A stretch of 64,000 bases of DNA from Adhaeribacter arboris (GTDB taxonomy: Bacteria; Bacteroidota; Bacteroidia; Cytophagales; Hymenobacteraceae). The position numbers were made by a program, and so were the translations under genes. Shown piece after piece: positions 1-64,000 of the stretch. Under the pieces are notes generated by a model that ran no database searches, was not told where the DNA came from, and worked only from the letters and a program-made list of their open reading frames with translations. Where the stretch lies: the NCBI RefSeq assembly GCF_003023845.1, contig NZ_PYFT01000001.1, positions 1,922,001 to 1,986,000 on the forward strand, in the 5' to 3' direction. Every line of letters starts with the position of its first letter. The stretch's first letter is position 1.

Positions 1-1
1 A

Positions 2-58
2 AGACATACCCAACAGTTAAAAAATATAATTGAACAGCTAGCTACCTCTAGCAATTAG
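2..58 (+). CDS. possible C-terminal end of a gene cut by the window edge
   Basis: An open frame enters from the left edge and ends at a TAG at 56-58. It encodes 18 residues (RHTQQLKNIIEQLATSSN), which have a helical, charged look. It is too short to assign a family. It could equally be chance, so this is only a candidate partial gene. Confidence 0.25.
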   Translation, partial: RHTQQLKNIIEQLATSSN

Positions 59-302
59 TAGCAGGGAGCTAAATTAGCTTTTAGGTATAAAGTTGTTCTT
101 TAGTAGAAGAGCCGTCTTAAGTTGACAACTGCTATAAGGAAAAAACCATTTTCCAATCAACGTGAAAAGTTCTAAAGTTAGATTCAAAGAATAGTCATCA
201 TCCGCATTTCTTAAAGAAGAAAAAAAACTATTTACTTACAGAAAGGATCTGGTAGGATTTATTATTTCTTATCAGGGATGAAATGTTATCTTTTTTAAAA
301 GT
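59..302. other. AT-rich non-coding stretch
   Basis: No convincing open frame, RNA or repeat is visible here. It separates the possible gene end at the window edge from the terminator at 303-348. Confidence 0.4.
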
Positions 303-348
303 AAAAGCAGCGACTTTAATAAATTACTTAATAAAATTCGCTGCTTTT
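303..348. terminator. hairpin terminator, probably bidirectional
   Basis: AAAAGCAGCGA at 303-313 pairs with TCGCTGCTTTT at 338-348: an 11-bp perfect stem with a 24-nt loop and T/A runs on both sides. It lies downstream of the minus-strand gene that ends at 441, so it can terminate that gene and anything arriving from the left. Confidence 0.65.
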
Positions 349-440
349 TCCTACTTCTACCCTATCCACCAATTTTTAAAACTCAAGCATTTAACGCTAA
401 CTGGTAAACAGGAGAGAATATTTAATACTTAAAATAAAAT

Positions 441-806
441 TTACTCTAGCGCCTGGAAGTAAATATGTTCCGGGAACTTACCCAGGGCAAACAAAGTAAC
501 GTCGCAGAGCCATACCGACTGAATAGCGTGGTTTAAGGGCTTGTAATACGCGCCACCGCCAGGTTCTCCCACCTTAACGCGATCTAAAGCTAACGCCCCG
601 GCAAATGGTTGTTCACTCATTTTTACTACTACCCGGTTTTTTCCTTTGGCCAGAAAATCGAGCATGTCATCGGTGCCGGCTACCATGGCCAGGTTGCCTT
701 TAGGTCCGGGGTAATCGGGTAAATCAATGTACCAGGTGCCGGGCGATTCTTTATAAAACGTAAATTTTATTGGGTTTGTCGAGGTTGTATTCCAGCTAGC
801 CAGCAA
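441..806 (-). CDS. small DUF6717-like protein, 5' end disturbed
   Basis: 121 residues. The C-terminal half (PFAG, EPGGGAYY, SVWLCDVTLFALGKFPEHIY) resembles the DUF6717 family, small proteins of unknown role with a similar PF-G / GGxWY / WLC pattern; this match is from memory. The only in-frame start is a TTG at 804-806. Just upstream the same frame reads LCLLIIGAALLAS, a good signal-peptide core, but has no ATG. ATGs at 831 and 843 lie one base out of frame. Removing one base from the AAAAGG run at 823-828 would give MIRIMLLIIGAALLASWN, a normal secretion signal. The intact protein is therefore probably exported, and this copy is either frameshifted or carries a sequence error. Confidence 0.6.
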   Translation of the reverse strand: MLASWNTTSTNPIKFTFYKESPGTWYIDLPDYPGPKGNLAMVAGTDDMLDFLAKGKNRVVVKMSEQPFAGALALDRVKVGEPGGGAYYKPLNHAIQSVWLCDVTLFALGKFPEHIYFQALE

Positions 807-1018
807 TGCAGCTCCTATTATTAAAAGGCATAATTCTTATCATGCGGAAAAACATTACCAAATTTGGCAAAGTTTCGAGGAAGGCCGCAGAATAACAGAT
901 TTATAGCTGGCAGCTATAATTGGTTTGCCAATTATAAAAATTTAAAGAAATATCACCTCTATTTCACCCCGTATAAGATTGACCCTTTTTAAAGTTTACC
1001 TTATTTACTTTACCTGGT

Positions 1019-3643
1019 TTACTCTTCTTCTTCCGCCATCTCCAGCAGCAGATTTGCCATTAAAGCCGTCCAGCCGGTTTGGTGCGAAGCGCCTAAGCCT
1101 TGGCCGGTATCGCCGTTAAAAAATTCGTAGAAAAAATGGTGGTCTTTAAAGTGCGGATCTTTTGTAAAAGGCTCGTGGGCAGAATGGTAATGCGTTTTGC
1201 CGTTTTCGTCTTTTTCGAATAAATGCAGCAAACGGGTAGTTAACGCACGGGCAATTTGCTTTAAATTTAACTTATTACCGGAACCAGTCGGGAATTCATA
1301 AATGTATTCTTTGCCGTAGTATTTATAGTATTTCCGGAGCGCCTGAATAATTAAATAATTCATGGGAAACCAAATCGGGCCGCGCCAGTTAGAATTACCG
1401 CCGAACATAGAACTGGTACTTTCGCCGGGCTCGTACTGAATCACATGTTGGCGGCCTTGATACGTAAAAATATACGGATTTTGCTCGTGGTATTTCGATA
1501 AGGATCGTATCCCAAACTCCGATAAAAATTCGGCTTCATCGAGTAGCCGTTTTAAGACATTCTCTAACCGGAAACCGCGCATAATGGAAAAAAGGTGATA
1601 ACCGTTTCCGTTCTGAACTTCGATGTGCGAAATAAGTTCGGCTAAATCCGGCCGGGTACGAATAATACCTACGGCCCGGCGTTTAAATTCACTCATCTGA
1701 TTGAAAATTTTGCTGTTAATAATTTCCACGGCCAACAACGGTATAATGCCCACCAGCGAACGAATTTTAAGGCGCTGGCTTTTGCCATTATCTAATTGTA
1801 CCGCATCGTAATAGAAATTATCATCATCGTCCCACAGCGATATATTTTTTTTCCCGATATTATCCATGGCCCAGCCTATATTCAAGAAATGCCGGAAAAA
1901 TTTAGCGGCCGATTCTTCGTAAGCCGGATTGCGCTTCGCTAACTCCAGCGACATCCGCAGCATATTTAAAGAAAACATGGCCATCCAACTGGTAGCATCG
2001 GCCTGTTGTAAACTTTTAATACCTGGCGGCATTTGATTACGGTCGAAAACCCCGATATTATCCAGCCCCAAGAAGCCACCTTCAAAAATATCATTCCCGT
2101 TCACGTCTTTCCGGTTTACCCACCAGGTAAAGTTCATCAGCAGTTTCTGAAAAGCCCGTTCCAGAAAGTCCCAATCCGGTACGCCGGTTTTTTTCTTATC
2201 AATGTCATATACCTGCCAAACCCCCCAGGCATGTACCGGGGGGTTTACGTCGCTAAAGTTCCACTCGTAAGAGGGTATTTGCCCATTGGGGTGCATGTAA
2301 TACTCCCGGAGCATGAGTAATAATTGCTGCTTGGCAAAGTTTGGGTCGATGTGCACGAACGTAGTGGCGTGGAAAGCTAAATCCCAGGCGGCGTACCAAG
2401 GATATTCCCACTTATCGGGCATGGAAATAATATTGCGGTTAGTGAGGTGTTCCCAACCTGCATTCCGCTTATCGGTGCGGTAAGGTAATTTATCTTTTAT
2501 TTCCCCATTTAACCATTTATACACGTCGAAATAATAAAACTGCTTCGTCCAGAGTAAACCGCCAAAAGCCTTGCGTACAATGGACTGGTGAGTCGGGGCT
2601 AACTTTTCGGGAATAATAAACTCGCGGTAAAAAGTATCGGTTTCGGCGCGCCGGCGCTCAAAAATTCGATTAAAATTGGTCCAGGGTTCAATAATCCGGT
2701 TCCGGACTAAACGCACCTTAAATACCACTGAAGATTTTGCGGGAACCGTAGCTTGCAGCCAAATGGCCGCTTTGGTACCTTGTTGCTCCGGATTAATGGT
2801 ATTCAGGCCGTTTACCACGTGATTGTTAATGCCGTCTTTTACAAAAGGAGTAGGATTAGCCGACCGGTAAATGCGCTCGTTATTCGTTTCGTTCTCGCAG
2901 AACAATTGTTGCCCCACGGCATCGTGGTACAAGAAAAAAGCGCCGTTGCGCGTAGAGTAAGTTTTTAAACAATCCGAAGATATGGAAGTAATGCGGGGTA
3001 CGGCATATTCCGGACTGTGCTTCCAGTAATTCCGAAACCACAAATGCGGCAGCACGTGAATGGGCGCCGGTTCTTCGGCCCGGTTATGCACGGTAATCTG
3101 CAGGAGAATGTCGTGCGTATCGGCTTTCGCGTATTCAATAAATATGTCAAAATACCGGTTATGGTTAAAAGCTCCCGTATCCAAAATTTCATATTCCGGC
3201 TGAAATCGGTCGAGCCGGTTTTTCTGGATTAAATCATCGTACGGAAAAGGCGTTTGCGGGTATTTATACAAATACTGGCAGTAAGAATGCGTGGGGGAAG
3301 AATCCAGGTGAAAATAAATTTCTTTTACATCTTCGCCGTGGTTGCCTTGTCCGTTGGTCAGTCCGAAGAGCCGCTCTTTTAAAATGGGATCCTGACCATT
3401 CCAGAAAACCGGAGCTAAACATAGAATTTGCTGGTAATCGCAGAAGCCGGCAATTCCTTCTTCGCCCCAACGGTAGGCATTGCTACGGGCTAAATCGTGG
3501 GTGATAAAGTTCCAGGCATCCCCGTTTGGGCTATAATCTTCGCGAACGGTTCCCCATTGACGCTCCGCCAGGTAAGGTCCCCAGCTTTTCCAGTTTCGGT
3601 TATTCGGCGATTGTTCTAGCCGCTCGTATTCGTTCGTATCCAT
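1019..3643 (-). CDS. GH63-like glucosidase (MGH1-type alpha/alpha barrel)
   Basis: 874 residues, matching the length of the bacterial GH63 / mannosylglycerate-hydrolase-like proteins usually annotated 'glucosidase'. The N-terminal third is a beta-rich domain (LAERQWGTVREDYS near residue 30). The C-terminal half is the barrel, with the family-typical blocks WYAAWDLAFH, PSYEWNFSDVNPPVHAWG, EGGFLGLDNIG, QADATSWMAMF and GNSNWRGPIWFPMNYL. The acidic residues in WDLAF and EWNFSD are where the family's catalytic acids sit. No signal peptide is seen, so it is probably cytoplasmic and acts on alpha-glucosides or compatible-solute glycosides. It stands alone, and its substrate cannot be read from context. 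Confidence 0.85.
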   Translation of the reverse strand: MDTNEYERLEQSPNNRNWKSWGPYLAERQWGTVREDYSPNGDAWNFITHDLARSNAYRWGEEGIAGFCDYQQILCLAPVFWNGQDPILKERLFGLTNGQGNHGEDVKEIYFHLDSSPTHSYCQYLYKYPQTPFPYDDLIQKNRLDRFQPEYEILDTGAFNHNRYFDIFIEYAKADTHDILLQITVHNRAEEPAPIHVLPHLWFRNYWKHSPEYAVPRITSISSDCLKTYSTRNGAFFLYHDAVGQQLFCENETNNERIYRSANPTPFVKDGINNHVVNGLNTINPEQQGTKAAIWLQATVPAKSSVVFKVRLVRNRIIEPWTNFNRIFERRRAETDTFYREFIIPEKLAPTHQSIVRKAFGGLLWTKQFYYFDVYKWLNGEIKDKLPYRTDKRNAGWEHLTNRNIISMPDKWEYPWYAAWDLAFHATTFVHIDPNFAKQQLLLMLREYYMHPNGQIPSYEWNFSDVNPPVHAWGVWQVYDIDKKKTGVPDWDFLERAFQKLLMNFTWWVNRKDVNGNDIFEGGFLGLDNIGVFDRNQMPPGIKSLQQADATSWMAMFSLNMLRMSLELAKRNPAYEESAAKFFRHFLNIGWAMDNIGKKNISLWDDDDNFYYDAVQLDNGKSQRLKIRSLVGIIPLLAVEIINSKIFNQMSEFKRRAVGIIRTRPDLAELISHIEVQNGNGYHLFSIMRGFRLENVLKRLLDEAEFLSEFGIRSLSKYHEQNPYIFTYQGRQHVIQYEPGESTSSMFGGNSNWRGPIWFPMNYLIIQALRKYYKYYGKEYIYEFPTGSGNKLNLKQIARALTTRLLHLFEKDENGKTHYHSAHEPFTKDPHFKDHHFFYEFFNGDTGQGLGASHQTGWTALMANLLLEMAEEEE

Positions 3644-3905
3644 TCATCTGAGATATGCAATGCCTGAAATTAAGAAAAAATATCAGCTTAATTAAACAAG
3701 CTTTTCATACCCTGATTTATAAACAAATTAATAAGAATAGAATACAAATTAAGATGAAGGACTACACTGTTTTATTTAAGAAAAATACTTACTATTTAAA
3801 AAGCTCGCCATACATTAAAATAACATTACTTGCTGATAATATTCTTCCTTTTTGGCTGTAGAAAATCAGCTTTAAAAGTTTACTGATTTAAATAAAATTA
3901 GTGGG

Positions 3906-4148
3906 TTAATCTTCTTGCCGCTTTAAATTAGGCTGTTCCGATTTTACAATTTCTAAAATGTCGGCGGGAGTACCGGCAATAAAATCAGGATTTTCTTTGC
4001 CGGCTACTTCTGGAATATCGTATCGCCAATTTACCCAAATAGATAATACTTGATTTTTTTTACAAGCTACAATATCCCGGGCTTCATCGCCCACATAAAT
4101 TATCTCTTTGTTTTCAAGCGAGTATTTTTTCAAAAACTTTTTTATCAC
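3906..4148 (-). pseudogene. 5'-truncated HAD-family phosphatase remnant
   Basis: 80 residues from a GTG at 4146-4148. The text IIYVGDEARDIVACKKN is the HAD motif-IV region (GDxxxD) of phosphoglycolate-phosphatase-like enzymes, preceded by VIKKFLKKYSLE (motif III Lys region). The catalytic DxD nucleophile motif, the cap domain and everything N-terminal are missing. The open frame continues upstream only about 11 codons (TSSYPIIDKDK) to a stop. It cannot be a working phosphatase, and I read it as the surviving 3' third of a deleted gene. Confidence 0.7.
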
Positions 4149-4630
4149 TTTGTCTTTGTCAATAATCGGATAAGAGGATGTTTAAATTTTAAAGGTTGTA
4201 CAATTAGAGATTATCTAACGAATGCGGTTGATTGCCTTGAGTCAGCTTTTTAACACTTGTTTTGTTAGGAAATATTTCCCTTACTTAGTGAAAGTAGCGG
4301 CTTCAACCCTTGCTTCAATTTCAATTGGCAGCCTACTGGAGCCATCCATTCAGAAACAGAATGAATTAACCTTCTGAAAATCAGTAAACTTATATTTTAC
4401 CTTCTTTTTAAAATTAGCTCTTAAAAATTTTAAAAATACTCTAAACTTTTAATGGATTTACAAGTTAATGGGCGTTACATTTTACTACTATGTAACTACT
4501 TCTGACTTTAGAACAGTCAAGTGCCTTTCTAATGTGAATACAAGTAGAATTTCTGCCTTTATTTTCTGTTTATTTAAAAATAAATCGGTTTTCCAAAGTC
4601 GTTTTATCGAAATACCTAAACCTTCCCGGC
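4149..4630. other. AT-rich non-coding stretch beside a gene remnant
   Basis: This would have held the 5' two thirds of the HAD gene, but no HAD motif is recoverable in any frame. It is very AT-rich with only short random frames, consistent with an old deletion or rearrangement. It also contains the upstream region of the secreted protein starting at 4631. Confidence 0.45.
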
Positions 4631-7270
4631 ATGCAAAAGATGAATACCGCTTATCTGTCCTTAGTATTTGGGTTTATAGTAAAATGGTGCTTTATGTTTT
4701 TAATAGGTATCCTACCACTTACTCAGGGTAATGCTAGCACTCCTCTCCCAAAAACTAGTACATTCATTCGCGCGAACAATGCGCGTGAAGCAATTATTTT
4801 AGCTAAGGAGCAAGTAGTCAGTTTTTCGCATGTTAATGCCGATATCGATCAGCCCATTCAGACTCTTAATCATGGCGCGATTCATCATTTAGAAGCCTTA
4901 CCCACCAAAAACGTAAATATCAAAGCAAATATTCCCCCTAACTCACCACCAGATGTAGTAAGACCACCCACCAACCAAGCGCTTATAACAGAGAAATTTT
5001 TTTCTTTTTCCGCGGGCCAGTACACCGATCCTGATGCCAGCGACACCTTATCCTTTCGGGCTACTCTGGCCGATAAAAGCCACTTACCCGCCTGGTTGAA
5101 ATTTAATGCCGGTACCCTTACTTTTAGCGGTACGGCTCCCGCCATTGAAACAGATTTAACGGTGCTGGTAACGGTTACCGATAAAGACCAGGCTTCGGTA
5201 ACTATCAATTTTCGGATTTTAGTTCGGCGACCCACTCCCCCAGTTATTTCGGGTGAATTAAAGAAATGGCACAAGATAACGCTCACTTTTAATGGCCCTT
5301 CAGCGAGCGAAACCGATGTTGTTAATCCTTTTTTAAATTACCGCCTGAACGTTGTTTTTAGTAAGGGAAGCCGAAAACTGGTGGTGCCGGGGTATTATGC
5401 CGCCGACGGAAATGCCGGGGAAAGCAGCACTACCAACGGTGCTAAATGGCGGGTTCATTTTTCTCCGGACGAAACCGGCAAATGGACGTACCGGGCCTCT
5501 TTCCGGGAAGGAAAAAATGTGGCCGTAAGTAGTGCGGTTAACGCCGGCAGTGCGGTTGCGTTCGACGGCGTAACCGGCAGTTTTACCGTTGCGCCTACTA
5601 ATAAAACCGGGTCTGATTTACGGGCGCAAGGGCGTTTACGGTATGTGGGCCAGCATTATTTGCAATTCGCCGAAACTGGGAAATACTTTTTAAAAGGCGG
5701 CGCCGATAGTCCGGAAAACTTTTTAGCTTATCAAGAATTTGATAATACCTACAGTCAGAATCCGGCCGCGGATTACACCAAAACGTATGGTTCGCATTTA
5801 ACTGATTGGCAACCCGGAGATCCTACGTGGCAAGCCGGAAAAGGAAAAGGCATCATTGGGGCACTTAATTACCTGGCTGGCAAAGGTATGAACACGGTTT
5901 ATTTCTTAACCCTGAACGTGAACGGCGATGGTAAAGATGTCTGGCCCTGGACTTTGCCCACCGAAATGGTTAGATACGATGTTTCCAAGCTGGATCAATG
6001 GGAAATTGTTTTCTCGCACATGGATAAACTCGGTTTGATGCTCCACGTCGTTACCCAGGAACAGGAAAATGATCAATTACTCGATAACGGGGAATTAGGC
6101 ACGCAACGCAAATTATATTACCGCGAATTAATTGCCCGCTTCGGCCATCATTTAGCGATTACCTGGAACCTAGGCGAAGAAAGCACGAATACCGATGCGC
6201 AACGAAAAGCCTTCAGCCAGTATATCCGGCAGTTAGACCCTTATAAAAGCCCCATTAACGTTCATTCGCATCCGGCTCAAAGAGCGGCGGTGTATACACC
6301 CTTGTTGGGTTACACTCCCCTGGAAGGCCCTTCTTTGCAGATAGTTCACCCCGAAGATACCCACGCGGAAACTTTATATTGGCTTGATCAATCGGCGAAA
6401 AGCGGGCATAAATGGATTGTGACTCTGGATGAGATTGGACCTTCTACTACCGGAGTAAAGCCGGATGCCGCTGATTATGACCATGATTTAGTGCGGAAGC
6501 ATGCTTTATGGGGAAATTTAATGGCGGGCGGCGGCGGCGTAGAATGGTATTTTGGTTACCGATACCCGAATTCTGATTTAACGGCTCAGGACTGGCGTTC
6601 CCGCGACCAAATGTGGAATTTAACCCGCTTTGCCCTGCAGTTTTTCAAGCAATACCTTCCTTTCTGGCAAATGCATAGTGCCGATAATCTTACCGCTGAC
6701 CCTAATGATTACTGCCTGAGTTTAGCGGGTAAAATTTATGCCGTTTATCTACCTCAGGGCGGCGGCACAACCCTGAATTTAGGAAAAAATACCGGTAAGT
6801 ACCTAGTGCAATGGTACAATCCCCGGTTGGGTGGCGCCTTACAAACTGGCTCCGTTCGGCAAATTACGGGTCCGGGTATAAAATCTTTGGGCCTGCCCCC
6901 CGAAAAAAATAAGCAAGACTGGGTTTGTTTCATCACAAATGCTAGCAGTACTACTAACAACGAAGTTGCTACTATGTATAACTCCTTAAATCCGGCTTCA
7001 ACCAACGCTCTCGCGGAAACATTTTTTACTGTTTATCCCAATCCCATTCAAAATCAAATAACTATCCAAGCCAATCAACCAGTTGCCTTACCTGTTGAAG
7101 TAATATTGCGGGATAGTAAGGGTAAACTAGTAATCCGATCTTTATTTGATAAAGCAGAATTTTCAACCGCACAAGTGAATACGCATCAGCTAAAACCCGG
7201 CATTTACTATCTACAAATAAATTACGGTACTAAATTTTTTACCCAAAAATTGGTAAAATACGATAAGTGA
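4631..7270 (+). CDS. type IX-secreted DUF5060 putative glycoside hydrolase
   Basis: 879 residues. Order of parts: hydrophobic signal (about residues 10-35), linker, a cadherin/Ig-like domain (about 105-200: FTAGQYTDPD-type start, LPAWLKFN, GTLTFSGTAP), DUF5060 (about 206-305: NPFLNYRLNVVF, GAKWRVHFSPDETGKWTY), a TIM-barrel-like catalytic region (about 330-740), and a type IX sorting domain (about 797-879: FTVYPNPIQNQITI ... KLVKYDK). WNLGEE and VTLDEIG are likely acid/base and nucleophile glutamates by analogy with clan-A hydrolases. It should be exported by Sec, then secreted or surface-anchored by type IX. A second ATG at 4640 is an equally possible start. The polysaccharide substrate is unknown. 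Confidence 0.8.
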   Translation: MQKMNTAYLSLVFGFIVKWCFMFLIGILPLTQGNASTPLPKTSTFIRANNAREAIILAKEQVVSFSHVNADIDQPIQTLNHGAIHHLEALPTKNVNIKANIPPNSPPDVVRPPTNQALITEKFFSFSAGQYTDPDASDTLSFRATLADKSHLPAWLKFNAGTLTFSGTAPAIETDLTVLVTVTDKDQASVTINFRILVRRPTPPVISGELKKWHKITLTFNGPSASETDVVNPFLNYRLNVVFSKGSRKLVVPGYYAADGNAGESSTTNGAKWRVHFSPDETGKWTYRASFREGKNVAVSSAVNAGSAVAFDGVTGSFTVAPTNKTGSDLRAQGRLRYVGQHYLQFAETGKYFLKGGADSPENFLAYQEFDNTYSQNPAADYTKTYGSHLTDWQPGDPTWQAGKGKGIIGALNYLAGKGMNTVYFLTLNVNGDGKDVWPWTLPTEMVRYDVSKLDQWEIVFSHMDKLGLMLHVVTQEQENDQLLDNGELGTQRKLYYRELIARFGHHLAITWNLGEESTNTDAQRKAFSQYIRQLDPYKSPINVHSHPAQRAAVYTPLLGYTPLEGPSLQIVHPEDTHAETLYWLDQSAKSGHKWIVTLDEIGPSTTGVKPDAADYDHDLVRKHALWGNLMAGGGGVEWYFGYRYPNSDLTAQDWRSRDQMWNLTRFALQFFKQYLPFWQMHSADNLTADPNDYCLSLAGKIYAVYLPQGGGTTLNLGKNTGKYLVQWYNPRLGGALQTGSVRQITGPGIKSLGLPPEKNKQDWVCFITNASSTTNNEVATMYNSLNPASTNALAETFFTVYPNPIQNQITIQANQPVALPVEVILRDSKGKLVIRSLFDKAEFSTAQVNTHQLKPGIYYLQINYGTKFFTQKLVKYDK

Positions 7271-7411
7271 GCACGCGAATACTATTTTCAAAGTTAGTAG
7301 ATTTATAATTAGGCTATTTGTACTAAAATAACTTATTTGATCAAACCAGATTTAAAAGGATAAATTACACCGAAAGTATATAATTAGAATAATTTCATTA
7401 ATTTTAACAAG

Positions 7412-7445
7412 AAAAGCCAGTCTGATGGGTTAGGACTGGCTTTTT
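7412..7445 (+). terminator. rho-independent terminator
   Basis: AAAAGCCAGTC at 7412-7422 pairs with GACTGGCTTTT at 7434-7444, followed by more T. It is an 11-bp stem with an 11-nt loop. It separates the DUF5060 gene from the acyltransferase, whose ATG is only 23 bp further on. Confidence 0.8.
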
Positions 7446-7467
7446 ACTGTTTATTTCTACCTAAAAA

Positions 7468-8019
7468 ATGCTGGCAAAATTTTTATCAAAAATAATATTT
7501 AAAGTTTCGGGCTGGAAAGTAATTGGCCGCATTCCGGCGAGCGTTCCTAAATGTATTATGATTGCGGCACCACATACGAGTAATTGGGATTTCTTGTATG
7601 CCCGTTGTGCTTTTTATATTATGGGGGTAGATGTTCGTTTTACCATTAAGAAAGAAGCAGTTAAATGGCCTTTGCTGGGTCCCTGGATTCAATATATGGG
7701 AGCCTTACCCGTAGACAGAAGTAAAAACAACAGCCTGGTACAAGCCATGATCGATATTTTTAACCAGAACGAGAAAATGGTAATTCTAATTACGCCGGAA
7801 GGAACCCGTAAATACCAGCCACGTTGGCGGCGGGGCTTTTACCACGCCGCGGTAGGTGCTAAGGTACCCATTTGCTTAGGCTACCTCGACTACGCCAAAA
7901 AAGAAGCGGGAGTGGGACCCATCTTCTATCCTACCGGTAACATCGAGAAAGATTTAGAAGAAATTCTGGCCTTTTACCGGACTAAAACCGCTAAATTTCC
8001 GGCAAACGGAGTACGTTAA
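7468..8019 (+). CDS. 1-acyl-glycerol-3-phosphate acyltransferase family (PlsC-like)
   Basis: 183 residues. It has the acyltransferase HX4D motif (APHTSNWDF near residue 36) and the acyl-acceptor block PEGTR (near residue 110). This places it in the PlsC/LPLAT superfamily, which moves an acyl chain onto lysophosphatidate-type acceptors at the inner membrane face. The length is typical of the short Bacteroidota variants that lack extra membrane segments. It starts right after a strong terminator, so it must have its own promoter in the short gap or rely on read-through. Whether it is the housekeeping PlsC or a paralogue with another acceptor cannot be told. Confidence 0.85.
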   Translation: MLAKFLSKIIFKVSGWKVIGRIPASVPKCIMIAAPHTSNWDFLYARCAFYIMGVDVRFTIKKEAVKWPLLGPWIQYMGALPVDRSKNNSLVQAMIDIFNQNEKMVILITPEGTRKYQPRWRRGFYHAAVGAKVPICLGYLDYAKKEAGVGPIFYPTGNIEKDLEEILAFYRTKTAKFPANGVR

Positions 8020-8380
8020 TCATATTTTTCTACCATACAAACCCGGGTTTTACACCAGATTAATTTTTAACTCTCCTTATAAGCCAAGTCTTTCAATCGA
8101 AATAGCTAAAAAGCTTTCGTGAATGGATAGCAGTAGTAATGCCTGCTTTTAGCTAATAGAAGCGCTGGGTATTAAAGCTTAAAGCTACATATCACCATCC
8201 GCTTTGGTTTAAGTTGAAGTTATTATTTTGAACAACAGATTAAATTTATCAATTTTAGATGTACATTGAGCTACAGTCGCCAAGCAGAGGTATCTCAAAT
8301 CTCCTACCATTGGTCATACTTGTTCCTTGGCGGTTATTGAACCACTGAAAATTCCGAGATCTCATTACAAATAATTAAGG
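8020..8380. other. intergenic stretch with nothing recognised
   Basis: 361 bp with no convincing gene, RNA or repeat. It presumably carries the promoter of the small exported protein downstream. Confidence 0.4.
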
Positions 8381-8725
8381 ATGAAAAGTTTAACCTTGTT
8401 TTTAGCGATTGTTACATTTTATGGCTCAACTTGCTTAGCACAACAAAAAGAGCCGGCTTTAGTACAGTTTAAACTTAAAAATGCCTCACTTCTTCCTAAA
8501 AGAATTACCATTATCTCCTACCAGCCAGGAGACCCCGGAAATGGAACCGAATCCGTTACTGTTGCTCCTAAATCTGAAAAAGAAGTAAAATTTAAGGAAG
8601 GAACAAAAATTTATTTGGCTAATTCAAAACAGGTAGATGCTGTTATGAGCGGGAAAAGAATTGATTCAGACAAACCTTTTTTAATAGTTCAAAAGAATAA
8701 CGGCGGAAAAACAATTCCATTTTAA
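8381..8725 (+). CDS. small exported protein of unknown function
   Basis: 114 residues. A clear Sec signal peptide (MKSLTLFLAIVTFYGSTCLAQ) is followed by about 93 mature residues, mostly beta-strand with basic patches (FKLKNASLLPKRITIISYQPGD, KSEKEVKFKEG). I do not recognise a named family. The alternating pattern suggests a small beta-sandwich in the periplasm. It is monocistronic: a hairpin follows it and rnpB lies beyond. Confidence 0.7.
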   Translation: MKSLTLFLAIVTFYGSTCLAQQKEPALVQFKLKNASLLPKRITIISYQPGDPGNGTESVTVAPKSEKEVKFKEGTKIYLANSKQVDAVMSGKRIDSDKPFLIVQKNNGGKTIPF

Positions 8726-8761
8726 AACAACCACTAACATACCTGAACGCTAAAATACATA

Positions 8762-8794
8762 TTTGATTACTAAACTCAACGTAATCAAAGTTTT
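8762..8794 (+). terminator. hairpin terminator of the small exported protein gene
   Basis: TTTGATTAC at 8762-8770 and GTAATCAAA at 8781-8789 form a 9-bp stem with a 10-nt loop, followed by GTTTTA. The stem is AT-rich, so strength is uncertain. Confidence 0.5.
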
Positions 8795-9064
8795 ACTCGT
8801 CCTTCTTCACCTTTACTATAATACGAGCAGATTTCAGATTTATTTTTTTATAAATATCTAATCTAGTTAATGGATGTAAACTGCTTTTTCTAGATCAGAA
8901 CCAAAATCAATAAATTTAAGTTAATTTGTAAAAATATAGCAAGCCGTCTTATCGCTGCGCCGCGAGGCGGAGAGGAAAGTCCGGGCAACACAGAGCAGTC
9001 TACTTCCTAACGGGAAGGATTCCGGCAAAATCCGGGATACAGCCAGTGCCACAGAAAATAACCG

Positions 9065-9146
9065 CCGGTACAGTTACATTTACCAGGCACCATTTACCAA
9101 AACTTGGTCATTGGAAAATGGTACCTGGTAAATGTAACTGTACCGG
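9065..9146 (+). repeat. rnpB: 7-nt-periodic hairpin insertion in P12 of RNase P RNA
   Basis: 9065-9095 and 9116-9146 form a 31-bp stem with a single mismatch, capped by 20 nt. This is the P12 position: just after AACCGCC and just before GGTAAGGGTGAAA. The sequence is 7-nt periodic: CCA recurs at 9083, 9090 and 9097, and TG(G) at 9105, 9112, 9119, 9126 and 9133. Ordinary P12 helices are much shorter. Confidence 0.75.
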
Positions 9147-9256
9147 TAAGGGTGAAAAGGTGCGGTAAGAGCGCACCAGTACGCGGGCGACCGTTGTAGC
9201 TGGGTAAACCTTAGGCGTTGAAAGACCAAATAGGCTGGCAGCTCATTTAGCTTAGA

Positions 9257-9313
9257 TTATCTTTTTCCCGGTTATTGCGGTAATTGGTAAAGGATATCTG
9301 GTAAAAGATAAGG
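9257..9313 (+). repeat. rnpB: second 7-nt-periodic hairpin insertion in RNase P RNA (P16/P17 region)
   Basis: TTATCTTTT at 9257-9265 pairs with AAAAGATAA at 9303-9311. Inside it, five heptads run without a gap from 9279 to 9313 (GGTAATT, GGTAAAG, GATATCT, GGTAAAA, GATAAGG; consensus GRTANNN). It sits between the CCAAATAGG block and the GGGTAGG block, the P16/P17 region of A-type RNase P RNA. Confidence 0.65.
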
Positions 9314-9674
9314 GCGGCTCGTCCGATGCCAGTGGGTAGGTTGATGGAGCCCCGCCGCGAGGTGGGGCCTAGATAAATGGTAAGACGTTCGGGAGCTTGC
9401 TTCCGAATGACAGAACCCGGCTTACAGGCTTGCTATATTTTTTATTTTTTCTTCGCTAATTGTTTTTTATAAGGCAATAAGTTGATGTTTTTGTAGACTT
9501 AACAACCTAAACTCCGTTAGGTACAGAATTCACCAAAAGCAAAATCCACACTTTTTGTAATGCCAACCCGCCAATTGGCTGATTGGCTTTCCATTAAAGT
9601 TATAGGCCACTTTGATAACTTTATCCAACCAGAATAATTCCTTAAAGAAACATTTTCCTGTATTAAATATTGAA

Positions 9675-11645
9675 TCAATTTCCGCTGTTAATTTTCACCT
9701 CTTTTACTTTGGTGGGCAACCATACCTGCATCGGATTTTTGCCCCGGTTAGCCCAGGTGTAATACGGAATAGCAATTACTTCTTTTTGCTGGGTTTGTAC
9801 TCCAGTACCATCTGCAGAAGTGATAATTACCGGGGCTTTGGCCTGAATAGCCATGACGGGTTCGTTTAAAACGGTATACTGCTTTGCTTCTAAAGCGGTA
9901 TTTTCCGGAAGAATAATGTTCCAGGCCTGGCCATTGTTATCGGCTCCTTCTACGCAATACACCAAAGGTCCGCGTTGTAAAGCCACGCGATCGTTGGTGT
10001 AAGTTAAATCGGTTTTAGCCGTAACTCTTTTTATTTCCATGGGTAAATTCAATTCTACTACATCGCCTTGGCGCCAATTCCGGTCTAATACTGCATAGCC
10101 GTTTTCTTCGCGGTAAGTAGCTGGTTTGCCGTTTACCGAAACCTTAAATGCCGAAGCTGCATGGGAAGTAAAAGAATACAAATTTCCGGGAGCCGGCGTT
10201 CCTTTCACCCAACCGGGAATTCGCAGGTTTACCGCATACTTCACGGGCTTGGTCGGGTTTAGGATTACTTTTACGTTTCCGTTCCAAGGGTAATTGGTTT
10301 CCATTTTCACGGGGATAGTACTTTTACCCACTTTTATCGTGGTATGGCTGCCTACAAATAAATTCACCCAAAGCCCTTTAGCCGATTGTCCGTAAATATA
10401 ATCACCCAGCGAGGCGACTAAGCGAGAAATATTAGAAGGACAGCAGGCCGTTCCAAACCACTCACTCCGTGCATGTTGGCCGCTGGAAGCCAACGGGTTG
10501 CCGTAAAAGAAACGATCGCCGCTTAAACTTAAGCCGTCCAAGGCTCCATTGTACAGGCTTCGTTCCAAAACATCCACGTACTTGGCGTCGCCGGTTAGTA
10601 AATTCATGCGTTGGTTCCAGAATACCATGCCTACGGAGGCGCAAGTTTCGCAGTAAGCTTCTTCGTTCGGCAAATCGAAATCTTTCGAGAAGCCTTCGTT
10701 TTTACCCGAGGAGCCAATGCCGCCGGTAATATACATGTTCCGGAAAATGACGTCTTCCCACACGTTATTCATGGCTTGCAGGTAACCGGCATCTTTGGTG
10801 GCAGCGGCTACATCGGCGGCACCGGTGTATAAGTACATGGCCCGCACGGCATGACCCGTAATTTCTTTTTGTTCTTTCACCGGAACATCATCCTGGCAAT
10901 ATTTTGGGTCTTTCCATTGGTCCCAGATAACTCCCTTGCCGTATCCGTGGCCCCGCTGTTCTAAATACCAATCCGCCAGTTTCAGGTAGCGATCGTTGTG
11001 CGTAGCATGGTATAATTTCATTAGAGCCAGTTCTATTTCCTGGTGGCCACTTACCCAATGGCGGTTCTGTAAGCGAAAAGTATTATCAATGTGATCGGCA
11101 AACCGGATGGCTACGTCCAGCAATTTTCTTTTACCGGTGGTGTTATAATACGCAACAGCCGCTTCGAGTAAATGGCCGGCATTATAATCTTCGTGCTTTT
11201 CCATATCGGTCCAGCGTTTACTCAGGTCGGTTAAGGTATAATAAGTATTTAAATAACCGTCGGGTAACTGGGCCGCCGCAATTTTATCAATCCATTCATC
11301 GGCTTTTTTTTCCAGGGCCGCATCGGGGTGATTTTTCAAGGAATAAGCTATTGCTTCAAGGGCTTTGTACACATCGCTGTCGTCGTAATAAATACCCTCG
11401 TGCTTTTCGTTTTGTTTGCGGGCAACCTTCTCGAAGTTCCGGATGCGGGCGGTCTTACCTTCGGTTTGGTAAATACAGGCCTGTAAGGTAGTAGTGGCTA
11501 CTTTATCTAATTTAGGTTTCCAGAAATTATCGGTAATAGTTACCTGCGAAAAGCTTACCGGCTCAAACTTTTTGGTGGGTGTTTGCGCCCGAAGCGAGAC
11601 ACTTACAAAAGCAAAAAACGCTACCGGCAGAAAATATTTCTTCAT
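9675..11645 (-). CDS. GH127-family beta-L-arabinofuranosidase
   Basis: 656 residues with a Sec signal peptide (MKKYFLPVAFFAFVSVSLRAQ), hence periplasmic. The GH127 (DUF1680) hallmarks are present: NEEAYCETCASVG and ACCPSNISR. By alignment with the characterised Bifidobacterium enzyme, the zinc-bound cysteine-nucleophile set would be Glu333, Cys335, Cys401 and Cys402. The alpha/alpha barrel is followed by beta-sandwich domains (RIPGWVKG, ALQRGPLVYCVEG). It removes beta-L-arabinofuranose from plant glycans or related substrates; sister families GH146 and GH142 are possible. It lies 33 bp after a tagatose-3-epimerase-like gene on the same strand, suggesting co-transcription for pentose use. Confidence 0.88.
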   Translation of the reverse strand: MKKYFLPVAFFAFVSVSLRAQTPTKKFEPVSFSQVTITDNFWKPKLDKVATTTLQACIYQTEGKTARIRNFEKVARKQNEKHEGIYYDDSDVYKALEAIAYSLKNHPDAALEKKADEWIDKIAAAQLPDGYLNTYYTLTDLSKRWTDMEKHEDYNAGHLLEAAVAYYNTTGKRKLLDVAIRFADHIDNTFRLQNRHWVSGHQEIELALMKLYHATHNDRYLKLADWYLEQRGHGYGKGVIWDQWKDPKYCQDDVPVKEQKEITGHAVRAMYLYTGAADVAAATKDAGYLQAMNNVWEDVIFRNMYITGGIGSSGKNEGFSKDFDLPNEEAYCETCASVGMVFWNQRMNLLTGDAKYVDVLERSLYNGALDGLSLSGDRFFYGNPLASSGQHARSEWFGTACCPSNISRLVASLGDYIYGQSAKGLWVNLFVGSHTTIKVGKSTIPVKMETNYPWNGNVKVILNPTKPVKYAVNLRIPGWVKGTPAPGNLYSFTSHAASAFKVSVNGKPATYREENGYAVLDRNWRQGDVVELNLPMEIKRVTAKTDLTYTNDRVALQRGPLVYCVEGADNNGQAWNIILPENTALEAKQYTVLNEPVMAIQAKAPVIITSADGTGVQTQQKEVIAIPYYTWANRGKNPMQVWLPTKVKEVKINSGN

Positions 11646-11678
11646 AAAAAACTTACTACTAGATACAAACCAAATAGA

Positions 11679-12530
11679 TTACAAACCGTGTTTTTGGCAC
11701 ATTTGCCGGATAAAAGTTAAGCCTTTCTCGGCAATATCCCAGGGCGGAGAAAATTCCCGCCAGACACCGATAGAATTGGCAAAATCCGGATCGTTCCGGG
11801 AAAAAGCTTCAATGGTAAGCATTCCTTTATACTTAATTTGAGCTAATGCCGCGAAAGCCTCATCAAAATTTATATGACCATCGCCGGGAGTTCCACGGTC
11901 GTTTTCACTGATGTGCACGTGTACCAGGTAAGGCGCAATAGTTTGGATAGCCTGAGTAAATTTCTTTTCTTCGATGTTAGCGTGGTGCGTATCAAACATG
12001 GCTCTTACGTTGGGATGTTGAGCCTGCTCAAGTAAGCGGGTAAGTTGCGCCATTGTATTGCACAGGTAACTCTCGAAACGGTTAAGAGCTTCTAAGCCTA
12101 AGGTTACGCCAGCTTGAGCCGCATGTTCCCCGGCCGCGTGTAATACCTCGGCTCCCCAGCCGTATTCCTGATCTTCGGGTGCATGTTGGGCAAACACCGC
12201 GTGGGCGGAATGCAGCGGCCCGCAAAGAATTTTGGCTTGTAAGTCGTGGGTTCGATCAATTACCCATTTAAGCCGGTCTAAGCTCTTGGCCCGTACGGTC
12301 GCCTCCGGACTGATTGGATTTTCTTCTCTGCCTACCACCGAAACAGTAGTTACCTCTAAACCCAAATGACGGCAATGATCCCCGATGCGTTTGTAGGCGG
12401 CAATATCCGGCGAACCCACAAAAAATTCCACTCCCTCGTACCCGGTTTCTTTTAACCGATCTACAATCGGCAATATGGCATCCGACATAACCGCCGACCA
12501 GGCCAAAACATTAAATCCAATTTTATTCAT
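11679..12530 (-). CDS. sugar isomerase/epimerase (D-tagatose 3-epimerase-like TIM barrel)
   Basis: 283 residues of the xylose-isomerase-like TIM-barrel superfamily. The metal-binding pattern of the ketose 3-epimerases is visible: LGLEALNRFE (Glu), FDTHHAN (Asp, His), HVHISENDRGTPGDG (His) and TIEAF (Glu). It has no signal peptide and is cytoplasmic. The likely reaction is C3 epimerisation of a ketose such as tagatose, psicose or a pentulose, using Mn or a similar divalent metal. It is the upstream gene of a pair with the GH127 enzyme, which fits a route for the released sugar. The exact sugar is not decided by sequence. Confidence 0.8.
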   Translation of the reverse strand: MNKIGFNVLAWSAVMSDAILPIVDRLKETGYEGVEFFVGSPDIAAYKRIGDHCRHLGLEVTTVSVVGREENPISPEATVRAKSLDRLKWVIDRTHDLQAKILCGPLHSAHAVFAQHAPEDQEYGWGAEVLHAAGEHAAQAGVTLGLEALNRFESYLCNTMAQLTRLLEQAQHPNVRAMFDTHHANIEEKKFTQAIQTIAPYLVHVHISENDRGTPGDGHINFDEAFAALAQIKYKGMLTIEAFSRNDPDFANSIGVWREFSPPWDIAEKGLTFIRQMCQKHGL

Positions 12531-13025
12531 AGTTCTTTTTATGTGGTTACTTTACGTTTTCTTTTTTCTGGGAAGATTTTTAATCTTAGTAGCCCGACCA
12601 CTCAATACTATAGTAGTTCACCTGGCTTTTAGCTGAGCTGCACGCTTCGGTTCTTATTCATCTCCTATTAATGAAGAGAAAACTAAATATAGGTATTAAA
12701 TCTAAACCAACTATCCTGAACTGTCCTGAATAAAGGCTTTCGTAAATAGCTAGGTAAACGCTACCGTATTTGTTGAGTTATTACATTTAAGAAGCTTCTG
12801 CTATTTGTTAATCCAGTAAATTTTCAAGAATTAGCTAGCGAAAATATTGTTCGTATAGAAGGGTACAACAAGTTCCGATTAAAACTTGTATAGGTGATAG
12901 AAGCCATATTATTTAAGCCGCTGTTGTAAATCAGGTTTAAGCTTATAATAACGAGGCTAATTGGCAGGAATTTTCTTACTCGCGTTGTTTACCTGGGAGT
13001 TTGCATAACTGAATCTAAACCGCCT
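12531..13025. other. intergenic stretch with nothing recognised
   Basis: 495 bp between two minus-strand genes. No open frame, RNA motif, hairpin with a T-run or periodic repeat stands out. It must include the promoter of the epimerase/GH127 pair near its left end. Confidence 0.4.
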
Positions 13026-13934
13026 TTATGCGTAACTCTTAATGGTTTCCCCGATAAATTGGAGGGCTTTGTCATACGTTTCAATACCATGGCCAACATT
13101 CTTAAAAACGACTACTTCCTTTAAACTGCTTATTTTGTTTTTAGCATTCGCAATCGATTTCTGGTAAGGAAACAGTAAATCTTTTGTTCCTTCCAGTAAA
13201 TAAGTAGCCACCGTTACTTGGGTAAGCTGGTCGGCCATGTAATAAGGTTTCTGCGTATTATCTTTATAACGGGTTATGGCAAATAACTCGTAATCCACAA
13301 TCAGTTTTTCCGAAGCTTCGGATAATTGGTGATTAGGTTTACAGAAAACCGCTTTATCTAAAAACTTTTGTACATTCTTTTTACTTGGCGCAAAAATAGG
13401 TAGCAGATTATAATAAAGATTTTTAAACGTTAAAGAAAAGGGTTGCAAACAACCGGGGTTCAAAAGAAAAATTGCTTTTACTTTTTCCGGATGCACTATT
13501 CCTAGTTTCAGGCAAATAAGACCGCCAAAAGAAGCACCCGCCACAAAGGTTTTTTCAATTCTAAGTTTATCCAGAATTTCGGCGGCCCATATTCCATAAT
13601 CCAAGGATTTTATATCCGGCGTATGGCCGTCACTCAAATTAGGTAACCCATTTGTCTCTACCAGGTAGATTCGTAAGTTGTGGCGGATATTGTCGAGTCC
13701 ATTATCAAAATCCCAGAACAAAGAACTGGTACGGGCGCCGGGAAAAATAACCAAAGTTTCCCAATTAGGTTCATGGGTGTTTAAACCCCAAATATGGGTT
13801 TTACCTAAAGTTGTGTTCAGAGTTATTCGGTCGTATTGCCTTTTGTTATTTTTTTCTAATTGCTGCACCCAACTCTCCAACCATTCTCTATCCAGCACCG
13901 AATCTTTGAAGAAAGATTTCTTATGTATTTTCAT
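13026..13934 (-). CDS. alpha/beta hydrolase
   Basis: 302 residues. The nucleophile elbow GASFGG (Ser in VAGASFGGLICLK, near residue 140) and the late histidine in NVGHGIETYDK (near residue 283) mark the alpha/beta-hydrolase fold; EGTKDLLFP supplies the likely acidic residue. The oxyanion segment is FPGARTSSLFWDF. No signal peptide is seen. It could be an esterase, lactonase or peptidase, and nothing in the neighbourhood narrows this. It is a single gene with no close partner. Confidence 0.8.
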   Translation of the reverse strand: MKIHKKSFFKDSVLDREWLESWVQQLEKNNKRQYDRITLNTTLGKTHIWGLNTHEPNWETLVIFPGARTSSLFWDFDNGLDNIRHNLRIYLVETNGLPNLSDGHTPDIKSLDYGIWAAEILDKLRIEKTFVAGASFGGLICLKLGIVHPEKVKAIFLLNPGCLQPFSLTFKNLYYNLLPIFAPSKKNVQKFLDKAVFCKPNHQLSEASEKLIVDYELFAITRYKDNTQKPYYMADQLTQVTVATYLLEGTKDLLFPYQKSIANAKNKISSLKEVVVFKNVGHGIETYDKALQFIGETIKSYA

Positions 13935-14155
13935 CGCTTCTTTCTGGAATTCAACTTATAGTCTTATAAAACAGGTATTGTGCAAGGTAGCATTTTAGCT
14001 GAAATATGCAGCAGAAGTAAAAAGACAATGCATAATCTTCCGTTCACTTGACAATGTTAAGTTTTTCTTTTCATTCTATTTTAAAGAAATCCGGATAAAA
14101 CAATAAACCAAGCTGCATTTACTTTCCTAAACAAATCAATTAAGCAACTCACCTT

Positions 14156-15088
14156 TTAAGAATTAACCCGTGAAACCCGCTTGGTAATCGAATCAATGCT
14201 AATGTTAATTTCAAAACCTAATACTAAGGTCATGGAAATAAAGTCAAGCCAGATCATTAAGCCGACTAAAGCCCCAATAGAACCGTAAAAATGATTATAG
14301 GTATCGAATATCCGGATATAAAGAGAAAATAGCCAGGACACCAGGAAGATTAGCAAAGTGGCTACTACTGCTCCCGCCGAAAAGAAAGGCCATTTATCGT
14401 GAATGGCGGGTACGTAGTAATAAATAGAACAAGTAGCCAGTAAAAAAAGAAAAATAATGGCCAGGTACTTAAGCGCGACAATTAAAGTATAGGTAAATGC
14501 TTCCGTAACAATTTCGTAAAAAACCAGCACATCGAGCAGGTACGTACCGAAGAAAATAATCCCGATGGACGTAATAAGAATGAACGATAACATTAGCGTG
14601 AGGCCAGTAGCAATCAAGCGTTTGCGCAGGTAAGACCGTTGCCGAAAAGTTTTATACTTCTTATCAAAAGCATCCATCAGCGACATAATGCCATTTGTGG
14701 AAAGCACCAGGGCAAATAAAAAGTTAACCGACAATAACCCCCCTCGCGGAATATTTACAATATCTTCGATAGTACCGGAAGCCGCCGCGTACATTTCTTT
14801 CGGCATAAAATCCTGCAAAAAGGTAAGAATGCTGTTATTTAGATCCGGAATAGGAATGTACGGGATTAAGGTAAACAAAAATATGATGGTAGGAAAAATA
14901 GACAAGGTAAAGTTAAAGGCCATGTACGAAGCTCGTTTGGTGAGTGAATCCAGCCGTAGCTCCCGAATCAGTACCTCCAGAATATCGTAAACCGAAAGCC
15001 TGCCTTGGCTAAAGCGAAGCCGCTTCAGAAACACAATGAACTTACGGTACGGCCGTCGCTCTTCTACGTATTTCTGTTGTAATCCCAT
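14156..15088 (-). CDS. YihY/BrkB-family inner-membrane protein
   Basis: 310 residues with about six hydrophobic segments (for example FTLSIFPTIIFLFTLIPYI, FLFALVLSTNGIMSLMDAF, GTYLLDVLVFYEIV, AIIFLFLLATCSIYYYVP, AGAVVATLLIFLVSWLF, IGALVGLMIWLDFISMTLVLG). The pattern RASYMAFNFTLSIFP near the N-terminus and the GSIGALVGLMIWL block are typical of the family once misnamed ribonuclease BN. Its function is not settled; a transporter-like role is usually assumed. It lies 3 bp downstream of the thioesterase gene on the same strand, so the two are probably one transcript. Confidence 0.85.
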   Translation of the reverse strand: MGLQQKYVEERRPYRKFIVFLKRLRFSQGRLSVYDILEVLIRELRLDSLTKRASYMAFNFTLSIFPTIIFLFTLIPYIPIPDLNNSILTFLQDFMPKEMYAAASGTIEDIVNIPRGGLLSVNFLFALVLSTNGIMSLMDAFDKKYKTFRQRSYLRKRLIATGLTLMLSFILITSIGIIFFGTYLLDVLVFYEIVTEAFTYTLIVALKYLAIIFLFLLATCSIYYYVPAIHDKWPFFSAGAVVATLLIFLVSWLFSLYIRIFDTYNHFYGSIGALVGLMIWLDFISMTLVLGFEINISIDSITKRVSRVNS

Positions 15089-15091
15089 ACC

Positions 15092-15499
15092 TTAGTAATA
15101 ACTTTCCAACAACGAAATTAAACTTTCGGGAATAGCCGTTGGCTTACCTGAGCGCATATCCACAAATACTAGGGTAGTTTCGCCAATGTTCAAAAGTTCT
15201 CTCGCTTCGTTATAAACCTCGTATTCAAACTTTATACGCGAACCATGCGGTTTGTTCGGAATCATTACTTTTATGGTGAGTAAATCGTCGTACCGGGCCG
15301 GCCGGATATACTTGCAGCGTAAATCTAAAACGGGCATCATAACGCCCGCTTTTTCCATTTCTTTATAATTTACCCCTAAATTCCGGAAGGTTTCGGTCCG
15401 CGCCACCTCGTAATAAGCCGCAAAATTACCGTAATAAACATACCCCATTTGGTCGGTTTCCGAATAACGTACGCGCACTTGTATTTCCGATTGAAACAT
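15092..15499 (-). CDS. acyl-CoA thioesterase, YbgC/4HBT hotdog family
   Basis: 135 residues from the ATG at 15497-15499 (MFQSEIQVRVRYSETDQMG). The open frame extends 19 codons further upstream, but those codons lie in a 7-nt-periodic repeat, so I reject that longer start. The hotdog signature RYSETDQMGYVYYGNFAAYYEVARTE contains the Asp of the 4-hydroxybenzoyl-CoA thioesterase/YbgC active site. It would hydrolyse short- or medium-chain acyl-CoA in the cytoplasm. The next gene (YihY) starts 3 bp beyond its stop. Confidence 0.85.
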   Translation of the reverse strand: MFQSEIQVRVRYSETDQMGYVYYGNFAAYYEVARTETFRNLGVNYKEMEKAGVMMPVLDLRCKYIRPARYDDLLTIKVMIPNKPHGSRIKFEYEVYNEARELLNIGETTLVFVDMRSGKPTAIPESLISLLESYY

Positions 15500-15506
15500 G
15501 TTTCTA

Positions 15507-15557
15507 GTCGAGTCCATGCATGGTCCATAGTCGATAGTCCACAGTCGACAGGCCATA
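15507..15557. repeat. heptad-periodic intergenic repeat (GTCNAYA type)
   Basis: Five gap-free heptads at 15523-15557 (GTCCATA, GTCGATA, GTCCACA, GTCGACA, GGCCATA), with looser copies down to 15507. It lies immediately 5' of the thioesterase start on the minus strand, leaving about 7 bp before the ATG. The same words recur at 15698-15746 and, inverted, at 27850-27884. Confidence 0.7.
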
Positions 15558-15697
15558 GTAATAATTAAATGATTATACGGTTAATTTTTTTAAATCGCAA
15601 AGTAAGCAGATAACTGGTCCTAAATAAATTAAGTCACACCAAAATACAGCCATTTAACTAGCCATCCATCTAACAACCAAATCTATTCGCTTTAATC

Positions 15698-15746
15698 TGT
15701 GGTCTATGAACTATCGTCCGTGATCTATACACTATCGACCAGAGAC
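15698..15746. repeat. heptad-periodic intergenic repeat touching the mltG stop codon
   Basis: Seven gap-free heptads: TGTGGTC, TATGAAC, TATCGTC, CGTGATC, TATACAC, TATCGAC, CAGAGAC. The last base overlaps the mltG stop codon (15746-15748). The array is degenerate, but the 7-nt frame and the final C are kept throughout. Confidence 0.7.
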
Positions 15747-16804
15747 TAACGCAGTATATTCCGTTCGTTTAACGCTTGTTGGTAGCGACGGGCATTGCGG
15801 ATGTGTTCGGCTTCGGTAGCGGCAAAGTTGTGATACCCCGAAAAATCCTCTTTCGCGCAGAAGTAAATATAATCGTGTTTCTCTGGATTCAATACCGCAT
15901 CAATCGAAGTTATAGAAGGCAAATTAATAGGTCCGGGGGGCAAACCTTTGTATTTGTAAGTATTATAAGGAGAATCAAAGCGCAGGTGCTCATTTAAAAC
16001 GCGCCGAATACTAAAATCTCCCACGGCAAAAACTACGGTTGGATCAGCCTGTAAAGGCAAACCAATTTTTAAGCGATTCAGGTAAACACCGGCTATTCGG
16101 CGGCGCTCATCCGGGTGTACTGCCTGTTCCGCCTCCACAATAGAGGCCAAAGTAGAAACTTCACTTTTACTTAAACCCTGTGCTTTGGCTTTCGCTTCGC
16201 GGGCGGGAGTCCAGAAAGCATCGTATTCTTTCTTCATGCGCTTCAGCAACTCTTTTCCCGAAGTATTCCAGTATAACTCGTAGGTGTTCGGAATAAACAT
16301 CGTCATGATAGTAGTGGTATCAAAGCCCAGGTTTTTTACGTATTTCTCATCGCGCAACAATGAATCCAGTTCCGTTTGGGTGGCCGAAATATCGCTGCTT
16401 AATTTGGCGGTAAGGTCTTTTTTTATGCGGATATTATTAAATGTAAGCCGCACCGGCGATTGAATACCCGCTCGTAACCTACCAATCTGGTAATAATTGG
16501 TAGCTCCGTTAATTAACTCGTAGTGGCCTGGTTTAATTAATTTTGGATAATCCATTAACTTAGCCAGAAAGCGAAAAGATAATTCATCAATTATTACTTT
16601 TTCGTTTTCGATGGAGTCCATTACTTGCTCAAACGAAGCGTCCCGCGGAATCCGGATGTAGACGTGCTTACCGTGGGTATCGACATTAGGCGTATATACA
16701 ATTTGGTAAGCGTAATACGAGAAACTAACGAATAATATTCCCCCTACCACCAGTAGGTTGCGGAGTAAATTTGATTTTTTACGGGCTTTTTTCTGAACAT
16801 CCAT
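15746..16804 (-). CDS. mltG: endolytic murein transglycosylase MltG
   Basis: 352 residues: a short cytoplasmic tail, one membrane anchor (about 15-35, NLLVVGGILFVSFSYYAYQ), then a LysM-like and the catalytic YceG domain in the periplasm. The signature SKSEVSTLASIVEAEQAVHPDERRRIAGVYLNRL carries the catalytic glutamate. DPTVVFAVGD, PYNTYKYKGLPPGPI and FCAKEDFSGYHNFA are the other conserved blocks. It cuts nascent glycan strands and so sets their length. Length and domain order are normal. It sits upstream of the thioesterase on the same strand, across a 246-bp gap bounded by heptad repeats. Confidence 0.95.
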   Translation of the reverse strand: MDVQKKARKKSNLLRNLLVVGGILFVSFSYYAYQIVYTPNVDTHGKHVYIRIPRDASFEQVMDSIENEKVIIDELSFRFLAKLMDYPKLIKPGHYELINGATNYYQIGRLRAGIQSPVRLTFNNIRIKKDLTAKLSSDISATQTELDSLLRDEKYVKNLGFDTTTIMTMFIPNTYELYWNTSGKELLKRMKKEYDAFWTPAREAKAKAQGLSKSEVSTLASIVEAEQAVHPDERRRIAGVYLNRLKIGLPLQADPTVVFAVGDFSIRRVLNEHLRFDSPYNTYKYKGLPPGPINLPSITSIDAVLNPEKHDYIYFCAKEDFSGYHNFAATEAEHIRNARRYQQALNERNILR

Positions 16805-16929
16805 ATTTTAGACAATAATCTACTTACCAGCGCCACCTTCCCTGTTTGCCGGAATTCTAACAAAAGTAATACATCTGGCAGGATTTAAAAAAAATCGTTA
16901 ATGGAGATAGGTAAACGGAGGCAAGGAAT

Positions 16930-16962
16930 AAAGGGCAGCAAATTTCTGGTTAATAGCCCTTT
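16930..16962 (-). terminator. possible terminator of the histidine kinase gene
   Basis: AAAGGGC at 16930-16936 and GCCCTTT at 16956-16962 pair over 7 bp with a 19-nt loop. On the minus strand it is followed by ATTCCTT, a weak T-run, so this is a tentative call. Confidence 0.35.
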
Positions 16963-17046
16963 CTTATTCATTTTTTAACGAATGAATCGACTAAGTTAAA
17001 ACCAAAAATTGCTGCCGTAAAATATTAAACGTTGTGAAGAAGCAGC

Positions 17047-20000
17047 CTATTGCTTTTGCAAGTGATCCATTTCGGCTTGTAATTCTGTAATAGCTTGTTT
17101 GGTTACAGTTTGAATAATAGCCATTAAGTTGGGAATGCCATCTAAATTGGTTTGTTGCCGGGCGTTCGTTTCCAGATCCCGAATGGGCTGGTGCAAGGCA
17201 GAAATTCCTACAGTATCAAAATTTGCTTTTAGCTGATGCGCCAGATTACCTGCTTTCGCCCAATCGGCTTGGGCCACGGCTTCCTGCATGGTCTGAACCT
17301 GCGGGGGTACCTGCTCAATAAACATTTGCAAAAACTTTATTAAAAACTCGGTATTTCCATTGGCCATGCTTTGCAATATGGCTAGGTTACAAACTTTTTC
17401 GGGCATTGCATTGTGGGATATAGTCAAATTTATTGCGTTTTTTATAATTAATAAGGAATCAGCCTGCTTGGGTTTAGTTGGAGCTATATTAGCTGCTATT
17501 TTCTGAAAAAGTTTACATTCTTCAAAAGGCTTAGCCAGGTAATCGTTCATACCACCAGCAATGTATTGCTCGGCATCTCCTTTTAAAGCATTGGCCGTTA
17601 ACGCAATGATGGGGATATTGGCCTTCCGGGGATCAGTTAGGCGCCGGATCTGCTGCGTTGCTTCCATGCCACTTACTTCGGGCATTTGGATGTCCATTAA
17701 TACTAAATCGTAGTATTGATGAGAAGCTAATTCCACGGCTTCTTTACCGTTTTTGGCTATATCCACGGTAAAACCCCAATTGTGCATAATAGATTGGGCT
17801 AAAAACTGATTAACCGCATTGTCTTCGGCCAGTAGTATTTTTAATTGTCCTAAACTAGTAAAATCAATGGTTTGTTCTTCCGCAAAAGCACTTTCAATTA
17901 GAGCAGCGGCCGCTTTTTGAAACGTAAGTTCAAACGTAAACTTACTCCCCTTACCCGGGATACTTTCCACCCAAATACGGCCTCCTTGCTTCTCTACTAA
18001 ATTTTTACAGATAGTAAGACCTAAGCCAGTGCCCCCATAATTGCGGGAAGTATGGGCATGCGCCTGCATAAAGCCTTCGAAAATACTTTCCTGTTTTTCG
18101 AATGGTATGCCAATACCCGAATCTTTTACCGCAAATTGTAAGGTAAGCGCAGTATCGTTTTCCTCCAGAACTTCTGTTTGAATAATGACTACTCCTTGGT
18201 TCGTAAACTTAATAGCATTACTTACTAAATTCAGCAATACTTGGGTAAGACGATGCGGATCGCCAATTAAAAACGGCTGATTTAAATTAAAACTTTTTAC
18301 AATTAAGAGAATATCTTTTTCTTCTGCTTTGTACTCCAAGGCTTGCTGCACACCCTGCAAAATCTCCTGAATATTAAAAGGAATTTGTTCCAGCACCAAC
18401 TTACCCGATTCAATTTTCGCCAGGTCCAAGATATCGTTGATAATGACTAATAAGTTACGGGCCGAATAATCAATAATGTTCAGGTATCTTTGTTGCAGGT
18501 CGTTCAGGAGGGATTTATTTAACAAACCGGCCATGCCCAAAATACCATTAAGCGGGGTCCGAATTTCGTGACTCATATTCGCTAAGAAATTTTTCTTTGC
18601 CACCGCCGAGATTTCGGCGGCTACTTTTGCCTTTTTAAGCTTACGTTCCGTTTTTTTGCGGGCAGTAATATCCCGCGACACGGTTTGTACTTCAATTACG
18701 TCCCGGTTTGAATTAAATATGGGACGTAAGCCACTATCTACCCAAATGTATTGATTATCCTTCCGGCGAATCCGGTATTCAATGTTTTTAGTTGATTTGC
18801 CTCTTTCCAGCACCGCTACTACCTGTTCGATTACTCGTTTCTTATCTTTCGGGTGAATAAACTCGTACGGCGAAACATCCATCATATCTTCCGGAGCATA
18901 ACCTAAAATATCTTGGGCGGAAGGCGAAGCATAAATGATTTTTCCTTCGGGGTCATGCAAACAAACTAAATCGGTCATGTTCTCGGTTATTAACCGGAAC
19001 TGTTTTTCGCTTTTCCGCAATGTATTCTCCGCCGCTTTGCGTTCGCTAATATCCTGGATAATACCGGTAAAAACAGGAGTTTTAGAATTACCGCTGGCCG
19101 TAATAGAAATCTCCACCGGAAATTCTTCGCCGTTGGCGCGCATGGCAGTTAATTCTACCCTCTTACCCATAATTTGAGTTTCGTCGGTTCTAAAGTAGTG
19201 CAACAGACCCGAAGCATGCCCTTCCCGTAAATAAGGTGGAAGAATAATATCATGAAGTTTTTTACCTATTACCTCTTGCCGGCGGTAGCCAAAAGTTTTT
19301 TCAGCTGCCAGGTTAAATTCTATAATATTACCACTATGGTCCATACTAATAATACTTTCCATTGCCGTCGCCAACACCGCCTTATTGCGGGTTTCGCTTT
19401 CCTGTAAAGCCTGTTGGGTATGAACCAAATCGGTAATATCTATCGCTGTACCGGCAACAAACGAAGCACCATTTAAAGTATGAATGGGAAATTTATGTAC
19501 TAAAAATTGCCTTTTAGATCCATTCGGCAGGATTACCTGTTCGCGGCATTCCATTGCCTGCTGACTTTCTGCCACTTTTACATCATTTTGGTGCAAAGAA
19601 GCAGCTATTGGTTCTGGCCATAAGTCAAAATCCGTTTTATTAGCTACCATCTCGCGCGATAGCCCCAAAACATGTTTATGAGTTAAGTTCACATAACTAT
19701 AGCACCAGTCGCGGGTGCTTTTCATCCAGGCTAGTACCGGGCTATTGTCCATAAACGCCGCAAAGCGTTCTTCACTTTCCAGCAATATTTTTTCAGATTT
19801 TTTCTGTTCTGTTATGTCGTGGTTAATAGATAATACTGCTTTTTTTCCTTGGTAAGTGATAAACGAAGCACTTACCGAAAAATGAATTTCATTACCATCT
19901 TTTCGGTATTGAGTAGTTTCTACATTTTCCAGGGTACCGGTACGAATAAGTTGTTGTAAATAGGCCTTACCCCGGACAATATCTTTAGAAATACCCTGCA

Positions 20001-20673
20001 AACTCATGTTCGTAAACTCCGGCAGGGAATAGCCGTAAAGTTGGCAGGCTTTGTGGTTAGCATCAAAAATTTGTTCTGTTTCCGGATCAAATATGAGGAT
20101 AGCATCATTGGCTTTGTTAAAAAGATCGCGGTAATCCCGTTCGGAACGTAGTAAAGCTTCTCGCTCACCCGAAATATCCCTTATTATTCCCCAACATTTA
20201 AACTGGCCGTCTTGATCCATGTAATCGTTCGAACTAATATCGGCTAAAAACCGGCTACCATCTTTGCGGACCAAAACCATTTCTCCTCGGAACTTGCCCG
20301 TCCGGCTTTTTTCCTGCCGGAAAACCACCTGTTTGGGATCGGTTATATCTACTACATCGTAGTAATTGAGGCGAAGCAGTTCTGATTCAGAATATTGCAA
20401 TAAAGTACAAAATGTATGATTCACGCCCAGAATAGTTCCTTCTAAAGACAAAATAACCATAGCCTCCGGGCTTTCCTGAAATAATTGCCGGAAAACCGTG
20501 TCGTACGTGTAAGATGGCTTAGCTACTAGCTGGTTCGTTGGCTGAGCTGTTGTGTAGCGCGCAAGGATTGGTTCTTTTTGTATTAATTGTTCATTTAACA
20601 GTTGATTATCTTCTTCGGCTTTCGCTAGTTTAATTTGTAATTCCTGTATTTGATCCAATAGATTTGTTTGCAT
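17047..20673 (-). CDS. hybrid sensor histidine kinase with five PAS domains, receiver and HPt
   Basis: 1208 residues. Order: coiled-coil N-terminus (1-50, LDQIQELQIKLAKAEEDNQ), five PAS/PAC units (about 55-690, each ending in a GIxRDISxRK-type PAC), HisKA with SHEIRTPLNGILG (phospho-His702), HATPase (about 815-935: NLVSNAIKF, DSGIGIP, GGTGLGL), receiver (LLAEDNAVNQ, phospho-Asp994 in LMDIQMPEVSG) and an HPt domain (His1146 in LAHQLKANF). All phosphorelay residues are present. No membrane segment is seen, so it is a cytoplasmic sensor, perhaps of redox or small ligands through PAS. No partner response regulator lies nearby. Confidence 0.93.
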   Translation of the reverse strand: MQTNLLDQIQELQIKLAKAEEDNQLLNEQLIQKEPILARYTTAQPTNQLVAKPSYTYDTVFRQLFQESPEAMVILSLEGTILGVNHTFCTLLQYSESELLRLNYYDVVDITDPKQVVFRQEKSRTGKFRGEMVLVRKDGSRFLADISSNDYMDQDGQFKCWGIIRDISGEREALLRSERDYRDLFNKANDAILIFDPETEQIFDANHKACQLYGYSLPEFTNMSLQGISKDIVRGKAYLQQLIRTGTLENVETTQYRKDGNEIHFSVSASFITYQGKKAVLSINHDITEQKKSEKILLESEERFAAFMDNSPVLAWMKSTRDWCYSYVNLTHKHVLGLSREMVANKTDFDLWPEPIAASLHQNDVKVAESQQAMECREQVILPNGSKRQFLVHKFPIHTLNGASFVAGTAIDITDLVHTQQALQESETRNKAVLATAMESIISMDHSGNIIEFNLAAEKTFGYRRQEVIGKKLHDIILPPYLREGHASGLLHYFRTDETQIMGKRVELTAMRANGEEFPVEISITASGNSKTPVFTGIIQDISERKAAENTLRKSEKQFRLITENMTDLVCLHDPEGKIIYASPSAQDILGYAPEDMMDVSPYEFIHPKDKKRVIEQVVAVLERGKSTKNIEYRIRRKDNQYIWVDSGLRPIFNSNRDVIEVQTVSRDITARKKTERKLKKAKVAAEISAVAKKNFLANMSHEIRTPLNGILGMAGLLNKSLLNDLQQRYLNIIDYSARNLLVIINDILDLAKIESGKLVLEQIPFNIQEILQGVQQALEYKAEEKDILLIVKSFNLNQPFLIGDPHRLTQVLLNLVSNAIKFTNQGVVIIQTEVLEENDTALTLQFAVKDSGIGIPFEKQESIFEGFMQAHAHTSRNYGGTGLGLTICKNLVEKQGGRIWVESIPGKGSKFTFELTFQKAAAALIESAFAEEQTIDFTSLGQLKILLAEDNAVNQFLAQSIMHNWGFTVDIAKNGKEAVELASHQYYDLVLMDIQMPEVSGMEATQQIRRLTDPRKANIPIIALTANALKGDAEQYIAGGMNDYLAKPFEECKLFQKIAANIAPTKPKQADSLLIIKNAINLTISHNAMPEKVCNLAILQSMANGNTEFLIKFLQMFIEQVPPQVQTMQEAVAQADWAKAGNLAHQLKANFDTVGISALHQPIRDLETNARQQTNLDGIPNLMAIIQTVTKQAITELQAEMDHLQKQ

Positions 20674-20954
20674 ATTTTTACTCGTACCAACCTGCCTGTT
20701 TTGTAATGAAACCGTAAAAATGCAAATTTAATTTTTTGACGGCGAGTTAATCTTATTTAAATAAAACAAAAACACCACGCTTTTCTTGTTAGAATATAAA
20801 TCCGGTTTAAACTACAATGGGGCAATTAAATCAGGGAATTAATGCATTTGGACCTGAAAACCAGGTACCAGCCGAAATAGTTCGGTAAAAAAATAAACCA
20901 ATTTTTACTTAGGCGGTAGAATAAGCAATAGTTTATACTTAATTAAAAATTTTT

Positions 20955-21587
20955 ATGGCAAATGCTACTTTATTAAAAATTCATCCGGATAATCCGCCTC
21001 TGAACAAAATTATGCAGGTGGTAGATATTCTACGCAAAGGAGGAATTGTAATTTACCCTACTGATACCATCTACGGAATGGGTTGTGATTTGCATAATGC
21101 CCGAGCTTTAGAACGGCTTTGTCAACTCAAAGGCATTAAACCCGATAAAGCCAATTTGTCTTTTATTTGTGCCGACCTGACGCATATTGCTGATTATGCC
21201 CGTAATATTTCTACTTCGGTTTACAAAGTAATGAAAAAAGCCCTTCCGGGTCCTTTTACTTTTGTACTGGAAGCAAGCAGCAAAGTACCCCGACTCGGGG
21301 GCATCCGCAAAAAAACCGTTGGTATCCGGGTACCGGATAATCAGATTCCATTATGCATTGTCCGGGAACTAGGTAATCCCATTATTTCAACCTCTATCCA
21401 CGACGACGATGAAATAATCGAATATGCTACTGATCCGGAGCTAATTTATGAAAAATTTCGGCATTTAGTAGATGCCGTAGTAGATGGGGGCTACGGCAAG
21501 AACGTACCCTCTACGGTTGTTATTTGCGAAGATGAGCAGTTTGAGGTTCTTCGGCAGGGAGCCGGCGATATAGCAAACTTCGTTTGA
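20955..21587 (+). CDS. tsaC: L-threonylcarbamoyladenylate synthase (TsaC/Sua5/YwlC family)
   Basis: 210 residues. It makes threonylcarbamoyl-AMP from threonine, bicarbonate and ATP, the first step of the t6A37 tRNA modification. Family blocks: GGIVIYPTDTIYGMGCD (near residue 28), LKGIKPDKANLSFICADL, KKALPGPFTFVLEAS, KTVGIRVPDN and GNPIISTSIHDDDE. It is the short TsaC/YrdC-only form without the Sua5 C-terminal domain. It is convergent with the acyltransferase at 21720, the gap being filled by heptad repeats and hairpins. Confidence 0.9.
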   Translation: MANATLLKIHPDNPPLNKIMQVVDILRKGGIVIYPTDTIYGMGCDLHNARALERLCQLKGIKPDKANLSFICADLTHIADYARNISTSVYKVMKKALPGPFTFVLEASSKVPRLGGIRKKTVGIRVPDNQIPLCIVRELGNPIISTSIHDDDEIIEYATDPELIYEKFRHLVDAVVDGGYGKNVPSTVVICEDEQFEVLRQGAGDIANFV

Positions 21588-21722
21588 CTAATAAGTTAAG
21601 AGTTATGAGTTTAAAATCTATCTAAAATTTAATGAAAAGAATACTTAAAAGTTTATTTAGCTTTCATAAATTTTAGCGATAAAATCGCTCCGAAACTCAT
21701 AACTCATAACTTTTAACTCTCA
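21588..21722. repeat. heptad repeats and hairpins between two convergent genes
   Basis: From the tsaC stop: CTAATAA, GTTAAGA, GTTATGA, GTTTAAA (21588-21615). At the other end: AACTCAT, AACTCAT, AACTTTT, AACTCTC (21694-21721), which overlaps the stop codon of the opposite gene. The two arrays are inverse complements. Between them, 21622-21637 pairs imperfectly with 21662-21676, and AGCGAT/ATCGCT at 21675-21689 is a tight hairpin. The whole gap could fold into one structure and serve as a bidirectional terminator. Confidence 0.6.
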
Positions 21723-22613
21723 ACTGCCCACCGGGCGGGCATGTTTCCAGCGACGGTGCGACCAAAGATAATCGGCGGGGTTTTCGTGAATCCAGTTTTC
21801 CAGCATGCGGGCAAATTGTTCCGTCAGGGGAAAGGCTGTTTGTAAAGCGGCTTCGGTGGGCTCCATCGGAATAAATTTAAAATGGTAATAACCCCGGCCC
21901 ACTCGTTGCGCATGAATAAAAAACACCGTCATATTAAAAGCCTTGGCTAGTTTTTCGCCGCCTACAAAAAAACCGGCATCCTGGTTCATAAAGGTAGTCC
22001 AATACTGAATTTCGCTTTTGGGCGGGGTTTGGTCCGATAACATACAGAAAAGCCGCGGCCGATTTTTATATTGAATTAAATGCCGCAAACTATCTTTCAT
22101 GCGCACTAAATCAGGACCTAATCGGGTACGAATATGCCACACGAATGCTTCGAAAAAGCTATTGCTCAAAGGTTTATAAACCACGTCAATAGGGCAACTT
22201 AAGAAAGGAATTCCGCCCGAAGGAGCCCATTCCCAATTTCCCTGGTGGCCGCCCAGGGCTAAAACCAAATTCCCTTTATTCGTTTCCGCTTCAATTATCT
22301 CCGGATTAAGTATTTGTACGCGTTTTTTTAATTGCGGCAGCGAAATAGAAGCCAGTTTTATGGTTTCTATAATAATATCGGTCAGGTTACGATAAAACCG
22401 TTTGGCAATTTTTAAATGTTGTGCCTTACTCTTTTCCGGAAAAGCCCGATGTAGATTCTGCAAAACTACTTTCTTGCGATAACCAATTATATGGTATATT
22501 AAAACGTATAATCCATCGGAAATAAAGTAAAGAACCGGGAAAGGCAGCCAAGCAATGGCTATCAACAGCCACCAAAGCAAATAATACCGTTTCCGGACGG
22601 GTAATTTCTTCAT
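21720..22613 (-). CDS. lipid A acyltransferase family (LpxL/HtrB-like)
   Basis: 297 residues. It has an N-terminal membrane segment (LLWWLLIAIAWLPFPVLYFISDGLYVLIY) and the lysophospholipid/late-acyltransferase HX4E motif in ALGGHQGNWEWAP (near residue 120). The block CMLSDQTPPKSEIQYWTTFMNQDAGFF and NPADYLWSHRRWKHARP at the end are typical of LpxL/LpxM-type enzymes. The expected role is adding the secondary acyl chain to lipid A at the inner membrane; in Bacteroidota it may instead acylate another lipid such as an aminolipid. It is single, and convergent with tsaC. Confidence 0.85.
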   Translation of the reverse strand: MKKLPVRKRYYLLWWLLIAIAWLPFPVLYFISDGLYVLIYHIIGYRKKVVLQNLHRAFPEKSKAQHLKIAKRFYRNLTDIIIETIKLASISLPQLKKRVQILNPEIIEAETNKGNLVLALGGHQGNWEWAPSGGIPFLSCPIDVVYKPLSNSFFEAFVWHIRTRLGPDLVRMKDSLRHLIQYKNRPRLFCMLSDQTPPKSEIQYWTTFMNQDAGFFVGGEKLAKAFNMTVFFIHAQRVGRGYYHFKFIPMEPTEAALQTAFPLTEQFARMLENWIHENPADYLWSHRRWKHARPVGS

Positions 22614-22699
22614 GAGGGCAATTGGTTTGATTTAGAAGATTTAGTACCTTCCACACGATTTCTCATAAAAGATGCTAATATAGCGGTATTGAAGCCGAT

Positions 22700-23302
22700 T
22701 TGTATATGCCGCTATTATCTGAAATTCATTATAACCCGTGTATTGCTTATTTTCAGCGGGTAAATAAAACCGATGAAATCTGGCTCGAACAGCACGAGCA
22801 TTACCTAAAACAAAGTTATCGCAATCGCTGTTCTATTTTAACGGCACAAGGCGTAAAAGATTTAACTATCCCGGTAAAAAAAGGCAACCGTAAAACATTA
22901 ATAACAGAAGTTGAAATTGATTACGACCAGAAATGGCTAAATACCCACTGGCGAACTATTAAATCGGGCTACGGGAGCGCTCCTTATTTTACTTACTACA
23001 GCGATTTATTACAACAAATTTTAGAGCAGCGCGTTCCTACATTATTCGGGTTAAATGAAGCTCTTTTAAACTTTTATCTAAAAAGTTTGCAAATCCGCAA
23101 ACCTATTACCTACACAAAGGAGTATATCACTTTGTACCCAAACGGGGTACTAGACTTACGAAATCAGATTCACCCGAAGAAGAAGTCTGCCATTTTGGAC
23201 ATTAAACCTTACCAACAGGTGTTTGGCAAACAATTTGCCCCTAATTTGAGTATAATTGATTTGTTGTTTTCACAAGGTCCAGCAGCGAAAAACTACCTGT
23301 AA
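22700..23302 (+). CDS. WbqC family protein
   Basis: 200 residues of the WbqC-like family: HYNPCIAYFQRVNKTDEIWLEQHEHY at the N-terminus (usual YLPPIsYFa type), YRNRCSILTAQGVKDLTIPV and WRTIKSGYGSAPYFTYY. WbqC proteins occur in polysaccharide clusters, but this standalone Bacteroidota form is widespread and its biochemical role is not established. The start is the first ATG that keeps the whole family N-terminus (22700 or the next at 22706). It is divergent from the LpxL-like gene, with a gap of 86 bp. Confidence 0.8.
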   Translation: MYMPLLSEIHYNPCIAYFQRVNKTDEIWLEQHEHYLKQSYRNRCSILTAQGVKDLTIPVKKGNRKTLITEVEIDYDQKWLNTHWRTIKSGYGSAPYFTYYSDLLQQILEQRVPTLFGLNEALLNFYLKSLQIRKPITYTKEYITLYPNGVLDLRNQIHPKKKSAILDIKPYQQVFGKQFAPNLSIIDLLFSQGPAAKNYL

Positions 23303-23341
23303 TTTCAGTTATTATTACACTGAACAATTACGTACAAATGC

Positions 23342-23370
23342 TTGTTTTTAAAATATAAACGCTTATCTTG
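23342..23370 (+). promoter_or_regulatory. possible Bacteroidota-type promoter of clpC
   Basis: TTG at 23342-23344 and TTATCTTG at 23363-23370 are 18 nt apart. The second box matches TAnnTTTG in 6 of 8 positions. It lies about 50 bp before the clpC ATG. The match is moderate only. Confidence 0.3.
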
Positions 23371-23419
23371 TTACGGCGGCAATCAAATGGAATGCATTTT
23401 TTATTTTTAATTAATATAC

Positions 23420-26002
23420 ATGGAAGCTAAATTCTCAAACCGAGTAAAAGAGGTCATCTCGCTTAGCCGTGAAGAAGCTATTCGACTTGGTCATGATTAT
23501 ATAGGTACAGAACACTTGCTTTTAGGTATGATTCGCGAAGGCGAAGGTACTGCTATTACCTTGCTGAAAAAACTGGGTATTTCGATCGACGAGTTGAAGT
23601 ATGCTTTAGAGCAGGCTACCCGTAATACGGCGAGCCCCGGCACCAGCATCACTGGCAGCATTCCGCTCACGAAACAAACCGAAAAGGTATTGAAGATTAC
23701 TTACCTGGAAGCCAAAATATTTAAAAGCGATATTATTGGCACCGAACATTTATTGCTCTCCATCCTGCGGGATGAAGATAACATATCTTCGCAAACTTTA
23801 GCCAAATTTAACGTGAACTACGAAACCATAAGAGATTCCTTGGATTATCAAAACAATAATCCCATGGCGTCTTCCGATACCGACGACAACGACGACAACG
23901 ATAAATTATTTGGCAGCAGCTCCAGCAAAGGTAGTACTGCCAAAAAACCTGGCGAAAAATCCCGGACTCCCGTATTGGATAACTTTGGTCGCGATTTAAC
24001 CAAATTGGCCGAAGAAGACAAACTTGACCCCATAGTAGGCCGCGAAAAAGAAATCGAACGCGTTGCCCAGGTACTAAGTCGGCGTAAAAAGAACAACCCG
24101 ATTTTAATTGGGGAACCCGGGGTAGGTAAAACCGCTATCGCCGAAGGTTTAGCCTTACGTATTGTGCAGAAAAAGGTATCGCGCGTGTTGTTTAACAAAC
24201 GCGTCGTTACTTTGGATCTAGCTTCTTTGGTTGCTGGCACCAAATACCGGGGTCAGTTCGAAGAGCGTATGAAAGCCGTGATGAACGAATTGGAAAAATC
24301 ACCGGATGTAATTTTGTTCATTGATGAGCTGCATACCATTGTGGGTGCGGGTGGCGCTTCTGGCTCCTTAGATGCCAGCAACATGTTTAAACCGGCTCTG
24401 GCTCGCGGCGAAATTCAATGCATCGGGGCTACTACCTTAGATGAATACCGTCAGTACATCGAGAAAGATGGCGCTTTAGCCCGTCGTTTCCAGATTGTAA
24501 TGGTAGATCCAACATCGCCGGAAGAAACCATCGAGATTCTGAACAACATTAAAGATAAATACCAGGATCACCACCACGTATTGTACACCGACAAAGCGAT
24601 TGAGGCTTGCGTGAAGTTATCAGATCGTTACATGAGTGACCGTTTCTTACCAGACAAAGCGATTGATATCTTGGACGAAGCGGGTGCCCGCGTACACATT
24701 AACAACATTATAGTACCGGAAGATATTCTAAAACTCGAAGAGCAAATTGAGAATATCAAAACTGAGAAAAACCGGGTAGTAAAATCGCAGAAATACGAAG
24801 AAGCGGCTCAGTTGCGCGATAAAGAGAAAAAATTAATCGATCAGTTGGATGCCGCTAAAAGAAGCTGGGAAGAAGAAACCAAGAAGAAACGTTATACCGT
24901 TAAGGAAGAAAACGTGGCCGAAGTAATCGCTATGATGACAGGTATTCCGGTAAAACGTATTGCTCAGAAAGAAGGTGTAAAACTGTTGAACATGGGCGAA
25001 GAACTGCGTGGTAGAGTTATCGGTCAGGATAAAGCCATTGCGCAGTTAGTAAAAGCCATTCAGCGCACCCGGGTAGGTTTGAAAGATCCGAAAAAGCCAA
25101 TTGGTTCTTTTGTATTCTTAGGTCCGACCGGGGTAGGTAAAACCGAGTTAGCTAAAGTTCTCGCTACTTATTTGTTCGATAAAGAGGATGCTTTAGTTCG
25201 GATTGACATGAGCGAATACATGGAGAAATTCAGCGTATCGCGCTTAGTGGGAGCGCCTCCTGGCTACGTAGGTTACGAAGAAGGTGGTCAGTTAACCGAG
25301 AAAATCCGTCGGAAACCGTATTCAGTGGTATTATTAGATGAGATTGAGAAAGCGCATCCGGATATTTATAACTTATTGTTACAAGTACTGGATGATGGTA
25401 TTTTAACGGATGGTTTAGGCCGTAAGGTAGATTTTCGGAATACCATTATCATTATGACGTCGAACATTGGAGCCCGCGATTTACAGGATTTTGGCGCGGG
25501 TATCGGTTTCGCCTCTAAAGCCAAGCAAGAAAACATGGACGAAATCATGAAAGGCACTATCGCCAGTGCGCTGAAGAAAACCTTCTCGCCGGAATTTATG
25601 AACCGTCTGGACGATGTAATTGTGTTTAACTCGCTTAATCGCGAAGATATTCATAAAATCATCGATATTTCGTTGGGCAAATTGCTGCACCGCGTGGATG
25701 CCTTAGGGTACAAAATTGAATTAACGGATAAAGCTAAAGATTTTGTAGCCGAAAAAGGTTATGATCCTAAGTACGGTGCTCGTCCGTTGAACCGGGCGAT
25801 TCAGAAATACCTGGAAGATCCGATTGCCGAAGAAATTCTGAAAGCGGAATTGACCCACGGCGATACCATTATCATCGACCACGAAGAAGGCAAGGAAACT
25901 TTAACGTTCCAGTCGAAGAACAGTGGTAAAGGCACTACCGATAAAAAAGATGAATTGCCGGAAACGGAGCCTAGAACTACGGATCCAAAAGCAACCGAGT
26001 AA
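23420..26002 (+). CDS. clpC: ATP-dependent Clp protease ATP-binding subunit ClpC
   Basis: 860 residues. Two N-terminal Clp repeats (about 1-145; both contain GxEHLLLxxxR), an acidic linker (DTDDNDDND near 155), AAA+ module 1 (Walker A GEPGVGKT near 232, Walker [11 protein letters not shown]), the UVR/coiled M-domain (about 435-470, [15 protein letters not shown]) that identifies ClpC rather than ClpA or ClpB, and AAA+ module 2 (GPTGVGKT near 568, [11 protein letters not shown]). It unfolds substrates for ClpP in the cytoplasm. The C-terminal tail is long and charged. It is monocistronic with a strong terminator; no CtsR or McsAB partners are near. Confidence 0.96.
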
Positions 26003-26024
26003 AAATATAATAGAGTTTTAATAG

Positions 26025-26052
26025 AAAGGCTGACAGTATTGTCAGCCTTTTT
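26025..26052 (+). terminator. rho-independent terminator of clpC
   Basis: AAAGGCTGAC at 26025-26034 and GTCAGCCTTT at 26041-26050 form a 10-bp stem with a 6-nt loop, followed by TTT. Confidence 0.85.
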
Positions 26053-26160
26053 TGTTTGTTAACGTTAACTTAATATTATTAAAAATTTATTCTGGTGGTA
26101 GTTCATCTTTTTATAAATTTACACACGTAACTATCTAAACCCACCCGAGCAGCGCATTAC

Positions 26161-27720
26161 ATGGCAGACACAACCGGCTTAAGTAAAATAGAAATTTTAG
26201 AACAAAAGAACGCGGAGGCTTTATTAGGTGGGGGCCAAGCCCGCATTAATGCTCAACACGCTAAAGGGAAACTTACTGCCCGCGAGCGGGTTGATTTATT
26301 TCTGGATCCAGGCTCTTTTGAAGAAATCGGAAAATTTGTCATGCATCGCTCCAAAGATTTTGGCCTGGACAAAGAGTATTATTTAGGTGATGGGGTGGTA
26401 ACCGGTTATGGCACGGTAAACGGCAGATTGGTATACGTATTTTCGCAGGATTTTACCGTCTTTGGCGGTTCTCTTTCCGAAACTCACGCCGAGAAAATAG
26501 TTAAGATCATGGATTTAGCCATGAAGAACGGGGCTCCGGTAATTGGCTTGAATGATTCCGGTGGAGCCCGTATTCAGGAAGGAGTGGTTTCATTGGGTGG
26601 GTACGCCGATATTTTTTACAAAAATACTTTAGCATCCGGTGTAATACCCCAGATTTCTGCCGTAATGGGGCCTTGCGCGGGAGGTGCCGTTTATTCGCCG
26701 GCCATTACAGATTTTATTTTAATGGTCGAGAATACCTCTTATATGTTTGTAACTGGCCCTAATGTGGTAAAAACCGTAACCCACGAAAATGTAACTTCCG
26801 AAGAATTAGGTGGAGCCAGCACGCACAGTATGAAAAGTGGGGTAACACATTTTTCTTGTGCCAACGAGGTAGAGTGCCTGAATACCATAAAAAAATTAAT
26901 TAGTTATATTCCCCAAAACTGCGAAGATACCACGCCCCCTCTCCCCTACGATTCTAAGGAAGAAGAAACCCGTCCGGAATTAAATAACATTATTCCGGAT
27001 AATCCTAACCAACCTTACGATATTCGGGAAGTAATTACAGGTATCATCGATACCGATTCCTTTCTAGAAGTACACCAAAACTTTGGGGAAAACATTGTAG
27101 TAGGATTTGCCCGTTTAGCCGGCCGCAGCATTGGTATTGTGGGAAATCAACCCGCGGTTTTAGCCGGGGTTTTAGACATAAATGCCAGCACCAAAGCGGC
27201 GCGTTTTGTACGATTTTGCGATTGCTTTAATATACCCTTACTTGTGCTGGAAGATGTACCGGGATTTTTACCGGGCACCGACCAAGAATGGCGGGGCATT
27301 ATAACAAATGGAGCTAAATTATTGTATGCTTTCTGTGAAGCCACGGTTCCCCGTATTACAGTTATTACGCGCAAAGCCTACGGCGGTGCCTACGATGTTA
27401 TGAACTCTAAACATATTGGGGCTGATTTAAATTATGCCTGGCCTACGGCCGAAATTGCGGTAATGGGTGCTAAAGGTGCCGCCGAAATTATATTTAAGCG
27501 CGAGATTGCGGCAGATCCGGATCCGGAAGCCAAACTGGCCGAAAAAGTGGAAGAATACCAGAAGAAATTTGCTACTCCTTACCGGGCAGCTCACCGGGGA
27601 TTTATTGATGAAGTAATTTTGCCGGAGCAAACGCGGGCTAAATTAATAAAAGCATTTAAGATGTTGGAAAACAAAGTAGACCAGCTTCCCCGTAAAAAGC
27701 ACGGGAATATACCTTTGTAG
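26161..27720 (+). CDS. acyl-CoA carboxylase, carboxyltransferase (beta) subunit
   Basis: 519 residues, the standard length of propionyl-/methylmalonyl-CoA carboxyltransferase subunits. Blocks: [118 protein letters not shown], and the C-terminal [14 protein letters not shown]. It transfers the carboxyl group from carboxybiotin to propionyl-CoA or a related acyl-CoA, linking odd-chain and branched amino-acid breakdown to the TCA cycle. The biotin carboxylase/carrier subunit is not next to it. The following gap is made of periodic repeats. Confidence 0.92.
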
Positions 27721-27724
27721 TTAC

Positions 27725-27843
27725 AGGTTGTCAGGTTGCAAGTGAGAAAGTTAAATCATTTTTTAGTTTAACAATTCATTTGTTCAACAATGTTACAATC
27801 CCACAATTTAACTATTTAATAATTTACCCGTTCAACATTTAAA
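27725..27843. repeat. octad-periodic AT-rich intergenic repeat
   Basis: Beginning 4 bp after the stop codon: CAGGTTGT, CAGGTTGC, then further on AACAATTC, ATTTGTTC, AACAATGT, TACAATCCC, ACAATTTA, ACTATTTA, ATAATTTA, CCCGTTCA, ACATTTAA. The step is 8 nt with one 9-nt unit. It leads without a break into the heptad array at 27850. Confidence 0.6.
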
Positions 27844-27849
27844 ATTAAA

Positions 27850-27884
27850 GTCTGTGGTCTATCGACTATGGACTATCGACTAAC
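27850..27884. repeat. heptad repeat occupying the ribosome-binding region of the M42 peptidase gene
   Basis: GTCTGTG, GTCTATC, GACTATG, GACTATC, GACTAAC: five gap-free heptads ending 2 bp before the ATG at 27887. No Shine-Dalgarno-like purine run is left in the usual window. The words are the inverse complement of those at 15507-15557. Confidence 0.7.
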
Positions 27885-27886
27885 AC

Positions 27887-28957
27887 ATGCGACAGGAAAG
27901 CTTTGATTTTTTACAGAAATACTTAAATACGGCAGCCCCAACGGGATTTGAAGCGGAAGGTCAGAAAATTTGGCTCGACTATTTAAAGCCCTACATTGAG
28001 GAATATTTTGTAGATACGTACGGTACCGTAGTAGGGGTAATAAATCCGGAGTCAGAATATAAAGTTGTTATTGAAGCGCATGCCGACGAAATTAGTTGGT
28101 TTGTTAATTATATTACCGATCAAGGGTACATTTACGTCCGTCGCAACGGCGGCTCGGATGCTTTAATTGCTCCTTCTAAACGTGTTAACATTCACACTCG
28201 TAAAGGTATCGTAAAAGCAGTTTTTGGCTGGCCGGCTATCCACGTTCGCAAAGTAGAGCAGGATAAAGCCCCCGCTATCGAAACCATTTTCCTGGATTGC
28301 GGTGCTAATTCCCGCGAAGAAGTAGAAAACCTGGGAATACACGTGGGTTCGGTTATTACCTTCGAGGACGAAGTAATGGTATTAAACGAAAAATACCTGG
28401 TAGGCCGCGCGCTCGATAATCGTATCGGGGGTTTTATGATTGCCGAAGTAGCCCGAATGCTGCGGGAAAATAAGAAGAAATTACCTTTTGGCTTGTATAT
28501 CGTAAACGCCGTGCAGGAAGAAATCGGCTTACGAGGCGCCGAGATGATTGCTCACCGCATAAAACCCAATGTAGCGCTCATCACGGATGTAACCCACGAT
28601 ACGCAAGCGCCCATGTACGAGAAAAAAGTAAGTGGCGATATTTATTGCGGCAAGGGCCCGGTAATTACGTACGGTCCGGCGGTGCAGAACAATCTACGCG
28701 ACATGCTCTTCGACGTGGCCCAGAAAACCGAAATACCTTTCCAACGAGCCGCCGCCACCCGCAGTACCGGCACCGACACCGATGCCTTTGCTTATTCGAA
28801 CGAGGGAGTTGCTTCCGCTTTAATTTCGTTGCCTCTTAAGTACATGCATACTACCGTAGAAACGGTTCACTTCGACGATGTAGAAAACGTTTCCAAATTA
28901 ATGTATGAATTTTTAATTCAGTTATCAGCTGGTTACGATTTCCGGTATTTGAGTTAA
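27887..28957 (+). CDS. M42 family aminopeptidase
   Basis: 356 residues. Metal-binding and catalytic positions of the M42 (glutamyl aminopeptidase/FrvX-like) family are present: EAHADEISWFV (His, Asp), GRALDNRIGGFM (bridging Asp), NAVQEEIGLRGAEM (Glu pair), VALITDVTHDTQ (Asp) and KYMHTTVETVHFDDV (last His). It trims N-terminal residues from peptides, probably as a cytoplasmic dodecamer. Its start codon directly follows a heptad repeat, so translation initiation may not use a Shine-Dalgarno site. Confidence 0.92.
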   Translation: MRQESFDFLQKYLNTAAPTGFEAEGQKIWLDYLKPYIEEYFVDTYGTVVGVINPESEYKVVIEAHADEISWFVNYITDQGYIYVRRNGGSDALIAPSKRVNIHTRKGIVKAVFGWPAIHVRKVEQDKAPAIETIFLDCGANSREEVENLGIHVGSVITFEDEVMVLNEKYLVGRALDNRIGGFMIAEVARMLRENKKKLPFGLYIVNAVQEEIGLRGAEMIAHRIKPNVALITDVTHDTQAPMYEKKVSGDIYCGKGPVITYGPAVQNNLRDMLFDVAQKTEIPFQRAAATRSTGTDTDAFAYSNEGVASALISLPLKYMHTTVETVHFDDVENVSKLMYEFLIQLSAGYDFRYLS

Positions 28958-28991
28958 TCTTCTGTTTTACAAAAGATGTCTTCCATATAGT

Positions 28992-29023
28992 ACCTCACCT
29001 TTACTAAAATGGTGAGGTGTTTT
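28992..29023 (+). terminator. rho-independent terminator
   Basis: ACCTCACC at 28992-28999 pairs with GGTGAGGT at 29011-29018 (8 bp), followed by GTTTTTG. It ends the M42 peptidase transcript. It also shows that the longer open frame starting at 29009 cannot be the true start of the next gene. Confidence 0.75.
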
Positions 29024-29053
29024 TGTTTCTGTACATTGCCAACTAAAACAATC

Positions 29054-29893
29054 ATGTTAGTAAGAGATCAGATGGGCTTCGAAGTGGAAGTACCTAGCCG
29101 GCCCCAACGCATTATTTCGTTAGTTCCTTCGCAAACAGAGCTATTATTTGATTTGGGTTTAGGTGAACAAATGGTAGGAATTACTAAATTTTGCATCCAC
29201 CCGGCCGAAAAAGTTAAAAATAAAACGATTATTGGCGGGACCAAGAACTTTCATTTTGATGTAATAAATGCCTTACAACCGGATTTTATTATTGGCAACA
29301 AAGAAGAAAATTACCGAGATGGTATTTTACAATTAAAAGAAAATTACCCGGTTTGGATGAGTGATATTTCTAACCTGGCAGAAGCATTAGAAATGATGCA
29401 ACAAATTGGCCTTGTTACCAACACCGCCGTCGCCGCGGAAAAGCTTACGCAAAAAATAAAGACTTTTTTTCAAAAAATTAACTCTACTCTTGATTTACCC
29501 ACGGCATATTTTATCTGGCGAAAGCCTTATATGAGTGTGGGTCCGGATACCTTCATCCATGAAATGTTGAAAATTTGTGGTTTCCTGAATGCTTTTAGCG
29601 CCTACAACCGCTATCCGGAAATTAATGCTGAACAGCTACAAGCCGCTAATCCTACATTAATTTTACTATCATCGGAGCCTTACCCATTCAAAGAAAAACA
29701 CATCCAAGAATTCCGAAATATTTGCCCGCATGCAATAGTCAAGCTAGTGGATGGTGAGCTCTTCTCGTGGTACGGCAGTCGTCTGCAATATTCGGCGGAG
29801 TATTTTGAGAATTTAGTGGAAGAAGTAAAAGCCGAGCTAAACTTTAAGAACTCAAATTGCCGGAATGATAAATCTGCCAACCAACCCTTATAA
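29054..29893 (+). CDS. helical-backbone metal receptor (BtuF/FepB-type binding protein), no signal peptide
   Basis: 279 residues from the ATG at 29054 (MLVRDQMGFEVEVPSRPQRIISLVPSQTELLFDLGLG). The open frame extends 15 codons further up, but those lie in a terminator. The fold is that of type III periplasmic binding proteins for cobalamin or Fe-siderophores: VVGITKFCIHP, DVINALQPDFIIGN, LDLPTAYFIWRKPYMSVGPDTFIHEML, GELFSWYGSRL. No secretion signal or lipobox precedes the domain, and no permease or ATPase is adjacent, so a periplasmic transport role is doubtful. Such orphan proteins are common in Bacteroidota and their ligand is not established. Confidence 0.75.
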   Translation: MLVRDQMGFEVEVPSRPQRIISLVPSQTELLFDLGLGEQMVGITKFCIHPAEKVKNKTIIGGTKNFHFDVINALQPDFIIGNKEENYRDGILQLKENYPVWMSDISNLAEALEMMQQIGLVTNTAVAAEKLTQKIKTFFQKINSTLDLPTAYFIWRKPYMSVGPDTFIHEMLKICGFLNAFSAYNRYPEINAEQLQAANPTLILLSSEPYPFKEKHIQEFRNICPHAIVKLVDGELFSWYGSRLQYSAEYFENLVEEVKAELNFKNSNCRNDKSANQPL

Positions 29894-29911
29894 CTTATAA
29901 AGTTATTAGCT

Positions 29912-30460
29912 ATGAAATTCCATCAAATATTGAAGCGGCTACATTTCAGCATGTTAATTATTCTTATAATTCACTTATTTACCTTTGTATTGATAGGATT
30001 CGGTTTAAATGGCTGGTTAGTTTACGTATGGAAAGTAGAAACCTATCTATCCGGAATTTTATTATTCTTTATATCTATCAAAAAACATAAACGAATAGCC
30101 TTCTATACCTCTTTCTATATCCTGGCCCCGATTGGTATATTCTTAGCAAGGCTGGCAGATGGAATACTCGCAGGACTAATCGGTTCCCTGTTATTGGCGT
30201 TCTTAGTGCCTCCTACTTATGTATTAGCGGATAAAAACTACCAAATTCGCCGGGAATTTACTGGCTTTTTAGGCGGGTGTTGTTCCTATACGATAAAAGA
30301 AAACAAGTTATGGCTATTTGAAAAAACAGTAGCCGAGTTTCGATCTGTACATGAGCCCACCGAAATCTCAAAATTGGAAGTAGTTAAAAATATTTACGCT
30401 GTTATTCACTACAAACCGGAGGGAAAAAAAGATTCGACATTAGTTCTGTTAAATCAATAA
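29912..30460 (+). CDS. small membrane protein of unknown function
   Basis: 182 residues. About four hydrophobic segments occupy residues 12-110 (LIILIIHLFTFVLIGFGL, TYLSGILLFFISI, FYILAPIGIFLARL, ILAGLIGSLLLAFLVPPTYVL), then a soluble basic C-terminus of about 70 residues (YQIRREFTGFLGGCCSYTIKENKLWLFEKTV). I do not recognise a family. It starts 18 bp after the metal-receptor gene and is probably co-transcribed with it; the gap contains two CTTATAA-type heptads. Confidence 0.65.
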   Translation: MKFHQILKRLHFSMLIILIIHLFTFVLIGFGLNGWLVYVWKVETYLSGILLFFISIKKHKRIAFYTSFYILAPIGIFLARLADGILAGLIGSLLLAFLVPPTYVLADKNYQIRREFTGFLGGCCSYTIKENKLWLFEKTVAEFRSVHEPTEISKLEVVKNIYAVIHYKPEGKKDSTLVLLNQ

Positions 30461-30567
30461 TTTTATAAAACGGCCGCTCGGCGCGAAAAATCTTCTACTA
30501 TTTTATCTTCCTAATTTGTTTTACGTTTTCCGCCGTTTGTATTTTCCCAAAATTTTTCAAAAAATCA

Positions 30568-30600
30568 TTGACTCTCCCCTTACGTCATACCTTATGTTTG
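30568..30600 (+). promoter_or_regulatory. promoter of the MerR-TipAS gene with MerR-like long spacer
   Basis: TTGAC from 30568 and a perfect TATGTTTG (TAnnTTTG) at 30593-30600 are separated by 22 nt, at the long end for this promoter type. MerR regulators typically act on promoters with over-long spacers by binding in between. The spacer holds two related words, CCTTACG and CCTTATG. The GTG start codon lies 23 bp downstream. Confidence 0.55.
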
Positions 30601-30622
30601 TTCGGTAAATAAGCAATAAGTC

Positions 30623-31387
30623 GTGGAACGTTATTCTGTAAAAAAGCTGGCTGCATTGGCGGGGGTAAGTGTCCGGACGCTTCACCTTTACGACCAAATC
30701 GGTTTACTCAAACCCTCTATCCGTACCGAGAAAAAATACCGGATGTACGGAAAGGCGGAGGCCTTACGGTTGCAGCAAATACTCTTTTACAAAGAATTAC
30801 AAATGCCTTTAAAAGAGATTGCGGAAATTCTAGACGATCCGCACTTTAATACTTTGTCGGCGTTAGAACTTCATAAAAAAGAACTACAGCAACGAAAAAA
30901 ACGGCTGGACACCTTATTGCAAACCATTGACAAAACGATTGATCACCTAAAAAACAAAACCATGTTATCTACCGAAGAATTATACGAAGGTTTACCCAAG
31001 GAAACTACCGAAACGTGGCGAAAAGAAGCCCAGGAAAAATGGGGTTCCGCGTTCGAACATTCTGAAAACCACCTGCGCAACAAAACAAAACCTGATTTTG
31101 AACGCTTAAAAGAACAGGCCAATGCCAATCTGAAGAAACTTTTAAGTTTAATGAACGAAGAACCAACGAGCGAAAAAGTACAAAAGGAAATTGCCGAGCA
31201 TTACGAAATTATTCGGGAGTTTTGGGGAACATCAGCCACCCCAGACAAACAGGCAAAGGCGTATGCCGGTTTAGGCGACTTATACGTAAGCGATGAGCGT
31301 TATACTAGTCAGGAAGGTAAACCGAACCCGGTTTTTGCTCAGTTCCTAAACAAAGCGATGAAGCATTTTGCCAAACAGCTAAAATAA
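30623..31387 (+). CDS. MerR family regulator with TipAS ligand-binding domain
   Basis: 254 residues from a GTG at 30623. The N-terminal MerR winged helix-turn-helix (about 3-70: YSVKKLAALAGVSVRTLHLYDQIGLLKPS) is followed by a coiled coil (about 75-115, ELHKKELQQRKKRLDTLLQTID) and a TipAS domain (about 135-250, ending RYTSQEGKPNPVFAQFLNKAMKHF). TipAS domains bind thiopeptide antibiotics or other multidrug ligands, and the protein then reshapes a long-spacer promoter. No efflux or other target gene is adjacent, so it may mainly regulate itself and distant targets. Confidence 0.9.
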   Translation: MERYSVKKLAALAGVSVRTLHLYDQIGLLKPSIRTEKKYRMYGKAEALRLQQILFYKELQMPLKEIAEILDDPHFNTLSALELHKKELQQRKKRLDTLLQTIDKTIDHLKNKTMLSTEELYEGLPKETTETWRKEAQEKWGSAFEHSENHLRNKTKPDFERLKEQANANLKKLLSLMNEEPTSEKVQKEIAEHYEIIREFWGTSATPDKQAKAYAGLGDLYVSDERYTSQEGKPNPVFAQFLNKAMKHFAKQLK

Positions 31388-31400
31388 CTTTTAGTTAAAT

Positions 31401-31433
31401 AAAAAGTCCTCATTTATGTTTGAGGACTTTTTT
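31401..31433. terminator. bidirectional terminator between convergent genes
   Basis: AAAGTCCTCA at 31403-31412 and TGAGGACTTT at 31421-31430, with A-run before and T-run after, can end both the MerR-TipAS transcript and the aroB-aroA transcript. Confidence 0.8.
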
Positions 31434-31498
31434 ATTTCTTCTAAATCTTTATTCAGAAGTTTAGGCTTTCCATTTGAAGTCAGAGAGTATTTTACGGT

Positions 31499-32740
31499 TT
31501 ATTTCTCTACGTTTTGAATTGTAAAACCTAGTTGTGTTAAATCCTGCCAAAAACCAGGGTAAGATTTTTTTACCACTGCGGGTTCTTCTATGGTAATGGG
31601 TGTAAGTAAAGCAATGGGCGCTAAAGCCATTGCCATTCGGTGGTCTTCGTACGTTTTAAAAACCGGATTATTGGAAATAGTACTGGCTGGTTTCACTCTG
31701 AATAATCCACCGCTTTTATCTTCCAGGCCGCCGCCAATTTTAGCTAATTCTTGTTGTAGGGCGGCAATCCGGTCGGTTTCTTTAATGCGTAAACTTTCCA
31801 GACCAGTCATTTCTACGGCCATACCTTTGGCTACCGCCACCACCGCAACTGTTTGAGCTAAATCCGGGCAATCGGTAAAATCAAAGCGGAACGGCTCTAA
31901 TTTATCGCTTTTGGTTAAAATTACTTCTCCTCCTACGTACGTTGTGCGCACCCCCAAATGCTCCATAATCGTGGCAATGACACTATCGCCCTGGAATGAC
32001 TCGGAACGGAGACCTTTTAATTCAACGGTAGCTTCCGGCGCCAGGGCTACCATGCTGTACCAATAACTGGCGCCTGACCAGTCCGATTCAATGGTGTACT
32101 GGTTCACGTGGTATTTTTGCGGCGGAATGGTGATTGTAGTTCCATCAAAAGTGCCTTTCACCCCAAAATGCTTCATCAGCGATAAAGTCATGAGAATGTA
32201 AGGCCGCGAACCAATTTTACCTTGTAATTCCAGCGTTAATCCTTGCGGAAAAAGCGGGGCTACCATCAATAAAGCCGAAACGTATTGGCTGCTAATATCC
32301 CCGCGCACTTGTAACGTAGCAGGATAATCTTGTTGCCGATCAATGCCGTTAAATTTTAAAGGCGGATAACCTTCCTGACCCAGGTACTCAATTTTGGCTC
32401 CGAGTTGGTGCAAGGCATCTACCAATACTTTAATCGGGCGCTGCTGCATACGGGCTGTTCCGGTTATTATTTTCCGTTGATCCGTTACCGCCAGGTAAGC
32501 GGTCATAAAACGCATGACGGTGCCCGCATCTTCGGCGTTTAATTCTTCGGCTGCGGATTGTAACAATCGGGTAATTACTTTGGTATCGTTCGCTTCGGAC
32601 AAATTATCGAGTGTAGACATTCCGCCCGAAAGCGCATTAATTATTTGGGCCCGGTTACTCTCACTTTTCGAAGCGGGTAAGTTAACCGACCCGCGGAGTA
32701 CCCCGGTAGAATGCGAAATAATTATTCCAGAATGGCTCAT
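31499..32740 (-). CDS. aroA: 3-phosphoshikimate 1-carboxyvinyltransferase (EPSP synthase)
   Basis: 413 residues. It joins phosphoenolpyruvate to shikimate 3-phosphate, the sixth shikimate step. Blocks: LPASKSESNRAQIINAL (PEP/S3P-binding Lys-Ser), NAEDAGTVMRFMTAYLA (equivalent of the usual NAGTAMRPL loop), RGDISSQYVSALLMVAP, ESDWSGASYWYSM, DCPDLAQTVAVVA, LRIKETDRIAALQQEL and YEDHRMAMALAP. The loop is the divergent Bacteroidota form. It overlaps the aroB stop by 4 bp (ATGA type), so the two are translationally coupled. Confidence 0.95.
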   Translation of the reverse strand: MSHSGIIISHSTGVLRGSVNLPASKSESNRAQIINALSGGMSTLDNLSEANDTKVITRLLQSAAEELNAEDAGTVMRFMTAYLAVTDQRKIITGTARMQQRPIKVLVDALHQLGAKIEYLGQEGYPPLKFNGIDRQQDYPATLQVRGDISSQYVSALLMVAPLFPQGLTLELQGKIGSRPYILMTLSLMKHFGVKGTFDGTTITIPPQKYHVNQYTIESDWSGASYWYSMVALAPEATVELKGLRSESFQGDSVIATIMEHLGVRTTYVGGEVILTKSDKLEPFRFDFTDCPDLAQTVAVVAVAKGMAVEMTGLESLRIKETDRIAALQQELAKIGGGLEDKSGGLFRVKPASTISNNPVFKTYEDHRMAMALAPIALLTPITIEEPAVVKKSYPGFWQDLTQLGFTIQNVEK

Positions 32741-33774
32741 AATGAAGTATAATATTTTAGTGCGGCTTCTATTTCCGCTAAAGTAATCGGTTGGTCGTAA
32801 ACCGCCTTCCCGATGCCCGCCAATAAAGTGCAGTTAATAGTGGTGCCGGTATTTTTTTTATCTTGTAAAGCCAAAGCCGCAATTGCCGAAAACTCATTGC
32901 CTCGGAGCATTACTTTTTCGTAGATTGAAAACAGAAAGGTTTCTATTTTAGCTAATTCAGCTTGGGTTAATAAGCCTTTCCGGAAGGATAAATAACTTTC
33001 GCCAAGCATTCCCACCGCAATGGCTTCGCCGTGCAATAAGCGGCGTTCCGGCTGAGATAGTAAATACGTTTCCAAGGCGTGGCCAATCGTATGACCGAAG
33101 TTTAAAATTTTACGCAAGCCTTGTTCCCGGGGGTCGGCGGTTACTACGCGGGCTTTTACCGCTACCGAATCCTGAATTAATTTCGTCCAGTCTTCCGTCA
33201 TCAGACCCACGTATCTTTGCTCTTCAAACGAAGCCGCATCCGCAATTAACCAATGTTTTATAATTTCGGCGTAACCCGATTTTATTTCCCGTTCCGATAA
33301 GGTGTTCAAAAATTCAGGGTAAATAAAAACTTTTAAAGGTTCCTGAAACACCCCTAAATGATTTTTTAAACCGTTAAAGTCGATACCAGTTTTACCACCA
33401 ATGCTGGCATCTACCTGGGCCAGTAAAGTAGTAGGAACTTGCACAAAGTAAATGCCTCGTTTAAAAATACCCGCGCAGAATCCGCCTAAATCGCCAATTA
33501 CGCCACCCCCCATATTTACCAGCACTGACCAGCGACTAGCCGCTAAATCCGTTAATTTTTGCCAAACCTGCTCGCAAGTGGCCAGAGTTTTATGTTCTTC
33601 CCCGCTTTTTATTTGAATCAGGGTATGTTCGGGTAAGTACGGCCGCAGCAAAGGGTAGCAATGCACCCGCGTATTTTCGTCTATCAAAACCGCAACTTTA
33701 TCAAATGCCCGGTTCTTCAGAAAAGTTTGCAGCTGCACTCCGGCTTCCGGTCCGATATAAATATTTTCTAACAA
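32737..33774 (-). CDS. aroB: 3-dehydroquinate synthase
   Basis: 345 residues. It is the NAD- and metal-dependent second enzyme of the shikimate pathway, closing DAHP to 3-dehydroquinate. Blocks: SGEEHKTLATCEQVW, VNMGGGVIGDLGGFCAGIFKRGI (NAD loop), VPTTLLAQVDASIGGKTGID, YAEIIKHWLI (Glu metal ligand), RKILNFGHTIGHALE (His ligands) and LHGEAIAVGM. It is first in a two-gene operon with aroA. The start is placed at the ATG giving MLENIYIGPEA. Confidence 0.95.
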   Translation of the reverse strand: MLENIYIGPEAGVQLQTFLKNRAFDKVAVLIDENTRVHCYPLLRPYLPEHTLIQIKSGEEHKTLATCEQVWQKLTDLAASRWSVLVNMGGGVIGDLGGFCAGIFKRGIYFVQVPTTLLAQVDASIGGKTGIDFNGLKNHLGVFQEPLKVFIYPEFLNTLSEREIKSGYAEIIKHWLIADAASFEEQRYVGLMTEDWTKLIQDSVAVKARVVTADPREQGLRKILNFGHTIGHALETYLLSQPERRLLHGEAIAVGMLGESYLSFRKGLLTQAELAKIETFLFSIYEKVMLRGNEFSAIAALALQDKKNTGTTINCTLLAGIGKAVYDQPITLAEIEAALKYYTSL

Positions 33775-34040
33775 AATAATATAAATCTAAAGTTCTCGGC
33801 TTAAAAATAGCTATTAAATTTAACCTTTGTCAATTACTTATGTAAAAGTTTAAACTTTATATAAAGGAACATACTTTATTTAAAACTTGGTGTCTTATTT
33901 GAGTTTAACTTACCTAAGAAAATAAACTACTTAACTTTTTTGGCTGTTTACCAGTTAATAAAACGTAGCCGGCAATAGCCATTTCATTTAAAGGTACTCT
34001 ATTCCTTATACTAAATTTTACTTACTCTAATTACTTGTGC

Positions 34041-35225
34041 ATGATAACCGAAAGGAAGCTTTCTTTTGATGATACAGCCATAGCGTTTGCTTCTAAATCA
34101 AACGCTGAATTAATGAAGATGTACACGCTCTTTGCTACCATGAATAATAATTTTCTGGTAAAAACCGGTGGCAATTTGGTACAACGGGCCTTTAAATGGG
34201 GCTTACCCGTTAAATTTTTAATTAAGCCTACAATTTTCCAACACTTTTGCGGCGGCGAAAACTTACTCGAATGTAACCAGGCTATTCAAAGTTTAGGGCA
34301 GGCCAACATTGGTACTATTCTCGACTATTCGGTAGAGGGCGAAAACGATGAGAACAGTTTTGACCGCACTACTAAGGAAGTTTTAGCTACCATTGAGAAA
34401 GCAAATACTTCTAAACACATTCCCTTCTCCGTTTTTAAAGTAAGCGGTATTGCGGATAGTCGCATCCTGGAAAAAGTTCAAGGAAAAATAACCCTTAGTC
34501 CGGCGGAAGAAAAAGCTTTTACCCGCGCCCACGCCCGAATGGACATTCTTTGCCAACGGGCGCATCAATATGGCATTTCTATTTTTGTAGACGCCGAGGA
34601 GAGTTGGTTTCAGGAAGTGGTAGATAATTTAACTTACGAAATGATGGCGAAATACAATAAAGAAAAAGCCATTGTTTATAATACGTACCAGTTGTATCGC
34701 CATGATCGGTTGGAAATTCTTCAACGCGATTACCAGAATGCAGTAGATCATAATTACTATTTAGGAGCTAAATTAGTGCGCGGGGCTTACATGGAAAAAG
34801 AAGCTCGCCGTGCGGCAGAACAAGGCTACGACAATCCCATTAACCCCACCAAAGAAGCTTCGGATGCACTCTTTAATGAAGCTTTAACTTTCTGCATCGA
34901 AAATATCGATAGGATTGCCATTTGTGCCGGTACGCATAATGAGGCTAGTTCTTATTTACTCGTGGATTTAATGGCAAAGCACGGTATTGCTCCCAACGAC
35001 AAGCGCATTTACTTCGCGCAATTATACGGCATGAGCGATAATTTATCTTTCAATCTGGCGCACGCGGGTTACAATGTAGCCAAATACGTACCTTATGGAC
35101 CGGTGGATGCGGTTATACCTTATTTACTGCGCCGGGCTGAAGAAAATACCGCCATTGCCGGCCAAAGCAGCCGGGAATTTAACTTAATCAAAAAAGAATT
35201 GCAACGACGTAAAGCGGCAAAGTAA
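34041..35225 (+). CDS. proline dehydrogenase (monofunctional)
   Basis: 394 residues from the ATG at 34041; a TTG two codons earlier is possible but less likely. The PRODH FAD barrel is recognisable by FVDAEESWFQEVVDNL, YNTYQLYRHDRLEIL, GAKLVRGAYMEKEARRA, ICAGTHNEASSYLLVDLM, FAQLYGMSDNLSFNLAHAGYNVAKYVPYGP and IPYLLRRAEENTA (substrate arginines). It oxidises proline to pyrroline-5-carboxylate, passing electrons to the quinone pool from the inner membrane face. The P5C dehydrogenase is not adjacent. Regulation is not evident. Confidence 0.94.
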   Translation: MITERKLSFDDTAIAFASKSNAELMKMYTLFATMNNNFLVKTGGNLVQRAFKWGLPVKFLIKPTIFQHFCGGENLLECNQAIQSLGQANIGTILDYSVEGENDENSFDRTTKEVLATIEKANTSKHIPFSVFKVSGIADSRILEKVQGKITLSPAEEKAFTRAHARMDILCQRAHQYGISIFVDAEESWFQEVVDNLTYEMMAKYNKEKAIVYNTYQLYRHDRLEILQRDYQNAVDHNYYLGAKLVRGAYMEKEARRAAEQGYDNPINPTKEASDALFNEALTFCIENIDRIAICAGTHNEASSYLLVDLMAKHGIAPNDKRIYFAQLYGMSDNLSFNLAHAGYNVAKYVPYGPVDAVIPYLLRRAEENTAIAGQSSREFNLIKKELQRRKAAK

Positions 35226-35278
35226 GTTTCCTTTTAAAGCTTTAAAGGCTAAAAGCTTAGAAAGGATAATAAAAGAAC

Positions 35279-35322
35279 AAAAGCCTTCCCTTATTTCAAA
35301 TGTAAATAAGGGAAGGCTTTTA
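35279..35322 (+). terminator. strong hairpin terminator of proline dehydrogenase
   Basis: 35279-35296 (AAAAGCCTTCCCTTATTT) and 35304-35321 form a perfect 18-bp stem with a 7-nt loop. Confidence 0.85.
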
Positions 35323-35805
35323 AGTTATTGGGTAAATTTTAGATAGGAGCTCTTCCTTTTGTTTAAATTCTAAACTATAGCATGTCTTGCTATACAAATT
35401 AATGGCTTAGGTACAGGAAACATATATATTACCAGGATTTATTTTTAAAAATCTACCCTTATTAAATTGACTCTTAGCGATAATTCCTATGTACAGTTAC
35501 TTTCAAACCAGACTATCAGATTAAGTTTATTACTTTCCTTTATTAATTTACAAAGTATTAGCCCAAACGCATCTAAGTCCTGCAACAGGGCGATGTAAAT
35601 ATTTTATTAATTTCAACAACCTTTAAGTATCCTTATTTATATATATTTTCATATTACTTTCTTGTTCGTATCTTCTATGTAAAGTTTAAGTAAAGTTTGT
35701 AACTTATTAGTTTGTACATCGTTTAGTCATAGACAAATTCAGATAATTAACTTACATAAATTTAATTGTCTAAATATAGTTCTAAACCCTAATAATGATA
35801 AAACT
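35323..35805. other. AT-rich upstream region of the stress protein gene
   Basis: 483 bp, strongly AT-rich with no credible open frame. Near 35680-35720 there are two TTTG-containing boxes (AAAGTTTG and TTAGTTTG) that could be promoter elements for the gene at 35806. A leader of about 90 nt would follow. Nothing else is recognised. Confidence 0.35.
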
Positions 35806-36549
35806 ATGGAAAACACAACAGGTAATAACAACCAGACTGGCGGAAGCTACGATAATCCTAATAATTCAAGTAATCCTTTTAATACTTCTAATTCCGATTT
35901 CAACACTGCCGGAAGTTCCTCTAATGCGGGCTCTTCTTTAAGTGATTCCGCCTTAAGTGGTTCTTCTGTGGGAGGTTCTACTATAGGCAGCAGTGCCTCA
36001 AGTGGTTCAAACTCGGGCAGCTTTTCTTCTTCAGGTACATCCCGAATGATGACGGGCATGTTCCGGGACCGGGATAGTGCGGAGCGCGCTTATTCTTCGT
36101 TACAAAGCCGGGGTTACAGCAGAGATGATGTAAACTTGGTAATGTCGGATGAAACCCGGAAAAAACATTTTGGTAACCATACTCCCGATTCTGACTTAGG
36201 CGATAAAGCTTTAGAAGGAGCCGGAGCCGGGTCTGCCATTGGCGGTACTTTAGGAGCAATTGTAGGGGCGGTAGCCGCCATTGGTACCTCGGTAGCTTTA
36301 CCAGGTTTAGGTTTGATAATAGCGGGCCCATTAGCAGCCGGTTTAGCAGGCGCTGGAGCGGGCGGATTAACGGGCGGTTTACTGGGAGCTTTAGTTGGTT
36401 CCGGAATTCCGGAAGATCGCGCCAAAGAGTATGAATCTGGTGTAAAAGAAGGCGGTATTGTAATGGGTGTTCACCCCCGTTCCGAAGATGATGCCCGCCT
36501 TCTGGAAAGTGAGTGGCGGAACAGCCACGGCGAAAGCATTTACCGATAA
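35806..36549 (+). CDS. general-stress-type protein with glycine-zipper domain
   Basis: 247 residues. Residues 1-80 are an Asn/Ser/Gly-rich low-complexity tail (many SSG, GSS and NSN). Residues 84-125 (MTGMFRDRDSAERAYSSLQSRGYSRDDVNLVMSDE) match the small ferredoxin-like domain of YflT / general stress protein 17M. Residues 130-200 form a Gly/Ala-rich hydrophobic double hairpin (GAGAGSAIGGTLGAIVGAVAAIG ... AGLAGAGAGGLTGGLLGALVGSGIP), a glycine zipper likely to insert in a membrane. KEYESGVKEGGIVMGVHPRSEDDARLLE closes it. Homologues are typically annotated as stress or osmotic proteins. Several long antisense frames here are GC-pattern shadows. Confidence 0.75.
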   Translation: MENTTGNNNQTGGSYDNPNNSSNPFNTSNSDFNTAGSSSNAGSSLSDSALSGSSVGGSTIGSSASSGSNSGSFSSSGTSRMMTGMFRDRDSAERAYSSLQSRGYSRDDVNLVMSDETRKKHFGNHTPDSDLGDKALEGAGAGSAIGGTLGAIVGAVAAIGTSVALPGLGLIIAGPLAAGLAGAGAGGLTGGLLGALVGSGIPEDRAKEYESGVKEGGIVMGVHPRSEDDARLLESEWRNSHGESIYR

Positions 36550-36577
36550 TTTTTTGAGTAATTACATACTTCCACAA

Positions 36578-36610
36578 AAAAAAGCCTTACCATATTGGTG
36601 AGGCTTTTTT
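36578..36610. terminator. bidirectional terminator between convergent genes
   Basis: AAAAAAGCCTTACCA at 36578-36592 pairs with TGGTGAGGCTTTTTT at 36596-36610 (15 bp, one G-U), with a 3-nt loop. It serves the stress protein gene on one strand and tonB on the other. Confidence 0.85.
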
Positions 36611-36641
36611 AGTTAGGAAAAATGACGTAAAACAAATACTT

Positions 36642-37469
36642 TCAGGAAGACAGCGAAAACCGCAACGGCAAAGTAAAACGCACCGAAACCGGCTGGCCAT
36701 TTTGCCGTCCTGGTTGCCAGGGTTTCATGCTACGGATCACCCGGATAGCTTCTTCGGCGGTACCACCGCCGACGTCTTTAATTACCTTAATATCCGAAAT
36801 TTGACCGGCTTTATCTACCACAAACGTTACTACTACCAAACCTTCCAACCCTAGTCGGCTTGCTTCGTGGGGGTAGCGTAAATTCTGCCGGATAAACTCG
36901 TACATTTGTTTCATCCCGCCCGGAAATTCGGGCATTTTCTCTACAAAATCTCTTATTTCATTTTCCGAACCGGCCGCATCGCTGTTGCCTAAGCTTCCCG
37001 ATAAATCAACCGCGGGAGTAGCTCCGTTATTAATTTCTCCTAACGCATCTTTTAAACCAGGCTCTGCCTCGGTAAGTAAAGTTTGGTCAGGCATATTATC
37101 TTTAACAGGAACCGCATCCGGAACTATCCGGTTTGTTACAAAACGTTTAGTAGCACCGGCCGGTACTAACTTAGTAGTATGTTTCGTAATTGGTTGTTGA
37201 ATAATTCGTTCTTCCACTTTCGGCAAAACTACGGTTTCCATCCGGATAACATTATTCTGAGGTCTGGTAGCTGGTAGCGGATCAGAGAATAGTAAATGGC
37301 TGACGTGCGCAACGGTTATAAACAAACCTACGGCCGCAAACATATAAGTGGTATCTTTTAATACATGTTGCGGGTAGGCTTTGCGGAGGGCGTAAGCACC
37401 GTAAGCCTGATGACGACCTTCAAAAACAATATCATCCAAGGAATAATCGGGAGCGGGCAAGAATTTCAT
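36642..37469 (-). CDS. TonB-family energy transducer
   Basis: 275 residues. Cytoplasmic N-terminus with the Bacteroidota marker YSLDDIVFEGRHQAYGAYALRKAYP, a single membrane segment (about 40-62), a periplasmic linker and a C-terminal TonB domain (about 180-272: EFPGGMKQMYEFIRQNLRYPHEASRLGLEGLVVVTFVVDKAGQ ... MKPWQPGRQNGQPVSVRFTLPLRF). It couples ExbBD-driven proton-motive force to outer-membrane receptors, though many such paralogues have no known receptor. It is divergent from the ECF sigma/anti-sigma pair, whose anti-sigma factor ends in a similar TonB-like domain. Confidence 0.9.
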   Translation of the reverse strand: MKFLPAPDYSLDDIVFEGRHQAYGAYALRKAYPQHVLKDTTYMFAAVGLFITVAHVSHLLFSDPLPATRPQNNVIRMETVVLPKVEERIIQQPITKHTTKLVPAGATKRFVTNRIVPDAVPVKDNMPDQTLLTEAEPGLKDALGEINNGATPAVDLSGSLGNSDAAGSENEIRDFVEKMPEFPGGMKQMYEFIRQNLRYPHEASRLGLEGLVVVTFVVDKAGQISDIKVIKDVGGGTAEEAIRVIRSMKPWQPGRQNGQPVSVRFTLPLRFSLSS

Positions 37470-37679
37470 AAGAGTAAAAAATTAAGGTAAAGGGTACATA
37501 GCTATTCATGCATTGGGGTGTTTCACTCGTCTTCGGTGTAATGGCGGCTTACCTCCTTTCTGTTTAATGGTATATATGTAAGATGCCCTTGGGTGGTGGT
37601 TTCCATAAGAAAAAAAATTTTTTCTTTTCCTGATTTTGCCCGTATTTAAGCCCATGAGAATGCCGCCAATTAGAATACT

Positions 37680-38261
37680 ATGCTGTTCCGAAAATCATCT
37701 TCTGGGTCGCTGCTAAAAGACGAAGAGCTTATTCGCCTGTACCAGCAAACCAAAGACAATACGTACGTGGGAGAACTTTACCGGCGCTATACGCACCTGG
37801 TATATGGCGTGTGCCTGAAATACCTGAAAGATCCGGAAGAAAGCAAAGATGCGGTAATGCAGATTTTTGAGCAATTATTGGGGGTGTTAAAAAAGCAAGA
37901 GGTTACTCATTTTTATAACTGGCTGCACGTTCTTACGCGTAATCATTGCCTCATGAAACTTCGGGCAGATAAAACCAAAGAAGAAAAAGTAAAAGCCCTA
38001 GCCCGCAACGGATTGCTGACCGAAGCAAGCCCAGATACCGAAATGCCCGAACTGATACTGGATGCTAAAATAGAAACTTTGGAAAAAGGTTTAGCTCATA
38101 TTCCTCCGGAACAGCGGCAATGCGTGGAACTGTTTTATCTGCATAAAAAATCGTACAAAGAAATTGCGGAACTAACGGGCTACGACTTAAATAAGATTAA
38201 AAGCTACATCCAAAATGGGAAAAGAAATTTAAAAATATACATTGATCGCCGCCATGATTGA
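37680..38261 (+). CDS. ECF-type RNA polymerase sigma factor
   Basis: 193 residues. Region 2 (about 20-90: DEELIRLYQQTKDNTYVGELYRRYTHLVYGVCLKYLKDPEESKDAVMQIFEQL, including the -10 recognition helix HFYNWLHVLTRNHCL) and region 4 (about 135-190: IPPEQRQCVELFYLHKKSYKEIAELTGYDLNKIKSYIQNGKRNLK). There is no sigma-1.1 or region 3, so it is ECF class. The anti-sigma gene overlaps its 3' end, which implies coupled translation and autoregulation of the pair. The signal is unknown. Confidence 0.92.
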   Translation: MLFRKSSSGSLLKDEELIRLYQQTKDNTYVGELYRRYTHLVYGVCLKYLKDPEESKDAVMQIFEQLLGVLKKQEVTHFYNWLHVLTRNHCLMKLRADKTKEEKVKALARNGLLTEASPDTEMPELILDAKIETLEKGLAHIPPEQRQCVELFYLHKKSYKEIAELTGYDLNKIKSYIQNGKRNLKIYIDRRHD

Positions 38262-38934
38262 CCAACCACCCTTATTTCATACCGGACCTATAGGCGTCCA
38301 TTTGTCGCAGGAAAAGCTTTTTCAGTTATTGGCCGGTCAGGTAACCCCGGACGAAAGACAGCAGTTGGAAGCTCATTTGCAGCAATGCTCGCTTTGCACC
38401 GATGCTCTGGAAGGATTTACCCGGGCGGATACCTCAGTGTCGCAAGCCACCTTACTGGAGCTTAATCATTTAATTAAAAAGCGCACCGCTCGCCGCAAAA
38501 CGCGTACTTTATTAACCGATATTAAAGCTTGGGGGGTAGCTACCGCCATTGTTTTTCTGATCTTGATTTCGGCAGCTATTGTTTGGAATGCCGTTCATAC
38601 TGCCAACACTCCACCGGTGCCATCCGATTCTAAGGCGGGAGCTTCTAATTCTGATTTATCTGCCCAACCGGTTCAAGGCTACAGTCACTTGCAATCGTAT
38701 TTAAAACAACACGCCCAATTGCCTGCGGGAGCTTCCCGGAAAGGCCGGGTAATCCTCAGTTTTACCGTAAACCCCGATAGCAGCCTGAGTAATTTTAAAA
38801 TAATACAAAGTGTAGAAAAAGCTACCGATCAGGCAGCTATTGATTTAGTAAAAAAAGGACCGGCCTGGCAACCCGCCAGCCAACAAAAGCAAAAAATTGC
38901 GCAAGTCGTAAATTTGTCGGTTGTATTTAAATAA
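38254..38934 (+). CDS. anti-sigma factor with zinc-finger and periplasmic TonB-like domain
   Basis: 226 residues from the ATG at 38254, overlapping the sigma stop by 8 bp; a TTG at 38242 would add 4 residues. N-terminal zinc-binding anti-sigma domain (HLQQCSLC, an HxxxCxxC motif), a single membrane helix (about 93-113, GVATAIVFLILISAAIVWNAV), then a periplasmic TonB C-terminal-type domain (about 145-228: YLKQHAQLPAGASRKGRVILSFTVNPDSSLSNFKIIQS ... GPAWQPA). The arrangement would let a periplasmic event at the TonB-like domain control release of the ECF factor. Its nearest neighbour is a true tonB gene, divergent. Confidence 0.85.
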   Translation: MIDQPPLFHTGPIGVHLSQEKLFQLLAGQVTPDERQQLEAHLQQCSLCTDALEGFTRADTSVSQATLLELNHLIKKRTARRKTRTLLTDIKAWGVATAIVFLILISAAIVWNAVHTANTPPVPSDSKAGASNSDLSAQPVQGYSHLQSYLKQHAQLPAGASRKGRVILSFTVNPDSSLSNFKIIQSVEKATDQAAIDLVKKGPAWQPASQQKQKIAQVVNLSVVFK

Positions 38935-39231
38935 CTTGAATTTAAAACACCGCTGTATTCGGAGAAGGAAATAAATGTAGTAGATAAAATAGTTTTGAAA
39001 CAATATTTTGCGCATCTTGTTTCGTTTAAGAGAAAGGTTTTATCTTAACCAGAAATGATTGATACTGTTACTAATCCAATCTTTAGAGGAGCGTTATATC
39101 TGTTCCCGAATCTCAGAATATCTGGCAGAAAAGCTTACCCGATTTTTTAAATTTAACGTAATTAAAATCAATACTGCCACTTTCGCAACGGGCACCACTT
39201 TTGATTAGTATTTTGTTTAAACTTACCTAAT

Positions 39232-41349
39232 ATGTTCAAATTGAAAACCAAATTTTTAGCGTATGCTGCCGTGCTGTTGCTGGTAGTAGTATTAGCTTCT
39301 TATAAATTAATTCACCGACCCGATAGCATCGCCGATAAAAACTCCGTGTTAATGAAGGTGTTAATGCAGGGCCTTACTTCTGCCCATTTTCACCCGAAAA
39401 AAGTGGACGATACTTTTTCGAAGGATGTGTATAAAACCTACCTGGAGCAATTACCCTTTAATAAATTATTATTCACGCAGGCGGACATTTCCCAAATGAG
39501 TAAATACGAAACGGATATTGACGACGAAGTAAAAAAAGGAACTTACGAGTTTTTTGATTTTGCTACCAATTTGTACCAATCCCGGTTAAAAGAATCGGAA
39601 ACCTATTATAAAGAAATATTAGCGAAACCTTTTGACTTTAACGTGGAGGAAACGGTAGAAACGGACACCGATAAGTTAAAATATCCGGCCGATAAAGCAG
39701 CGCTAAAAGAAGCCTGGCGCAAATACCTGAAATTTCAGACCATGCTGCAGTTATCCGACTTGGTAGACATTCAGGAAAAAGCGAAAGAAAATAAAGACTC
39801 CAAAGTAGAGCTGAAATCCATGGCGGCTTTGGAAGAAGAAGCCCGTAAAAAAGTAGTTAAAACCTACGAGAACTTTTACCGCCAGTTAAACCAATACGAA
39901 AAAGATGAGTGGCTCGCCCGTTACGTCAATTCTATTACGAACCTGTACGATCCGCACACTCAATATTTCCCGCCTAAAGCCAAAGAAGATTTTGATTTAG
40001 AAATTAGTGGTCGCCTGGAAGGTATTGGCGCTCAATTGCAGGACAAAGATGGCCAGATTAGAGTAATGGAAGTAATGCCCGGCACTCCGTCTTACCGCCA
40101 AGGCGATTTAAAAGCCGGTGATATTATCTTAAAAGTGGGGCAGGGCAAACAGGAACCCGTTAACGTAGAAGGCATGCGCGTAGATAAAGCCGTGCAGTTA
40201 ATCCGCGGTAAAAAAGGTACCGAAGTACGTTTAACCATTAAAAAACCCGATGCTACTATAAAAGTTATTTCTTTAATACGGGATGTAATTATTAAAGAAG
40301 ACACCTATGCCCAGTCGGCTTTAATCCAAGACAAACGCAAAGTTGGCTACATAAATCTGCCTGGATTTTACGCCGATTTTGCCCGTAAAGGTGGCCGTAA
40401 CAGCGGGGAAGACGTTAAAAATGAAATTGCTAAATTAAAAAGAGAAGGCGCTACCGGTATTATTCTGGATTTACGCAATAATGGCGGTGGTTCTTTACCG
40501 GATGCGGTAGAAATGACCGGTTTGTTCATTCCGGAAGGCCCGGTTGTGCAAGTAGAATCCAGCGGAGCGGCGCCTAACGTTTTACGCGACCGGGATGCTG
40601 CTACTCAGTTCGATGGTCCGGTAGTAGTAATGGTAAATTCTTTTAGTGCGTCGGCTTCCGAAATTCTGGCAGCGGCCTTACAAGATTACAAACGGGCGAT
40701 TATTCTGGGATCCTCTTCTACCTACGGCAAAGGCACCGTACAACAAGTTTTCGATTTCGACCAAGTTTTGCCTTCCGAATATGATGCTTTAAAACCATTT
40801 GGTTCGTTAAAATTAACTACCCAGAAATTTTACCGGATTAACGGAGGCGCTACTCAGTTAAAAGGGGTTACTCCGGATGTAATTTTACCGGATTTATACA
40901 CGTACATTGAACAAGGTGAAAAAGAACAGGAATATGCTCTGCCTTGGGACGAAATTAAACCAGCCGGTTACCAGGTTTGGTCGAAACCAGCTTTAAACAT
41001 TGAGCGCATTAAAGCCAACAGCAAACAACGGGTAGCCAGTAACGAGTTATTTAACGCGATTACCCAACAGGCTAAAAACTTTAAAGCTCGCGCCGATATG
41101 ACGTATTATTCCTTAAAATTGACTAATTACCGGGCCATGCAGAAGAAGGCGAAAGAAGAATCGAAGAAATACGAAGCTCTGCAAAAAAGCGCTCCCGAAA
41201 TTACCGTTACGGCTTTAAAAGTCGACTTAGATCAGGCAAAATCAGATTCAGTCAAAGTAAACCGCATTAATCGGTTTGCTAAAAACCTGAAGAAAGATAT
41301 CTATTTAGAAGAAGCATTAAACGTTGTAAAAGATCAGTTTAACGAGTAG
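39232..41349 (+). CDS. carboxy-terminal (tail-specific) S41 protease, Prc-like
   Basis: 705 residues. Signal anchor (about 8-25), N-terminal TSP domain (about 40-235), PDZ (about 245-330: LEGIGAQLQDKDGQIRVMEVMPGTPSYRQGDLKAGDIIL), S41 catalytic core (about 360-560) and the C-terminal DUF3340 domain (about 580-700). The catalytic motif NSFSASASE spans residues 469-477, and the general-base lysine is Lys500 in YGKGTVQ with Gln504. It degrades or processes periplasmic proteins from their C-termini; long Prc-type enzymes also control murein hydrolases. It is monocistronic with a strong terminator. Confidence 0.94.
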   Translation: MFKLKTKFLAYAAVLLLVVVLASYKLIHRPDSIADKNSVLMKVLMQGLTSAHFHPKKVDDTFSKDVYKTYLEQLPFNKLLFTQADISQMSKYETDIDDEVKKGTYEFFDFATNLYQSRLKESETYYKEILAKPFDFNVEETVETDTDKLKYPADKAALKEAWRKYLKFQTMLQLSDLVDIQEKAKENKDSKVELKSMAALEEEARKKVVKTYENFYRQLNQYEKDEWLARYVNSITNLYDPHTQYFPPKAKEDFDLEISGRLEGIGAQLQDKDGQIRVMEVMPGTPSYRQGDLKAGDIILKVGQGKQEPVNVEGMRVDKAVQLIRGKKGTEVRLTIKKPDATIKVISLIRDVIIKEDTYAQSALIQDKRKVGYINLPGFYADFARKGGRNSGEDVKNEIAKLKREGATGIILDLRNNGGGSLPDAVEMTGLFIPEGPVVQVESSGAAPNVLRDRDAATQFDGPVVVMVNSFSASASEILAAALQDYKRAIILGSSSTYGKGTVQQVFDFDQVLPSEYDALKPFGSLKLTTQKFYRINGGATQLKGVTPDVILPDLYTYIEQGEKEQEYALPWDEIKPAGYQVWSKPALNIERIKANSKQRVASNELFNAITQQAKNFKARADMTYYSLKLTNYRAMQKKAKEESKKYEALQKSAPEITVTALKVDLDQAKSDSVKVNRINRFAKNLKKDIYLEEALNVVKDQFNE

Positions 41350-41366
41350 AAATCTTATTTAATTAT

Positions 41367-41408
41367 AAAAACAAAAGGCCGGTAAATTAACCGGCCTTTT
41401 GTTTTTAT
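41367..41408 (+). terminator. strong rho-independent terminator
   Basis: 41367-41383 and 41390-41406 form a 17-bp perfect stem (core GGCCGGT/ACCGGCC) with a 6-nt loop and flanking A and T runs. Confidence 0.9.
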
Positions 41409-41711
41409 AAGCTTTTCTAAACCCTCCCCTCCTACTTCTTTGCCTTAATCATATCTATTTTTAGTTTACTAGCTTTTGAATTATAAAAGATACCTAATAA
41501 CCCAATATTTAAGCTAATTAAATTAGTATTAACAAATAAATTATTGCCTAATATTTTTAGTTTTCGTTGAAACTTATTATTTTTAAATACAGTATTAACT
41601 AATTTACTTTAATTTATAAATTGCTGTAAATCAATCGTATAATTTTATAATTTTCTTGTAAAAACCGCTTAAAATTGCAACTAAAAATACTAGTAATATT
41701 GTTAATAGAGT
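41409..41711. other. very AT-rich stretch before an orphan gene
   Basis: About 300 bp, one of the most AT-rich stretches in the window, with no open frame, hairpin or periodic repeat. It may hold the promoter of the downstream gene. The base composition contrasts with the gene itself. Confidence 0.4.
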
Positions 41712-42746
41712 ATGAAAAAACTAACGGACGAAAACATAATTCCATTATTTGCAGAAGAGCCGAAAAAGCCGGACGAAGTATGGCGTAAATCCATTCCGGC
41801 CCAGGTTTTTCTGAATTATTTTTTTGCTATCAACTACCATATTCAGCATACTGATGATGCTTTCGGATTACAACATTTATCTTTCTTTCGGGAGCATCGG
41901 GCAAAACTCGACGAGAAAGATTTAGTGGCGATTACGAAACTGCTGCATAGCTGCTGGAGCACCGAATATGCGTTGCGGGCCACCGCTGAACTTGGTAACG
42001 ACGAGTATTTACGTAATGCCTTACACTGGACCTTCCCGCAGGCTTATTATTCCGTTTTTGCCGGATTACAGGCGTTTCTGTATACGTTGGAGGTAAAGAC
42101 TACTAATGCCACTATAATGCGCCGGGAAGCAGGCCGTTTGGTTGTTAAAAATGCCTACCCGCGGGCTATCGGCTATTACGCTGCCGGGCCTTATTACGAC
42201 TTCAGCGTTCATCGTTTGCCTTTGGCGGGTTATAAACCAGGTTTACATATTCCGGAGAAAGGGATTGAAGCGCAAGCTCAAATTGGCCAATTCCTACGGA
42301 CTACTCGTAAGCTGCAGGCCATAACTACTCGTCAGCAGGTACAAGGTAATCCAGCTACAGCTATCCGCAGCACCAAAACCGGTTTAGTACTGGATAAATG
42401 GAGTGCGCACCACTGGGATCAGATTACCTGGCGATTAGGGTATACCTCTATTTTTGATTTGCTTAGTCGCTTACGTATCTCCTCAAGCAATAAAGAAATT
42501 GATCGTTTCGTGGAAGCAGCTATTGATTTTAAGTTATTTCACGAATCGTTGCTCAATATTGTGAGTTATCTAAATGCTATTCACGAGAGTTATGTGGCCC
42601 AGGCTATTGGTTTGGAAAAATACCAGGAAATAGTAACTACTTTACCGGCTCACCTGCAAAACAGTTTTGTGAGTGCTCGCTTACGCGAAAAAGTGGCTCC
42701 TTTATTCCCGGATACCGAACGCCTGCAATGGGGCACTGCTGCTTAA
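41712..42746 (+). CDS. unknown protein, helical, about 340 residues
   Basis: 344 residues that I cannot place in a family. It looks wholly soluble and mostly helical: no signal peptide or membrane segment. It has aromatic-rich helices (VFLNYFFAINYHIQH, FPQAYYSVFAGLQAFLYTL) and a basic middle (LRTTRKLQAITTRQQVQG). The WRLGYTSIFDLLSRLRI and HESLLNIVSYLNAIHESYVAQAIG segments suggest a helical bundle. A HEPN-like fold came to mind, but the Rx4-6H RNase motif is not evident. It is alone, between a strong terminator and its own hairpin. Confidence 0.7.
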   Translation: MKKLTDENIIPLFAEEPKKPDEVWRKSIPAQVFLNYFFAINYHIQHTDDAFGLQHLSFFREHRAKLDEKDLVAITKLLHSCWSTEYALRATAELGNDEYLRNALHWTFPQAYYSVFAGLQAFLYTLEVKTTNATIMRREAGRLVVKNAYPRAIGYYAAGPYYDFSVHRLPLAGYKPGLHIPEKGIEAQAQIGQFLRTTRKLQAITTRQQVQGNPATAIRSTKTGLVLDKWSAHHWDQITWRLGYTSIFDLLSRLRISSSNKEIDRFVEAAIDFKLFHESLLNIVSYLNAIHESYVAQAIGLEKYQEIVTTLPAHLQNSFVSARLREKVAPLFPDTERLQWGTAA

Positions 42747-42815
42747 TAGCAATTTCCCCCTTCTACTTGAATTAAAGTGGCTGTATAACCCAGCACTGTT
42801 CTTTACCCATATTTT

Positions 42816-42856
42816 AAAAGCTGCTTTCTCCATTTTAATGGAAAAGCAGCTTTTTT
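42816..42856 (+). terminator. rho-independent terminator of the orphan gene
   Basis: AAAAGCTGCTTT at 42816-42827 pairs with AAAGCAGCTTTT at 42843-42854 (12 bp), with an inner CCATT/AATGG extension and T-run. Confidence 0.85.
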
Positions 42857-43050
42857 ATTTAAGTTAAAGTGTATTTACTCCGAAAGATGAAGGAAGGTAG
42901 ATAAAGTTGATATGGCTATTACTTAATAAATGAAAGGGGCTTAATACCTATCTTCTAAAGTTGTTCATTTAAAATTTCTTAGCTTCTTTCCTCATGTAGC
43001 ACCTATTAACCCTTTTTTCGATTATATAGTAACAGTTGATTTAGCAAGTG

Positions 43051-43416
43051 CTATTTGGGTTCGGCTTTCATTATTCGTTGGCGGTGTTGCAATCCCCAAT
43101 CCCGTAATTCATCCAATACTCGGTCCAGCGACTTACTATACGGAGTCAGCTCGTAAGTTACCGTTACCGGCGTAGTAGCAAATACTTTGCGCTCTACAAA
43201 GTCATTCTGTTCCAAATCCCGCAACTCTTTAGCTAAAATTTTGGGGGTAATATCCCCTAAGGTCCTTTGAATTTCATTAAACCGCTGTGGGCCTTCCGAT
43301 AACACCAAGATTAACGGTAGTTTCCATTTACCATTTAGTACGTACAAAGCGTCTTTTACGGCCAGTACGCTTACTTTACAGGCCTGCGTGTTATGAATTT
43401 TGCTATCCGTTTCCAT
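43051..43416 (-). CDS. HxlR family transcriptional regulator
   Basis: 121 residues of the MarR-like winged-helix HxlR family: CKVSVLAVKDALYVLNGKWKLPLILVLSEGPQRFNEIQRTLGDITPKILAKELRDLEQNDFVERK. A cysteine at the typical N-terminal position precedes the HTH (TQACKVSVL); in relatives such as YodB and HypR this cysteine senses electrophiles or hypochlorite. It is divergent from a DoxX gene, with a 40-bp perfect palindrome between them, so it most likely represses both itself and doxX. Confidence 0.9.
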   Translation of the reverse strand: METDSKIHNTQACKVSVLAVKDALYVLNGKWKLPLILVLSEGPQRFNEIQRTLGDITPKILAKELRDLEQNDFVERKVFATTPVTVTYELTPYSKSLDRVLDELRDWGLQHRQRIMKAEPK

Positions 43417-43429
43417 AGTAATAATCGGG

Positions 43430-43469
43430 CTACTATCCCAAAGGATACTGGTATCCTTTGGGATAGTAG
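43430..43469. promoter_or_regulatory. HxlR operator: 19-bp perfect inverted repeat
   Basis: 43430-43448 and 43451-43469 are perfect inverse complements with a 2-bp centre (core GGATAC-TG-GTATCC). A related copy follows: GGATACTGGTATC at 43443-43455 is echoed by GGATAGTAGTATC at 43461-43473, exactly 18 bp on. These are suited to winged-helix dimers bound side by side. The palindrome starts 14 bp before the hxlR start codon. Confidence 0.7.
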
Positions 43470-43474
43470 TATCT

Positions 43475-43501
43475 TTTGCATAGTAAAGGTAAGTAAATTT
43501 G
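43475..43501 (+). promoter_or_regulatory. promoter of the DoxX gene
   Basis: TTTG at 43475-43478 and a perfect TAnnTTTG box, TAAATTTG, at 43494-43501. The spacing of 15 nt is slightly short. The ATG is at 43515, so the leader would be very short. The -33 box touches the HxlR operator, consistent with repression. Confidence 0.5.
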
Positions 43502-43514
43502 TAAAAAAAAGACC

Positions 43515-43916
43515 ATGAAAATTTTAAAAATTACTTATTGGGTTACCACAGCTGTAGTAGCTCTTATGATGACGTATTCGGCGTATTCTTATTTAACTAA
43601 TCCTGTCATGCAGCAAGGTTTTGAGCATTTAGGTTTTCCGGATTATTTTCGGGTGGAACTTGCTATTGCCAAATTAATCGGGATAATAGTATTATTGGCA
43701 CCGGTGTCCGGACGGATTAAAGAATGGGCGTACGCGGGCTTTGTTATTAATTTTATTTCGGCTTTTATTGCGCACTCCGCCGTTGGCGACCCAATTAGCA
43801 ACCGAATAGCTCCCCTTATCTTTTTAGCTCTTCTGCTTGTTTCCTATGTTACGTATCATAAAAAACAATCGACATTGGAAACCCCGACCTATCAGGAAAA
43901 ACATTCCTTAGCTTGA
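43515..43916 (+). CDS. DoxX family membrane protein
   Basis: 133 residues with four hydrophobic helices (WVTTAVVALMMTYSAYSYL, ELAIAKLIGIIVLLAPV, WAYAGFVINFISAFIAHSAV, IAPLIFLALLLVSYVTY). The DoxX-like pattern FEHLGFPDYFRVELAIAKLIG is clear. DoxX proteins are linked to thiosulfate:quinone oxidoreductase or oxidative-stress membrane complexes; the exact activity of small Bacteroidota forms is not known. It is controlled by the divergent HxlR regulator, suggesting induction by electrophile or oxidant stress. Confidence 0.85.
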   Translation: MKILKITYWVTTAVVALMMTYSAYSYLTNPVMQQGFEHLGFPDYFRVELAIAKLIGIIVLLAPVSGRIKEWAYAGFVINFISAFIAHSAVGDPISNRIAPLIFLALLLVSYVTYHKKQSTLETPTYQEKHSLA

Positions 43917-43993
43917 TATAATAATATTTGCCGAATACCGCAGCCTTTTACTTTTCTATAAGACCAGATTTTCTGCGGTAGGTCTTTCTTGGA

Positions 43994-44046
43994 ATAATCG
44001 GCAGAATTAGAGATAATGAATCTTAAATTCTGCCGGTTATTTTTTA
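43994..44046 (+). terminator. rho-independent terminator of the DoxX gene
   Basis: 43994-44008 pairs with 44026-44040 over 15 bp (core GGCAGAATT/AATTCTGCC, one G-U), followed by TTTTT. A second possible stem, ACCGCAG/CTGCGGT (43937-43943 / 43973-43979), lies just upstream. The rest of the gap to 44287 is AT-rich with nothing recognised. Confidence 0.8.
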
Positions 44047-44287
44047 TTTTCTAAAACAAGGTTTAAAGTCTTGTAAAAGCCTTATCAAATTTATTGTTAG
44101 TCTTAATGATGAATTTTTCCTTCAAATAAAACCATCCTATACTTTCTTAAAAACACCTGTAATCAAATGAGCCGGATAGGTTTAAAGCGGGACGAATAAA
44201 ATACTACTAAGAATTAGGATAGTTTGACTCATTATCAATAACTTATAGGCTTAAACTCATCTTCCCACTTAAACCCTGCTTTTCTTT

Positions 44288-45301
44288 ATGAAACAAAAAC
44301 TATCTATCCTGCTTTTAAGCCTTTGCCTCTTGGTTGTAACGGGCTGTCGTGAATTTTATGAATATTTTGATAGTGTTGAGCCAAAAGTTCTGAAGGTAAA
44401 AGATTATGCTTCCGGACTTAAGTCTCCTTTAGGTTTAGCTTTGGATGCCAAACAACAATTATGGGTTACCGAATTAGGAACCGGTAAGGATGATGGTACT
44501 GTTTCGGTGTTTGTAAACGGAAAAAAAAATGTAGTTATCGAAGACTTCCCTTCTACTATTGGCGATGAGGGTTTAGTGGGATTGAATCATTTATTAGTAA
44601 AAGATGGTATGGCCTACATATTACACACCAATGGGTACTTATACAAAGCAGATATAAGCTCTTTTACCCCCGGCGACACTCCCTTAAAAGCCAAGAATTT
44701 AGAAAAAGAAAATATCGGTGCTTTTGTTCTGGATTATGATTTTGAAGCAGATACCGAGGAGTCAAATCCTTATAATTTAACGGCTGGTCCGGTGGGCGAT
44801 ATTTTTATTACCGATGCGGCGGCTAATGCGGTTATACGTCGGAGTTTATCCGGTGAGTTAAGCGTATTTACTACCTTCCCCAACATTGCAAACCCTACTC
44901 CAGTTGGTCCTCCGAGTATTCATGCGGTGCCTACCAGCATTGCCTTTAACAAGCAAACTTTTTATGTTACTACCTTAACCGGCTTTCCTTTTCCCACCGG
45001 TCAGGCCCGGATTTTTAGCGTAGACCTATCGGGTAAGGTTTCTCTTTATCAAGATGGATTTACTACCTTAACCAATATGACGTTTGACCCGGTGTATAAC
45101 CCGGTGGTGGTAGAGCACGCTCAATTTACGCAACAAGGATTTGCCCCTAATACGGGAAGAATGGTAGTAGCTACCACCAATGGCCCAGCCAAATTAATAA
45201 CCGGTTTAAACCAACCCACTGCTATTGTCAGAAGCGGTCCGCTCACCTATTATGTAAACAGCTTAGCTGATGGTAAAATAGTAAAAGTTACGAATCAATA
45301 A
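44288..45301 (+). CDS. ScyD/ScyE family beta-propeller lipoprotein
   Basis: 337 residues. Lipoprotein signal MKQKLSILLLSLCLLVVTGC (lipobox with Cys20), then beta-propeller repeats: KSPLGLALDAKQQLWVTELGTGKDDGTVSVF, GPVGDIFITDAAANAVIRRSLSGELSVFTTFP, VPTSIAFNKQTFYVTTLTGFPFPTGQARIFSV and LNQPTAIVRSGPLTYYVNSLADGKIVKV. This is the ScyD/ScyE-type family, named for scytonemin-cluster proteins but widespread without that pathway. It probably sits in the periplasm or outer membrane and binds or processes an unknown ligand. Confidence 0.82.
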   Translation: MKQKLSILLLSLCLLVVTGCREFYEYFDSVEPKVLKVKDYASGLKSPLGLALDAKQQLWVTELGTGKDDGTVSVFVNGKKNVVIEDFPSTIGDEGLVGLNHLLVKDGMAYILHTNGYLYKADISSFTPGDTPLKAKNLEKENIGAFVLDYDFEADTEESNPYNLTAGPVGDIFITDAAANAVIRRSLSGELSVFTTFPNIANPTPVGPPSIHAVPTSIAFNKQTFYVTTLTGFPFPTGQARIFSVDLSGKVSLYQDGFTTLTNMTFDPVYNPVVVEHAQFTQQGFAPNTGRMVVATTNGPAKLITGLNQPTAIVRSGPLTYYVNSLADGKIVKVTNQ

Positions 45302-45439
45302 AATTGACCCAAGCTTGATGAGAAAGTTGAAGCTAAAAATCTTATAATTTATCATAAAGGTTGGTTTACTTCCTTTACTGCCGAATTTTTAGTTAAAAAC
45401 AGCATATATTTCAGGTAAATTAGTCTGATAACTTTTCTA

Positions 45440-45518
45440 AGTCATTCGGGGCTTGTCTTGAAGAACCTAAATCGCGGAATCAGGTGGTTAAGGTTTTTCT
45501 AACAAGCTCCGAATGACT
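45440..45518. repeat. 79-bp imperfect inverted-repeat element with CATTCGG ends
   Basis: 45440-45456 (AGTCATTCGGGGCTTGT) and 45502-45518 (ACAAGCTCCGAATGACT) pair over 17 bp with one G-T. Inside, AACCT/AGGTT (about 45463/45491) and a CCTAAATCG/CGGAATCAGG core continue the symmetry. It lies downstream of the ScyD-like gene and ends in CTTTTC, so it may also act as a terminator. Its ends resemble those of the element at 62543-62647. Confidence 0.6.
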
Positions 45519-45604
45519 TTTCTTTAGTATACATTTCATCCGTATTAAAATCAGGTAGTCAGAAATCCATCGTAAAAAAGGTTAAAAACTGCTTAATCTA
45601 CATT

Positions 45605-46240
45605 CTATGTATTGGTTTCTTTTTGTTTGTACTTCAAGATTTTCTGAACAACCCAGCCTATAATAACGGTACTTACAATTACCATAACCGTTACTAAGCC
45701 CGAATTAATTGTATTTGAAAAGTTGCCCAAGTACGCGTATATCACCGACACTACTAAATGGCCAAGAGAAGAGTATAACAGAAAAGTCTTAAAGGAGATA
45801 GCCGTGGTGCCAGCCACAAAAGAAATCGCTTCGGAAAGGATAGGGAGAGCTTTGGAAATAGTAATAGCCAAATTCCCGAACTTCTGAAAAAAGTTATTAC
45901 TAAAGGCTTTATCCTGCCCGGAAAAAAACTTATCGAAATACGGGTTGGCACTCCGCCCCAGGTAAAATCCAAAAACTGAGGCTAACAAACTTGAACTCCA
46001 GGACATTAAAGTACCCCAAAAAAGACCTAGAATCTTCCCGTTTAAAATCATGAGCAAACTCGATGGCACCGGTAAAAGCGTATCGAGAGCCATAAAACTA
46101 AAGCTAAGACACGTATACGTGGCAATTGATTTTTCGGAATGCAGGTTAACGGCCATCCATTGCTCCAGGTCTCCGAACATAAGAAAGGTGGCAATAATAA
46201 GCACGCAGCAAAAGAAAAATATAAAAAGGAGCCGTTTCAT
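45605..46240 (-). CDS. VTT-domain (DedA/TMEM64-type) membrane protein
   Basis: 211 residues with about five hydrophobic segments. VTT-domain features: LPVPSSLLMILNGKILGLFWGTLMSWSSSLLASVFGFYLGRSANPYFDKFF, then FGNLAITISKALPILSEAISFVAGTTAISFKTFLLYSSLGHLVVSVIYAYLG. The re-entrant P-x-P and the R/K-x-x-P blocks are the conserved ones. Family members are lipid scramblase/flippase-like (undecaprenyl phosphate or phospholipid recycling). The precise substrate here is unknown. Confidence 0.82.
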   Translation of the reverse strand: MKRLLFIFFFCCVLIIATFLMFGDLEQWMAVNLHSEKSIATYTCLSFSFMALDTLLPVPSSLLMILNGKILGLFWGTLMSWSSSLLASVFGFYLGRSANPYFDKFFSGQDKAFSNNFFQKFGNLAITISKALPILSEAISFVAGTTAISFKTFLLYSSLGHLVVSVIYAYLGNFSNTINSGLVTVMVIVSTVIIGWVVQKILKYKQKETNT

Positions 46241-46417
46241 GCGTTTTCTTTTCTGCGGATTACCTTAAGCTTAGCTGAAACCGAGGCTAGTATAACCGGC
46301 AAATCACTCATTTGAAACTAGATAATCTGAAGCTTTTTTACCGGTTAATGAGCTCTAGTATTTATTATTAAAATGACCAAATTATGATTTTAAATGATAG
46401 TAGCCTCCCGAACCAGC

Positions 46418-47268
46418 CTACTGCTTACTAACTTTCACCTGTTTTAGTTCTTTTTTCATGGTTTTCACGAGCAGGTTGGTTATTATTTCGTAGCCTTTAT
46501 CCGAGGGATGCAGGCCATCGTAGGTGTTAGCAATGGCTTCGGGTGGGTACGGGTATTCGTCGGTTTCCGGGTTGAAAGGAACATCGATAAAATCCGGATA
46601 AGAATAATTTTTGTAAGTACCAGTGGCAGGGTCTTTCAGCTTTTTAAATTTTACCAGCGTTTCCGGGGTAATGCCGCTTTGGTTATATAAATCTACCACC
46701 GGTAATTTTTCTAGTTTACCAATGGTATTTACGGCTTCGGCAAAAGCCGCCAGCGATTGCCCGTTTTTATCTTTATAGGAGCCGTAGGCATTGTTTTTCA
46801 TGTTGTTGATGTACACAAAATCCCCGCGCTGCATGGGTGTTATTAAAATTATAGATGCTTTTTTATTTAATCCCCGCAGTTTATTTATAATAATCCGGTA
46901 AGCTCCGTAAAAAGTATGGTTACCAGTGTTATTTTGGTAGTCCGGAAGCGTGCCTATAAGTTTTCCCTGCCACCAATCGTTAGTACCCAAAAAATAGAAT
47001 ATACTTCTGCCTTTTCTAGTTCCAGATTTTCTATTTCCTCCGCCATCCGGACAGCAGTCCAGCCATTATAGCCTTTATTTACATACTTCAATTCGGGTAA
47101 TTCTTCGGTAACGCCGGTTAGATAGCCTTTGGTAATGCGGTTGCCGGTTTCGTTGGGATGATCGTTCAGATAAGTGATAGAATCGCCTAGAGCAACCCAA
47201 CTAATTGTTTTGTAATTAAATGAGCTAAATATAAAAAGGAGGAAAACAAGCAGTAGGAGTTTTTTCAT
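46418..47268 (-). pseudogene. SGNH/GDSL-family hydrolase, split by a single-base frameshift
   Basis: Two frames belong to one protein. The 5' part, from the ATG at 47268, has a signal peptide (MKKLLLLVFLLFIFSSFNYK), block I VALGDSITYLNDHP (nucleophile Ser) and runs to EKAEVYSIF before losing frame. The 3' part picks up as LGTNDWWQGK (block III Asn) and ends with DGLHPSDKGYEI (block V Asp-His). The break is in the A6 run at 46989-46994; one added base restores YSIFLGTNDWWQG. The intact enzyme would be a roughly 280-residue exported esterase or acetyl-xylan-type esterase. It is either a real inactivation or an error in the sequence. Confidence 0.85.
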
Positions 47269-47474
47269 ATTTCTTTTGCCAAATACTATCCGAATAAAAG
47301 TAAGCAGTAACAAGTAGAATTACAATGCTTATGGACCAGAGGCAAAAGTTGTAATTAGATTCTTCAAAGGGAAATTTATAGATTTTTGAATGCTGCCCGA
47401 ATTCATAATTTCTTAATAACTTTTTAGGTACGGGGGAGTTTAGAGATAAACGGATTTATCAAAAATCAAAAACT

Positions 47475-48010
47475 ATGGATAGCATCAATCAACAGCAACC
47501 CGAAAAGAACCACCAGGATTTACAAGGCCAATCGGCCGGCCAAAAAATAAAAGAATTAGCCGAAAAGGCAGATACCTGCTTCTTCTGTACTAAAATAACG
47601 ACCGGTTTACCGCTTAAAGTTCGGCCTATGTCGCTGCGAAAAGTAGAAGAAAACGGGAATTTTTACTTTTTGAGCGCTTCGGATAGCCATAAAAACGCCG
47701 ACATTCAAGCCGACCCCAATGTGCATCTTTTATTTCAGGGCTCCGCGCACAGCGACTACTTAAGCGTATTTGGTACGGCCACTATCAGTCAGGATAAAGA
47801 AAAATAAAAGAACTTTGGAATCCCATTTTAAAAACCTGGTTTACCGAAGGCGAAGATGACCCAAGAATTACGGTTTTAGAAATCAAGGCGAAAGAGGGTT
47901 ATTATTGGGATAACAAACACGGCAACACGGTTGCTTTTGCTAAAATAGCTATAGGAGCTGTTATTGGCCAAACCCTCGACGACTCCATTGAAGGAAAGCT
48001 TAACGTGTAA
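47475..48010 (+). pseudogene. pyridoxamine-5'-phosphate-oxidase-like (general stress protein 26) gene, frameshifted
   Basis: The first 110 codons (FMN-binding split-barrel: CFFCTKITTGLPLKVRPMSLRKVEENGNFYFLSASDSHKNADI, VHLLFQGSAHSDYLSVFGTATISQDKEK) end at a TAA at 47805. The next frame continues seamlessly: IKELWNPILKTWFTEGEDDPRITV, then EIKAKEGYYWDNKHG and IEGKLNV, ending at 48008-48010. This is the normal C-terminus of the family. One extra A in the A5 run at 47800-47804 restores a protein of about 178 residues. The intact family binds flavin and is stress-linked; no substrate is known. Confidence 0.85.
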
Positions 48011-48043
48011 GCACTTCTAATTACTTTTAATAATTCATTTCCT

Positions 48044-48072
48044 AAGGTCTGTGACGGCACAGACCTTTTATT
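48044..48072 (+). terminator. rho-independent terminator
   Basis: AAGGTCTGTG at 48044-48053 and CACAGACCTT at 48058-48067 form a 10-bp stem with a 4-nt loop, then TTTA. It ends the transcript of the split-barrel protein gene. Confidence 0.8.
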
Positions 48073-48245
48073 TGATTTTTATCTAAAATAAAGAAACGGG
48101 AGAGAATGTCTAATGATATTACCTGGCGTGACAGAACTTCCACCACTTTTAATTATATAAATAAAGTATTGCGGGATATTTATAAGATAATAAGTAAAAA
48201 ATTAGGGCTAAATACCTTATATTCAATGAATTTATTTTAAAAACT

Positions 48246-49562
48246 ATGAGCTATAAAATTGTAACTGACCTTTTTGCTCATACCTATAAAACCATTGATG
48301 TTAATGGTAATGGTAAAAACAAGAATAATACAATTCTAATGGGTTCCTATGTGCAGCTTTTAAATGAAAATAAGGGCATCTGGACCAAGGTAAAGGCTTT
48401 TAGCAAAACTGGCTGGATAGAACAGCATAAAATCGGTGATGAACCTGGCCTTAAAGTTTTTTATGTAGATGTTGGTCAAGGGGATGGTGCGCTTATTGAA
48501 ATCGGAAATTCTTTTAAAATGCTTATAGATGGGGGCCCAGGTAATAATTTAGCCAATTACCTCAGTAAATGGCAGTATCTTTATTATTTTAAGAGAAACG
48601 AAAAAGTGCATTTTGATTATGTTTTTGTTAGTCATTTCGATAAAGACCATTATAATGGTCTTATAGACATATTAAATGACGATCGGTATACTTTTGGCAC
48701 TATATATCATAACGGAATTGCAAAGTTTGATACTAAAAAATCTGATTTTCCTGCTGATTGGAGAACAACTCTAGGGGAAACTCACGGAGAGGCAAATGAA
48801 GCAAATGAAAAACTGCTAATAACTACATTTGATTCTATAGATGAATTAAATGTTTTTAAAGAAAGGGACATTCTACAGGCTATGATGGAAAAGTTTACCT
48901 TAGCTGTAACGAATGCTATCACCCAAGGACGTGCTCAGAATTTTATTCGTGCCGATTTTCAAACACCTATTATACATAGAAATATTGCTAATAAAGACTT
49001 TACCATAGAATTTTTAGGTCCTATCCCTAGTGAACACAATGGTGGATTAGCTTTCCATTTTTTTGAAGATGAATCACATACGGTTAATGGACATAGCTTG
49101 GTTCTTAAAATAAAATATGGCGAATCAACCCTTTTATTTGGTGGCGATCTGAATATTCCTAGTGAGAAACACCTTCTTCAGCATTATCAAAGAAACAATC
49201 CATTTGAAGTGGATGTAGCTAAGTCCTGCCATCATGGTGCCTCCGAATTTACCGTAGAATTTATGGCATCTATTAATCCATTAGCAACTATTATTTCTTC
49301 CGGTGATAATGAATCTTATTCCCATCCCAGAGCCGATGCCATTGGATGCGCTGGTAAATATTCGCGAGCTCAAAAACCGTTAGTATTTTCAACGGAACTT
49401 GCCCGTTCCACCAATGTTAAGAAAAATCTTATTCAGTTTGGTATGATTAACCTTCGAAGTAACGGTGATAGTATTATTATGGCTCAAATGAAAGAAGCAA
49501 AACCTAGTTCGTCTTTATGGGATATTTACCAAGTTAAACCTGTTGAGGAAACCTTTGAATAA
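48246..49562 (+). CDS. ComEC/Rec2-type metallo-beta-lactamase-fold hydrolase with SH3-like N-domain
   Basis: 438 residues. Residues 1-68 look like a bacterial SH3 domain (DVNGNGKNKNNTILMGSYVQLLNENKGIWTKVK). Residues 70-400 are an MBL fold of the ComEC branch: YVDVGQGDGALIE (near 74), MLIDGGPG, VSHFDKDHYNG (the HxDxDH-like metal site, near 129), LLFGGDLN (near 299), AKSCHHGASEF (near 327) and SSGDNESYSHPRAD. There is no membrane domain, so it is not the DNA channel itself. Such soluble proteins are presumed nucleases or phosphodiesterases, and some occur in defence loci. The gene is visibly AT-rich compared with its neighbours and stands alone. Confidence 0.8.
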   Translation: MSYKIVTDLFAHTYKTIDVNGNGKNKNNTILMGSYVQLLNENKGIWTKVKAFSKTGWIEQHKIGDEPGLKVFYVDVGQGDGALIEIGNSFKMLIDGGPGNNLANYLSKWQYLYYFKRNEKVHFDYVFVSHFDKDHYNGLIDILNDDRYTFGTIYHNGIAKFDTKKSDFPADWRTTLGETHGEANEANEKLLITTFDSIDELNVFKERDILQAMMEKFTLAVTNAITQGRAQNFIRADFQTPIIHRNIANKDFTIEFLGPIPSEHNGGLAFHFFEDESHTVNGHSLVLKIKYGESTLLFGGDLNIPSEKHLLQHYQRNNPFEVDVAKSCHHGASEFTVEFMASINPLATIISSGDNESYSHPRADAIGCAGKYSRAQKPLVFSTELARSTNVKKNLIQFGMINLRSNGDSIIMAQMKEAKPSSSLWDIYQVKPVEETFE

Positions 49563-49727
49563 TTGCGCTGGGTTTTGGTACTTGAAATTTATTTAACAAA
49601 TAAAAATAAAAGTAATCTAAGATTGAAGAGGAGGGTTTAAATTTTAATTATTTAGTTAAAAACATTAAAAAACAGCATCTTATTTTAATTCAAGTAAACC
49701 TTATCCTACAAGCGGATCTATTCACCT

Positions 49728-49766
49728 ATACTCCTAAGTTTTTAAATTAGGAGTATTAGCATTTTT
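49728..49766 (+). terminator. possible terminator of the MBL gene
   Basis: ATACTCCTAA at 49728-49737 and TTAGGAGTAT at 49747-49756 form a 10-bp stem with a 9-nt loop, then TAGCATTTTT. It sits 20 bp before the rluF ATG. Confidence 0.5.
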
Positions 49767-49785
49767 ATAAAATTTTTCAAGTAGG

Positions 49786-50493
49786 ATGAAAATTCTGACG
49801 GCTTCGCTGAAGCATTTAATCGTGCAGAAATTAAGAATTTCAAATAAGCAAGCAATCGCATACATCACTTCGGGCCGGGTGCAGGTAAACGGGGAAAAAG
49901 GCCAGGTGCAGCAAGCCTTGCAGCCAGCAGATAAAGTTACGTTTGGTGCGCAGGTGCTGAAAGAGCCGCAAGCTTTTATTTACCTGGCGTATTACAAACC
50001 GCGGGGTATTGAATCCACCTTAAATACGAACATCCAGAACAACCTGGCAGCTGCTTTACATGTAGAACACCCCGTATTTCCGGTTGGGCGCTTAGATAAA
50101 GATTCGGAAGGATTAATGCTGCTGACTAATAACGGAAATATTTACGATAAAATTATCCATGCCAAGAGCCACCAGGAAAAAGAGTATTTGGTAACCGTAA
50201 ATAAGCCTTTAACGCCGGAAGCATTAGCCCAACTAAGCGAAGGTGTTATTATTATGGGCCAAAAAACCCGGCCGGCTCAGGTACAGCAAATAAGTGCAAC
50301 TACGTTCCGGATTATTCTTACGCAAGGTCTTAACCGCCAGATCCGGCGCATGTGTTATAAGCTTGGGTACCAGGTACAACAGCTCGTCCGCTTACGGATG
50401 GTAAACCTAGAATTAGGTTTGCTAAAACCCGGCGAATGGCGCTATTTGTCTTCCCAAGAAATTCAGGAATTAAATCAAATTATTTTTAACTGA
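49786..50493 (+). CDS. rluF: 23S rRNA pseudouridine synthase, RluF-type
   Basis: 235 residues. N-terminal S4 RNA-binding domain (about 10-60: RISNKQAIAYITSGRVQVNGEKG), then the RsuA/RluB-type synthase: YKPRGIEST, PVFPVGRLDKDSEGLMLLTNNG (catalytic Asp in GRLDKDSEG), HQEKEYLVTVNKPL and LTQGLNRQIRRMCYKLGYQVQQLVRLRMVNL. The GLNRQIRRMC block is characteristic of RluF, which modifies U2604 (and U2605) of 23S rRNA. Assignment to RluF rather than RluE or RsuA is by this motif and not proven. Confidence 0.88.
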   Translation: MKILTASLKHLIVQKLRISNKQAIAYITSGRVQVNGEKGQVQQALQPADKVTFGAQVLKEPQAFIYLAYYKPRGIESTLNTNIQNNLAAALHVEHPVFPVGRLDKDSEGLMLLTNNGNIYDKIIHAKSHQEKEYLVTVNKPLTPEALAQLSEGVIIMGQKTRPAQVQQISATTFRIILTQGLNRQIRRMCYKLGYQVQQLVRLRMVNLELGLLKPGEWRYLSSQEIQELNQIIFN

Positions 50494-50745
50494 AAAGTTA
50501 GTCAAGCATTCACCCAAGCCTTTCTCTTAAAGCACTAGTACATTAAAAATTAAAATTTCAGCGAAAATATCTCAACGGGCTAAGTTCGGCTTAGCTATTT
50601 TTCATTTAGTTAGCCCATTAAGGCGGAGGTTTTAAGGTTGAAAAATTTATTCCTGGCAGATAAAAATCCGGTTAAATTCCTATTTAGCTAAACAATATGC
50701 TTTCTCAGTAGTTTAAACAGAAAATAGCCAAAATTTTACTAAACT

Positions 50746-51753
50746 ATGAAAGAAACAGTTAAAATGAGCCGCCGGAAAGCTTTAAGCGGCTTGGGAGCCG
50801 GGTTAGCTACTGCGGCGATGAGTCCGGTTTTATCCGCTAACGGCGAACTAAACCCAGTAAATTCCACGGCGGCACCCCTCGAAAATCCTAATACTAAATA
50901 TCCAAAGCCTCCTTTTAAAGGGCAGTCGCAGCCTTGGCCGGGTCTGGCCAGCCAAATGGACCCGCGTCCGGATCACGGGGAGAAAAGTTATAAAGGTTCC
51001 GGCAGATTAAAAGGTAGAAAAGCCTTAATAACCGGCGGGGATTCCGGCATGGGACGTGCGGCCGCCATTGCTTATGCCCGCGAAGGGGCCGATGTAGCCA
51101 TTAACTATTATCCATCCGAAGAAGCGGATGCCAAAGAAGTAGTCGAGCTGATTAAAGCCGAAGGCCGGAAAGCCATTGCCATTCCCGGCGATCTGCGCGA
51201 AGAAGCTTTTTGCCAGAAAATGGTAGCTGAAGCCGTAAAAGGTTTAGGCGGATTAGATATTTTGGTGAGCAACGCGGCGCGGCAACAAACCCGGGCTTCT
51301 ATTCTGGAAGTTTCGTCGGAAGATTTTGATGCTACCATGAAAACCAATATCTACGCGCCTTTCTGGATAATTAAAGCGGCCCTGCCGCATTTGCCACCCG
51401 GCTCGGTCATTATTGGAACTACCTCGGAGCAAGCCACCGACCCTTCGCCGGAATTATACGACTACGCCCAAACCAAAGCGGCTACCACTAATTACGTACG
51501 ATCTTTGGCCAAACAACTAGCTCCTAAAGGCATTCGGGTAAACGGAGTAGCTCCCGGTCCTATCTGGACGCCTTTACAGGTAAGTGGCGGCGCCACCCAG
51601 GAAAAATTAAAAAAATTCGGTGGCGATACGCCTATGGGTCGGCCCGGACAACCCGTTGAATTAGCTTCGATTTACGTGCAGTTAGCCGCCAGTGATGCCA
51701 GCTACGCTACGGGGCAGATTTACGGCGCTACCGGTGGAGCCGGACAACCCTAG
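50746..51753 (+). CDS. exported short-chain dehydrogenase/reductase (YghA-like) with Tat-type signal
   Basis: 335 residues. The N-terminus MKETVKMSRRKALSGLGAGLATAAMSPV carries the twin-arginine pattern SRRKAL followed by a weakly hydrophobic stretch, so folded export with its cofactor is likely. The SDR core begins near residue 90 (KALITGGDSGMGRAAAIAYAREGADV), with VSNAARQ, the catalytic Tyr-Lys in YDYAQTKAATTNY and VAPGPIWTPLQV. The PFKGQSQPWPGLASQMDPRPDHGE segment before the core is typical of the YghA/glucose-ribitol dehydrogenase group. Most members are cytoplasmic. The substrate is unknown. Confidence 0.85.
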   Translation: MKETVKMSRRKALSGLGAGLATAAMSPVLSANGELNPVNSTAAPLENPNTKYPKPPFKGQSQPWPGLASQMDPRPDHGEKSYKGSGRLKGRKALITGGDSGMGRAAAIAYAREGADVAINYYPSEEADAKEVVELIKAEGRKAIAIPGDLREEAFCQKMVAEAVKGLGGLDILVSNAARQQTRASILEVSSEDFDATMKTNIYAPFWIIKAALPHLPPGSVIIGTTSEQATDPSPELYDYAQTKAATTNYVRSLAKQLAPKGIRVNGVAPGPIWTPLQVSGGATQEKLKKFGGDTPMGRPGQPVELASIYVQLAASDASYATGQIYGATGGAGQP

Positions 51754-51770
51754 TAGTAGGAACTGGAAAA

Positions 51771-51817
51771 TAACAGGGAGAAAGGAGTAGCGTAATGTTA
51801 CTCCTTTCTCCCTGTTA
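51771..51817. terminator. 19-bp hairpin between convergent genes
   Basis: 51771-51789 and 51799-51817 are perfect inverse complements (GGGAGAAAGGAGTA core) with a 9-nt loop. No long T-run follows on either strand, but the position, 18 bp after the SDR stop and 8 bp before the opposite gene's stop, argues for a shared terminator. Confidence 0.7.
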
Positions 51818-51824
51818 CTTGTAC

Positions 51825-52172
51825 CTAAACCTCCGGGTTGTTTTTGCTGCTTATCCGGATAAAACCTTGGTCATAAATTCTTTTTTGGGTTACCGGGTCC
51901 AACTCGTACCAAACATCGAGCACGTAAGTAGGTGTGTAATAGGTAGTGGCAAATTCTTCCTGGCCGTCGATGGTTTTGTAATCGTTTACCATTTCGTAAC
52001 CTTCCGCTAAAGCCTGATAATGCGCTTCTTCCTCATCGTCCAGTTCGTCCAGGTATTGGTTGTATCTCTCATGGTAAGCATCGGTAACCGCTTCGTACAA
52101 ACGTTGCAGTTGCGATAAACTAAACTCCATAAATCCTTCGTTATCCTTCGTCCAGGTGCCTTGTAACTCCAT
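51825..52172 (-). CDS. small acidic protein of unknown function
   Basis: 115 residues, strongly acidic in the middle (YHERYNQYLDELDDEEEAHYQAL) and rich in Tyr, Glu and Asp. No signal peptide, membrane segment or known motif is seen. A predicted helical core (residues 15-65) is followed by a more beta-like end (YTPTYVLDVWYELDPVTQKRIYDQGFIRI). I do not recognise a family. It lies downstream of the AraC-type gene on the same strand with a 128-bp gap; co-transcription is uncertain. Confidence 0.6.
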   Translation of the reverse strand: MELQGTWTKDNEGFMEFSLSQLQRLYEAVTDAYHERYNQYLDELDDEEEAHYQALAEGYEMVNDYKTIDGQEEFATTYYTPTYVLDVWYELDPVTQKRIYDQGFIRISSKNNPEV

Positions 52173-52300
52173 TTTTCAAAATTAATTAAAAGGTTAAACG
52201 AAATAATGTAAGGTTATGCCAGTAATTTTTAAACCCACTAAAATTTCCGTTAAATAGAGTATTCTTCTATTTGTCAAAAATACTAAAAAAGAGTAATTTT

Positions 52301-53323
52301 CTACATCAACTCCGGCTGTTCCGTGTTGCGGCGTTTCAGAGATTTGGGAGTTTCCTGGGTCCAGCTTTTAAAGGCGCGCCGGAAAGCGGGCAAGTCGGAG
52401 TAGCCTAAAATACCGGCCACTTGGGTAATGTTGTGCGGGGAGTGACGTAAAAGCTGTAAGGCAATATCTTTTTTTACTTCATTGGCTAGTTGGCGGTAGC
52501 TGGTTTTTTCTTCGAGCAATTTGCGTTGGAGGCTACGCGGGCTCATTTTTAAATTAGCCGCTGCTTCTTCAATGGTGGGAATTTGCCCTTTAAACTGCAT
52601 CAACAGCAATTGTTTTAAAGCTTTGCTGCAACTGCTTTGCAGGTAAAGAGCTTTCTTTTGTCCCAGGATATTGGTGAATAACTCGTACACCGATTTATCG
52701 CTGGTTATTAAAGAACAAAGCATATCGTCGAGGTGAAAAATTATTTTGGTAACCGGCGCGTTAAAGACGACCGTGGTTTGAAGCAAGCGGGTATACTCAC
52801 TAATATTCTTTTTGGAATATTCGGTTTCTACGGCAAGGGGGTAAATATTTTTACCGGTTAAAACCCGGAGAATGTTTAAGGTACCAGAAAGCGAATTATC
52901 CATTCCTTGCCGGGCACTAACGGGGTATTTCGATTGCCAAAAGCTGTTCTGGTGAAATTCTACGGTAGCCGTACGACCCGCTTCGGTGTAGGTTATATCC
53001 ATCATGGCGCAAACCATGTAGCCATATTGCGCATACACTTGAAAAGCTTCGCTTACATTTTTACTGCTTTGCACCAACAGCCCCACCATGCCCAGGGTAG
53101 CCGGGGTAATTTCCAGGCCCATGTGCAAACCAATCAGCTCGTCCCCAGTCAGGTTGACCAGTAAATCCCACAACTTCGCCGATTTCTCCCACTCTACCAG
53201 TTTTTCCGAATCTGTAAAATCTTCTTTCCTAAAGCCACTAAGGGCACTTAATTGGTCATAGGCAGCTCCATAGGTGGGAGCGTGATGTAAAATATCGCGG
53301 ATTACGGTTGCTTGTAACGACAT
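52301..53323 (-). CDS. AraC-family transcriptional regulator
   Basis: 340 residues from the ATG at 53323 (MSLQATVIRDILHHAPTYGA). The open frame runs 41 codons further, but that would overlap the divergent gene and remove the whole promoter region. N-terminal ligand domain of the Arabinose_bd type (about 15-200: LWDLLVNLTGDELIGLHMGLEITPATLGMVGLLVQSSKNVSEAFQVYAQY). C-terminal double HTH (about 245-335: EAAANLKMSPRSLQRKLLEEKTSYRQLANEVKKDIALQLLRHSPHNITQVAGILGYSDLPAFRRAFKSWTQETP). It is divergent from a glycosyltransferase gene, the likely target. Confidence 0.88.
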   Translation of the reverse strand: MSLQATVIRDILHHAPTYGAAYDQLSALSGFRKEDFTDSEKLVEWEKSAKLWDLLVNLTGDELIGLHMGLEITPATLGMVGLLVQSSKNVSEAFQVYAQYGYMVCAMMDITYTEAGRTATVEFHQNSFWQSKYPVSARQGMDNSLSGTLNILRVLTGKNIYPLAVETEYSKKNISEYTRLLQTTVVFNAPVTKIIFHLDDMLCSLITSDKSVYELFTNILGQKKALYLQSSCSKALKQLLLMQFKGQIPTIEEAAANLKMSPRSLQRKLLEEKTSYRQLANEVKKDIALQLLRHSPHNITQVAGILGYSDLPAFRRAFKSWTQETPKSLKRRNTEQPELM

Positions 53324-53432
53324 GGCGTAAAATGCATTGTTTTTATCACAATATAACCTTTTTACCGGGTAAATCCAACCGTTACTTTGCTGGTACAAAA
53401 CACTAACCTTTAGACCTTTAAAACCTAATTTT
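53324..53432. promoter_or_regulatory. shared divergent promoter region, AraC gene and glycosyltransferase gene
   Basis: 109 bp between the two start codons. TTACTTTG at 53382-53389 matches TAnnTTTG in 7 of 8 positions and points toward the glycosyltransferase gene. No clear palindrome is visible. An AraC-type regulator would be expected to bind here. Confidence 0.35.
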
Positions 53433-54791
53433 ATGCCCGCTACCATTCAAACTACTATCTCCGTAGTAACACCCAGCGTAAGCTCCCAAAAACGAATTTT
53501 ATTTGCTTGCATGCCCGCCGACGGCCATTTTAATCCGCTTACCAGTCTGGCGGTTCACCTGAAAGCGGCCGGGCACGACGTGCGTTGGTATACCGGTTCT
53601 ATCTTCGCTAAGAAACTCGCAGCTCTGCAAATTCCCTACTTACCGTTTAAACACGCTCAAGAAATTACGGTCCAGAACATCGACGAAGTATATCCGCAGC
53701 GCCGGGAAATAAAAAGTCAGGTTAAAAAATTAAGTTTTGATATTTGTCATTACTTCATTTTGCGCGGCCCGGAATTTTACGCCGACATTAAAGAAATGGA
53801 ACAAGCATTTCCGTTTGATATCTTGATTGCCGATTCTGCTTTTACCGGGATTCCTTTTGTCAAAGAAAAGCTGAACAAGCCCGTTATTGCCGTGGGAGTC
53901 ACGCCTCTTACCGAAACTTCCAAAGATTTACCGCCTGCCCTACTGGGCCTTACGCCGACCAAGGGAATTTTCGGTCGGGGCAAGCAAGCCTTGCAACGTT
54001 TCTTAGCTGAAAAAATCTTGTTCCGCGAACCAAACAAAGTTATGCGCCGGGTATTGGGCGCGCACGGTATTGATACCGGACGATACAATATTTTCGACGC
54101 CCTCATTCAGAAATCAACGGTGTTTTTGCAAAGCGGTACCCCCGGTTTCGAATACCAGCGCAGCGACCTGAGTTCTCATATCCATTTTATCGGTCCTTTG
54201 CTGCCTTACTCCGAATCTGCTTACCAACCCTTACCTTTCCTGGACAAATTGAAATCGTATAAAAAAGTAATTCTGGTAACGCAAGGCACTTTCGAAGCGG
54301 ATAGTTCTAAATTAATTATTCCCACTTTAGAAGCGTATAAAAATTCGGATTATCTGGTAATTGTTACTACTGCTGGTTGGCACACCGCTGAACTCCGCGC
54401 GAAATACCCTTACGCTAATTGCCTAATCGAAGACTTTATTCCGTTTAGCCAGATTATGCCTTTGGTGGACGTGTACGTTTCTAATGGCGGCTACGGCGGG
54501 GTTTTACTCAGCATTGCTAATCATTTACCCATGGTGGTTGGCGGTCAGCACGAAGGCAAAAACGAGATTTGCGCCCGGGTAGGATATTTTAAACTTGGTA
54601 TAAACCTGAAAACCGAAACTCCGGCCCAGCAACAAATTAAAGTTGCCGTAGAACAGGTACTTACCAATAAAACTTACCGGGAAAATGTACGCGCCTTAGC
54701 CGCTGAATTTACGCAATACAATGCTCCGCTTTTGTGCGAACAATACGTGAACCAACTCACCGGGGTGTTGCCGGAGCCATCCTGGAATTAG
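53433..54791 (+). CDS. MGT/UGT-type glycosyltransferase (GT1-like)
   Basis: 452 residues with GT-B fold. N-terminal acceptor half: RILFACMPADGHFNPLTSLAVHLKAAGHDVRWYTG. C-terminal sugar-nucleotide half: VILVTQGTFEADSSKLIIPTLEA, CLIEDFIPFSQIMPLVDVYVSNGGYGGVLLSIANHLPMVVGGQHEGKNE, the PSPG-like donor-binding block in which the usual HGG is replaced by NGG. It would add a sugar from UDP- or dTDP-sugar to a small hydrophobic acceptor such as a polyketide, carotenoid or xenobiotic. No biosynthetic cluster surrounds it; its control is probably by the divergent AraC protein. Confidence 0.85.
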   Translation: MPATIQTTISVVTPSVSSQKRILFACMPADGHFNPLTSLAVHLKAAGHDVRWYTGSIFAKKLAALQIPYLPFKHAQEITVQNIDEVYPQRREIKSQVKKLSFDICHYFILRGPEFYADIKEMEQAFPFDILIADSAFTGIPFVKEKLNKPVIAVGVTPLTETSKDLPPALLGLTPTKGIFGRGKQALQRFLAEKILFREPNKVMRRVLGAHGIDTGRYNIFDALIQKSTVFLQSGTPGFEYQRSDLSSHIHFIGPLLPYSESAYQPLPFLDKLKSYKKVILVTQGTFEADSSKLIIPTLEAYKNSDYLVIVTTAGWHTAELRAKYPYANCLIEDFIPFSQIMPLVDVYVSNGGYGGVLLSIANHLPMVVGGQHEGKNEICARVGYFKLGINLKTETPAQQQIKVAVEQVLTNKTYRENVRALAAEFTQYNAPLLCEQYVNQLTGVLPEPSWN

Positions 54792-54826
54792 TTAGTCGTT
54801 GCTGATTATTCGTTGCTAACTATTTT
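54792..54826. repeat. heptad repeat directly after the glycosyltransferase stop codon
   Basis: TTAGTCG, TTGCTGA, TTATTCG, TTGCTAA, CTATTTT: five heptads without a gap, with a clear 14-nt repeat of TCGTTGCT. It starts at the base after the stop codon, as with the arrays at mltG and tsaC. Confidence 0.6.
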
Positions 54827-54969
54827 TAAATAAATTTTAGTAAAAGTTCTATTTACTTATAGAAACTACCATTCTTGTTTATTCTCCTAATTTTAAAGCA
54901 GGAATTCTTAGGTAAAACAACCTTGTACGTACTAGCTATTTATATAATTTTCATATAGCTTTTATACAG

Positions 54970-55005
54970 GCAGCCTTTACTTTATAGGGTAAGGGTTGCT
55001 TTTTA
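54970..55005 (+). terminator. rho-independent terminator of the glycosyltransferase gene
   Basis: GCAGCCTTTAC at 54970-54980 pairs with GTAAGGGTTGC at 54989-54999 (11 bp, two G-U pairs), followed by TTTTTA. Confidence 0.7.
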
Positions 55006-55092
55006 TTTGTTGCCAATAGTAGTTACTCATCTTTTAAAATACGGATGACATGAAATATTAAAAGACGAATTTTCATTTCCAAACTTTATCAA

Positions 55093-55118
55093 GACAATTG
55101 TCGTTATAATTTAGACAA
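55093..55118 (+). promoter_or_regulatory. possible operator of the Xre/RES toxin-antitoxin operon
   Basis: GACAATTGTC at 55093-55102 is a perfect 10-bp palindrome, and a half-site GACAA recurs at 55114-55118, two helical turns on. A TACATTTA box near 55126 could be the -7 element. It lies 33-58 bp before the antitoxin ATG, where autorepression by Xre antitoxins usually acts. Confidence 0.4.
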
Positions 55119-55150
55119 AATTCCTTACATTTACAAAAAGCAACACACCT

Positions 55151-55657
55151 ATGAAAGCTACCAGGGAGAAAAGGCCAGCTTCTGATCCGGCTAGTAGAAA
55201 AAAACGGGCAACGAACGTAACTACTTTATTAAAAGAAGAACCCGTTCCTGCGTTAAGCAACTCCGTAGATGAAAAGGATGGCAAAAATGTATTTTACCTG
55301 ATTAAAGCCGTTAGGGCCGGTGTTCATTTTAATTTATTTCAGGATTTTGCCGCTGAAGTATCTTTCTCGCAAGCCGAGTGGTCGCAATACCTGCACTTGT
55401 CCGAAAAAACCTTACAACGCTATAAAAAAGAAAAAAGCACCTTCGACCCGCTGCAATCCGAAAGAATTTTAGAAATAATGCAATTATTTAAAAAAGGTAT
55501 TGCCGTTTTTGGAGATAAGAATCATTTTAATACCTGGTTAAATACCAGCAATATTGTTTTAGGAAATGGAAAGCCAAAAGATTTACTGGACAGCAGCTTT
55601 GGCATTCAATTATTGCAAGACGAATTAATCCGGATCGAATACGGTGTATTTGCATGA
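55151..55657 (+). CDS. Xre/MbcA/ParS-type antitoxin (DUF2384)
   Basis: 168 residues. A basic, disordered N-terminus (about 1-30) precedes a helix-turn-helix (FSQAEWSQYLHLSEKTLQRYKKEKSTFDPLQSERILEIMQLFKKGIAVFGD) and the DUF2384 toxin-binding tail (HFNTWLNTSNIVLGNGKPKDLLDSSFGIQLLQDELIRIEYGVFA). This is the standard antitoxin partner of RES toxins. Its stop overlaps the toxin start by 4 bp (ATGA), so the two are coupled. It should neutralise the toxin and repress the operon. Confidence 0.92.
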   Translation: MKATREKRPASDPASRKKRATNVTTLLKEEPVPALSNSVDEKDGKNVFYLIKAVRAGVHFNLFQDFAAEVSFSQAEWSQYLHLSEKTLQRYKKEKSTFDPLQSERILEIMQLFKKGIAVFGDKNHFNTWLNTSNIVLGNGKPKDLLDSSFGIQLLQDELIRIEYGVFA

Positions 55658-56118
55658 TTGTTTTCCGGTTGAGCAAACAAATGTACTGCACCGACCTTTC
55701 AGGAACCGGTGCGTTTAAAGTTGGAGGTCGTTGGAACAGTAAAGGCACAGCACTGGTTTATACCGCCGATTCGCGGGCACTGAGTATGGCCGAAGTAGCC
55801 GTTCATATTCCGGTAGGAATTCTACCCAAAGATTATTTTCTGGTAAGCCTACGTATTCCGGATGATTCGGTAACGGAAGTAGAACAAAGTAATTTACCAC
55901 CTGACTGGAACGCCTTTCCTCGTTCTTTTTCTACCCAACAATTCGGAGATAATTTTGTAAAAACCGGAAAATCGCTCGTTCTGAAAGTTCCTTCGGCAGT
56001 AGTACCCGGTGATTTTAACTACCTGATAAATCCCCTACATCCGTTAATCCATCAGGTAACCTTGGTGGGAGAGCCGGCCCCTTTTTCTTTTGATAGCCGG
56101 TTATTCCAAAAAATATAA
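55654..56118 (+). CDS. RES-domain toxin (NAD-degrading type)
   Basis: 154 residues. The RES fold hallmarks are present: FRLSKQMYCTDLSGTGAFKVGGRWNSKGTALVYTADSRALSMAEVAVHI (the Arg of GGRWNSKG, the Glu of SMAEV), and a late Ser in LVLKVPSAVVPGDFNYLINPLHP. Related toxins such as MbcT deplete cellular NAD by phosphorolysis or hydrolysis. Length is normal and all three name-giving residues are retained, so it looks functional. It is translationally coupled to its antitoxin. Confidence 0.92.
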   Translation: MIVFRLSKQMYCTDLSGTGAFKVGGRWNSKGTALVYTADSRALSMAEVAVHIPVGILPKDYFLVSLRIPDDSVTEVEQSNLPPDWNAFPRSFSTQQFGDNFVKTGKSLVLKVPSAVVPGDFNYLINPLHPLIHQVTLVGEPAPFSFDSRLFQKI

Positions 56119-56617
56119 ATTCATCTTTCAGCAAGAGTCAACTTTTGTCATGCAAAGGGAGATTTGCTGATAAGTCGCCAAGCCACCGAAAAAATGATAT
56201 TAGCCTTTAATTCAAATGGAAATTTCTTAGTAGCAGTTTGAGTCCAGGAGTTTAATAAGTTTCCTTGTGAATGACAATAATAAATAAAGAAGAACTAAAT
56301 TTAAATACCTGTTCAAGTGAAAACTAGTGAACAAGGGGAAAAGTAGAATCCCCTTTTTACCCAGGGAGGTGATTTGTTTTAATCTTTCCCAATTGAAAAA
56401 TAACTAATACTTAATCTCTAGTTTCCGCCGCCACCTAACAAATATTTGATGAATACTTTAAAATAAAAGTAACTGGCAGAATTTTCTGAGAACAAACTAA
56501 ATTTTTAGAGAGTTATTCGAATAGATAGGTTTCTTAAGGTCTATGTTTTAAATATGTATTTAGGCAGAGGCCCTTTCTTGCTTCTCCGATTTTAGACTCA
56601 GAATTTGCGTTTAGCTT
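56119..56617. other. intergenic stretch, one weak hairpin
   Basis: 499 bp with no convincing gene. AAGGGGA/TCCCCTT at 56333-56355 followed by TTT is a possible terminator, 215 bp after the toxin gene. The rest is AT-rich with nothing recognised. Confidence 0.4.
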
Positions 56618-58792
56618 ATGAAAAAAGTTTTTTTTCTTTTGTTCCTCCCGCTGCAACTGCTTGCCCAATCCTTTACTCCTACGGAAATTAATCGCTGGCA
56701 GCAGAAGGCCAAACAAACTACCATTATCCGCGACAACTTTGGTATTCCGCATATCTACGGTACTACCGATGCGGATGCAGTTTTTGGACTGTTGTACGCC
56801 CAGTGCGAAGATGATTTTAAGCGGGTAGAAATGAATTACATCGAGAAACTAGGTCGGCTGGCCGAAGTAAAAGGTGAATCGGAATTGTACAATGATTTGC
56901 TCATTCGCTTACTCATTGATTCTACCGAAGCGGTTGCGGATTATAACAAAGCCGAGCCTTGGCTCAAGAAATTGTTAAACGCTTACGCCGACGGTATTAA
57001 TTATTACTTGTACAAAAATTCGCAGGTAAAACCCGCTTTGCTGCACCGGTTTAAACCCTGGTACCCGTTGCTCTGGACCGACGGCAGCATTGGCGCCATT
57101 AATACCGCCGATGTTACAGTAACTGAATTAAAAAATTTTTACACCGGCTCGCAGGATTTTTCGAGCGCTATTCCTAAAAATGCCGAATTGCCCAGCGGTT
57201 CCAACGGGTTTGCTTTTGCGCCGGCAAAAACCGAATCGGGTAACGCTATTTTGTACATTAATCCGCACGTTACCTTTTATTTCCGGCCCGAAGTGCAAGT
57301 GCAAAGTCAGGAAGGTTTAAATGCCTACGGCGCGGTTACCTGGGGGCAGTTTTTTGTTTATCAAGGTTTTAACGAACATTGCGGCTGGATGCATACTTCC
57401 GGCAACACCGACGTTGCTGATTTGTACGAAGAGAAAATAATCAAGAAAAACAAGGCCTTATTCTACCAGTTTAATAATTCGCTAAAGCCCGTTACCCAGA
57501 AAAAAATTACTCTTCGTTACCGCGAAGGCAACGCCCTGAAAACTAAAATTATCACTGCCTACTATACCCACCACGGGCCGGTAATGGCGCAACGCAACGG
57601 CAAATGGCTCAGCTTAAAATCTTATAATCGTTCCCTGACCAGTTTAATCCAAAGTTGGCAGCGAACCAAGGCCAAAAGCTTGGATGAATACAAAAAAGTT
57701 ATGGATTTAAAAGCCAACACTTCCAATAACACGGTTTATGCCGATAATAAAGGCAACATTGCTTACTGGCACGGCAATTTTATTCCCATCCGGGACCCTA
57801 AACTTAATTGGTCGAAACCGATAGATGGCAGCGTGGCGGCTACCGAATGGCAGGGATTGCACAAGGTAGACGAATCGGTGCACTTGTATAACCCGTCCAG
57901 CGGCTGGATTCAGAACTGCAACTCTACGCCTTTTACCGCTTCTGGCCCGAGCAGTCCGAAGAAAGAAAACTACCCCGCCTACATGGCGCCGGACGGGGAA
58001 AATTTTCGGGGCATTAACGCCGTTAAAATTTTCGGGAGCAGTGAGAAATACACCCTAGATAAAGTAATTGCCGCGGCTTATAACACCCATCTAGTCGCTT
58101 TTGATGTGCTGCTACCCGCTTTACTAAAAGCCTACGAAGAGAATAAAGGTACCGCTACTTACCAACCTCTAGCGGAACCCATGAAACTATTAACCGACTG
58201 GGACCGCAATTCTTCCGAAACCTCCGTAGCTACTACATTAGCCATTGAATGGGCGCAGAAACTAAGTCCCGCTATCCGGCAGGTGTACGTGGATCAAGGC
58301 GAGGCCGACCAGGTACAGAAAACCCAGAAATTTGCTCAAACTGCTTCCGCTGATCAATTATTAGGTCCGTTACTCGAGGTAAAACTGGAACTGCAAAGTA
58401 AGTTTGGTAAATGGCAGGTAGCCTGGGGCGAAATAAACCGTTATCAGCGCCTTTCCGGTGACCTCGACCAGAAATTTGACGATGCGCAGCCTAGTTTGCC
58501 CAGCGGCTTTGCGCCTTCCACGTGGGGTTGTTTGCCTTCTTTCGTTAGCCGCACCTATCCCGGCACGAATAAACGCTACGGCTACAATGGCAACAGTTTT
58601 GTGTGCGCCGTAGAATTTGGCAAAAGAATAAAAGCAAAATCTTTACTGGCCGGCGGTAACAGCGGCGACCCTAAATCCAAGCATTTCGATGATCAGGCAA
58701 TTATGTACACGAAAGGCCAGTTCAAGGAGGTATTATTTTACCGGGAAGATGTGGCCAAGCACGCGGAAAAAACCTACCATCCGGGAGAGTAA
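56618..58792 (+). CDS. penicillin-acylase-family hydrolase (Ntn hydrolase)
   Basis: 724 residues with a signal peptide (MKKVFFLLFLPLQLLAQ). Alpha chain: WQQKAKQTTIIRDNFGIPHIYGTTDADAVFGLLYAQCEDDFKRVEMNYIEKLGRLAEVKG. The N-terminal nucleophile is Ser195 in PSGSNGFAFAP, the expected autocleavage site for the beta chain. Later blocks: LYINPHVTFYFRPEVQVQS, QNCNSTPFTASGPSSPKKENY and WGCLPSFVSRTYPGTNKRYGYNGNSFVCAVEF. It cleaves amide bonds in the periplasm. Family members act on beta-lactams, acyl-homoserine lactones or other N-acyl amides; the long-chain Bacteroidota type is poorly characterised. Confidence 0.88.
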   Translation: MKKVFFLLFLPLQLLAQSFTPTEINRWQQKAKQTTIIRDNFGIPHIYGTTDADAVFGLLYAQCEDDFKRVEMNYIEKLGRLAEVKGESELYNDLLIRLLIDSTEAVADYNKAEPWLKKLLNAYADGINYYLYKNSQVKPALLHRFKPWYPLLWTDGSIGAINTADVTVTELKNFYTGSQDFSSAIPKNAELPSGSNGFAFAPAKTESGNAILYINPHVTFYFRPEVQVQSQEGLNAYGAVTWGQFFVYQGFNEHCGWMHTSGNTDVADLYEEKIIKKNKALFYQFNNSLKPVTQKKITLRYREGNALKTKIITAYYTHHGPVMAQRNGKWLSLKSYNRSLTSLIQSWQRTKAKSLDEYKKVMDLKANTSNNTVYADNKGNIAYWHGNFIPIRDPKLNWSKPIDGSVAATEWQGLHKVDESVHLYNPSSGWIQNCNSTPFTASGPSSPKKENYPAYMAPDGENFRGINAVKIFGSSEKYTLDKVIAAAYNTHLVAFDVLLPALLKAYEENKGTATYQPLAEPMKLLTDWDRNSSETSVATTLAIEWAQKLSPAIRQVYVDQGEADQVQKTQKFAQTASADQLLGPLLEVKLELQSKFGKWQVAWGEINRYQRLSGDLDQKFDDAQPSLPSGFAPSTWGCLPSFVSRTYPGTNKRYGYNGNSFVCAVEFGKRIKAKSLLAGGNSGDPKSKHFDDQAIMYTKGQFKEVLFYREDVAKHAEKTYHPGE

Positions 58793-59331
58793 AAATTTAT
58801 TATTTTAAAAAGAAGTTTGCTCTTTTACAGCTCTTTTCTAATACCAGCACCTAAAAACAGGCATCCGTTCCTAAGACAAACCGCTAATAGTACGTCTTTT
58901 ATTATTACAAGCTTGATGGCATTTATAAACTTTTACTTTTATACCAAATCTTGTCAACTGTGCGGTTCTCTGCATTTGGATGTCTATTATTTTATTTTTT
59001 AATCGGGAATGCTCTGGAAGCCGGTTTTTAATGTGCTTTAGTTAAACTGTTTGGTCTTTTCTATCGCGAGCGTCCCGCTCGTGAGGAGTATCGTCCGGCC
59101 TCTGGCTGGCTGGAATTAACTTTCATCCTCATAGCTCAGTTTTATCGACTTGCCCGGCAAGAGGACTACCAAATAGTTAGCCACGCGGCTGGAGCCTCGC
59201 GCCAGCTTTTTTTATTCTGGAGAACTTACCGGGTTTATCATTTTGAAAGGAGTAAGAGCACAATAACCGACATCCAATTAAAATACTTAAAAAAATATTT
59301 AAGTTTAAGGACATTGAACCCGTGCCTATTA
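58793..59331. other. intergenic stretch with GC-rich hairpin elements
   Basis: 539 bp without a convincing gene. Against an AT-rich background there is a GC-rich patch at about 59060-59215. It has CGAGCG/CGCTCG at 59067-59081 (8 bp with flanking pairs) and GCTGG/CCAGC at 59188-59206 followed by a run of T. The first looks like a REP-type element, the second like a terminator (usable on the plus strand). Confidence 0.45.
59065..59210. repeat. REP-like GC-rich palindromic patch
   Basis: A short CGCGAGCGTCCCGCTCGTG palindrome at 59065-59083, and 100 bp further a second GC-rich hairpin with the word CCTCGCGCCAGC, then eight T. Composition differs sharply from both flanks. Only a genome-wide count would show whether it is a repeated family. 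Confidence 0.4.
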
Positions 59332-60324
59332 TTAATTCAAGCCTTGAACGAGTTGTTTTGAGGATTTAGGTTGAGAAAGCCAGGTTTCCGGTTGAAAAAG
59401 TTGCTTGTGGTGCCGCATAATATCGGGGCGTTTTTCCGGAACTTCCGAAAGGTCATGGCCGGGTATTACTACTACCGCTGGTTCTGCCCGGCGCAATGCC
59501 CTTACCTGATTACGCACGATAGCGGCTTCTTGCGGGTGGTGCGCTATTTTTTGTATATCCTGGGAGTTCAACCAATCAAAATGAACAACCGCATCGCCGG
59601 TTAACAATACCGGGCCCTGGGGTAAATGCACAATAGCGGCCATGTCGCCTTCCGAGTGACCCTCGCCCTGCACCAAAATAATGCTGCCATCACCGAAAAG
59701 GTCTACCGTGCGGGGGAAAGTGGCGTAAGGCTTACCCTTGGTAAAATCAATTTCTTGGTGGCGCGTGGGAGCAATCCAGGCAGTATGAGTTGGTTCGAAG
59801 CCAGCCAGGCGGGAAGTATTTTTGAATTTCACTCCTTTGGCGGTTACAAAAGTAGCGTTGGTAAAAGCGGGCGCCGCACCGGTATGGTCGAAATGCAAAT
59901 GCGATAAAATAACGGTATTTACTTTTTGGGGAAGCCAGCCGTCGCGGCGCATCTGGCTGACCAAATCACCACCAACTGCCGACCGCGATTTAAATAATAA
60001 ACCTACCAGCGGATGCAAGGCCCCTTCTTGTTTTTCCGCGATTTCCGGACCTAATCCGCAATCAAAAACTACTAAGCCGCGCTGCGGGTGTTCTATAACA
60101 AAAGCCGGCACCGGCCGCCAGGGTTGGTTAGGGCCTGCCAGCATATCGGGAACCCGGTTCGTGCCGGTATTAAACACATGCAATTTTAAACCCGGATATT
60201 TTACCCAGCTTTTGTTAGATAAAGTAGCCGGTACATCCGGCCCAGCTACCGGTTGAGGAGTATAACAACTGCTCAGACCCAACAGCAAAACACTGCCAAA
60301 AATTTTACATATTTGCCTCATCAT
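59332..60324 (-). CDS. MBL-fold lactonase-like lipoprotein (AHL-lactonase family)
   Basis: 330 residues from the ATG at 60324 (MMRQICKIFGSVLLLGLSSC); the open frame extends 24 codons upstream, but the lipoprotein signal with lipobox LLGLSSC fits this start, or the next Met at 60321. MBL core: LVVFDCGLGPEI, VILSHLHFDHTGAAPAF (HxHxDH dinuclear zinc site, near residue 150), VQGEGHSEGDMAAIV and LLTGDAVVHFDWLN, with VVVIPGHD. It is the N-acyl-homoserine-lactonase type of MBL and probably opens lactones in the periplasm. It is divergent from a Crp-type regulator. Confidence 0.82.
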   Translation of the reverse strand: MMRQICKIFGSVLLLGLSSCYTPQPVAGPDVPATLSNKSWVKYPGLKLHVFNTGTNRVPDMLAGPNQPWRPVPAFVIEHPQRGLVVFDCGLGPEIAEKQEGALHPLVGLLFKSRSAVGGDLVSQMRRDGWLPQKVNTVILSHLHFDHTGAAPAFTNATFVTAKGVKFKNTSRLAGFEPTHTAWIAPTRHQEIDFTKGKPYATFPRTVDLFGDGSIILVQGEGHSEGDMAAIVHLPQGPVLLTGDAVVHFDWLNSQDIQKIAHHPQEAAIVRNQVRALRRAEPAVVVIPGHDLSEVPEKRPDIMRHHKQLFQPETWLSQPKSSKQLVQGLN

Positions 60325-60454
60325 TACTTGTATTTTAAGTATTTTGATAAGGCAAAGTAAAAGGAGCAGCTGCTCTAAAACCTTGATGCAAATCAAAATT
60401 TACCACCATCCGGAACAGGGTGGCTTATTCCATGATAAAACAGTTTAAAGAACT

Positions 60455-61036
60455 TTGACAGACGACGAAATCTATGCGCAGGCCCGGAAAAGTTATGCCC
60501 GATTAGTGGTATTTACCAACGAAGAGTGGCAGGCCTTCCGGGAACGAACCCTAATCCGGTATTTGAACCGGAAAGAACATTTTTTAAGGCAAGACGCGGT
60601 ATGTTTGCATTGTGCTTACGTGGCCAAAGGGTATGTACGGCATTATTACCTCGTGGAGGGCAAAGAAGTTACCAACGATTTTAATTTCGAGCACATGTCT
60701 ACGGGCGGTTACCAGAGCTTTATTACTCAAATGCCGGTGCGGTTTAATATTGTAGCCATGGAACCTACTACCCTCGTTACTTTTAACCGCAGCACCATTC
60801 TGGATTTATACGAGCGCTACCCTAACTGGCAAAAGTTGGGTCGATTGGTTATTGAAGGATTGTTTAACCGCAAAACCCTCCGCGAAGAATCTTTTTTACT
60901 CGACACGCCCGAAGACCGCTACCGGCAATTACTCCAGCGGCAACCGTTTATTCTGCAGCGTGTGCCTTTAGTTTACATCGCTTCGTACTTGGGCATTACT
61001 CCGGAAACCCTGAGCCGCATTCGGGCCAGAAAATAA
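60455..61036 (+). CDS. Crp/Fnr family regulator
   Basis: 193 residues from a TTG at 60455. Cyclic-nucleotide-binding-type beta roll (about 20-125: LRQDAVCLHCAYVAKGYVRHYYLVEGKEVTNDFNFEHMSTGGYQSFITQMPVRFNIVAMEPTTLVTFNRSTI) and a short C-terminal HTH (PLVYIASYLGITPETLSRIRARK). This is the common Bacteroidota variant that lacks a classical cAMP pocket. An ATG at 60432 reads MIKQFKEL and then stops, one base out of frame; adding a T in the T3 run at 60454-60456 would give a natural N-terminus. It is divergent from the lactonase-like gene, a likely target. Confidence 0.82.
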   Translation: MTDDEIYAQARKSYARLVVFTNEEWQAFRERTLIRYLNRKEHFLRQDAVCLHCAYVAKGYVRHYYLVEGKEVTNDFNFEHMSTGGYQSFITQMPVRFNIVAMEPTTLVTFNRSTILDLYERYPNWQKLGRLVIEGLFNRKTLREESFLLDTPEDRYRQLLQRQPFILQRVPLVYIASYLGITPETLSRIRARK

Positions 61037-61215
61037 TTTCTACCTAGCTACCCAGGGAATTAGCTATTTTGATTTTCTAGCTAAGGTGGAGTAAAATTTC
61101 CGGTTAAAATAATGGTTTTTAGCAGAAATGTATTACTTGCCCTAATCAACGTTTCGTATTTCTGTCTATTTTGCGGGGCATTTACGATTAAAATCCCAAA
61201 GCCAATTTAAGAACA

Positions 61216-61914
61216 TTGGAACACCCCCTCGATAATCCAATCTGGATGGCGCTTCAATCCGGAAATAAAAATATAGCCTACGGCAATACGCAGGTTAAAT
61301 TTATGCAAAGGGATGTTGGCCTTTTTGCGGCGATGGACGTGTACTCCGAAAGTAATTTTAAATACTTACAGGAACAAAGTTCGCCGGAAGATTCCTTTAT
61401 ACTTTTTACTCCCGGTAAAATGCAGGTACCGACGGGCTGGAAAACTCTGGTGGAGAAGGCTATCACGCAAATGGTATACCCGCATTCTGCTCCCCCATTA
61501 TGGGAAGTCGATAAAAACCTGGTGGCTTTAAAAGAAACCGATGTTCCGGCTATGCTCAATTTAACGCAAAGAACCAAGCCCGGCCCTTTTTTATCCGGTA
61601 CTATCCAATTAGGAAGTTACTTCGGTTTTTTTGAAGAAAGTAAATTAATTGCCATGGCCGGGCAGCGCCTGAAGCCAGGTATGTATACCGAAATAAGCGC
61701 GGTTTGCACGGATGCCGGTTATACTGGTAAAGGGTTGGCTAAAAAACTGGTTATGCATCAGGTTAGCCAAATACTGGCCGAGTCCCGAATCCCCATTCTG
61801 CATTTAAATAGCGAAAATAGTCCAGCTTATAACTTATACGCTAAAATCGGCTTTCAAACCAGGCGGGAAATGGTGGTGTATGTTATCCAAAACACTAAGC
61901 TTGCTTTACAATAA
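61216..61914 (+). CDS. GNAT family N-acetyltransferase
   Basis: 232 residues from a TTG at 61216; there is no ATG in frame after the upstream stop, so TTG is the only reasonable start. The C-terminal half holds the GNAT acetyl-CoA site: YTEISAVCTDAGYTGKGLAKKLVMHQVSQIL (motif A, GYxGKGLA) and ILHLNSENSPAYNLYAKIGFQTRREMVVYV (motif B). The N-terminal half (about 1-100) is a second degenerate domain, as in FR47-like proteins. The substrate is unknown. Confidence 0.85.
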   Translation: MEHPLDNPIWMALQSGNKNIAYGNTQVKFMQRDVGLFAAMDVYSESNFKYLQEQSSPEDSFILFTPGKMQVPTGWKTLVEKAITQMVYPHSAPPLWEVDKNLVALKETDVPAMLNLTQRTKPGPFLSGTIQLGSYFGFFEESKLIAMAGQRLKPGMYTEISAVCTDAGYTGKGLAKKLVMHQVSQILAESRIPILHLNSENSPAYNLYAKIGFQTRREMVVYVIQNTKLALQ

Positions 61915-61973
61915 AACATATTAAGAGCGAAAAGTATATTTCAGTGCGATTAAGGTATTTCTGGAAATAATAT

Positions 61974-62507
61974 TTAACCATACAGGTGGAGCTTTTCCTC
62001 GAATGTCTTTATTACCTCTTCTTTGGTCAAGTGGCTGGTATCGATGCGCAGGGTTCCTAATTCTTCGGCTTGTTTTCTCAGGAATTTAAGCCAGTTTCTC
62101 ATATCTGCCGTAAATAACTCGGGTTGCATACGATGGTAAGTGAGTCTTTTTCTCATTTCTTCTTCGCTGCAATCCAATAGTATAATCGTGTATTCCTCAA
62201 AACCCTGTTTGGCAAAACCCGCGCGAATAAATTCTAAATTTACCTGCCCCTCTAAAAAGATTTTCTCCTTCCAAGGTTCGTGCAAGATTCTAGTTATCCA
62301 CGCATGAGTTTTAACTTCCTGCCAACGGTTAGGTGATCCAAACGCATTCGTCATTTCGAGTAGTGAAGGAACCCCGATTGAATCAAAGTGAAAAAATGCC
62401 CAAGGCTTACTTTTGTACTTGTTCCCGAGTTGATTAATTAAAGTTGTTTTTCCTACCCCAGAAGCCCCCGTAATAAAATAAATACTTTTTTCTCTGTCGC
62501 CATCCAT
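61974..62507 (-). CDS. P-loop nucleotide kinase-like protein
   Basis: 177 residues. Walker A GASGVGKTT at residues 14-22, FFHFDSIGVPS as the substrate-side acidic residue, the Walker B-like TIILLDCSEEEMRKRL and a lid-type arginine cluster (MRKRLTYHR). This resembles small adenylate-/shikimate-kinase-like P-loop proteins of Bacteroidota for which the substrate is not known. There is no signal peptide. It lies downstream of the SRPBCC gene on the same strand, separated by the inverted-repeat element. Confidence 0.78.
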   Translation of the reverse strand: MDGDREKSIYFITGASGVGKTTLINQLGNKYKSKPWAFFHFDSIGVPSLLEMTNAFGSPNRWQEVKTHAWITRILHEPWKEKIFLEGQVNLEFIRAGFAKQGFEEYTIILLDCSEEEMRKRLTYHRMQPELFTADMRNWLKFLRKQAEELGTLRIDTSHLTKEEVIKTFEEKLHLYG

Positions 62508-62542
62508 GGGTTTAGTTTAGTAGTTCGCGCAAAAGTTGGAGG

Positions 62543-62647
62543 ATTGCGTTCGGGGCAGCAATAATTTGTTATCAGGCCAATTTCAAAATAAAGTCTTAAT
62601 AGAAAACCTGACAACAAGTTCTATTCTCAAGCTGCTCCGAACGCAAT
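62543..62647. repeat. 105-bp imperfect inverted-repeat element with GTTCGG ends
   Basis: 62543-62559 (ATTGCGTTCGGGGCAGC) and 62631-62647 (GCTGCTCCGAACGCAAT) pair over 17 bp with one G-T. Further in, TTGTTATCAGG (about 62566-62576) pairs with CCTGACAACAA (about 62607-62617). The intervening arms are unpaired. It lies between two minus-strand genes and may act as a terminator for the upstream one. The ends share TTCGGGGC and GCTCCGAA with the element at 45440-45518. Confidence 0.65.
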
Positions 62648-62678
62648 GCCCCTGTTAGTAGTTGGCTACTTAAGTTTG

Positions 62679-63095
62679 TTAGTTGGTTTCGGCGTATTTT
62701 TTAAAATTGTTTAGGATTGCCTGCCAACCGGCTCGTTGCATTTCTACCTCATTGGTATTTTCCGCGTCAAAAGTTGTCGTTACTTTGGTGGTTCCCTCCA
62801 GGTTCTCAAAATCAGTGGTTGCTTGCCTGCCGTCACCCATGGTGTAAGTAAGCTTCTTTTGGTCAATAACTTCATCATAAATGGCTTCAAAGTCGAAACC
62901 AAAACTTCCGTCTTTCGCTTCCATTCGGGCGCTGTATTTTCCGCCCGGTTTTAAATCGTTCTCTGCTTTTGGGCATTGCCAATCACTGGTGGCAAAATTC
63001 CATTTCGTAATATGTTCGGGCTGGGTATAATATTCCCAAACTTTGCTGATGTGCGCTGCAATAGTGGCATCTACCGTAATTTTTGTTTGCTCCAT
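62679..63095 (-). CDS. SRPBCC (AHSA1-type) domain protein
   Basis: 138 residues of the activator-of-Hsp90-ATPase-1-like SRPBCC fold: ITVDATIAAHISKVWEYYTQPEHITKWNFATSDWQCPKAENDLKPGGKYSARMEAKDGSFGFDFEAIYDEV ... FDAENTNEVEMQRAGWQAILNNFKKY. The WqaIL-x-F-KkY ending is characteristic. Bacterial members bind small hydrophobic ligands, and few have known functions. Cytoplasmic, single domain. Confidence 0.9.
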   Translation of the reverse strand: MEQTKITVDATIAAHISKVWEYYTQPEHITKWNFATSDWQCPKAENDLKPGGKYSARMEAKDGSFGFDFEAIYDEVIDQKKLTYTMGDGRQATTDFENLEGTTKVTTTFDAENTNEVEMQRAGWQAILNNFKKYAETN

Positions 63096-63223
63096 AGTTC
63101 TGTTACTTTGTATTGATTAATCTGAATGTATTTGGTTGATTGTGGTATACTCTTATCTGATCCAACAACTGCGAAGCTTTTTCTCCTAAATTTATAAAAA
63201 ATACAACTAAAGCTATCTTATTA

Positions 63224-63637
63224 TTACTTACTGGACCGCATTGCATTAAAAATCTTCAAATTTTTGTCGGATGATAATTTTGCGTATTCAGGAGTATCAC
63301 AGGCTACTAAGGCAATTTTCCCGTCTTTATCGCTGTGCACTCCCCAGCCATACCGCTTTGGTAAGGGGGAAGCTCGAAAGCAAGGTTGCCCTTTGGAAAA
63401 AAATTGGGCTCTGGCTTGTTCCAGTTCAGCTTCGGTTAACTCCTTACGTTCCGCAAATACCCGGAAAAGCACCTCATCCGAAGTAAACTTATAAGGATTT
63501 TTTCGAACGAGTTCAAATTGAATATTCGCCACCGTTTTGGTATCTCCTTTCACGGGCGGAATTTCTCCCCTTGCTGCCGGGCAATCCTCCGCTATTTGGA
63601 TAAAGGTGTTTGGGTAATTGGTCGTATGAACTTTCAT
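63224..63637 (-). CDS. DUF6157 family protein
   Basis: 137 residues. It matches my memory of the DUF6157 family closely: VHTTNYPNTFIQIAEDCPAARGEIPP near the start, ELVRKNPYKFTSDEVLFRVFA, FFSKGQPCFRASPLPKRYGWGVHSDKDGKIAL and the KIFNAMRSSK ending. These are small cytoplasmic proteins of unknown function found in many phyla. It is transcribed in the same direction as the SRPBCC gene, with a 128-bp gap. Confidence 0.85.
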   Translation of the reverse strand: MKVHTTNYPNTFIQIAEDCPAARGEIPPVKGDTKTVANIQFELVRKNPYKFTSDEVLFRVFAERKELTEAELEQARAQFFSKGQPCFRASPLPKRYGWGVHSDKDGKIALVACDTPEYAKLSSDKNLKIFNAMRSSK

Positions 63638-63882
63638 GTAATTTCTTGTTGTATTTTCATTATAATAGCTCTGGGGCTTTCCTTCGGCGGCGGTTTTAAA
63701 GAAACCAACTGTGGGCCAACACGAATGTATTAAAAGAACCGTAAAAGTAAAAAGTTCTCGTTACCCGCCATTGCGCAAAGCCGCCGTTAACAGTAGTGCT
63801 TCCTTCTGGTGGTTTACCTTGCTTTTTATTACTCTTCCAGATTTAGGAGCCGTCCACCGCAACAATATTGCTTCCGCATAAA

Positions 63883-64000
63883 CTACAAGCCGCGCAAAAT
63901 TTTTTCCATCTTTCTGCCCTTGGCCAACTCATCCACCAACTTATCCAAATACCTGACCTGCTGCGTTAAAGTATCTTCAATTTCCTCTACCCGGTACCCA
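63883..64000 (-). CDS. C-terminal part of a DUF2200 family protein, cut by the window edge
   Basis: 39 codons are visible, ending at a TAG at 63883-63885. The text [37 protein letters not shown] matches the conserved C-terminus of DUF2200 proteins ([22 protein letters not shown] type). The N-terminal two thirds lie beyond the right edge of the window. The function of the family is unknown. The region 63638-63882 between it and the DUF6157 gene holds nothing I recognise. Confidence 0.75.

Follow-up and report, generated by a model that had tools for sequence, protein, structure and literature searches.

The rnpB locus of Adhaeribacter arboris

The window, by which we mean the whole 64,000-nt stretch of A. 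arboris DNA analyzed here (its genome is coded G000), contains rnpB, the gene for class A RNase P RNA. Its match to RF00010 lies well over the gathering score of 100, covers the whole model, and is the only rnpB match in the 7.25-Mb genome. The features of interest are as follows.

8936..9440, + strand: rnpB, class A RNase P RNA (RF00010, 262.6 bits, model 1-367)
9061..9147, + strand: P12 helix (ACCGCC...GGT), 87 nt, with heptad hairpin (cmscan alignment; 151 parsed rnpB genes)
9065..9100, + strand: 5′ arm of the P12 hairpin, ATTTACC-type units at 7-nt spacing (inverted repeat; fold)
9111..9146, + strand: 3′ arm of the P12 hairpin, GGTAAAT-type units (inverted repeat; fold)
9244..9309, + strand: enlarged P16-P17 stem, 3′ arm GGTAATT GGTAAAG ... 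GGTAAAA (cmscan insert; lengths in relatives); we take this to be the P16.1 position

The initial annotation had placed a near-perfect 31-bp hairpin in P12 and had suggested a covariance-model alignment as a check. Alignment by cmscan with RF00010, which we compared over relatives, confirms the placement: the two arms are 94% complementary as an inverted repeat, and they fold with 35 pairs, slightly above the 31 first given, and two 1×1 mismatches at −57.9 kcal/mol (z = −10.5 against 200 dinucleotide shuffles). The positions given for CCA (9083, 9090, and 9097) and for TG(G), every 7 nt (9105, 9112, 9119, 9126, and 9133), are exact.

Taken alone, the 7-nt period of this P12 is weak. Both arms have lag 7 as the best among lags 4 to 12, and single-arm shuffles gave p = 0.12 for the left arm and 0.024 for the right. 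Pooling the arms gave p = 0.002 with lag 14 best among lags 3 to 14, p = 0.002 with lag 7 best under a later parse, and p = 0.02 with lag 6 best when the arms were cut differently; such pooled values are too strong, because two complementary arms are not independent.

P12 length and period in relatives

We compared 155 rnpB genes from the window, its relatives, and members of its family, and parsed P12 in 151 (G053, G044, G045, and G195 were missed). P12 length is bimodal: 15 to 31 nt in 82 genes and 58 to 113 nt in 69, with none between. Long P12s, nearly all of them periodic, are present in 68 of 142 sampled family members; this sample is non-random, since it was taken from the best-scoring loci downward, and of the 202 family genomes with a match it leaves out about 60, most of which score low. 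Beyond the family, one of nine P12s is long. Every one of the six family genera sampled has both short and long forms (long in 6/8 for g1, 1/2 for g2, 12/49 for g3, 6/8 for g4, 31/59 for g5, and 12/16 for g6). Within the genus of A. arboris, P12 is short in two of eight members, and the other six have three kinds of unit. Close relatives without the insert, which the initial annotation had proposed to look for, thus exist, and P12 differs among relatives in both sequence and length.

Comparison over relatives makes the periodicity strong. The best arm lag among lags 4 to 12 was 7 in 44 of the 69 long P12s, 8 in 23, 4 in one, and 11 in one, and pooled arms reached p ≤ 0.01 in 65. With arms taken separately, lag 7 or 8 was best in 64 of 69 left arms and 66 of 69 right arms (p ≤ 0.01 in 47 and 59, respectively); about 21% would be expected from shuffled left arms. 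The claim of a 7-nt autocorrelation above shuffled controls therefore holds across the long-P12 set, with G000 by itself giving a modest signal, and has to be widened to include the 23 hairpins whose period is 8 nt instead.

Folds were computed with an earlier P12 parse, which counted 67 long P12s among 149, misclassified G135 and G147 as short, and gave wrong lengths for several more; the close-pair set and the P16-P17 lengths reported below use this parse too. The 67 long P12s folded with z scores from −2.4 to −14.6 (median, −7.0, versus letter shuffles), some with poor pairing (25 pairs in G003; z = −2.4 in G216). Long P12s across the family are hairpins of period 7 or 8.

Turnover between close species

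P12 is replaced much faster than the remainder of rnpB. Among 16 genome pairs whose rnpB cores are ≥95.5% identical, five pair a long P12 with a short one, one consists of two long P12s without a common 7-mer, and ten show neither. G069 and G128 have cores 98.2% identical over 436 gap-free columns and P12s of 29 and 83 nt, respectively; G137 and G128, with cores 97.2% identical, have heptad versus octad P12s with no 7-mer in common. G008 and G013, which belong to one genus, have a common stem of a T run and an A run, whose loop holds a heptad hairpin in G013 only.

On a tree of rnpB without P12, parsimony counts 39 changes between short and long forms; at least 25 persist when branches below 95% bootstrap are collapsed and resolved most favorably, on a tree of a few hundred columns that recombination could distort. 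The single colonization envisaged at the outset is thus better described as many events, with those ≥25 changes on well-supported branches.

A second helix and other structured RNAs

The region between P16 and P17 is 99 nt in G000 and 94 to 99 nt in G000, G003, and G006 together; it is 51 to 53 nt in four other congeners (one congener was unparsed) and 48 to 53 nt in the parsed members of g2, g3, g4, and g6, and appears short by eye in g5. The extra sequence has the GGTAAAT unit in all three enlarged genes, with period p values of 0.061 (G000), 0.001 (G003), and 0.024 (G006). Neither the P12 nor the P16-P17 helix of G000 is strongly periodic taken singly. Outside the family, P16-P17 inserts are periodic in G255 (p = 0.004), G306 (p = 0.001), and G052 (p = 0.001); that of G280 is below significance (p = 0.095).

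Other structured RNAs of the genus showed no such expansion: tmRNA is 371 nt in eight of eight congeners and 23S rRNA is 2,888 to 2,894 nt in seven of eight, the incomplete G007 yielding no 23S gene. These normal lengths lend no support to a general invasion of structured RNAs. The suggestion that the repeats expand into such RNAs thus stands for two helices of rnpB and fails for tmRNA and 23S rRNA.

Across the order, 149 of 157 genomes have an rnpB match. Of 20 rnpB genes chosen for their length (matches of 411 to 535 nt), eight have a periodic P12 (p ≤ 0.005), four in family f5 (G255, G306, G293, and G280) and four in family f11 (G310, G259, G297, and G344). The P12 period was tested and found absent in G246 and G323, and no periodic P12 was seen in G230, G319, G229, G245, or G249. 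The five genes from family f2 have an unparsed P12, and their visible expansion is AT-rich and located at P15-P17; we note that these long rnpB genes (L383 to L387) have P15-P17 expansions that are apparently non-periodic. With periodic P12s in only 8 of 20, the idea that every long rnpB is a repeat case was dropped.

Repeat units within P12 and in the genomes

P12 units vary between and within genera. GGTAAAT is found in G000, G003, and G006; AGTTAAC-like units are found in G007 and some members of g3; g6 has AATTAAG-like units in most members and AGTTGTT-like units in others; and g5 has TAGCTGT, AGTTAAG, and octads such as GGTGAGAT or AGTGAATG. Two attempts to order the units were rejected: RGT as a universal motif was not significant (37 of 67, versus 29 expected and a shuffle maximum of 40), and 6-mer clustering was discarded because 52 of the 69 long P12s fell into one class.

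We counted four unit patterns in 20 genomes, eight of which have one of these patterns in P12; counts are of overlapping matches and include the copies in P12 itself. In the three genomes whose P12 has the G000 unit TGGTAAATGGTAAA, it occurs 8, 29, and 6 times, against 0 to 2 times in the other 17. TTAGCTGTTAGCTG occurs 72 and 96 times in the two genomes with it in P12, 15 times in G074, 9 times in G158, and 0 to 2 times elsewhere; AGTTAAGAGTTAAG occurs 44 times in its one genome, G132 (4 of them in rnpB), and 0 to 2 times elsewhere; and the octad GGTGAGATGGTGAGAT occurs 11 and 45 times in the two genomes with it in P12 and not at all in 18. All eight genomes with a tested unit in P12 therefore also have that unit dispersed, and for each of the four patterns the unit in P12 agrees with the one scattered through the genome. 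Reversed-pattern controls gave 0 to 1 for three of the patterns and were useless for the G000 unit, because the reverse of TGGTAAA is its own rotation. The 15 matches in G074 and 9 in G158 are to the TTAGCTG heptad and are the one exception to this pattern of counts; the P12 of both these g5 genomes is built of octads, so a single genome can hold several unit families.

In searches of the G000 genome, its P12 arms matched six other places at E < 0.05 (best, 1.4e-4) and 14 places at E ≤ 1, of which two fall within ORFs. The same heptads, which the initial annotation had proposed to seek elsewhere in the genome, are thus dispersed in G000 and also occupy the second helix of its rnpB.

Arrays in intergenic regions

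We scanned 464 kb of G000 in 28-nt windows for intergenic arrays at lags 4 to 16. At ≥68%, lags 7 and 8 gave 13 and 11 arrays, respectively (shuffles, 0.0 and 0.4), and the remaining lags gave 0 to 1 save the harmonics 14 and 16; at a looser 64% threshold, shuffles gave 3.4 and 3.2 at lags 7 and 8. Of 37 merged arrays (64%), 23 are no more than 15 nt from an intergenic edge as set by a simple ORF caller, versus a random mean of 6.75 and a maximum of 17 in 2,000 trials. Two arrays share a spacer in 11 of 253 G000 spacers; by eye, seven of these 11 are inverted pairs, and four of the 11 have an array at both ends.

Arrays of several units with period 7, 14, or 8 occur within the window at 995-1023, 15519-15559, 21694-21719, 27783-27882, and 54796-54824. 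Three spacers between co-directed genes (L134:7816-8026, L134:16856-17098, and L147:18477-18578) have inverted periodic arrays at the stop and start codons. With inverted arrays at both ends, an entire spacer could form one stem-loop.

For G132, we chose 20 stretches at places with the unit and viewed the spacers of 15; by eye, about 12 of these hold the P12 unit in inverted arms. In L331, L342, L343, L344, and L347, the heptad arms contain or adjoin a palindromic repeat that includes GTCATTGCGAGC, GTCCTTGCGAGC, or GTCATGCTGA; it looks as if the palindromic and heptad repeats were nested, one within the other.

Samples of 80 kb from ten further genomes showed a clear lag-7 excess in G006 and G132 and a smaller one in G128; there were two lag-7 hits in G136 and G003 and 0 to 1 in G005, G012, G181, G199, and G040. 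G003, G181, and G040 thus have a long P12 yet little or no array excess in 80 kb. In the single orthologous gene pair that we compared, G000 has a spacer of 212 nt that includes heptad arms, G004 has one of 150 nt that lacks them, and G006 has one of about 22 nt. The proteins on either side are similar (86 and 78% identity downstream, 72 and 59% upstream), and the upstream gene is split into two ORFs in G006.

Origin of the P12 inserts

We favor, with a probability of roughly 0.6, a scenario in which a genome's dispersed 7-nt repeat took over P12 and, in a second takeover, the P16-P17 helix, by seeding, slippage, and arm copying, and largely neutrally. In Cytophagales, P12 is peripheral and free to vary in length. 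A short piece of the dispersed repeat would enter its apical loop, for example through recombination or template switching, or as part of a small mobile hairpin; slippage by one-unit steps would then let the arm grow or shrink, and template switching across the hairpin would copy one arm onto the other. Such copying would account for arms that stay complementary despite a change of unit, and the G132 hairpin L335, in which variant units common to both arms appear by eye to be shifted, is suggestive of it. Selection would demand only a closed P12 base and a self-folding insert, so that the insert would probably be largely neutral and the RNA active. The arrival of copies, that is, movement itself, is the step we infer from unit matching (four units counted genome-wide) and fast turnover; no insertion bearing target-site marks was encountered. 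An analogous colonization in a Bacteroidota, as first proposed, is to this extent supported by the unit match and the relatives.

The movement could instead be that of a discrete element: a MITE-like or REP-like non-autonomous hairpin, with transposase supplied in trans, inserting into P12 without slippage. Dispersed unit matches are often plus/minus pairs less than 200 bases apart, hairpins are seen in G132, one sits in the P12 loop of G013 and not in that of G008, and the G000 arms have their matches elsewhere in the genome (six at E < 0.05; 14 at E ≤ 1). By eye, however, the dispersed copies vary in loop, length, and ends, the unit being their common part, with no conserved terminus or target duplication noticed; and a fixed element would not be expected to switch between periods 7 and 8 among close species. 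We consider this explanation unlikely.

P12 might also have grown in place only, through slippage and hairpin-templated repair with no genomic input, 7 to 8 nt being a step set by the polymerase. Such growth would fit the recurrence of periods 7 and 8 with many different units, and 7 nt has been proposed to favor polymerase slippage (a proposal cited in PMC4679880). It is decidedly unlikely, though, given that the P12 unit is the dispersed genomic unit in four of four unit tests and that one unit is common to two helices of rnpB in G000, G003, and G006.

Highly doubtful, in our estimate, is a dedicated, hitherto undescribed process that would write species-specific 7- or 8-nt inverted pairs beside genes and into tolerant RNA helices, with a unit that is switchable wholesale between close species. 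One conceivable writer would be a reverse transcriptase that adds repeats from a short RNA template: according to PMC12632851, tandem-repeat DNA with a 9-nt unit is produced by a DRT10 system that was tested in E. coli. Least credible is selection for a long P12 that binds a protein or alters RNase P, with repeats as cheap building material: the hairpin is kept in the 67 folded long P12s despite their differing units, and long P12s are confined to 58 to 113 nt, but 15 to 31 nt suffices in close relatives, both forms occur in each of the six sampled family genera, and P12 is sometimes dispensable, as in cyanobacteria (PMC2858038, in part).

If the takeover of P12 by dispersed repeats is correct, an essential ribozyme keeps a record of a repeat process that acts across the whole genome. 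It has long been asked if the 7-nt repeats of bacteria move, slip, or are copied; the many independent P12 switches allow this to be tested at a single orthologous site, between conserved flanks and in many species. Neither the length of rnpB nor the sequence of P12 is a good phylogenetic character in Cytophagales.

Comparison with known systems

Heptad repeats termed STRR were reportedly described by Vioque in 1997 in rnpB of heterocyst-forming cyanobacteria. P12 is the site of these repeats, which are also dispersed in the genome. The case described here is alike in having heptads inside rnpB P12 and the unit dispersed in the same genome, and differs in its phylum, in having octads too, in involving two helices, and in its repeated unit swaps between close species. 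The G000 host is not a heterocyst-forming cyanobacterium, as the gene upstream of rnpB (7468-8019) has its nearest named relatives in Adhaeribacter, Rufibacter, Pontibacter, and Hymenobacter, which places the host in Hymenobacteraceae; the Cytophagales case is set apart from the cyanobacterial STRR by host.

The P6b stem of the Nostoc tRNA-Leu group I intron offers a second parallel. According to excerpts of PMC4476775, this variable stem is built on one of two 7-nt motifs, and the motif classes replace one another repeatedly and independently. It thus resembles P12 as a variable stem of a catalytic RNA made from 7-nt motifs with repeated class replacement, and is unlike it in being another RNA, in another phylum, with two motif classes only; the sections of that paper examined contain no tie to dispersed genomic units.

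TAACTGA direct repeats are reported beside start codons in Beggiatoaceae, some Cyanobacteria, and five Bacteroidetes (PMC4679880, in part). The G000 arrays are like them in adjoining the edges of coding regions (23 of 37 within 15 nt). Unlike ours, those repeats are mostly of one unit and mostly direct rather than inverted, as far as the same part of PMC4679880 describes them, and the G000 P12 unit is of GGTAAAT type, not TAACTGA; rnpB and RNase P are absent from the main text of that paper. A search of titles and abstract openings in the open-licence literature found no report of repeats in Bacteroidota rnpB. Within the literature searched, then, the new elements are the phylum, the octads, the use of two sites within a single RNA, and the link of the P12 unit to the genomic unit; cyanobacteria are not alone in having such repeats in rnpB.
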